From a virus, in the IMG/VR virus record IMGVR_UViG_3300025759_000522, positions 1 through 28,124 of that record: 28,124 nt of DNA. One strand, given 5' to 3'. Shown here piece after piece: positions 1-28,124 of the stretch. Under the pieces are notes generated by a model, which saw nothing but the letters and a program-made list of their open reading frames with translations, was not told where the DNA came from and searched no databases. The position numbers were made by a program, and so were the translations under genes. Numbering within the stretch: position 1 is the stretch's first letter; every line of letters starts with the position of its first letter.

Positions 1-63
1 GCTATTATAGATATAGTTAAAAATATCAGCAAATCTTTTAATATGTGTAAGTGCATGTTTCAT
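1..63 (-). CDS. N-terminus of divergent leftward gene (partial)
   Basis: A leftward reading frame begins with ATG at 63-61 and stays open to the window edge, coding for M-K-H-A-L-T-H-I-K-R-F and so on (21 residues visible). A strong Shine-Dalgarno site (GGAGG, at 75-71 on the minus strand) sits 7 bases upstream. The gene therefore diverges from the rightward early operon at 203. Too little is visible to name a product. The SD quality and the empty divergent gap (64-202) are the support. Confidence 0.6.
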   Translation of the reverse strand, partial: MKHALTHIKRFADIFNYIYNS

Positions 64-87
64 TTCTATCCTCCATTTACTATTAGC

Positions 88-93
88 ATTATA
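88..93 (-). promoter_or_regulatory. Possible -10 box for the divergent leftward gene
   Basis: The minus strand reads TATAAT here, 25 bases upstream of the ATG at 63. A start of transcription near position 81 would give a short leader carrying the GGAGG site. No convincing -35 box is seen 16-18 bases further up, so this is a weak call resting mainly on context. Confidence 0.35.
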
Positions 94-145
94 CAATAAA
101 CTGCTGATTTTACTAGTGTTTTTATTAGACAACAGACTTGCTCGT

Positions 146-174
146 TTGACATAAGAGCTGCACTTTGGTATTAT
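146..174 (+). promoter_or_regulatory. Sigma-70-type promoter P1 of the first rightward operon
   Basis: TTGACA at 146-151 and TATTAT at 169-174 are separated by exactly 17 bases. Transcription should start near 181 and give a leader of about 20 bases before the ATG at 203. It has the same form (TTGACATAA, then GTATTAT) as promoters at 2498 and 5748, so it is one member of a repeated phage promoter family that host RNA polymerase could read. Confidence 0.85.
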
Positions 175-202
175 TATATAAGAATCAAGAAAGGACAAAA
201 TT

Positions 203-436
203 ATGACAGATGTTGTAATGATACAAGATCGACACAGTAAGCGTGTTGTCTTTCAGGCAAAGACTGAACAAGCAATTAAATTTATTTCTAATGGTCTTAT
301 GCCTAAGTACAAAGGTGAGCAAAGAGATATAAACAAATCTCTTGCTTATAATTTCTATTGCCAACTTGTAAACAATGACTTCAAGGTTGTTGTGTGCCAA
401 GTAGTGCGAGGAGGTCAATATCATGGAACTGCATAA
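203..436 (+). CDS. Hypothetical early protein, 77 aa
   Basis: First gene of the rightward early operon, about 20 bases after the predicted transcription start of P1. An SD-like AAGAAAGGA lies upstream of the ATG. The protein is small, basic and probably soluble, with no signal peptide, membrane segment or motif I recognise. Its end overlaps the start of the next gene (423) by 14 bases, which suggests translational coupling. Position directly behind the first early promoter is typical of host-takeover genes, but no function can be assigned from sequence. Confidence 0.75.
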   Translation: MTDVVMIQDRHSKRVVFQAKTEQAIKFISNGLMPKYKGEQRDINKSLAYNFYCQLVNNDFKVVVCQVVRGGQYHGTA

Positions 437-671
437 TATAGGAGATACTTGTGTTGATTGTAGACAAGATACTTCTTTTGGTAGTGGTAGATTTGTCAAT
501 AGATATCCTGTCGAAACTGATACAGAAGAAGGATATCGTTGCGATCAATGTGAGCAGGAAATACTAAAAGAGTGTAATGTAATCTGCACAAGTTGTGAAA
601 CAGATTATGGTAAAGGTAATACTGTATGCCCTCATTGTGGGCATCACGAAAGACGACCTTATGAGTCCTAA
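423..671 (+). CDS. Double zinc-ribbon small protein, 82 aa
   Basis: Four CxxC pairs are visible: C10/C13, C40/C43, C55/C58 and C69/C72 (the last as CPHC). This pattern fits two consecutive zinc ribbons, a fold common in small phage proteins that bind nucleic acid or RNA polymerase. The start ATG at 423 has a full AGGAGG at 409-414 with an 8-base spacer. The gene overlaps its upstream neighbour by 14 bases and a possible micro-ORF at 661 by 11 bases. Zinc binding is inferred from the cysteine spacing; the target is unknown. Confidence 0.8.
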   Translation: MELHNIGDTCVDCRQDTSFGSGRFVNRYPVETDTEEGYRCDQCEQEILKECNVICTSCETDYGKGNTVCPHCGHHERRPYES

Positions 672-750
672 TCTTATAATAATCAATCTGATTTGCATTA
701 CCATTGTAGTAATGCTATTATGGAATCTACACTCATTTAATTTAATATAG
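661..750 (+). CDS. Possible 29-aa single-pass membrane microprotein
   Basis: ATG at 661 overlaps the end of the zinc-ribbon gene and opens a 29-codon frame ending TAG at 748-750. The product is almost entirely hydrophobic: after M-S-P-N it runs through about 17 residues rich in I, L and V to a W-N-L tail, which would span the membrane once. Only a weak SD (GAAAGA) is present, but the overlap with the previous stop allows coupled translation. It fills an otherwise empty gap of 91 bases between genes. It could be a chance hydrophobic frame in AT-rich DNA. Confidence 0.45.
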   Translation: MSPNLIIINLICITIVVMLLWNLHSFNLI

Positions 751-762
751 AAAGGTAAGAAC

Positions 763-1041
763 ATGAGTAAAACTAAAGATCATCTTATAGATGAAACAGA
801 GAAGCAAGTGTCTATGATTGAGCAAGGTGCTGTTGAAGCAGTACAAGATGCCATAGATAATATAACGACTGCTAGCACTAAATTGCTAATCAGCCTAAAT
901 GACAGCAACAAAATAATGTTGCCTTTGATTGGTGATGAGTTTGATACGCATGACAAAGTAGCTTTGAATCAAAGAGTCAAAGGTTATATGAAGAATATAT
1001 TGGAGGGTACATATGGCACTAGATCAATCCAAAAAGTCTAG
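763..1041 (+). CDS. Hypothetical early protein, 92 aa
   Basis: The ATG at 763 is preceded by an AGAAAGG SD-like site. The N-terminal half looks helical and acidic, with spaced E/Q/D residues compatible with a short coiled coil; the C-terminal half is more basic. No family recognised. The last 29 bases overlap the next gene (1013), so the two are probably translated together. Confidence 0.72.
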   Translation: MSKTKDHLIDETEKQVSMIEQGAVEAVQDAIDNITTASTKLLISLNDSNKIMLPLIGDEFDTHDKVALNQRVKGYMKNILEGTYGTRSIQKV

Positions 1042-1402
1042 ATTGGAAAGACCATTTACTAGTCAAGATCTCAGAGATTTTATTGGCAGTGATAGATTTT
1101 GGGCAGTCTTTGAAAAGCAAGACGGCTCCAAAAGAAAAATTCTATGCGACTTCAAACCACGAAGTCGCTACAAAGACGCTCATGGCAAGTGGCGTAAGAT
1201 TAAAAACAAAAGAGAGAAGTCTGACTTTGAGATAGCAAACTTCCTCAATGTATACGATATTGAAAACTATGGTTATCGTAAAATAAATTTAGGCACTTTG
1301 TACTATATCAGAATTAGGAATAATAAATTCCTGGTAAAATCTACTGTTGAAAGTAGACTTGATTACAAAGAGCCTGAGGTAGAACTAGAACACCTACCTT
1401 AA
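1013..1402 (+). CDS. WYL_2 / SH3 beta-barrel-like phage protein, 129 aa
   Basis: Residues about 28-105 match the pattern of the phage and bacterial WYL_2 (DUF2693) Sm-like SH3 beta-barrel family as I remember it: an F-x-K-x-D-G-S-x-R core (about residues 34-42), then a variable loop, then V-Y-D-I-E-N-Y-G-Y-R with a terminal beta strand. The N- and C-terminal tails are charged. The ATG has GGAGGG 7-8 bases upstream. It is the last gene before the terminator at 1452-1485. Such proteins are thought to bind nucleic acids or act in regulation; role here is inferred only. Confidence 0.75.
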   Translation: MALDQSKKSRLERPFTSQDLRDFIGSDRFWAVFEKQDGSKRKILCDFKPRSRYKDAHGKWRKIKNKREKSDFEIANFLNVYDIENYGYRKINLGTLYYIRIRNNKFLVKSTVESRLDYKEPEVELEHLP

Positions 1403-1406
1403 AAGT

Positions 1407-1447
1407 TTCTTCTCGTTCTTTATTGTCTCCTCCTTACTCGAGAAGAA
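1407..1447 (+). other. 3'UTR hairpin displaying an anti-Shine-Dalgarno loop
   Basis: A perfect 9-bp stem (TTCTTCTCG at 1407-1415 with CGAGAAGAA at 1439-1447) encloses a 23-base pyrimidine-rich loop. The loop contains CCTCCTTA at 1429-1436, identical to the last eight bases of bacterial 16S rRNA (the anti-SD). The intrinsic terminator follows 4 bases later, so the operon's 3' end would carry two stacked hairpins, the layout of a 3'UTR-derived regulatory RNA. That it acts as an RNA regulator is a hypothesis. Confidence 0.5.
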
Positions 1448-1451
1448 TAAG

Positions 1452-1485
1452 CCCTCGGAAAGCCTTGCTTTTCGGGGGTTTTTTT
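1452..1485 (+). terminator. Strong intrinsic terminator after the first early operon
   Basis: An 11-bp stem (CCCTCGGAAAG at 1452-1462 with CTTTTCGGGGG at 1468-1478, two G-T pairs) closes a 5-base loop and is followed by seven T residues (1479-1485). It ends the operon 203-1402 and lies only 2 bases before the -35 box of the next promoter. Confidence 0.93.
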
Positions 1486-1487
1486 AT

Positions 1488-1516
1488 TTGACCTACCCTT
1501 ATTTATTTGATAATAT
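1488..1516 (+). promoter_or_regulatory. Sigma-70-type promoter P2 giving a leaderless transcript
   Basis: TTGACC at 1488-1493 and TAATAT at 1511-1516 with a 17-base spacer. The expected start, about 7 bases after the -10 box, is position 1523, which is the A of the ATG of the next gene. The -35 box begins right after the T-run of the terminator. Confidence 0.85.
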
Positions 1517-1522
1517 ATAATC

Positions 1523-1747
1523 ATGATTACAGAAAAACAAGTAGAAGAAACTGTTTCCAATCTAGGTTTAGGCATAGAATGGGAAGGTGAGCCTATTACT
1601 ACATTGCGTGAGGTACTCTGTCATCTTATGCATTACTGTAGAAAGATAGGCTTAGACTGGGATTTTGAAAAGTTCTGTGCTGAAAGTACTTTCAGACAAC
1701 AGGTAAATCCTATATACAATAATCCAAAGCAACTAAGTTTGTTTTAG
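1523..1747 (+). CDS. 74-aa protein with C-terminal beta-clamp-binding motif
   Basis: The last five residues are Q-L-S-L-F, the textbook pentapeptide by which bacterial polymerases and other proteins dock on the DNA sliding clamp (DnaN). The rest is small and acidic, possibly helical, with no fold I recognise. No SD precedes the ATG; promoter P2 should start transcription at or next to the A of ATG, so translation is probably leaderless. It is first in its operon, directly after a terminator. Because the phage polymerase is of the clamp-independent T7/Pol I type, the likely partner is the host clamp, perhaps to block or redirect host replication. Clamp binding is inferred from the motif alone. 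Confidence 0.8.
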   Translation: MITEKQVEETVSNLGLGIEWEGEPITTLREVLCHLMHYCRKIGLDWDFEKFCAESTFRQQVNPIYNNPKQLSLF

Positions 1748-1758
1748 AAAGGATACGC

Positions 1759-2064
1759 ATGAATGCTGATATACACTACACTCTCAATGACGCAGCTATT
1801 GAGAGAGTATTTGGTAAGCAAGAGGACGATCAGAAGCTAAAATTATATAGTGCCTTGATCGGTTTATCGAATGAGATAATTGAGCCACCTTCTCGAGAGA
1901 GTAAGCTAGCCATAACTATTGGTGCATTAAAAACATTTAAAAAAGATCTTCCCTATACTAGGAAGCAAGTGTTTAATGTATTACGAGAAAACAAAATATA
2001 TTTAGAAAGGAAAGGTAATGCCAGAAAAACAACTATTGCCACGAACAAAGATCACAATAGATAA
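1759..2064 (+). CDS. Hypothetical early protein, 101 aa
   Basis: An AGAAAGGA SD lies 8-9 bases upstream of the ATG at 1759, and the gene follows the clamp-motif gene by 11 bases, so both are in one transcript from P2. The protein looks mainly helical with a basic C-terminus. No recognised family. The final 47 bases are shared with the next gene in another frame, an unusually long overlap for this genome. Confidence 0.7.
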   Translation: MNADIHYTLNDAAIERVFGKQEDDQKLKLYSALIGLSNEIIEPPSRESKLAITIGALKTFKKDLPYTRKQVFNVLRENKIYLERKGNARKTTIATNKDHNR

Positions 2065-2233
2065 TGTACTCGAAAGTGGGTACATTGAATGGGGTGATAT
2101 CCAAGCAACAGGAGTCAATCTTTATGATACAGTTAAACCCTTTAGGCATATCATAGTTAGATTGCTGACTGATACAAATTTAAAATATGGATATTGGGAT
2201 AAGATACCAGCTCTACCAAAAATGGGTAGATAA
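2018..2233 (+). CDS. Hypothetical early protein, 71 aa
   Basis: ATG at 2018 has a purine-rich SD (GAAAGGAAAGG) just upstream, inside the preceding gene. The protein is small and basic with several aromatic residues near the C-terminus (Y-G-Y-W). I do not recognise a family. The 47-base overlap with 1759-2064 leaves open a later start, but no other ATG with an SD is present before the middle of the frame. A stable hairpin follows 3 bases after the stop. Confidence 0.65.
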   Translation: MPEKQLLPRTKITIDNVLESGYIEWGDIQATGVNLYDTVKPFRHIIVRLLTDTNLKYGYWDKIPALPKMGR

Positions 2234-2236
2234 ATA

Positions 2237-2262
2237 CAGGGGCGTGTAAAACACACGCCCTG
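2237..2262 (+). other. GC-rich intergenic hairpin without T-tract
   Basis: GGGCGTGT at 2240-2247 pairs with ACACGCCC at 2253-2260 around a 5-base loop, and the stem extends with one bulged G to CAG/CTG. No T-run follows, so it is not a classical intrinsic terminator. It sits in the 49-base gap between genes 2018-2233 and 2283-2501 and may stabilise or punctuate the mRNA. Confidence 0.6.
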
Positions 2263-2282
2263 CAAAACCGTAGTGAGGACAA

Positions 2283-2501
2283 ATGGACATACAAATTAAT
2301 GAAGAAGAAAAGTGTGTAAATCTAACAGAAGCAGTATTTAATAAATACATGAAACATTTAGTACAAGATAAATATAAAGATTTTAAAACCTGGCAGAGAA
2401 AATTCAAAGACAATCAAATTGTGTTAGTAAAAAGCAAAGTCACGAAAAAGTGGACATATTGGACTTCATTCGAAGTGCCGAAAGCAAAGGACTTTATTTG
2501 A
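2283..2501 (+). CDS. Hypothetical early protein, 72 aa
   Basis: ATG at 2283 follows a good SD (GTGAGGA) with a short spacer. The protein is strongly basic in its second half, with many lysines plus W-Q-R-K-F and W-T-Y-W-T aromatic clusters, which would suit a nucleic-acid-binding role, though no family is recognised. Its TGA stop codon lies inside the -35 box (TTGACA) of the next promoter, so the unit ends exactly where the following one begins; no terminator is visible between them. Confidence 0.7.
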   Translation: MDIQINEEEKCVNLTEAVFNKYMKHLVQDKYKDFKTWQRKFKDNQIVLVKSKVTKKWTYWTSFEVPKAKDFI

Positions 2502-2526
2502 CATAAGGCTCCCTTTATAGTATTAT
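2498..2526 (+). promoter_or_regulatory. Sigma-70-type promoter P3 for microprotein plus GP88 unit
   Basis: TTGACA at 2498-2503 and TATTAT at 2521-2526, 17-base spacer, in the same TTGACATAAG / AGTATTAT form as the promoters at 146 and 5748. Predicted start near 2533 gives a leader of about 75 bases that includes a small CCTC-GAAA-GGGG hairpin (2561-2572) before the AAGGAGGA SD at 2591-2598. Confidence 0.88.
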
Positions 2527-2606
2527 TAAAGAATATTAACAATCATTATATCTAAGGCTGCCTCGAAAGGGGTTTCTCAGTATAACACGAAAGGAGGATT
2601 TGTCAA

Positions 2607-2672
2607 GTGGAAACATTTATTGCTATTATCGTATTAGCGATTATTGCTCTATTGATATTCACAAAGTCATGA
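2607..2672 (+). CDS. 21-aa hydrophobic membrane microprotein
   Basis: A GTG at 2607, 8 bases after the best SD in the region (AAGGAGGA, 2591-2598), opens a 21-codon frame. Its product begins M-E-T, continues with about 15 residues made only of F, I, A, V and L, and ends T-K-S: a bare transmembrane helix. The stop TGA overlaps the ATG of the GP88-like gene as ATGA, the fusion used throughout this genome. SD, composition and fusion together make this more likely than the alternative long frame starting at TTG 2600. Function unknown; it might anchor or regulate the downstream protein, or act on the host membrane. Confidence 0.72.
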   Translation: METFIAIIVLAIIALLIFTKS

Positions 2673-3301
2673 ACATAAAACAAGCATATGAAATAATTGG
2701 AAGTCTAGGCAAACCTAGTAAGATGCCAGGATTTGCCTATGGTACTCCTGCTGAACTATGTAAGACAGGATCAAAGTTAAGAAAAGATCCTAGATCTGTA
2801 TGTCATAAATGCTATGCTATGAAAAGTTTTTACATGTTTAGTAATGTAAAACCTGCATTCTATAAACGCTTCAAAGCAATGAAGCACCCTCGATTTGTCG
2901 AGGCTATGACATTAGTAATCAAAAGCAAAACAAAGCAAACCAAATATTTTAGATGGAAAGACAGCGGGGATATTGACAGCTTATCGGAACTAGAAAGAAT
3001 AGTTCAAGTATGTCAAAACACACCAGAGGTAAGGCATTGGCTACCTACTAGAGAAGTGAAGATGGTTTCTGACTATCTTAAAATATATAAATCTTTTCCT
3101 AGTAATCTTGTAGTCAGGGCATCATCACCAATGGTCAATGGAGAGCCATTACCAGGATTTCCCAATACTTCAACAGTACATAGTAAAGGTAAAAAATGGT
3201 ATGGTAAGAAATGTATCGCATACAAACAAGGCAACGAATGTAAAGACTGTCGTGCTTGTTGGGATACAAAAATCAAGAACGTAAGTTACAAGCAACATTA
3301 G
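2669..3301 (+). CDS. GP88 family (gene product 88-like) cysteine-rich protein, 210 aa
   Basis: The protein matches the phage 'gene product 88' family as I remember it: a K-M-P-G-F-A-Y start block (residues 19-24), V-C-H-K-C-Y-A (C45, C48), a central F-R-W-K-D-S-G-D block (94-101) and a C-terminal C-x2-C-x2-C-W (C191, C194, C197). C31 and C182 add to a set of cysteines that could hold a metal or iron-sulfur cluster. The ATG at 2669 is fused (ATGA) to the stop of the 21-aa peptide gene and is preferred over TTG at 2600, which has too short an SD spacer. With its own promoter on each side, it forms a separate two-gene unit. Biochemical function of the family is unknown to me. Confidence 0.8.
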   Translation: MNIKQAYEIIGSLGKPSKMPGFAYGTPAELCKTGSKLRKDPRSVCHKCYAMKSFYMFSNVKPAFYKRFKAMKHPRFVEAMTLVIKSKTKQTKYFRWKDSGDIDSLSELERIVQVCQNTPEVRHWLPTREVKMVSDYLKIYKSFPSNLVVRASSPMVNGEPLPGFPNTSTVHSKGKKWYGKKCIAYKQGNECKDCRACWDTKIKNVSYKQH

Positions 3302-3305
3302 GCAT

Positions 3306-3334
3306 TTGACCTAACGATTTGCTTGTGGTATTAT
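3306..3334 (+). promoter_or_regulatory. Sigma-70-type promoter P4
   Basis: TTGACC at 3306-3311 and TATTAT at 3329-3334 with a 17-base spacer; TAA follows the -35 box and GG precedes the -10 box as in the other family members. Predicted start near 3341 gives a leader of about 20 bases with an AAGGAG SD (3348-3353) before the ATG at 3360. Confidence 0.87.
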
Positions 3335-3359
3335 TAACTAACAATGAAAGGAGCCAACT

Positions 3360-4307
3360 ATGGCAAAAACACTACTAAACAAAGATAGTAGAGCGATACT
3401 ACTAAACTTTGCAAAGGCTAAAATAGCCACTACTGATACTGCTGAAAAGTCAGTATATTTAGAAGCAAGACAAAAATACTTCGATTCTTTTGAGCCGATC
3501 AAAACATTTGTTTCACAGATTGTGAAAGATCTCTATCCAAAAAAAGATATCGAGGTATTACAAAAGTATAATCTCAAAGACAAAGAGTCATGCTTTTGGT
3601 TTAAAGAAGATGCAGATGCTGAACGAGAGGTGTATGTTAGCATGCCACCAAAAGGTTGTAATGAAACAGGACATCACTCCTACTATGGTGGTAGGCATGA
3701 CAACAATCATGTAGGTTTACCCAAAGGTGCAGACTCTCGTATCATGATGTTTCATGATGAGATGGTAAGTTCAGGTGTAGATATATCTAACTACCTTAGT
3801 TATCGAAACAATAATGGTAGGAACACAGAAGGTAAGAGAATGTCTTACAGCGATCAATCTAACATCAGAGATAAGGTAATGAAACAAGGCACAGATTTGT
3901 TTTATGACAATGTTTCTTTTGATGGTATGGAGTTTGATGTTGCTTATAGCAAGCATAGCTGTCACTCAAGGGCAAGATTGATTACATCTAATATGATAGA
4001 CTTGCTCATGGATAATGTCCAATGCTTTGAAAGACTTCAGATAGCTTTTGATCAGATGCAAAAGTCAAGAGAGTCTTTAGTTTCTGCATACAAAGGTCTG
4101 ATTATGGGATCAAGGCACTTCGAAACCTTACTAGAAACTTGGCCTGAGGCAACAGAGATGTCAATGGATATTGGTCGTAAAGGTCAAACTGCTATCAGTA
4201 TTGTATCTCAAGATGCTATTGATCTTATCAAGCAAGATCAGATGAAGCGTAAAGCACAAGACATGGTCGGTGTTGTTGCATCAGGAGTTGCTAGTGTACA
4301 TAACTAG
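3360..4307 (+). CDS. Hypothetical early protein, 315 aa
   Basis: Largest protein of the early region and first gene behind promoter P4, with an AAGGAG SD 6 bases from the ATG. It looks soluble and mixed alpha/beta. The middle is rich in His, Tyr, Asn and Gly (about residues 98-150, including H-H-S-Y-Y-G-G-R-H and H-N), which could be a metal site; the C-terminal third looks helical. I do not recognise a family. It overlaps the next gene by 14 bases. Its place at the head of a three-gene unit suggests strong early expression. Confidence 0.75.
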   Translation: MAKTLLNKDSRAILLNFAKAKIATTDTAEKSVYLEARQKYFDSFEPIKTFVSQIVKDLYPKKDIEVLQKYNLKDKESCFWFKEDADAEREVYVSMPPKGCNETGHHSYYGGRHDNNHVGLPKGADSRIMMFHDEMVSSGVDISNYLSYRNNNGRNTEGKRMSYSDQSNIRDKVMKQGTDLFYDNVSFDGMEFDVAYSKHSCHSRARLITSNMIDLLMDNVQCFERLQIAFDQMQKSRESLVSAYKGLIMGSRHFETLLETWPEATEMSMDIGRKGQTAISIVSQDAIDLIKQDQMKRKAQDMVGVVASGVASVHN

Positions 4308-4698
4308 TAGAAATGATGGTGGCGGGTTTGAATATCAACACGCTAGTGATATTAAAATCAACACATTAGAGTTCACTTTCGATCAGATAGAGTCAGCCTG
4401 GCATCAGTCAGGCGACTCAGGTCAGTTGTGGCAATTATCAATTATTAAAGATGCGTATACATATCATGGCGTACACTTATCTGTAACAAATTGGTTTAAA
4501 CTTGTCAGTTATGAGATGCAAAGATTGAGAGAAGGGCAAGATCCCCAAGTCTATGTGGCAATCAAAAAGTCGAAACACTTTTGGGTTGTTGCTTCTGAAT
4601 GTATCCCTCCCTTTCCTCCAACTAGATTGACTTATGATTCAGATAGACCTCACCATAATCGCTATGGTAAACAGACTGTTCGAAATGCTATTATATGA
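4294..4698 (+). CDS. Hypothetical early protein, 134 aa (GTG start)
   Basis: The frame could open at GTG 4270, but GTG at 4294 has AGGAG at 4282-4286 with a 7-base spacer and gives the usual short overlap (14 bases) with the upstream gene, so 4294 is chosen. The protein is rich in aromatic and His residues, with D-S-D-R-P-H-H-N-R-Y near the C-terminus. No membrane segment or known family is seen. Its stop is fused to the next start as ATGA. Confidence 0.7.
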   Translation: MYITSRNDGGGFEYQHASDIKINTLEFTFDQIESAWHQSGDSGQLWQLSIIKDAYTYHGVHLSVTNWFKLVSYEMQRLREGQDPQVYVAIKKSKHFWVVASECIPPFPPTRLTYDSDRPHHNRYGKQTVRNAII

Positions 4699-4967
4699 TT
4701 TGGGAACGCAAAGTTAAACTTGCTGAGATCATACGAAATCGGCACCCTTCTACTGAGTATGAACGCTCAGTAGCAAAGGGTGTGCCAATAAAATATCTCA
4801 AACTATTTCAAGAAATCTTTGTAGCTGCCAAAGGCAGATCTCTGTATGTTTACAGATTCAGAGGCAAAAGTAAACCAAGATATCCTAGACACCCAAGTTA
4901 TGTCCATAGAGATATGGCAGATACTTTTGCTGTGTACCCAAAGTCTAGACCATTCTGGCGAAAATAA
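4695..4967 (+). CDS. Hypothetical basic early protein, 90 aa
   Basis: ATG at 4695 overlaps the previous stop as ATGA, implying translational coupling. The product is strongly basic, with many R, K and H residues (for instance R-F-R-G-K-S-K-P-R-Y-P-R-H-P in the second half) and would suit binding to nucleic acid. No family recognised. It is the last gene before the terminator at 4994-5030. Confidence 0.7.
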   Translation: MIWERKVKLAEIIRNRHPSTEYERSVAKGVPIKYLKLFQEIFVAAKGRSLYVYRFRGKSKPRYPRHPSYVHRDMADTFAVYPKSRPFWRK

Positions 4968-4993
4968 TTTAAAAGTTCCCTTTGGGAAATACG

Positions 4994-5030
4994 CCCAAGA
5001 GCCTTATCCTTTCGGCTCTTGGGTTTTTTT
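4994..5030 (+). terminator. Strong intrinsic terminator ending the early region
   Basis: A perfect 10-bp stem (CCCAAGAGCC 4994-5003 with GGCTCTTGGG 5014-5023) with a 10-base loop is followed by seven T residues. A smaller TTCCC-TTT-GGGAA hairpin (4976-4988) precedes it. The next promoter's -35 box begins 9 bases later. Confidence 0.93.
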
Positions 5031-5038
5031 ATGTCTAT

Positions 5039-5066
5039 TTGACAAATGATATATATTTGATATACT
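5039..5066 (+). promoter_or_regulatory. Sigma-70-type promoter P5 of the replication module
   Basis: TTGACA at 5039-5044 and TATACT at 5061-5066, 16-base spacer. The start of transcription should fall near 5073, within about 2 bases of the primase ATG at 5075, so the message is leaderless or nearly so. This repeats the terminator-promoter-ATG layout seen at 1452-1523. Confidence 0.85.
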
Positions 5067-5074
5067 CCCCTGTT

Positions 5075-5854
5075 ATGAATTACAACCAACAACTCACAGT
5101 CATAAAAACTTTAATACCTCAAGGTGAAGTGGACACTAGGATTGACTGCCCTTTCTGCCACAATTCCCAAACATTAAAAATCACAAGAGAGCAATCAGAA
5201 TTAAAATGGTATTGTTTTCATGCGTCATGCTCTGCCAAAGGTACACATCAAGGTGAGATGACAATGCAACAGGTATACGAAACCGTAGTGACAAAAAATA
5301 AAGAAAACAAAGTTAAGGAATTTATAATGCCAAGCAGCTTTATGTCTATTTTATCTGAGCCTAAATGCTATGACTATTTAAAAAATAATAATTGTTTAAA
5401 AGCAAAACAAAAAGCAAAGGCAAGTTTCATGTATGATGTTAAACAACATAGAGTTGTGTTTCTAATAAAAAACAAAGAAAAGGTTTTAGGTGCAGTCGGT
5501 AGAGCCTTGACTTCAAAAATATATCCTAAATGGTATATGTATGGTGGCAAGACTTACCCTTTCATTTGTGGTGATAGTGACACAGCAATCCTGGTAGAGG
5601 ATTGTGCAAGTGCGTGTGCTGTGTCAGGAGTATACACAGGAGTTGCGTTGATGGGTACAAGTTTACCAGAAAGTTATATACCGATAATAAAAGAAAAGTT
5701 TAAGAGAGTTATAGTTGCATTGGACCGGGATGCAACAACCAAGTCATTTGACATAAGCGAGAAACTAAAGTATTATATACCTACAGAAGTTAGAATACTA
5801 AATGAAGATCTTAAGTATTTTGACGAACAAAAAATTATAGGAGTATTACGATGA
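5075..5854 (+). CDS. DNA primase (zinc-binding plus TOPRIM), 259 aa
   Basis: It would make RNA primers for lagging-strand synthesis. The N-terminus has a zinc-binding domain (C25-P-F-C28 with C47 and C52), and the C-terminal half a TOPRIM fold with the conserved Glu (E175 in I-L-V-E-D) and the D217-x-D219 metal pair in V-A-L-D-R-D. This is the primase half of T7 gp4 as a stand-alone protein; the helicase is a separate gene at 7910. The frame is open from 4982, but that start would run through the terminator and promoter; ATG 5075, next to the predicted transcription start and without an SD, is chosen. An internal promoter lies at 5748-5776. Confidence 0.9.
   Translation: MNYNQQLTVIKTLIPQGEVDTRIDCPFCHNSQTLKITREQSELKWYCFHASCSAKGTHQGEMTMQQVYETVVTKNKENKVKEFIMPSSFMSILSEPKCYDYLKNNNCLKAKQKAKASFMYDVKQHRVVFLIKNKEKVLGAVGRALTSKIYPKWYMYGGKTYPFICGDSDTAILVEDCASACAVSGVYTGVALMGTSLPESYIPIIKEKFKRVIVALDRDATTKSFDISEKLKYYIPTEVRILNEDLKYFDEQKIIGVLR
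5748..5776 (+). promoter_or_regulatory. Sigma-70-type promoter P6 inside the primase gene
   Basis: TTGACA at 5748-5753, 17-base spacer, TATTAT at 5771-5776. The boxes and flanks (TTTGACATAAG and AGTATTAT) are the same as in the promoters at 146 and 2498. It lies within the last 110 bases of the primase gene and would start transcription near 5783, 70 bases before the 165-aa gene. Confidence 0.75.
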
Positions 5855-6348
5855 ATATATTTTTTCTAGATAAAAATCCACAGAAAGCTGCAGAGTATCT
5901 ATGCGATAAACATGTACCAAAAATGTTATTAGAGTCTTCACAAATGCTATCGACTGCAGTTCAAAGACACTTAGGCACTATCGAAGATCTATACAAACCT
6001 GCCTATCCTAAACATCCTATGACTATTTGGGTTGGCGAAAGTCAAGGAAACTTTAATTGGGCACTAAGAAACGCCTTATTTATCAACAAAGAATACGAAA
6101 AAAGATTTCACAAAAACCATAAATCAATGCGTGTAATTAATTATATTATGTATTGGGCATTCCATTATGATATACCTGGTGGTTCAATGAAAGCACCACC
6201 TCAATGTATGCCTGACGAATACAAAGCAAACGATTATGTTGTTGCGTACAGAAAATATTATATGGCAGATAAATCTTACTTTGCTAAATGGTCTAAAGGT
6301 ACAGGCTCACCTTATTGGTGGAAACATGATTGGTTGAAAAATGCTTAG
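5851..6348 (+). CDS. Conserved phage hypothetical protein, 165 aa
   Basis: ATG at 5851 overlaps the primase stop as ATGA and has a GGAG SD. The start M-N-I-F-F-L-D-K-N-P followed by A-A-E-Y-L-C-D-K-H-V-P-K-M-L-L-E-S-S-Q-M-L-S-T is a pattern I know from a widespread family of uncharacterised phage and bacterial proteins. A central H-P-M-T-I-W-V-G-E-S block and many His, Trp and Tyr residues follow. The conserved charged and His residues could be catalytic, but I cannot name the reaction. The internal promoter P6 could boost its expression separately from primase. Confidence 0.75.
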   Translation: MNIFFLDKNPQKAAEYLCDKHVPKMLLESSQMLSTAVQRHLGTIEDLYKPAYPKHPMTIWVGESQGNFNWALRNALFINKEYEKRFHKNHKSMRVINYIMYWAFHYDIPGGSMKAPPQCMPDEYKANDYVVAYRKYYMADKSYFAKWSKGTGSPYWWKHDWLKNA

Positions 6349-6508
6349 ACCTTTCTTGACAGACGAAAGCACACATGTTATGACTAATTATATTTATGCT
6401 TATTTAAAAGATAAGCCGAAAACAAAGAAAAACATCCGTGATGCACTATTGCTAGCACAGACTTCAATAGTTAATCATGTGAGAAAGGGTACAATTGATA
6501 AAAAATAA
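6341..6508 (+). CDS. Small hypothetical protein, 55 aa
   Basis: ATG at 6341 overlaps the end of the 165-aa gene by 8 bases and opens a 55-codon frame ending TAA at 6506-6508. The product is basic (K-D-K-P-K-T-K-K) with a helical A-L-L-L-A-Q stretch. There is no clear SD, so coupled translation or the in-frame ATG at 6380 (42 aa) are both possible. It fills a gap of 282 bases together with the next small gene. Support is positional only. Confidence 0.45.
   Translation: MLRPFLTDESTHVMTNYIYAYLKDKPKTKKNIRDALLLAQTSIVNHVRKGTIDKK
6356..6384 (+). promoter_or_regulatory. Possible weak promoter before the methyltransferase
   Basis: TTGACA at 6356-6361 with TATGAC (4 of 6 consensus bases) at 6379-6384, 17-base spacer. 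The perfect -35 and spacing are suggestive; the -10 box is poor. It would start transcription near 6391, inside the 55-aa frame. Confidence 0.35.
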
Positions 6509-6644
6509 AGATAAAAAATGGTCAGAAGATCATTTGATAATAGAAGTAGAAGGTCTTAGTAAAAAACAGAAAGACGAACTAAGAGATAAGATTATGGAAA
6601 AGGTAAGTAAAAAATTTGGAAAGGTAAAGAATGACAAAAAGTAA
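6495..6644 (+). CDS. Small lysine-rich protein, 49 aa (TTG start)
   Basis: A TTG at 6495 with an SD-like AGAAAGGG (6482-6489) opens a 49-codon frame ending TAA at 6642-6644. It overlaps the upstream small gene by 14 bases and the methyltransferase start by 14 bases, the same overlap style as elsewhere in this genome. The product is highly charged (many K, E, D) with a probable helix in the second half. No family is recognised. The TTG start is the weak point. Confidence 0.5.
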   Translation: MIKNKDKKWSEDHLIIEVEGLSKKQKDELRDKIMEKVSKKFGKVKNDKK

Positions 6645-7686
6645 AGTCAATGTTCTATCACTGTTTGACGGAATGTCTTGTGGTCAGATAGCCTTAAAAA
6701 ATTTAGGCATCGAAGTAGGAAAGTATTATGCATCTGAGATAGATAAATATGCTATGAGCATAGCAAAGAAAAATTTTCCTGATATAATTCATGTAGGTGA
6801 TGTTACTAAGCTAGATGCAACAAACCTAGATATAGATCTATTGATTGGAGGATCTCCCTGTCAGGGATTTTCTTTTGCAGGCAAGCAGCTAAAGTTTGAC
6901 GATCCAAGAAGTAAATTATTTTTTGAGTTTGTTAGAATAAAAGAAGAAACAAAGCCAAGATGGTTCTTGTTAGAAAATGTAAAGATGAAACAAGATGCTC
7001 AAGATATTATATCTAAATATATGGGAGTAAAACCAATAGAGATAAATTCAAGTCTATTGTCTGCACAAAGTAGAAGAAGATTATATTGGACTAATATACC
7101 TTTTGATAAAGATATCGAAGACAAAGGAATATTGTTAAAAGATATTTTAGATACAGAAACAAATGAAGCTGCAGTTCCTATCAACGAAAGAAACGCCAGG
7201 CATTTCAGAAGAACAGATCAAAAAGGTTTATGTATGACTGCTACAATGTACAAAGGTGCAGGTAATAATGGATGTACCCTGGTTGGAATGGCCACAGATA
7301 TAAATGGACACGATATTCTAAAAAGAATATACAGCCCTGATGGTAAAGCACCTACATTAAATAGCATGGGTGGGGGTAATCGTGAACCAAAGGTTGATAT
7401 AACAGGAGGTGCATTTAGAGGTAGATATAAAGATAATGGCTTGACACAACAGCAATTAGAGGTTAGAAACGATGGTAAAACTAATACTTTGACTACAGTC
7501 CAGAAAGATAATGTTGTGGTGAATCAAGATAGATGGAGAAAACTAACAGTCACAGAATGCGAAAGATTACAAACTGTTCCTGTTGGTTATACAGATGGTG
7601 TATCAAATACGCAAAGATATAAGATGCTAGGCAATGGGTGGACAGTAGATGTTATTTCACATATATTCAAAGGCATGATTATATGA
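6631..7686 (+). CDS. dcm: C5-cytosine DNA methyltransferase, 351 aa
   Basis: Transfers a methyl group from AdoMet to C5 of cytosine. Motif I is L-S-L-F-D-G-M-S-C-G (about 9-18), motif IV G-G-S-P-C77-Q-G carries the catalytic Cys, motif VI is E115-N-V, motif VIII Q146-S-R-R-R, and motifs IX-X end in R-L-Q and M-L-G-N-G-W. About 150 residues between VIII and IX form the target-recognition region. Upstream GGAAAGG serves as SD. It is fused (ATGA) to the next gene and no restriction enzyme lies nearby, so it is an orphan methylase, probably protecting phage DNA from host enzymes. The target site cannot be read from sequence. Confidence 0.93.
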   Translation: MTKSKVNVLSLFDGMSCGQIALKNLGIEVGKYYASEIDKYAMSIAKKNFPDIIHVGDVTKLDATNLDIDLLIGGSPCQGFSFAGKQLKFDDPRSKLFFEFVRIKEETKPRWFLLENVKMKQDAQDIISKYMGVKPIEINSSLLSAQSRRRLYWTNIPFDKDIEDKGILLKDILDTETNEAAVPINERNARHFRRTDQKGLCMTATMYKGAGNNGCTLVGMATDINGHDILKRIYSPDGKAPTLNSMGGGNREPKVDITGGAFRGRYKDNGLTQQQLEVRNDGKTNTLTTVQKDNVVVNQDRWRKLTVTECERLQTVPVGYTDGVSNTQRYKMLGNGWTVDVISHIFKGMII

Positions 7687-7910
7687 ACATGGCATTCAAG
7701 TCTTGGATTATGGATAAACAATTGGAGGAGGAAGAGGAGCAGCTAATGAAAAAAGAAGCCGAAAGCAAAGATAAAGTAAAGAAAGAAAAGAAAAAGTGCC
7801 TCACTTGTAATAGCCCTTTCGAAAGCAAAGGAAAGTTTAATAGGGTTTGCAATGATTGCAAAAGAACAGAATACTGGGGCACAGGAAATGACTACAGGGT
7901 GATTGTATAA
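7683..7910 (+). CDS. Small zinc-finger protein, 75 aa
   Basis: ATG at 7683 overlaps the methylase stop as ATGA, so it is chosen over an upstream ATG at 7638 that would overlap by 49 bases. Residues 13-38 are a run of E then K residues that could form a charged coiled coil; C39/C42 and C56/C59 make one C4 zinc ribbon (K-C-L-T-C and V-C-N-D-C). Its stop is fused as TAATG to the helicase start, which places it in the replication machinery unit. It may bind DNA or a replication protein. Confidence 0.78.
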   Translation: MNMAFKSWIMDKQLEEEEEQLMKKEAESKDKVKKEKKKCLTCNSPFESKGKFNRVCNDCKRTEYWGTGNDYRVIV

Positions 7911-9121
7911 TGATAGAAAAAGAACTAATAAAATTGCTACTTAAAAAAGATTTTTATACAAAAAACAAAGCAAAGTTATCTAAAGAATTATTTACTAATG
8001 GCACAGGCGATTTATATAATACTATTGCTAGGGCACATAATGATTCTGATAATGATTTAAGTTTAAATGAAGTATCTACACTATATACGGATGTAGATAA
8101 TCCAGCTCTTACTAGAGTTGCAAAACAAAATTTTCAATCTTTGATTGAGGATATCCAGGATGCATCTTTACCGAATGAAAAGATAGCTAGCAACATATTA
8201 GAGTCGCTACATAAGCGAAGACAAGCAAATAGAATTGCAGTGTTAGCTACTGAAATCTATAATGGTAAAGATGCAGATTTTTCTGAGATAAAAAAATGTT
8301 TAGAAACTTCTATAGATGATGTAGGAGATGACTATGAATATATTACCTCTGATGTGGGCGAGTTAGTTGAACAATTGAAGGACAACACAAGATTTAAATT
8401 TAACCTGAAACCTCTGCAAGAACGGGTGCATGGCGTAGGTGATGGTAATCTTGTGATTATTTTTGCTCGCCCCGAAAGTGGGAAGACTGCTTTTTGGGTC
8501 AATCTCATTGCAGGAGAAAATGGTTTTGCATCACAAGGTGCAAAAGTCTGTGCTTTAATAAATGAAGAGCCTGCCGTTAGAACACAGATGAGGTTAATCA
8601 ATGCACATACAGGTATGACATTTGATGAAATCAAACAAGACACTGCCCTGGCAAACAAGCGATGGGCAGAAGTCAAAAAAAATGTTAAGATACTTGATAC
8701 TGTGGATTGGGATTTAGCTAAAGTAGACGAGTTAGTAGCGAAAGAAAAGCCTGATATAATAGTAATAGACCAACTAGATAAAGTTGGAGTCGCAGGAAAC
8801 TTTGCTCGTACTGACGAAAAACTTAGGGCTATATATACAGGTGCTAGGGAGATTGCAAAAAGAAATAGTTGTTGTGTTATAGCAATCTCTCAGGCATCTG
8901 CAGATGCACAAGGTAAGCTTGACATAACCTTTGATATGATGGAGAATAGCAGAACAGGTAAAGCTGCAGAAGCAGATATCATTATTGGTGTTGGCTATAG
9001 AGATAAGGTAGATATGGATAAGAACTTACGAGGATTAAATATAACTAAGAATAAAATCACAGGTTGGCATGGCATGATACCCTGTATGATTGTGCCAGAA
9101 TTGTCGAGGTATGAAGAATGA
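7910..9121 (+). CDS. DnaB-like replicative DNA helicase, 403 aa
   Basis: Ring helicase that would unwind duplex DNA ahead of the polymerase using NTP. The C-terminal RecA-like domain begins near residue 170. Walker A is A186-R-P-E-S-G-K-T193, close to the DnaB form (A-R-P-S-M-G-K-T), and Walker B is P-D-I-I-V-I-D, followed by A-I-S-Q-A-S (motif H3-like). The N-terminal 150 residues are helical, as in DnaB. Unlike T7 gp4 it lacks the primase part, which is encoded at 5075. Start and stop codons are fused with neighbours (TAATG at 7908-7912, ATGA at 9118-9121). Confidence 0.88.
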   Translation: MIEKELIKLLLKKDFYTKNKAKLSKELFTNGTGDLYNTIARAHNDSDNDLSLNEVSTLYTDVDNPALTRVAKQNFQSLIEDIQDASLPNEKIASNILESLHKRRQANRIAVLATEIYNGKDADFSEIKKCLETSIDDVGDDYEYITSDVGELVEQLKDNTRFKFNLKPLQERVHGVGDGNLVIIFARPESGKTAFWVNLIAGENGFASQGAKVCALINEEPAVRTQMRLINAHTGMTFDEIKQDTALANKRWAEVKKNVKILDTVDWDLAKVDELVAKEKPDIIVIDQLDKVGVAGNFARTDEKLRAIYTGAREIAKRNSCCVIAISQASADAQGKLDITFDMMENSRTGKAAEADIIIGVGYRDKVDMDKNLRGLNITKNKITGWHGMIPCMIVPELSRYEE

Positions 9122-11154
9122 TAACAACATTTGATGTAGAGACTAGCTTTCAAGTTACAGAAGAAGGTAAACTAGATCCTTCTTCTAAGAATCCTAATAA
9201 TTTTTTAATATCTATGGGATTGAATGATGAGTATATATTTTTTAAACATAGGGATTATCGTGGCACGCCTGACAGAAAAGCAGTACAAGATATATTAGAT
9301 AAAACTACTTTGTTAGTAGGCCACAATATTAAGTTTGATTTAATTTGGCTATGGGAGTCTGGGTTTACCTATACAGGCAGAGTGTATGACACAATGGTGG
9401 GTGAGTATCTTTTAAACAGAGGTTTGAAGACAAGTTTAAAATTAAAAGATTGTTGTATGAGAAGAAGCGTCACACAAAAATCAGATTTGATGGATGGGTT
9501 TATAAAAAACAAAACTTCATTTGAAAATGTACCTATCAAAATGCTAGAAGAGTATGGCAGGTTTGATATCAAATCTACACGATCTTTATTTGATGCACAG
9601 ATTAAACAATTTAAAATACCAAGAAATAAACAGCTAATTAAAACTGTAAAGATGATGTGTGAGTTTTTAGTTGTCTTAGCAAAAATGGAAAACAATGGTA
9701 TTTTTATTGATAATCAAGCACTTTTGCAGGTTGAAAAAGACTTTCAAGAAGAGCATGATAAGTTAAGAGTAGAGTTAGATGAGATAATCTATGAGAAGAT
9801 GGGGGATACTTCTATCAATCCCTCTAGTCCAGAACAATTATCTTGGTTGATCTATGGTGCTAAAGTCACAGACAAAAAGAAATGGTCAGTGCAATTTAAT
9901 TTAGGTATAGATAAGATTACAAAGAAACCAAAGAAAAGATTCCCATACTCTAAATTAGAATTAAAAAAGATATGCCAAATGTTTTTATGCCCAATATATA
10001 AAACAAAGGCAGAGCAGTGCAGCTCTTGTAATGGCAAAGGCCATGTACAAAAAATCAAAGTAAATGGAGAGCCTTTTAAAAATTTAAGTAAGTGTGCTGA
10101 TTGTTCTGCAAAAGGTTTTGTCTATATAAATACAAAAGAACGAGCAGGATTTGGTGTTACTGCAGATTCTTATGTAGATGCTGCAGAGGGTGGTTTTAAA
10201 ACTGATAAAGGTACATTGTTAAAGATAGGTGCTAAAGGAGATCAAGAGTTAAGAAACTTTGTAGAAAAGATATCCAGGTATAATGCATTAGATACTTATT
10301 TAAAAACTTTTGTTGAAGGTATTAAGAAACATAAAACAGAAGTTAATTACTTATATCCAAACTTTATGCAATGTATTACCACAACAGGCAGATTGTCTAG
10401 TCGTGATCCTAACTTCCAAAATCAACCAAGAGGTGGTACATTCCCTATAAGAAAAGTTATAAGATCAAGATTTGAGAATGGTAAAATTATGGAAATAGAC
10501 TTTGCACAATTAGAATTTAGAGTTGCTGTCTTTCTTTCAAAAGATAAGCAAGGATTACAGGATATACTAGATGGTGTTGATGTTCACCAATTTACTGCTG
10601 ATACTATTGGATGCGATAGGCAAAATGCAAAGGCACATACATTTAAACCTTTGTATGGCGGTATGTCTGGTACTGAAGAAGAGAAGAGGTACTACACAGC
10701 ATTCTTAAAAAAATATCCTGATATAAAAGTTTGGCATGATAAGCTGCAAGATCAAGCAATACGGCATAAAGTCGTGACGCTACCTTCAGGTAGACAATAC
10801 GCTTTTCCAAATGCAGAACGCATGCCATGGGGTGGCTCAAGCTTTTCAACACAGATAAAAAACTATCCTGTGCAGGGCTTCGCCACTGCTGACATTGTTC
10901 CTCTAGCGTGTATCCTTTCTCAAAAATTGCTAGAGGACAATGGCACAAAGAGCATCTTAATCAATACTGTACATGACTCCATAGTAGCTGATGTTTTTCC
11001 TGGTGAGGAAAGAGTAGTAGCTGATTGTTTAAAAAATGGTTGTCTTGGTGTTGTTGATAAAATGAGAGAAATGTATGGTGTTGATTTTGATGTTCCACTA
11101 GATGTAGAAATAAAGGCAGGATCTAATTGGTTAGATACCTCTGTTTTTGTTTGA
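9118..11154 (+). CDS. polA: Family A DNA polymerase with DnaJ-like zinc insert, 678 aa
   Basis: Replicative polymerase. Residues 1-165 are a 3'-5' proofreading exonuclease with all sites intact (D6/E8, N70-x3-D74, Y146-x3-D150). Residues about 290-335 are an insert with C301-S-S-C304-N-G-K-G and C326-A-D-C329-S-A-K-G, the CxxCxGxG form of the DnaJ zinc domain. The polymerase domain has motif A around D461, O-helix R501-x3-K505-x3-F509-x3-Y513-G514, and motif C H619-D620-S. F509 matches E. coli F762. This exonuclease/DnaJ/polymerase order is the hallmark I remember for phage HMO-2011. The TGA stop lies in the -35 box of promoter P7. Confidence 0.95.
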   Translation: MITTFDVETSFQVTEEGKLDPSSKNPNNFLISMGLNDEYIFFKHRDYRGTPDRKAVQDILDKTTLLVGHNIKFDLIWLWESGFTYTGRVYDTMVGEYLLNRGLKTSLKLKDCCMRRSVTQKSDLMDGFIKNKTSFENVPIKMLEEYGRFDIKSTRSLFDAQIKQFKIPRNKQLIKTVKMMCEFLVVLAKMENNGIFIDNQALLQVEKDFQEEHDKLRVELDEIIYEKMGDTSINPSSPEQLSWLIYGAKVTDKKKWSVQFNLGIDKITKKPKKRFPYSKLELKKICQMFLCPIYKTKAEQCSSCNGKGHVQKIKVNGEPFKNLSKCADCSAKGFVYINTKERAGFGVTADSYVDAAEGGFKTDKGTLLKIGAKGDQELRNFVEKISRYNALDTYLKTFVEGIKKHKTEVNYLYPNFMQCITTTGRLSSRDPNFQNQPRGGTFPIRKVIRSRFENGKIMEIDFAQLEFRVAVFLSKDKQGLQDILDGVDVHQFTADTIGCDRQNAKAHTFKPLYGGMSGTEEEKRYYTAFLKKYPDIKVWHDKLQDQAIRHKVVTLPSGRQYAFPNAERMPWGGSSFSTQIKNYPVQGFATADIVPLACILSQKLLEDNGTKSILINTVHDSIVADVFPGEERVVADCLKNGCLGVVDKMREMYGVDFDVPLDVEIKAGSNWLDTSVFV

Positions 11155-11178
11155 CAAATTTAATATATATGGTAATAT
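11151..11178 (+). promoter_or_regulatory. Sigma-70-type promoter P7 for the ssDNA-binding gene
   Basis: TTGACA at 11151-11156 and TAATAT at 11173-11178, 16-base spacer; the -35 box contains the polymerase stop codon. Predicted start near 11185 gives a leader of about 24 bases with an AGGAGGTG SD (11198-11205) before the ATG at 11209. A separate promoter suits a protein needed in large amounts. Confidence 0.85.
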
Positions 11179-11208
11179 ATTATTATAAATAAGCACAGGA
11201 GGTGCAGA

Positions 11209-12066
11209 ATGAGTAATGAAGTACAAGCGTTTCATAATTTAAGTACAGAAGAAATTATGAAATTAACAGGGCAAGATGACGGATCTCAAATGGGTTCCGG
11301 GACTCTGCCTAGATTGACTATAAATAGAGCTGCTGAAGATGATGATGGCAATGCCTTAAGAGCAGGGGTGTATACTATTTATGACCCTGAATCAGAGGAC
11401 AAGGTGTATGGTTTGAAAGATAAGCCTGCACAATTTAGGCCATTTATAAATGCATATCAGTATATGGAGTATGATGCTGCTGATAATAAATACGCATCAA
11501 CATCAGTAATCTTTAAGTCCTGGAAAGACGAACCTATAGATACCAAAGGTGGAGTTAGATGTGGTAAAGTTATTGGTAAAGATAAAGAGCAATTAACTGA
11601 TGCTGAGATAGACGCACAAAAAAATATCAAGTGCTATAGACTTGTGTATGGTTTGCTAAGTATGGAATGTACAAAAGCAAATGGTGATGCTACAGCAGTT
11701 AAAGAAATGCCTGTTCTTTGGAGAGTCACAGGTATGAACTTTAAACCTATAGGTGAAACACTAAAGGGTTTAAAAGGTAGAAATAGTTTGATGTTTAATC
11801 ATGTATTAAATCTTTCTAGCAAAAGAAAAAAGAATGGTGATAACATATTCTACATAGCTTCTATAGGTGTTGATGATAAGCAAGTAGAGTTTTCTAAAAA
11901 GGATTTAGAACATATGGATATGTTTAATGATCTTATAAATGAAGAAAACTTAAAAGTATCAGAGCAATGGAAGCAAGCCAATGCTACTACTAAAAGTGAT
12001 GCAGATAGTGCTAAAATAGTTGAGGCTGTTACTGAAGATAGTCCAGAAGAGTTCTTAGCTACTTAA
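11209..12066 (+). CDS. Putative ssDNA-binding protein, 285 aa
   Basis: First gene behind its own promoter and a strong SD. The core (about residues 35-235) looks like a beta-rich domain and the C-terminus is acidic (T-E-D-S-P-E-E-F), as in T7 gp2.5-type ssDNA-binding proteins whose acidic tail contacts the polymerase. It sits between the DNA polymerase and a recombination nuclease, the usual place for such a protein in T7-like phages. No residue motif proves it, so this is a call from tail, size, expression signals and position. Stop is fused to the nuclease start (TAATG). Confidence 0.55.
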   Translation: MSNEVQAFHNLSTEEIMKLTGQDDGSQMGSGTLPRLTINRAAEDDDGNALRAGVYTIYDPESEDKVYGLKDKPAQFRPFINAYQYMEYDAADNKYASTSVIFKSWKDEPIDTKGGVRCGKVIGKDKEQLTDAEIDAQKNIKCYRLVYGLLSMECTKANGDATAVKEMPVLWRVTGMNFKPIGETLKGLKGRNSLMFNHVLNLSSKRKKNGDNIFYIASIGVDDKQVEFSKKDLEHMDMFNDLINEENLKVSEQWKQANATTKSDADSAKIVEAVTEDSPEEFLAT

Positions 12067-12959
12067 TGTCTTCTATTTTAAATAGAGTACAAATGCTCCT
12101 CACAGAGGCTAATAAAGCCTCTGTGGACATATCTAGCCAAATTGTCAATGAATTTGGTGAGGCATGTAAAGAAGCTTTTAAAAAACAATTTACCGATATT
12201 AGGGAGAATAAATTTAGAATAAGAATGTCTAGTATTGGCAGACCTTTATGCCAATTACAAATGGAAAAGTCAGGTGCAGAGCCTGAGACTATGCCTTATA
12301 ATACTAAGATGAGAAACTTGTTCGGTGATCTTATAGAAGCTTCTGCAGTTGCTATAATGAAAGCTGCAGGTATACGCATAGAAGATTTACAAAAAGAAGT
12401 TAAATTAAAGTTGGGTAAAAATACTATCAAAGGTACATATGATGTTAAAATACAGAATAAAATTTGGGATATAAAGAGTGCATCACCTTGGGCATTTGAT
12501 AATAAATTTAGTGACGAGGGAGGGTTTGATGCGATTTTAAAACAAGATACTTTTGGATATGTATCTCAAGGATATTTATATTCTAAGTCAGAAGATACAG
12601 ACTTTGGTGGCTGGATAGCTATCAATAAATCTACAGGAGAGTGGGCTATTACTGAAACTCCTTTGTCTGATGAAAAGCATTCTAAAGATGCTATAGAACT
12701 AGCACAAAAAAATATAGAAGCTTTAGAATCAAATGCACCATTCAAAAGACTTTTTGAAGATCAAGAAGAAACTTTTAATAGAAAGACTACAGGTAATAGA
12801 ACTCTAGGATTAGAGTGTAGATTTTGTGCATACAAGAAACCTTGTTGGGGTGCTGAGCTGCAATACTTACCGCAACAACAATCAAAAGCACTAAATCCTA
12901 AATGGGTTTGGTATACTAAGGTAAACAATCCTAGGGAGGAAAATGAAAACCAGGAGTAG
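12066..12959 (+). CDS. Cas4/RecB-like nuclease with Fe-S cysteines, 297 aa
   Basis: PD-(D/E)XK exonuclease. Visible parts are G-D-L-I-E91 (conserved helix), G-T-Y-D126, W-D135-I-K137 (catalytic D-x-K) and Q169-G-Y-L-Y. Four cysteines frame the domain as in Cas4 and AddB: C62, then C252-x2-C255-x5-C261, fitting a [4Fe-4S] cluster. A role in degrading host DNA or trimming recombining phage ends is likely, equivalent to T7 gp6. There is no CRISPR array or other cas gene nearby. The start overlaps the previous stop by one base; the end overlaps the next gene by 17 bases. Confidence 0.82.
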   Translation: MSSILNRVQMLLTEANKASVDISSQIVNEFGEACKEAFKKQFTDIRENKFRIRMSSIGRPLCQLQMEKSGAEPETMPYNTKMRNLFGDLIEASAVAIMKAAGIRIEDLQKEVKLKLGKNTIKGTYDVKIQNKIWDIKSASPWAFDNKFSDEGGFDAILKQDTFGYVSQGYLYSKSEDTDFGGWIAINKSTGEWAITETPLSDEKHSKDAIELAQKNIEALESNAPFKRLFEDQEETFNRKTTGNRTLGLECRFCAYKKPCWGAELQYLPQQQSKALNPKWVWYTKVNNPREENENQE

Positions 12960-13293
12960 AAAAGCAAAAGGTAGAAGGCTACAAAATTGGGTAAAAGAAA
13001 AATTGCTTGAGTCTTTTCCTGGATTAACAGAAGATGATGTGGCAGGTGCTGTTATGGGAGAGTCTGGTGTTGATATAAAGTTATCTACAAAGGCAAAAGA
13101 ACTTATACCTTATTGTATTGAGTGTAAGAATAAAGAAACTCTTAAGGGTATCTATGATATTATGTCTCAAGCAAATAGTCACAGAAAAAAAGATGAGACT
13201 GCAATAGCAGTCATAAAGATGAATCAGCATGAGCCTTTAGTTGTAGTTAATGCAGAACATTTTATTTATTTAATAAAGGAGAAGCATGCCTGA
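12943..13293 (+). CDS. Small PD-(D/E)XK endonuclease, resolvase-like, 116 aa
   Basis: The block M-G-E-S-G-V-D44-I-K-L followed by I-E60-C-K62-N is the D...E-x-K arrangement of compact resolvase-type nucleases; the basic N-terminus (K-T-R-S-R-K-A-K-G-R-R) suits DNA binding. Position after the exonuclease suggests it takes the role of T7 gp3, cutting branched DNA during recombination and packaging. SD is GGGAGG about 6 bases upstream of the ATG. It overlaps the genes on both sides. Confidence 0.75.
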   Translation: MKTRSRKAKGRRLQNWVKEKLLESFPGLTEDDVAGAVMGESGVDIKLSTKAKELIPYCIECKNKETLKGIYDIMSQANSHRKKDETAIAVIKMNQHEPLVVVNAEHFIYLIKEKHA

Positions 13294-13552
13294 TAAAAAG
13301 AAACTACCTATTTTTATTTCAATAGATCCTACTGACGAAGGATATGAATGTAACGTACTGCCACCTACTAATATGCCTAAAGTAGAAAATTATGCAGTAG
13401 CACTAACAATGGCATATGGTATGGTCAAAGCAGCTATAGATGATCCTAATTGGATTTTTGAATATGGCATTGATGCTATGCACGAACAAAAAGATAAGCA
13501 TAGTATTAGCTTTGATGAGATACTAAAACGTAGAAGGGAGAAATTACACTAA
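13286..13552 (+). CDS. Hypothetical protein, 88 aa
   Basis: ATG at 13286 has a GGAGAAG SD and overlaps the endonuclease by 8 bases; its stop is fused as TAATG to the phosphatase gene. The protein is acidic and probably alpha/beta, with a P-I-F-I-S-I-D-P-T-D-E-G-Y-E-C start resembling small HicB-like or dsRBD-like beta strands, but the match is too weak to assign. No partner HicA-like gene is present. Confidence 0.7.
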   Translation: MPDKKKLPIFISIDPTDEGYECNVLPPTNMPKVENYAVALTMAYGMVKAAIDDPNWIFEYGIDAMHEQKDKHSISFDEILKRRREKLH

Positions 13553-14298
13553 TGACTACGCATTTAATTATACCAGATCCTCATGTAAAAATGGGTGTAA
13601 GTAATGATAGGTTTATTTGGGCAGCTAAGTTTGCTAATGAGGTAAAGCCTGATGTTATAATATGCCTGGGAGATTGGGTAAATATGGATTCCTTATCACA
13701 TTTTGATAGAGGAAAGAAAGCTTTCGAGGGGAGAAGATATAGTAGGGAGATAGATCATGCAGAAGAAGCACTGCATAATTTTAACAAACATTTAAAAGTT
13801 AAGAAATGTAAAAAGATAATGTTGGAGGGTAACCATGAATATAGAATAACTAAATTTGTTGAAGACAATCCAGAGTTGGATGGTAAACTAAGCGTAAGTG
13901 ACATACCTTTTGAAGAGTATGGATGGGAGGTTCATGAATATGAAAGGATAATAGAGGTAGATGGTATATTATATTGCCATAATATAGCGAGTGGTGTGAT
14001 GGGTAAACCTATTAGTGGAGATTATGTAGCTTCTAACTTATTGAAAAAGAACTTTCAATCAGCTACTGTAGGGCATTCGCATTTATTTGATTATGCAATC
14101 AGATCTATGCATAATGGTAGAAAGATTATGGGATTAAATGCAGGATGCTATTTACATCATAGAGAACCTTTTGCTAAAGCTTCACAACGATTGTGGTGGA
14201 GTGGACTAATAGTAAAAAGAAACGTAGACAAAGGTGAATACGATTTAGAAACAATAAATATTAAGGAGTTAAAAAAGAAATATGAAAAACGCAAATGA
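13552..14298 (+). CDS. Calcineurin-like metallophosphatase, 248 aa
   Basis: All signature blocks of the metallo-dependent phosphatase fold are visible: D9-P-H11, G-D41-W, G-N94-H95-E, H143 (Y-C-H-N) and G-H175-S-H177, which together bind two metal ions. Members hydrolyse phosphomonoesters or diesters, including nucleic acids and nucleotides; the substrate cannot be told. Its place in the replication operon, after two nucleases, suggests nucleic-acid or nucleotide processing. The 3' end overlaps the next gene by 17 bases. Confidence 0.88.
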   Translation: MTTHLIIPDPHVKMGVSNDRFIWAAKFANEVKPDVIICLGDWVNMDSLSHFDRGKKAFEGRRYSREIDHAEEALHNFNKHLKVKKCKKIMLEGNHEYRITKFVEDNPELDGKLSVSDIPFEEYGWEVHEYERIIEVDGILYCHNIASGVMGKPISGDYVASNLLKKNFQSATVGHSHLFDYAIRSMHNGRKIMGLNAGCYLHHREPFAKASQRLWWSGLIVKRNVDKGEYDLETINIKELKKKYEKRK

Positions 14299-14551
14299 GT
14301 TGCTGAATATAGCTGATGAACTTATATCAGGAGATAGGGCAAAAGAGTATGGAGATAAAGAGGTTATGCATAATAATATAGCCAGGCTTTGGTCTGCATT
14401 TTTAAATGTTAATATTACAGGACATGATGTTGCTTTGATGATGACCTTACTTAAGATGGCTAGGACAAAGGCGGGTAAGGTAACTGAAGATACTTATATA
14501 GATATGGCTGCTTATAGTGCTATAGCAGGAGAGTTAAAACAAACACAATGA
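14282..14551 (+). CDS. DUF6378-like helical protein, 89 aa
   Basis: The pattern D-R-A-K-E-Y-G-D, then N-I-A-R-L-W-S-A-F-L, I-T-G-H-D-V-A-L-M-M-T-L-L-K-M-A-R and a final D-M-A-A-Y-S-A-I-A-G matches the phage DUF6378 family as I recall it. It is all-helical and recalls the MazG-type NTP pyrophosphohydrolase layout, so nucleotide-pool cleaning is possible, but the acidic metal site of MazG is not obvious. SD AAGGAG lies about 15 bases upstream, so starts are a little uncertain. The stop is fused to the next start as ATGA. Confidence 0.75.
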   Translation: MKNANELLNIADELISGDRAKEYGDKEVMHNNIARLWSAFLNVNITGHDVALMMTLLKMARTKAGKVTEDTYIDMAAYSAIAGELKQTQ

Positions 14552-14760
14552 CCAGCTATGTAATAAGACCTAAATATGTAGTTGTTGAGGCAACTGAATA
14601 TAAAACTTTAGAGAAGGTAGATCATGATGTGATAGCACATTTTGATGATATTGAAACAGCACGGAGATTAGTCGAGATTAGAAGTGAAGCAGATCAGCTT
14701 CAAGGATTTTCGTATAAAAGATATATGGTATATACACTACAGGAGGAAGATGGACAATAA
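14548..14760 (+). CDS. Hypothetical protein, 70 aa
   Basis: ATG at 14548 is fused to the previous stop (ATGA). The predicted fold alternates strands and helices (Y-V-V-V-E-A-T-E-Y, then D-D-I-E-T-A-R-R-L-V-E), like several small phage proteins that handle 'F-x-x-x-x-A' repeats, but no family is assigned. The gene overlaps the following one by 11 bases and carries that gene's AGGAGG site. Confidence 0.68.
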   Translation: MTSYVIRPKYVVVEATEYKTLEKVDHDVIAHFDDIETARRLVEIRSEADQLQGFSYKRYMVYTLQEEDGQ

Positions 14761-14920
14761 TTATTTAATAACTCAAGAACAGATAAACAGTATATTAAAA
14801 TACATGTTTACAAGACCTTACGCAGAAGTAGTGCAGGCGATAGCTTTACTAACTAAGTTGCCTAAACTAGATCCAAAGATAAAACCTGAGTTTGTGCAGG
14901 AAGGCGATAAGAAAAAATAA
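14750..14920 (+). CDS. Hypothetical protein, 56 aa
   Basis: ATG at 14750 is chosen because an AGGAGG (14741-14746) lies just upstream; the frame is also open from 14684, but that would overlap the previous gene by 77 bases. The spacer of 3 bases is shorter than usual. The protein is probably helical with a lysine-rich end. No family recognised. Its stop is fused (TAATG) to the next start. Confidence 0.65.
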   Translation: MDNNYLITQEQINSILKYMFTRPYAEVVQAIALLTKLPKLDPKIKPEFVQEGDKKK

Positions 14921-15132
14921 TGAAAGGCACTGCTGTCTTATTTAAAACCACAGTCCTTATAACTGACAAAGGGGCTGTGGTAGTTGATCATGAATCCCTG
15001 CCTAATAAAGAAGTTACTAAAAGATTAGGTAAAGGGTACTATCCTAGTTTAATAAATGCTATAGTGAGTCACTGCAAGTCCCGGACTCACTCTTTTGATG
15101 AAGAACTTACAAGTCTAGTAAATGCACTTTAA
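14920..15132 (+). CDS. Hypothetical protein, last rightward gene, 70 aa
   Basis: ATG at 14920 is fused to the previous stop as TAATG. The protein begins with beta-strand-like stretches (A-V-L-F-K-T-T-V-L-I) and has a basic middle (K-R-L-G-K-G-Y-Y). No family is recognised. Its TAA stop shares two bases with the stop of the leftward gene at 15129, so the two modules collide with no gap. A hairpin inside this gene (15063-15091) may help end rightward transcription. Confidence 0.68.
   Translation: MKGTAVLFKTTVLITDKGAVVVDHESLPNKEVTKRLGKGYYPSLINAIVSHCKSRTHSFDEELTSLVNAL
15063..15096. terminator. Candidate hairpin terminator near the convergent junction
   Basis: AGTGAGTC (15063-15070) pairs perfectly with GACTCACT (15084-15091) around a 13-base loop; TCTTTT follows on the plus strand. 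The T-run is short, and the minus-strand side is not T-rich, so it is weak. It is the only terminator-like structure I see near the meeting point of the two transcription directions, and it lies inside the coding sequence of 14920-15132. Confidence 0.35.
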
Positions 15133-15539
15133 ACTGCAGTCATTAAACCTGTATCAGTATTCTCTTCTACAGCTGCAGGGGGTCTGTATACTTGATTCAT
15201 TTTCATAGCATCTGAAGTGGGTGTCGGTGCTTCAGGTGCGATGAACTCTTGCTGCTCTTGTGGCTGAGAGTCTTGTACTTCTTTTGGCGTAGGGGGTGTT
15301 TTAACTTCTGCCATTAATCCTTTTGTAGCTTCTGTGTCTGTTTCTACAGGGCTTTTAACTGCTGACATATCAGCAAATGTAGTTACTAAATCATTAAAAT
15401 TAATATCTCTCATAGCATCTAACAAGTTTTTTACAATGGAAGTATTTGTAACATTACCTTCCATATTAGTTTCAGGTTGCTCTCTTACTATTTGAGACAT
15501 CAAAGGTTGTTTTAGACTTTCTATTGATTCTGTTGCCAT
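15129..15539 (-). CDS. Hypothetical acidic, proline-rich protein, 136 aa
   Basis: Last gene of the leftward late operon. SD is AGGAG about 6 bases from the ATG. The second half is rich in P, E, Q and T (T-P-P-T-P-K-E, P-E-A-P-T-P-T), so largely disordered. It contains K-G-L-M-A-E in the middle and T-G-L-M-T-A-V at the extreme C-terminus; a T-G-L-M-A tail also ends the 168-aa structural protein at 23006-23512. This suggests a short shared peptide signal and a virion or packaging-linked role. The stop overlaps that of the rightward gene at 15132. Confidence 0.72.
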   Translation of the reverse strand: MATESIESLKQPLMSQIVREQPETNMEGNVTNTSIVKNLLDAMRDINFNDLVTTFADMSAVKSPVETDTEATKGLMAEVKTPPTPKEVQDSQPQEQQEFIAPEAPTPTSDAMKMNQVYRPPAAVEENTDTGLMTAV

Positions 15540-15621
15540 ATTTTACTCCTAACATTCTAAGAAGCCCTTCCCTATCTTGTTTACGAGATGCAGGTTTAGG
15601 CTTCTTAGATTTCTTTTTCAT
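15472..15621 (-). CDS. Small basic protein, 49 aa
   Basis: ATG at 15621 is fused to the stop of the 39-aa membrane gene as TAATG, the fusion used many times in this genome, and the frame runs 49 codons to TGA at 15474-15472. The N-terminus is very basic (M-K-K-K-S-K-K-P-K-P), followed by R-E-G-L-L-R-M-L-G-V. The last 68 bases overlap the next gene in another frame, and the SD of that gene lies within this one. No family recognised; the coupling is the main support. Confidence 0.6.
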   Translation of the reverse strand: MKKKSKKPKPASRKQDREGLLRMLGVKYGNRINRKSKTTFDVSNSKRAT

Positions 15622-15740
15622 TAAATTGTTTGTACTAAAGCTATTACTATAATTACAGCCACAGCAACTACAATAGTCTTGCCTTTCTTATTAAGACCCT
15701 TCCATTTATCTGTAGCTTTTGATATATATTCTGTTATCAT
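15621..15740 (-). CDS. 39-aa membrane protein in the lysis cassette
   Basis: ATG at 15740 overlaps the lysozyme stop as ATGA and has a strong GGAGG SD 4 bases upstream. The N-terminal 21 residues are charged; residues about 22-39 (starting T-I-V-V-A-V-A-V) form one transmembrane helix ending at the C-terminus, a tail-anchored layout. Directly behind holin and endolysin, it may be a second holin, an antiholin or a simple inner-membrane spanin-like part, but it has no lipobox or coiled coil to settle this. Confidence 0.72.
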   Translation of the reverse strand: MITEYISKATDKWKGLNKKGKTIVVAVAVIIVIALVQTI

Positions 15741-16168
15741 ACTTCCTCCATTTGTTTACTTAGTGCTTGTGCCCGATTGGGGGTCTGTTTTGCCCAACGG
15801 CTGTCCAACATTTCGGATGCCGCAGTCGTATACGAATTATTTTGTAGGGCAACAATCATATTACGAAACTTGCTGACACCTGCAAAACCCATTTGAAAAA
15901 TCATTTCACATAGAATGCCTTTTGCTTTATTAGGTATATCAAGACTATGCTCTGCACATAATCTCTCCATACTATCCCATGCTTTATTAAAGTCTTTCTC
16001 AAATAAATTATCCCAACCTTCTTTAGTTGTAGGAACCTCTTCTCCTGGTAATATTTTATGACCATAGCCCCCTGTTAAAAATCCTTCTGTGCAGTGGTAT
16101 GGATCTAGTCTATAGCCTTCATGCTCCTTAATCCGTTGCATCAGTTCAGCTTTCATTACATCTACCAT
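15737..16168 (-). CDS. Endolysin, GH24 T4-type lysozyme, 143 aa
   Basis: Cuts the glycan strands of peptidoglycan at the end of infection. The active-site pattern is E17-8 residues-C26-5 residues-T32 followed by G-G-Y-G-H, the E/D/T triad of T4 lysozyme with Cys in the Asp position; the Asp/Cys choice is known in GH24 endolysins and should allow activity. There is no signal peptide or SAR segment at the N-terminus, so release depends on the holin encoded just upstream at 16177. SD AGGAGA lies 6 bases from the ATG. Length is usual for the family. Confidence 0.92.
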   Translation of the reverse strand: MVDVMKAELMQRIKEHEGYRLDPYHCTEGFLTGGYGHKILPGEEVPTTKEGWDNLFEKDFNKAWDSMERLCAEHSLDIPNKAKGILCEMIFQMGFAGVSKFRNMIVALQNNSYTTAASEMLDSRWAKQTPNRAQALSKQMEEV

Positions 16169-16176
16169 ATTTTCTC

Positions 16177-16572
16177 CTATTTATTTTTACTAATCATACC
16201 CTTGATACCTGGTGCGGCCCTAACCCCTAGACTGACACTGCAGGCAAGGTATAATAAATGGGTATAATACTCAGGTAAACTTTCCAAAATTTGAAACCCA
16301 CGCTCTATGTGTGGCTGCATAAAAGGAAGGAATGCACAAATTGCTGGAACCATCAGGGCTAGTAAAACAAATTCGTCTTTCCAGCTCCCTTTCATTTGGT
16401 CTACAGCACTAGCTTCCCACTTAACTTTTCCTGCTATCTGCTGTTCCTTAAGCGACTTCTGTGCTTTTATTTCCGTAAGTGCTAAGTCTGCTTTTGCTTT
16501 CTTAGTCTCCACGAAGCCTTTGACTGTATCGCCCACCATATTTGCGATGGGTCCTATTAACATATTTAACAT
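16177..16572 (-). CDS. Holin of the 3TM (GTA-type) family, 131 aa
   Basis: Two or three hydrophobic segments are visible (about residues 1-15 weakly, 67-86, 104-121), joined by a charged helical stretch (22-50). The block G-S-W-K-D-E-F-V-L-L-A-L then I-C-A-F-L-P-F is like the 'holin of 3TMs' family from gene transfer agents and marine phages. It would form membrane pores that let the endolysin reach the wall. The SD is the full TAAGGAGG, and its TAA is also the stop of the 1363-aa gene. Gene order holin then endolysin supports the call. Confidence 0.78.
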   Translation of the reverse strand: MLNMLIGPIANMVGDTVKGFVETKKAKADLALTEIKAQKSLKEQQIAGKVKWEASAVDQMKGSWKDEFVLLALMVPAICAFLPFMQPHIERGFQILESLPEYYTHLLYLACSVSLGVRAAPGIKGMISKNK

Positions 16573-16581
16573 TATTCCTCC

Positions 16582-19500
16582 TTATAAACCTAAATCATTT
16601 GCTTCTATTTCGTCCATAAACTGATTAAATAAATCTGCTAAAGATCCTTCTAGTAGATCTATTTTAAATCTTTTTTCTGTCGAACTAAGGCTTTTATTCT
16701 GTATAATAAGATTTCTTTGTTGATTAATTGCCGATACGCTTGCTGCAATCTTTTCAAGTTTAGGACTTACTCCTAATAATTTTGCAAATTCTTCATCTTC
16801 ATATAACTCTTGTAATAGTTGTATTTTATTTTCATCTTTGAATTTTTTAGCTATATTGACTGCTCTATCAGCTTCTTTTCTAAGTCTATAGAAATCCGCT
16901 TCTGCTTGTGTAAATTTATTAGGGTCTAGTTGCAAGAACCTTTTAACAAATATCAACTCGTCTAATCTTTTATCTGGCATTTTGTTATCATTAAATATAT
17001 CTACTGTAGAATCTATCAAGTCTAGTATGTATCCACCAACAGCACCTGTGTACGCTCTATAATAGTTTTCAAATTTAATTGGGGACATTAAATATTTTCT
17101 AATATTAGGAGGTGCATTTTCTATAGCTGATGTGATTACATTACTACTCCAAGGGTATGATTGACCATAGTCAGGCAAGCTGTGCCTCATATTTTCTGGT
17201 ATAATGGGAGATCCAAAGAATGTTTTATTAAATGCTGTATTTAGTAAAGGTGATATAACCTGAGGGACTGCAGATAATCTAAATTGATTTTTAAGCACAG
17301 TCCAAGCTGTTAAAAAGAAATCATCAGCTTCTTTAGTTCCGTCAAAAGTTTCAAGCGTGCTTGTTAATATTGTCCCTACTGCACCAAATTCAAAAGGTTT
17401 AGGTATCTTTATAAAGTTACCGTCACCAATAGGTATCATATAATTTAAATCTCTTATTTGCTGTGCAGTATTGTTATACTCTTCATTTCCTCTGTTTAAT
17501 ATATATAGTAACAAAGTTGGCGTTCCTACAAAAGCTGCTATTTTTGCACCTACCGCTGCTCTTTCTGCAGGGTTTTGTATTGCCCTTACAGTTCTATAAA
17601 TACCTTGTATGCCTGCATTTAAAAAAGGTACTGTAGATGCATAGTTTCTAAAGAATTGGTTAGAGCCATGCATACCAAAATCTACAGCCACTTCTCTAGC
17701 TGCAAATGCAGCTTCTCTTGCTGATATGCCTCTTGCTCTTAGCATGGCAAATTCTGTAAATCTAGAAGCGTTCTCAAAACCTGTGACTACATCGCCATAT
17801 CTATCTATAAATTTTTTAGGTCTATCTAATACATCGCCATAATTAGATCCTAGTTTTCTATGAAATTCTTTTAAGAATCCCTCAGATACTTCTCCTCTCC
17901 ATAATGTAGAACCAAAAGATCCACCATTTAAAAGAAACTCTTGATATAATTCTTTATTTGTTGTTACAGTACCATCTGCTAAAGTAACTTTAGAATTGCT
18001 TTGAAATCTTTGGGATGTCTTTACAGCAGTGCTGAGTATAGGTATATAAAATTTATTTCTAGATAATATAGCTGCAGAGAATGTATCTCTTAATGCGTTA
18101 GCACCTGCAAAGAATCCAGGGTCCATAGTAACACCTTTTGTTAATAAGTTTTTAAAATCTCTAGCTATTCTTACAAAGGCATTTGCTGTAGCAAATTGTT
18201 TAGGGCTAATTGAATTTAATGTTGCAAATAAAAGAGGATTCTCAACTTCATAAATAGTCTTTTCTATTTTTCCTTGTTTATTTTTTCTAAATACAACAAA
18301 TTCTCTTTCTTTTAATTGCATTTTTTCAGATCTAAATAAACTTAAATTATCTAAATCTTCTAGATCTTCTGGATCTAATTCAACACCTTTCTGTTTAAAT
18401 ACTTGTGTTTGCAGCTCTTCTTTTTTTAAAGTAACTACAGTTTTCTTTTTACCTTGCCCTTCTGCTCTCTTAGCCCACTTATCTAATTTACCTGCATCTA
18501 TAAGATCAAATGTATTTGCTAATACTTTATTTTTATAAGAGGCTGTGATAATACTATTTATGTTTTCTACATAGTTATCAAATAGATTTTTTAAAGGTAG
18601 CTCATCTTTACCAAAACCTATAGGTACTTTAGCTTCTAGTTTTCTTTTTACTGCAGTGCCACCGCCCCGTGCCCTAGAAAGAAAACTATCATCTAGAGAC
18701 ATATCTCTATATAAAGGCACATAGTGTTTTCTTGCAGCTAATAACTTATCTGCAGTCTCTCTTGATATTAGTTGTGCGTCTACTGCTATGTCTACTAACT
18801 CTCTGTTAAATCTATCTATTTCTTTTAAAGCTGTTTGGTATTCAGGTATAGCGTCTCCTATCCTAGCATCTTTTTTTATTTGATCTCTTAGTTTTACATT
18901 AGGAAAAAGACCTTCAAACTTTGCTTTATTCATAGATAAAACGCTTTTAGTTCCTAGATAATTAAAAAACTCATCTGCATCATATTTTTTACCCAAACTT
19001 TTTTGTAAAAGACCTTGTAGTCCATCATTAGCTGTACCTACCATTTGTCCTGCATTGTTATATCTAAAAGTACCTTTAAATAAAAAGTGCTCTACCATAC
19101 CTCCTATAGCAGGTAAGAATCTAGCTTCTTGGTATACACCTAGTCCTTCACTATATAAATTTTTAAGTCTTGCAAGATCTACTCCTTTTTTACTAGCTGC
19201 ATCTTCTAGGTATTTTAAACCTCTATTACTATCTAAAAAATCTATAGTAAATTTCTTTACCACACTACTATTAAAAAAGTTTAACTTTAATTTTTCTGCA
19301 GTACTTGGTTTTTCAGCTATTTGGCGACCTACAGTAAATTTGCTATCTTTTGGTTTTAATTGAAATGCACTTTCCGTTTGCTCTTCTATTCTAGCCTCCT
19401 CTTCTGTCTTACTTTTAACTTTTTTAGGTGCACCCTTGGTGGTTGTTTTTTCTGCACTTATTATACCTTTAGTTGCTTTGCCTCCTGCATCTTGTAATCT

Positions 19501-20673
19501 AAATGTACCGTCTTTTATACGATCTACAAATGTACCATAAGAATTTGTTCCAACTGTCCTATCAGGGTTATCTAAATTTTTAGTTCTTACTGTTCTAGTA
19601 GTCACTCCTGATTTAGGCTTAGGTTCTAGTATATCTAATATTTGAATTCTATCGCCTTTTGAATTGATATATATTTGCCCTGCTTTAGGTTCTGGATTTT
19701 TTAATAAAAAGTCTGCACCCGTTTTACCTATTTTATTTTTACTCCAAACAAAACCTTTAGATACCCCTGCTAAAAACGCAGGTATAAATACAGAAGGTAT
19801 GCCTCCTGATATAGCATTTTTTAAACGCTCCATTCCAGGATCTCCATTAGGATCTGTTTGTAACCATTGGGTTAAAGAATTTTTTGTAGCAGGAAATCTT
19901 ACTAAAAAGTCTGCAAGATTAGGATCGTAAGGTGCAAAAGCTATTGCATCAGATAAGGCACCTGCACCTATTGCAATACCCGCAGTTTCACCTTTTGTTA
20001 AAGATGTTTTAATAGGTTTTTCATCTACCTTTTTTGTTGTTGTTCTAACTCTATCGACCTGTTTATCAAAAGTTACTTTTTTTCTACCGGGAATACTTAT
20101 TGTTTTTGGACTTCCCCCAAGCTGTAGCATAAGGACATCATTAGAAGTTTTAGGTTCTATTTCTTTAACTGTTTTAGTTTTTATTGTTTCAGTTTTAGGT
20201 ACAGTCACTTTTTCTTTTACTTTTCCTTTTTCTAAAAATACAAACTTTTGACCATCTTTACTCTTTTTAGTTATTATATTTTCTTTTTTAATACCTTTTG
20301 CAACTAAGTCTTTTACAGTTGAGTTTAGCTGTTTAGCATTTTTAACATACATATAACCACCTTTGGCTATTTTAAATGCTCCTGTATAAGGTATAAAGAA
20401 TTGAGCAGCAGGTCTTATAAATGCTCCAACTGGTGTTTCTGCTTCAGGGACTATATCGCTGTACTCTACTTCCATACTTTTAGGCACTACAAAGTTATAT
20501 GCAGATTCACTAGCATCAACTATACCGCCTGCAGTTTGAACTGCAATATCTTCTAATGTTTTTGCAACTTTAGGTAAAAATGGCTGATCATCTTTATCTC
20601 TCTCTTGTTCATTTTTATTTACAGCTTTTTGTAAAGAACCAGAAAGAGATTTTTTAATTTCCTCTTCTGTCAT
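16582..20673 (-). CDS. Large internal virion protein with LPD38-like region, 1363 aa
   Basis: Very long protein in the place where T7-like phages encode the internal core/ejection protein. The N-terminal part has a hydrophobic patch (about 86-112) and long K/T-rich stretches. Residues about 850-1215 hold the best-conserved part, including V-P-F-L-N-A-G-I-Q-G near 1018, a hydrophobic A-F-V-G-T-P-T-L-L-L-Y segment, I-P-K-P-F-E-F-G-A-V and Y-R-A-Y-T-G-A-V-G-G, which I link to the LPD38 domain of phage polyvalent proteins. I see no lytic transglycosylase motif. It likely enters the host cell with the DNA. The gene starts 2 bases after the 776-aa gene's stop. Confidence 0.8.
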   Translation of the reverse strand: MTEEEIKKSLSGSLQKAVNKNEQERDKDDQPFLPKVAKTLEDIAVQTAGGIVDASESAYNFVVPKSMEVEYSDIVPEAETPVGAFIRPAAQFFIPYTGAFKIAKGGYMYVKNAKQLNSTVKDLVAKGIKKENIITKKSKDGQKFVFLEKGKVKEKVTVPKTETIKTKTVKEIEPKTSNDVLMLQLGGSPKTISIPGRKKVTFDKQVDRVRTTTKKVDEKPIKTSLTKGETAGIAIGAGALSDAIAFAPYDPNLADFLVRFPATKNSLTQWLQTDPNGDPGMERLKNAISGGIPSVFIPAFLAGVSKGFVWSKNKIGKTGADFLLKNPEPKAGQIYINSKGDRIQILDILEPKPKSGVTTRTVRTKNLDNPDRTVGTNSYGTFVDRIKDGTFRLQDAGGKATKGIISAEKTTTKGAPKKVKSKTEEEARIEEQTESAFQLKPKDSKFTVGRQIAEKPSTAEKLKLNFFNSSVVKKFTIDFLDSNRGLKYLEDAASKKGVDLARLKNLYSEGLGVYQEARFLPAIGGMVEHFLFKGTFRYNNAGQMVGTANDGLQGLLQKSLGKKYDADEFFNYLGTKSVLSMNKAKFEGLFPNVKLRDQIKKDARIGDAIPEYQTALKEIDRFNRELVDIAVDAQLISRETADKLLAARKHYVPLYRDMSLDDSFLSRARGGGTAVKRKLEAKVPIGFGKDELPLKNLFDNYVENINSIITASYKNKVLANTFDLIDAGKLDKWAKRAEGQGKKKTVVTLKKEELQTQVFKQKGVELDPEDLEDLDNLSLFRSEKMQLKEREFVVFRKNKQGKIEKTIYEVENPLLFATLNSISPKQFATANAFVRIARDFKNLLTKGVTMDPGFFAGANALRDTFSAAILSRNKFYIPILSTAVKTSQRFQSNSKVTLADGTVTTNKELYQEFLLNGGSFGSTLWRGEVSEGFLKEFHRKLGSNYGDVLDRPKKFIDRYGDVVTGFENASRFTEFAMLRARGISAREAAFAAREVAVDFGMHGSNQFFRNYASTVPFLNAGIQGIYRTVRAIQNPAERAAVGAKIAAFVGTPTLLLYILNRGNEEYNNTAQQIRDLNYMIPIGDGNFIKIPKPFEFGAVGTILTSTLETFDGTKEADDFFLTAWTVLKNQFRLSAVPQVISPLLNTAFNKTFFGSPIIPENMRHSLPDYGQSYPWSSNVITSAIENAPPNIRKYLMSPIKFENYYRAYTGAVGGYILDLIDSTVDIFNDNKMPDKRLDELIFVKRFLQLDPNKFTQAEADFYRLRKEADRAVNIAKKFKDENKIQLLQELYEDEEFAKLLGVSPKLEKIAASVSAINQQRNLIIQNKSLSSTEKRFKIDLLEGSLADLFNQFMDEIEANDLGL

Positions 20674-20675
20674 AA

Positions 20676-23006
20676 TTACTCCTCTGTTTTTGGTGTTCCG
20701 TCTGCGTTATGTGTTTTACCGTATAGTAAATCCCAGTTTTGTGTTGTCTTACTACCCAATCCTGCATTTGCAGTTGGGCTATCCCCTCCCGGTCTAGCTT
20801 CTACATGACCAGGTTTTAAGTCAGGACTCTTAAATATTTGGAATCCTGTAGACTCCTCAAATAAAGACCCTTGACCGCCTGCAGCAGTTTTAACACTTGA
20901 ATCTGAAGCATTTGATTTTCTCCAATCTGCAGCCTCTGAAGGTATTTTAGGCATAGCATCTACAGAATCTTGTCTTAACCATTCTTCTACATCTATAGCT
21001 TCTAAATTCTTAGTCTTTTCTTCTTGCTCTTTGTCGATTTCCCCTATAGCTTTTTCAGGTAAAGTACTAGAGTCTAGCTGTGCTATTTTCTCTGCAACAT
21101 AGTTGTTATTTACTAAGTTAGCAAGGGTAGCATCTCCGTTAAATGCAATTAATAATTCTGCACCTAATAAATCAGTATTTAAATCTTGAGCCATATTATT
21201 TAAAATAATACCATCTATTATTGACATACCTGTTGCTACATCACCATTAGCACCCTCTATACTACCTATCGCATTGCTAACGCTAGTATCAAAGTCTGCT
21301 AGTCTGGTTTCATTTATTTTATTGTTAAAATCCATTAAATCCTCAAAGCTTGTTATTTCAGATAATGACTCTAATGCCCAGGCATCAATATTTTCTTTTG
21401 TTAAAGGTTCCCCTTGAACTGTACGATTAGGTGCCTGAGATACAAATTCAGCAAATTGATCATCACTTAAACTTTTAGCTAAGTCTGAATAGTAAGATCT
21501 AACATTAGATGCTACTTGATCTGTAAATAATCCTATTTTAGATCCCACTGTAGGTGCAGATACACTATCAGAATTTCCATCTATACCTAAGGCATCATTA
21601 ATTTCTTGACTAATACTTCTATTCGCCCAAGCATCAAATACAGGATCAGATATATTTGTAATCAAATTTTTCTTTATTTTATCAGTAGATGTATTACCAA
21701 ATACGTTTATAAAATAGCTATCATCAAATTTATTGTAATTTAATTGCTGATTATTAAAGTCAAAACCTGAAGACGGTGCTATATTTAATGCTTTTATTCT
21801 GTTTCTATCTATTAACTTTAATGGTCTAGGCTCTTCTGCACCAGATATTGTCTTTGCTAATTCAAATTCATCTGCTTTACCTTCATTAAAGGCATTAAGA
21901 GTAAAGTTTAAATTTGCCGCTTGAAGATTATTACGCAGTTCTCCTACATCATATGAATAATATTGCATATCAGGTTGTGTCATAAACCCTGCTCCTGGAA
22001 CATCAGGTGCACCCTCAACCGCTGGTTCAGATGCAATATATTTTGAGGTTACAAGATCAGGATATTTTGAAGTTAAGGCATACGGCATGTACTCTATTGT
22101 TTGCTTTACTTTATTATCACTAGTCGTTGTTTCGTACCCATGTAGTACATACGCATTGCCGCCTATTGACATATGAAATGACATAGGCTTTTCAGTTTTT
22201 GTAGTTGGGAAATATTCGTTAGCGAATCTTTTGCCTGTCTCTGTAGTAATATCAAAATACTCACTATTACCAAATACATTAGGCAGAGTCTGATGGCCAT
22301 TTTTAGTATTGACATAATAAGTAGACCCATAATCTCCTTCTCCTGGAGTTTGCTCTACTTGAAATGCAGTTACTTTAAGACCATTTTCCCCTATAAATAC
22401 TTTAGGTTCTCCTGTTCTAAATTGCTTTTTACCAAAGAAAAATTCTGCATCTGAAAATATTGGGGACCCATATCCTCCTGTTGTATTAGATACGCTATTA
22501 CCACTTATAGAGGTATCGCTAACTTGGCTATCAGCCACATTATCAGTTAAGTTATTTTCATTCTTAATATTATTAACTACCTTTTTATTATCAAAAGTTT
22601 TATTTTTACTAAAAGAATCTAGCTGAAGTTGTTGAACTGTTTTACCAATATAGCTTTCATCATGATGATGCTTTATAGGGGTGCTCATCCAAAAAGGTGT
22701 ACCATAACGAGTTTCATTCATCTGTAGCCAAGTTGCTGTATTTTCATCACTTTCTAATGCGAATTGACCAAAGGCATCTAAATAATCTTCTTCAAATCCT
22801 AACCCTAGTAATGCGTCTTTTCTTTTCTCTCTTGCTAATGTAAGTTTTTCTAAATCAAATTTAGCATCTTGTTCTTTTTCTTTACCACGAAACTCTAACG
22901 CAGTGACTAACTTTTGATACTCATCATCTTTTGCTTTTTTATCTGCAGCTATATCTGAAATACCGCCTAAAAATCCTGATGTAAATTCCATTAATGATCT
23001 AGACAT
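20676..23006 (-). CDS. Large structural/internal virion protein, 776 aa
   Basis: The N-terminal 70 residues are helical and highly charged (possible coiled coil); the rest is long, polar and rich in N, D, T and S, with Gly/Pro-rich ends, as in phage internal virion proteins. No catalytic motif or membrane helix is seen. It lies between the 168-aa protein and the 1363-aa protein; the start is fused with the upstream stop (TAATG) and has a GGGGG SD. From position it would be a core or stump component, comparable to T7 gp15, but similarity is not visible by eye. Confidence 0.72.
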   Translation of the reverse strand: MSRSLMEFTSGFLGGISDIAADKKAKDDEYQKLVTALEFRGKEKEQDAKFDLEKLTLAREKRKDALLGLGFEEDYLDAFGQFALESDENTATWLQMNETRYGTPFWMSTPIKHHHDESYIGKTVQQLQLDSFSKNKTFDNKKVVNNIKNENNLTDNVADSQVSDTSISGNSVSNTTGGYGSPIFSDAEFFFGKKQFRTGEPKVFIGENGLKVTAFQVEQTPGEGDYGSTYYVNTKNGHQTLPNVFGNSEYFDITTETGKRFANEYFPTTKTEKPMSFHMSIGGNAYVLHGYETTTSDNKVKQTIEYMPYALTSKYPDLVTSKYIASEPAVEGAPDVPGAGFMTQPDMQYYSYDVGELRNNLQAANLNFTLNAFNEGKADEFELAKTISGAEEPRPLKLIDRNRIKALNIAPSSGFDFNNQQLNYNKFDDSYFINVFGNTSTDKIKKNLITNISDPVFDAWANRSISQEINDALGIDGNSDSVSAPTVGSKIGLFTDQVASNVRSYYSDLAKSLSDDQFAEFVSQAPNRTVQGEPLTKENIDAWALESLSEITSFEDLMDFNNKINETRLADFDTSVSNAIGSIEGANGDVATGMSIIDGIILNNMAQDLNTDLLGAELLIAFNGDATLANLVNNNYVAEKIAQLDSSTLPEKAIGEIDKEQEEKTKNLEAIDVEEWLRQDSVDAMPKIPSEAADWRKSNASDSSVKTAAGGQGSLFEESTGFQIFKSPDLKPGHVEARPGGDSPTANAGLGSKTTQNWDLLYGKTHNADGTPKTEE

Positions 23007-23512
23007 TATTTATCCCCCTTCGCCATTAAACCTGTTTCTTTTTCTTTTAACTCTTCTTTAATATCTTCTACAAAAGATTTTAGTTTATCTTTAGGTGCTT
23101 CATTGACTTTGCGTTTGTTTTTCATATTTTTAAATTCTGCAAACTGTTTGTGAAATTTATTTGTGCTTTGATCTTTTATAAACAAATTAATATTTTGCAC
23201 TTCTGCCTTTATTCCAATAGCCATAATTTGTTTAAAAACTATTTCTGCTATTAGCATAGCAACGTCCACAGTCCATTTGCCTTCCATAAATCCACCAAAT
23301 AACATAGTTCTAGCGATAGCTTCTACAGGTATTCCATTTCTTAAAAATGTTACTATTTGTTCTAAGTTCTGCTCTTTGTGTAAAATATCCCACACATATT
23401 CTGTAGCATCTTCTAAATTAGTATATTGAGGAGGGTGCTCCCAAGGATAATTACCGGGAGTGTTAGTTAAAGATTGTCCTGGAATAGGTGCATCAAATAT
23501 ATTTTCTATCAT
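23006..23512 (-). CDS. Putative virion structural protein, 168 aa
   Basis: Residues 1-30 are Pro/Asn-rich, the middle (about 36-110) is helical and partly hydrophobic (M-L-I-A-E-I-V-F-K-Q-I-M-A-I-G), and the end (125-168) is K/E-rich and helical. It closes with T-G-L-M-A-K, matching the T-G-L-M tail of the 136-aa protein at 15129. Start ATG has GAGGGG upstream; the gene is 1 base from the previous stop and fused with the next start. Function is inferred only from the run of structural genes. Confidence 0.7.
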   Translation of the reverse strand: MIENIFDAPIPGQSLTNTPGNYPWEHPPQYTNLEDATEYVWDILHKEQNLEQIVTFLRNGIPVEAIARTMLFGGFMEGKWTVDVAMLIAEIVFKQIMAIGIKAEVQNINLFIKDQSTNKFHKQFAEFKNMKNKRKVNEAPKDKLKSFVEDIKEELKEKETGLMAKGDK

Positions 23513-23513
23513 A

Positions 23514-23789
23514 TTAGCCCCTCACATCTGGTAATGTTATTTTAGTATAAGAGTTGTCACCACTAAATAATCGCCTTTGCCATAACTGCAACATTACATT
23601 TGGGTCGGATGTATCTATATCTTCAGCTTTTCCTGCTTCAGACTCATAAGTGCTATCAGTCATATAAGCACTACTAAAACTTGGGGGTGTTACAGAACTT
23701 CTAGGTTGTTGTGAACTTTGTCCAAACACCGATCCAAAAACATTCCCTAATATTTTTTTACCAAATATATTACCTATTAAATCTATCAT
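23514..23789 (-). CDS. Putative small virion protein, 91 aa
   Basis: The N-terminus is hydrophobic and glycine-rich (I-D-L-I-G-N-I-F-G, then L-G-N-V-F-G-S-V-F-G), the middle Ser/Gln/Pro-rich and disordered, and the end basic. Such G/F-rich starts are common in small phage membrane-active or internal virion proteins. The SD TAAGGAGG includes the stop codon of the 465-aa gene, so translation should be efficient. No family is recognised. Confidence 0.7.
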   Translation of the reverse strand: MIDLIGNIFGKKILGNVFGSVFGQSSQQPRSSVTPPSFSSAYMTDSTYESEAGKAEDIDTSDPNVMLQLWQRRLFSGDNSYTKITLPDVRG

Positions 23790-23798
23790 TGTTCCTCC

Positions 23799-25196
23799 TT
23801 ATGATGTAAATACTCCTGCAGCAAATCTGCCTAACATGTTAAATAATGCGTCTCTAGATTCTTGATCCTGTAGATCAAATGCTGTTTGTCTTTCTAGTGC
23901 AGCTACTGCCATATTATGTGCTCTATTCATAGAGTTTTGGGCAGCTTCATTTGTCCATGATGCCTCGTCTCTCCATTGTTGCCACAAAGATGACATAGCA
24001 AAATTAGATATGTTTAGTAAGTTTTGTGCGTTAGTTTGATTAGCTGCATTTACACTTGCTGTATTTGCAGTATTAATTTGTCTCCTCCAATTAGTATTGG
24101 ATTGATCAATAACCTGTTGATTTTGTACATTAAATCTTTCTCTTTGATCCGCTAGCTGTGAATTAAATTGATTTATAGAAGCCTCTGTTTGCATATTTGC
24201 TTGTTCTACAGCCGTTTCATTATTGGCATTTTGTGCAGCTATTCTATTACTTTCTTGCGTAGAAAATTGATTCATAGCATCTGATCTTTGTGCATTCGCT
24301 GTAGCTACAGATGAAGCTAAGTTTGTATAAAACTGATCTACTTGATTATCACTTGTAGCATTAAATTGAGCTGCAGCATTTGAGGCTGCCTGATCTGAAA
24401 ATAATTGTGATTGTCTTAATTGTACATTTTGTAAATTAGCTTGTTGCTGATTGCTAAGATTAGACATATCCATTTTAAGATATGATTGTGCATTTTGCAA
24501 AGATGCCTGCTGTCTATTGGATAGATTTTGAAATATCATAGCCTTATAGGTTGCAGCATCTGCTGCAGCTATTGGGACTGCAGACTTCATAACACCTTCA
24601 GCTAAAGCTTCAGCATACATACTAGAAGCACCAAGGCCTCTCTTTGCCATATTAGCTTCTACTAATTGTTGTGCACCCCTAGCCCATGCAGGTAATTCTT
24701 TACCTTGTGTAACAGCATCTGTGACTTGTTGTTGTAGACCTTCTAGTTGTCCTGCAACAGTAGCATCACTAGTAATTTGACCTGTTTGGGCAACCATAGG
24801 TTGTGTTAAAGTGCCTTGGGCTGCAGTCATAGTAGGTGCTGTGCCTACCGTAGTAGCTGTGTAATTAGCTGCAGCTTGTTGAGCAGGTGTTGCTACTTGT
24901 GTTGCAGTTTGTGGTGTTGTCGCTGTAGCAGTACCTGCTGTTGCAGTAGGGACTACAGCAGTAGGTACAGTTGTTGAAACTCCTGGTGTCGATAGCATTT
25001 CATTTGTTTGTGTTTGTTGTAATGCAGGAGTTATAGCTGCACCTTGGGGTAGTGCAGGATTAACAACTTGTTGTTTAGCTAAATTTAATGTGTCTTGTGA
25101 TGTACCTGATTGAGGATTAGGAACAACCCCTATAGGTAATTCTACTCCAGGTACTTGTTGTGTTGGTGGAACTGTATGATCTGGTGTGTGTGGCAT
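23799..25196 (-). CDS. Q/N/A-rich virion protein, 465 aa
   Basis: Residues 1-165 are rich in Thr, Ala, Pro and Gln (disordered). Then follows a marked L-P-A-W-A-R-G-A-Q-Q and M-A-K-R-G-L-G-A-S-S-M-Y-A-E-A block (about 178-205) and a long helical Q/N-rich part (220-450) with an internal repeat N-L-S-N-x-Q-Q-A-x-L-Q-N appearing twice about 22 residues apart. I recall the R-G-L-G-A-S-S-M block from structural proteins of marine T7-like phages. A long coiled-coil or fibrous virion part is likely. Start fused with the upstream stop (TAATG). Confidence 0.75.
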   Translation of the reverse strand: MPHTPDHTVPPTQQVPGVELPIGVVPNPQSGTSQDTLNLAKQQVVNPALPQGAAITPALQQTQTNEMLSTPGVSTTVPTAVVPTATAGTATATTPQTATQVATPAQQAAANYTATTVGTAPTMTAAQGTLTQPMVAQTGQITSDATVAGQLEGLQQQVTDAVTQGKELPAWARGAQQLVEANMAKRGLGASSMYAEALAEGVMKSAVPIAAADAATYKAMIFQNLSNRQQASLQNAQSYLKMDMSNLSNQQQANLQNVQLRQSQLFSDQAASNAAAQFNATSDNQVDQFYTNLASSVATANAQRSDAMNQFSTQESNRIAAQNANNETAVEQANMQTEASINQFNSQLADQRERFNVQNQQVIDQSNTNWRRQINTANTASVNAANQTNAQNLLNISNFAMSSLWQQWRDEASWTNEAAQNSMNRAHNMAVAALERQTAFDLQDQESRDALFNMLGRFAAGVFTS

Positions 25197-25402
25197 TAGT
25201 ACATTACCTCTCTAGTTTTTATAAGATATTCTTCCATCCATATTATTTTTTCTTTTATAATGCCTATGTCTTGTTGCATTGTAGAAATGTTGTCCGTTTT
25301 TGTTTCTAAAGCGTCTAATCGTTCTGCCCACATACCCCAAGTCATGGCAAAACCTAATACCATTATTAAATATGGTGCTAGTATCTTTATATCTATGTTC
25401 AT
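25196..25402 (-). CDS. Membrane-anchored coiled-coil protein, 68 aa
   Basis: One transmembrane helix (about residues 7-25) is followed by a helical stretch with spaced hydrophobic residues (28-64) compatible with a coiled coil. SD AGGAG is 6 bases from the ATG. It lies directly behind the 171-aa protein, which has the same TM-then-coiled-coil layout, suggesting the two work together. Spanin, superinfection-exclusion or virion roles are all possible; the true lysis genes are elsewhere (15621-16572). Confidence 0.72.
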   Translation of the reverse strand: MNIDIKILAPYLIMVLGFAMTWGMWAERLDALETKTDNISTMQQDIGIIKEKIIWMEEYLIKTREVMY

Positions 25403-25410
25403 GCTATCTC

Positions 25411-25926
25411 CTATTTACTTTTCGCTGACATTCCTGATAAAGGATTATTTAATGCTTTTTCTATTTTTAGATCTAAAGCCTCTTCTATTAATTTAAGTTC
25501 ATCTAAAACTTCCCTAGTATCTTCTTTTTGTCGATCTTCAACATCATTTACTATTTCTGTAATATGCCTAATATCTCCATTCATGGCTCTTAGATCTGCC
25601 TTTAGGTCATTTTTTAATTCAGAACTAACTCCTGCGACAAGCTGTACTTCTTCTAATATCATGGACATTTCACCCTTTATCATTTCTAATTCTTGTTCAA
25701 TTAGTTCTAATCGTTTATCCATTTCAGCTTTAGCAAGGTCTATCTTCTTATCAAACTCGCTTAAATCAGGGGCTACAAAATCTTGAACTTGTTGCTTCAT
25801 ATCCAAGTAGTCATCATAAAAACGATACCCAGACCATCCCCCACCAATAATAGCACTTATTAAAGATAGTATAATAAAAAATTTGCCACCAGAAAATTTA
25901 AGTCCTTGATACTCAATACTGGGCAT
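25411..25926 (-). CDS. Membrane-anchored long coiled-coil protein, 171 aa
   Basis: A transmembrane segment at about residues 15-34 (F-F-I-I-L-S-L-I-S-A-I-I-G-G-G-W) is followed by more than 100 residues of charged helix with regular hydrophobic spacing (55-160), a strong coiled-coil candidate. No lipobox and no enzyme motif. The start overlaps the end of the 483-aa gene by 14 bases and has GAGGA upstream. With the neighbouring 68-aa protein it forms a pair of similar layout. It might bridge the cell envelope (spanin-like) or act during DNA entry. Confidence 0.73.
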   Translation of the reverse strand: MPSIEYQGLKFSGGKFFIILSLISAIIGGGWSGYRFYDDYLDMKQQVQDFVAPDLSEFDKKIDLAKAEMDKRLELIEQELEMIKGEMSMILEEVQLVAGVSSELKNDLKADLRAMNGDIRHITEIVNDVEDRQKEDTREVLDELKLIEEALDLKIEKALNNPLSGMSAKSK

Positions 25927-27364
25927 TTATCATATCCTCTATTGTTTGTGCTTGTGCCATGTTAAATAATACTCCATAATTATCTTCTATTGTTTTGTTT
26001 AAGTATTCATTGACATTTGTATCAACAATAGTTGATTGAGTGTCAAAAAATGTTTTAGTATTTCCTAATATCTGCATTACAATTAGTGTTTTTATTTGAG
26101 CTGCATCATCATATCTTGCTTTATCGTCTATCTTTTTAACAATCTTAGTTGCAGCTTTTTCTTTTGCAGAAGGTTCTTTTACAGATTCTTTAGGTTCTTC
26201 AACCTCTTCCTGCTGTACATCTTCTTGTTCTGTATTATCCTCTGCTTCCACAGTGGGTTCTTCAGTAGTTTCGCTATTGGGTTCTGTTGTTTCTTCGACT
26301 GGTTCATCTGCTACTTCCATTTCCATCTCTAATTCCATTTCCATTTCTGCTTCTACAGATGCTACTTCTATTTCAGGTTCAGGCAGATCTACGTCAAACT
26401 CTGCTTGAAACTCTTGCATTTCTAATTCTACAGTTTCATAAGATATCTCTTCTTGTTGTGGATCTACAGGTGCAAATTCTATATCTCCTGCTTCATCAAC
26501 AATAACATCATTGAACTCAAAAACCTCTTCTATAAAGTCTAATTCTGTTGGGTCAAATATATCTAGATAATATATTTCTTCTATTGTAGTAATTTGTTGT
26601 GTAATTATCGTATTAATTACATTGTAAAATACATTAACTGTTACATCATCAAATAAAGGACCTACAGCTAGATTGATGTCTCTACCACCAATCTCTATAA
26701 CTACTTTATTTAATACACCACCGAAATCGAAAGACCCATCATAAGATTGGTAGCCTGTTGATACTCCAGATTCAGACAAGATGTCAGTACCTGAAAAGAC
26801 TTGGCTAGTTCCATTAAGTCCTGTAATGTGCATGTATATTCTATCTTGAGCATCTTGCTTATCGACTTCTATCGAATATCTAACTTCTCCGCCTTTTTGT
26901 ATGTTTAAATCTGATATGTCTATCGTCTGTATAAATGTTGTACCCATACTTGGTACACCCATAGTAGATGTTGAATTACCGCCACCTGTTATCTGTGCAC
27001 ATTTATCCGCACCTAAGCCGTAGCAAGAATTACCACTAGGATTATTTGCAGGTCCTTGACCACCCCAATCGTAATCCATATCCCCTTCTTTAGTTGTAGT
27101 GACATAGTCATTATCACCATCAAGAATATCTCCAGAGTCTTCGTTTGTTACTGTTGTGGTTGTAGTCGTTACAGTAGTTGTGGTTGTTGTAACAATTTCT
27201 GTGCCCTTATCTTCCTCAGTAACATCTATCTCTGTTTCTTCTGTAATCGTAACTCCTGGAATACACAGTCCGTCTGGGTCTGGTAAACAAGTGTTTGCCT
27301 TAGAATAAAATGATGCCAGTAAGAATAACAAACATAGCTTTAAAAAGAGCAGCGTTTTGTGCAT
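25913..27364 (-). CDS. Secreted or envelope protein with acidic low-complexity region, 483 aa
   Basis: The start at ATG 27364 is preferred over the longer frame (27475) because AAGGAG lies 9 bases upstream and the protein then begins with a signal peptide (M-H-K-T-L-L-F-L-K-L, cut after S-K-A23). Next come a Thr-rich run (about 56-72), a beta-rich middle (140-270) that looks like a carbohydrate-binding or adhesin domain, an E/M/V/T acidic low-complexity part (310-400), and a helical C-terminus. Signal peptides are rare in phage virion genes, so it may change the host envelope. The first 65 bases overlap the 182-aa gene. Confidence 0.7.
   Translation of the reverse strand: MHKTLLFLKLCLLFLLASFYSKANTCLPDPDGLCIPGVTITEETEIDVTEEDKGTEIVTTTTTTVTTTTTTVTNEDSGDILDGDNDYVTTTKEGDMDYDWGGQGPANNPSGNSCYGLGADKCAQITGGGNSTSTMGVPSMGTTFIQTIDISDLNIQKGGEVRYSIEVDKQDAQDRIYMHITGLNGTSQVFSGTDILSESGVSTGYQSYDGSFDFGGVLNKVVIEIGGRDINLAVGPLFDDVTVNVFYNVINTIITQQITTIEEIYYLDIFDPTELDFIEEVFEFNDVIVDEAGDIEFAPVDPQQEEISYETVELEMQEFQAEFDVDLPEPEIEVASVEAEMEMELEMEMEVADEPVEETTEPNSETTEEPTVEAEDNTEQEDVQQEEVEEPKESVKEPSAKEKAATKIVKKIDDKARYDDAAQIKTLIVMQILGNTKTFFDTQSTIVDTNVNEYLNKTIEDNYGVLFNMAQAQTIEDMINAQY
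26315..26347 (-). repeat. Hexanucleotide repeat coding for Glu-Met
   Basis: Plus-strand TTCCAT occurs four times (26315, 26321, 26333, 26339) with one imperfect spacer; read leftward this is ATGGAA, coding E-M-E-M-E-L-E-M-E-M-E in the 483-aa protein. Length change by whole units would keep the frame. Confidence 0.7.
27146..27193 (-). repeat. Imperfect Thr-codon repeat
   Basis: A run of ACA/ACT/ACG/ACC codons (read leftward) codes for two Thr-6 blocks separated by Val in the 483-aa protein. Codons vary, so the nucleotide repeat is imperfect and selection for Thr is more likely than recent slippage. Confidence 0.65.
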
Positions 27365-27848
27365 CTGTAAACTCCTTAGTTTGTGGTGTATTTTTTGCAA
27401 CGTATTCTGTTTTATATTTACTTCCGTCTGGAATTTCATCGGGGTTGTCAGTCCAGTATTGAGCTGCCTCGGCACCTATGGAGCCTCGTGCTGGGCACGG
27501 GGTCCCCGCATCTGTCATCGCATCCCATACTCGTGGGTCTTGACAGAGTATAGAAACAGCCGCAACTTTCATGCCGTAGGCATACATGGAGCGACTTAGC
27601 TTTAATTTTTGACATAGTTCATCGTCAATTACTACACCTGTTGCCACACCAACAACATTATTTTGCACACTAGCACCCACACCAACCTTACATATATCGC
27701 TATTAGAATTGATTATAGAAGGTGCATTTGCAGTAGGTGGGGTTGAATTTGTTACCACAGTGCTGGACACGGTATTCGTCTCAGCCTTTACATCTGTAGC
27801 TACAGCTACTGTTGTAATAAAAGCTAGTATTATAAATAGTTGTTTCAT
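27300..27848 (-). CDS. Secreted, C-terminally anchored protein, 182 aa
   Basis: ATG 27848 is chosen over 27902: it has an AAGG(T) site upstream, lies 1 base after the previous stop, and gives a clean signal peptide (M-K-Q-L-F-I-I-L-A-F, cut after V-K-A22). The mature part has a Thr/Asn/Pro linker, several Cys (in I-C-K-V-G, L-C-Q-K, I-L-C-Q-D and P-C-P) that could pair in the periplasm, a D-P-R-V-W-D-A-M helix, and a C-terminal hydrophobic segment (about 165-182). I have seen similar proteins next to tail-fibre genes in marine podoviruses but know no function. Confidence 0.72.
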   Translation of the reverse strand: MKQLFIILAFITTVAVATDVKAETNTVSSTVVTNSTPPTANAPSIINSNSDICKVGVGASVQNNVVGVATGVVIDDELCQKLKLSRSMYAYGMKVAAVSILCQDPRVWDAMTDAGTPCPARGSIGAEAAQYWTDNPDEIPDGSKYKTEYVAKNTPQTKEFTDAQNAALFKAMFVILTGIILF

Positions 27849-27849
27849 T

Positions 27850-28124
27850 CTACCTTGCCGTTGTCGGCACTCCTTTACTACTGACAAATGGATGTTCTGC
27901 AAACGCTATGTAGCTGTATATGCCACCATTGGCATTAATATCATTACCATTTCCTTTTAATTTAAAACCATTAGAGTAATAATCTCTTTCTGCGTGATGT
28001 GAAGCATCAGCTTCTTCTGGACCACTTGAGTTAGCACTTAATTGATTACCCACAATATTATGAGGGTCTCTTTTGTTATCAAAAATAGTCCAACCATTCG
28101 CACCATTTATTCTTTTAATCATTA
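27850..28124 (-). CDS. C-terminus of tail-fibre/adhesin-like protein (cut by window edge)
   Basis: The visible 90 residues have the pattern of the C-terminal domain found in many marine phage fibre proteins: M-I-K-R-x-N-G-A-N-G-W-x-I-x-D-N-K-R, then Y-Y-S-N-G-F-K-L-K, and finally Y-I-A-F-A-E-H-P-F-V-S followed by P-T-T-A-R. An ATG happens to lie at 28122, but this domain normally ends a much longer protein, so I take it as a fragment whose 5' part lies beyond the window. A separate 90-aa gene starting from a TAATG fusion at 28124-28120 cannot be excluded. Confidence 0.68.
   Translation of the reverse strand, partial: MIKRINGANGWTIFDNKRDPHNIVGNQLSANSSGPEEADASHHAERDYYSNGFKLKGNGNDINANGGIYSYIAFAEHPFVSSKGVPTTAR

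Follow-up and report, generated by a model that had tools for sequence, protein, structure and literature searches.

A 74-residue protein of an HMO-2011-type phage ends in QLSLF, a putative DnaN-binding tail that recurs at the ends of phage genes

A small gene in the early region of a marine HMO-2011-type phage encodes a 74-amino acid protein that ends in QLSLF, a putative binding motif for the bacterial sliding clamp DnaN, and this tail is under selection at the ends of phage genes. It is encoded on a viral fragment of 28,124 nucleotides (IMG/VR record IMGVR_UViG_3300025759_000522), the whole of which is referred to here as the window. Judging from its sequence, the 74-aa protein likely docks on the clamp of the host. 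The explanation that we find best overall, and that we hold at a little short of an even chance, is that of a small host-takeover protein whose QLSLF tail would occupy the DnaN pocket and compete with clamp clients. The features of the locus are listed in Table 1.

Table 1. Features in and around the 74-aa gene (positions in the window).
Feature	Position	Strand	Basis
Intrinsic terminator closing the preceding early gene (1013-1402)	1449..1481	+	15-pair stem, then T run
Predicted sigma-70-type promoter TTGACC-17-TAATAT, extended -10 (TGA)	1488..1516	+	Scan, 9/12 matches, TG before second hexamer
Clamp-tagged orphan gene, 74 aa	1523..1747	+	ORF translation, codon usage, identical copy in IMGVR_UViG_3300022183_000191
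QLSLF codons, residues 70-74, putative C-terminal beta-clamp-binding motif	1730..1744	+	Sequence, consensus (PMC11139829), enrichment scan
Following gene, same apparent operon, 101 aa	1759..2064	+	Starts 11 bases past the stop codon of the 74-aa gene

The codon usage of the 74-aa ORF is gene-like, with a score of 0.163 bits per codon (0.11-0.46 for other small genes of the window) that exceeds the score of 33 of 36 spurious ORFs, which indicates that this ORF is a gene. The encoded protein (MITEKQVEETVSNLGLGIEWEGEPITTLREVLCHLMHYCRKIGLDWDFEKFCAESTFRQQVNPIYNNPKQLSLF) terminates in ...NNPKQLSLF and the 3' end of the ORF (1730-1747) reads CAA CTA AGT TTG TTT TAG, exactly the QLSLF ending given in the preliminary description of this DNA. 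That description had also matched the ending to the clamp-docking consensus, and rightly so: the clamp-binding motif is Q-phi-x-[L/M]-[F/L], with QLxLF as its highest-affinity form (PMC11139829), and QLSLF, which has been taken as the full consensus (PMC4549789), fits this form at the extreme C-terminus of the protein. Profile searches found no recognizable domain in the 74-aa protein, and its AlphaFold model was of low confidence (pLDDT 49.7), the tail scoring 31-38 within a model that is poor as a whole.

The window belongs to an HMO-2011-type phage related to pelagiphage HTVC033P. It contains the core of this phage type (primase, DnaB-type helicase, and Pol I-type polymerase with a DnaJ-like insert; gene order was also compared), and over 99% of its length its polymerase shares 57.5% identity with the enzyme of Pelagibacter phage HTVC033P, compared with about 38-42% for other HMO-2011-type members. 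In the polymerase gene (9118-11154), a CxxC zinc-finger insert corresponds to the DnaJ-like insert known for these phages. The group as defined includes phages of SAR11, SAR116, and Roseobacter hosts (PMC9038755), and SAR11 bacteria are our best guess for the host of this phage, based on its closest isolate. The preliminary description had remarked that no phage clamp was in view, and this extends to the relatives: a search for DnaN-family genes, in which positive controls were detected in 10 of 14 reference genomes, turned up none, whether in the 11 complete genomes of this phage type or in related contigs.

In the collections searched, the sole other copy of the 74-aa protein is identical and is encoded by a near-identical twin contig (IMGVR_UViG_3300022183_000191). 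No relatives were detected by tblastn in 50,697 phage records or among 247 SAR11-family genomes, and a homologue was not found in HTVC033P, 10 further HMO-2011-type isolates, or contigs L033 and L040. When contigs spanning the locus were sought through the neighbor gene at 1013-1402, only the twin contig and L033 were obtained; contigs L020, L021, and L023 are 87-91% alike and stop at about position 2240-2430 of the window, short of the locus. Unrelated small ORFs fill the stretch between the conserved early genes in L033 and HTVC033P, and the 74-aa gene is therefore located in a variable early region. Several weak matches were discarded: gp58 of S-CRES1 (E 0.3), a 188-aa protein that has only a short PIYNNP in common and no clamp motif, was considered a chance match; PHROG 3963 (E 0.075, a weak local match to a profile that also matches in B. 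subtilis and Thermus) and Integrin_b_cyt (E 0.08, likewise weak and local) were dropped, as were seven matches in SAR11 genomes (E 0.01-0.09) that were short or lay within unrelated frames.

The terminator upstream of the gene, one of 10 terminator-like sites observed in the region against 2.8 expected, together with the gene's own predicted promoter would make the 74-aa gene the head of a unit that can be read by the host RNA polymerase. This fits the description of the gene as "early", a term that derives from its position and promoter. Promoter spacing places the predicted transcription start at about position 1523, the A of the ATG, and no Shine-Dalgarno sequence was found upstream of 1523, so the transcript may lack a leader; the following gene is preceded by an AAAGGA ribosome-binding site at 1748-1753. 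Predicted sigma-70-like promoters dot the early region of the window (146-174, 1488-1516, 2498-2526, 3306-3334, and 5039-5066) and are of a TTGAC-16/17-TATtAT type, most with an extended -10. The promoter-like sites at 146, 2498, 3306, and 5039 are stronger than that of the 74-aa gene.

Among the 43 genes of the window, which were compiled by hand and include the polymerase and the helicase, the 74-aa protein is the sole match to Q-phi-x-[LM]-[FL] or to the six-residue form of the motif; neither the polymerase nor the DnaB-type helicase contains a clamp motif. The chance expectation over the 43 genes is 5.7e-5 for a terminal QL[SD]LF and 0.007 for the loose motif. Because the feature had been picked after looking at the sequence, an independent scan of 2.9 million viral contigs (IMG/VR) was performed with degenerate DNA encoding K-Q-L-S-L-F-stop, using exact-codon variants, and, as controls, with two scrambles in which the same codons were reordered, leaving the composition identical. 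The tagged sequence occurred at 30 sites. At 22 it closes an ORF of 57 aa or more, and at the remaining 8 a frame of 2-19 aa. Scramble sites ended no such ORF (0/10 and 0/1, longest frame at most 21 aa; 22/30 versus 0/11, Fisher p = 2.4e-5), although the second scramble provided a single site and hence adds little alone. The difference persisted upon deduplication (9/14 tagged sites, the other five being distinct non-gene matches, versus 0/9 control sites; p about 0.002). Since the non-gene background was alike for the motif and the scrambles (8 versus 11), the excess of the motif lies in gene ends. This indicates that the QLSLF tail is under selection at the ends of phage genes. It is thus very unlikely that the match in the 74-aa protein arose by chance, and the phage therefore probably seizes the host clamp.

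The K-Q-L-S-L-F tail was present in about nine unrelated families. These are the phrog_1252 DNA polymerases, a DNA methyltransferase, a phrog_3754 protein 187 aa long, and six small proteins with lengths of 57, 68, 74, 81, 92, and 97 aa. Some of the small tagged proteins could be misread frames; the ORF of 57 aa, for instance, shares sequence with a longer one. In other phages, small tagged proteins are often encoded next to replication or recombination genes; the neighbors seen were genes for a Holliday junction resolvase, a replication initiation protein, a Gam protein, and a DnaB-like ATPase. Phage DNA polymerases ending in KQLSLF were seen in L080, L085, L088, L097, L100, L101, and L108, and as partial sequences in L084, L092, and L098; those tested (L080, L097, L101, and L108) were assigned to phrog_1252. 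Their tails suggest that in the corresponding phages the phage-encoded polymerase works with the host clamp. When K-Q-L-D-L-F-stop was scanned for as a companion motif, most sites ended short frames, and about a third ended longer ORFs, among them several that are DNA methyltransferase-like. DNA methyltransferase-like proteins with this ending are encoded in L121, L127, L130, L141, and L142 (of which L142 was compared with PHROGs), and it is possible that the KQLDLF tail couples methylation to the replication clamp.

With SAR11 as the presumed host, we compared its clamp with that of E. coli. SAR11 genomes were picked with a published SAR11 16S probe, and the matches are titled Pelagibacterales. 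The six SAR11 DnaN proteins compared share 31-34% of their residues with E. coli DnaN, and 12 of 18 pocket or C-terminal positions of the E. coli protein are identical in all six (R152, L155, T172, H175, R176, P242, V247, N320, Y323, V360, M362, and M364). Changes include serine for G174, leucine or methionine at L177, and glutamine or lysine for R246. The DnaN peptide pocket thus appears largely conserved in SAR11, and with these residues kept the QLSLF tail would find a working pocket. The SAR11 DnaE polymerase has an internal motif at about residue 912, which is QIDLF or QINLF in 3 of 4 genomes and QSNLF in the fourth. QLSLF fits the consensus that ranks highest in the published order of affinity, and it should therefore be able to compete with DnaE. 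On infection by two other pelagiphages, transcript levels of host dnaN and dnaE go up (PMC12753301). This is no less compatible with use of the host replisome than with its shut-off and does not decide between them.

Both phage proteins directed against DnaN and C-terminal QLxLF motifs on mobile-element proteins are already known. Gp168 of Twort and gp240 of G1, from Staphylococcus aureus phages, are aimed at the host DnaN with a reported shut-off of host replication (PMC3594737). Gp168, however, occupies the DNA channel of DnaN and not the peptide pocket (PMC11139829), whereas the 74-aa protein has a pocket-type motif; moreover, no staphylococcal phage was matched when the 74-aa protein was compared by tblastn with the 50,697 phage records, even at E 10. 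Use of the pocket has been described for two bacterial proteins. SocB of Caulobacter has a usual clamp-binding motif, binds the DnaN peptide pocket, and blocks elongation, and RipA of Streptococcus pneumoniae also acts on the pocket; slowed replication by pocket competition is reported for SocB and suggested for RipA (PMC9690074, PMC12795458). These two are chromosomal toxins with antitoxins, while the 74-aa protein is phage-encoded. A QLxLF motif, often as a terminal tail like that of the 74-aa protein, is found in bacterial clamp-binding proteins such as E. coli Pol II, Pol IV, Hda, and DnaE, and in IS transposases; Pol II and Pol IV bear it at a free C-terminus (PMC11139829), and in almost all transposases with the motif it lies at the C-terminus and is thought to have arisen repeatedly (PMC11139829, PMC4549789). 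Unlike these large enzymes or regulators, the 74-aa protein is an orphan with no recognizable domain, and by its tail it would join the clamp-tagged proteins of mobile elements. The phrog_1252 DNA polymerases (L080, L097, L101, and L108) share the very same KQLSLF tail, but in those phages the tag is on the polymerase itself, whereas here the polymerase is untagged and a separate small protein carries the tag.

We infer the host, the timing, the binding, the competition, and the effect of the 74-aa protein in the following scheme. The protein would be made from the host-type promoter and its C-terminal QLSLF tail would enter the peptide pocket of the host DnaN. The free tail would then compete with the DnaE motif (QIDLF, QINLF, or QSNLF) and with further proteins that bind the clamp, so that host replication would slow and both nucleotides and the clamp would become available to the phage; the phage's own Pol I-type polymerase and DnaB-type helicase have no clamp motif. 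The proposal that the protein is a "host-clamp hijacker or inhibitor of host replication" is supported in its first part by the motif, its C-terminal place, the selection on the tail, the clamp-less relatives, and the kept pocket; the inhibition part fares less well, recruitment being nearly as likely. The competitor outcome, specifically, is a tentative reading that somewhat under half of our expectation goes to, and we lean slightly towards it over recruitment; in its favor, the 74-aa protein is tiny and free-standing and is encoded far from the phage replication genes, and the polymerase and helicase of the phage have no clamp motif. The DNA-channel binding of Gp168 speaks against it.

Borrowing of the clamp is a serious rival to inhibition, since most clamp-tagged proteins of other phages are connected with DNA metabolism. 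The 74-aa protein could be a recruiter or adaptor that brings a phage partner, or itself, via the host clamp to phage DNA under replication or repair, its globular part binding a phage replication protein or DNA. The identified clamp-tagged phage proteins, DNA polymerases and a methyltransferase, fit this role, as do the neighbors of the small tagged proteins (the resolvase, initiation, Gam, and DnaB-like ATPase genes). The 74-aa gene, however, lies in the variable early region several kilobases from the primase, helicase, and polymerase genes, the phage polymerase is of the Pol I type, and the 74-aa protein has no known partner. We regard recruitment as a substantial possibility, if still a minority one.

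Readings in which the clamp plays no part appear less probable. A coincidental five-residue match with no clamp binding could be argued from the ease with which short motifs arise, from the choice of the feature after looking, and from the fact that no homologues show the tail to be conserved. It is nonetheless unlikely given the expectation of 5.7e-5 per 43 genes, the 0/11 long ORFs at scramble sites, the confinement of the 8 non-gene matches to frames of 2-19 aa, and the occurrence of the K-Q-L-S-L-F tail in about nine families. Less probable again is that the tail binds another partner, either a phage protein or another host pocket, its likeness to the clamp motif being secondary. The globular part, which has no known relatives, would allow this, but the tail fits QLxLF at every constrained position and, like the motifs of E. 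coli Pol II and Pol IV, stands at a free C-terminus (PMC11139829).

That the tail turns up on unrelated phage proteins is of broader scope, and perhaps of greater interest, than the single 74-aa protein. Phages may repeatedly and independently fix QLSLF tails on unrelated proteins, including tiny orphans, as a portable host-clamp tag that acts here in a pocket-directed inhibitor, an idea that in this full form we consider rather doubtful. The phage clamp inhibitors met in the literature are those of staphylococcal phages, and the best-studied one binds outside the peptide pocket. If real, a pocket-directed protein would offer a handle on how the abundant marine HMO-2011-type phages take over host replication. 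Searching phage gene ends for QLSLF is a simple route to more such proteins, and a peptide assay could test whether the small phage proteins with a clamp tag block the host clamp or borrow it.

Clamp-type motifs were also observed at other places in phage proteins. The endonuclease VII of Roseobacter phage CRP-345, an HMO-2011-type phage, starts with MSEQLTLFE (L006:9354-9776). A 117-aa early ORF with QLQLF near its N-terminus is present in close relatives and not in the window (L020:130-483, L023:329-682, and L067:133-486). Finally, a 309-aa protein of phrog_424, annotated as PAPS reductase, has QLDLF near its C-terminus and its gene adjoins a helicase gene (L055:923-1852).
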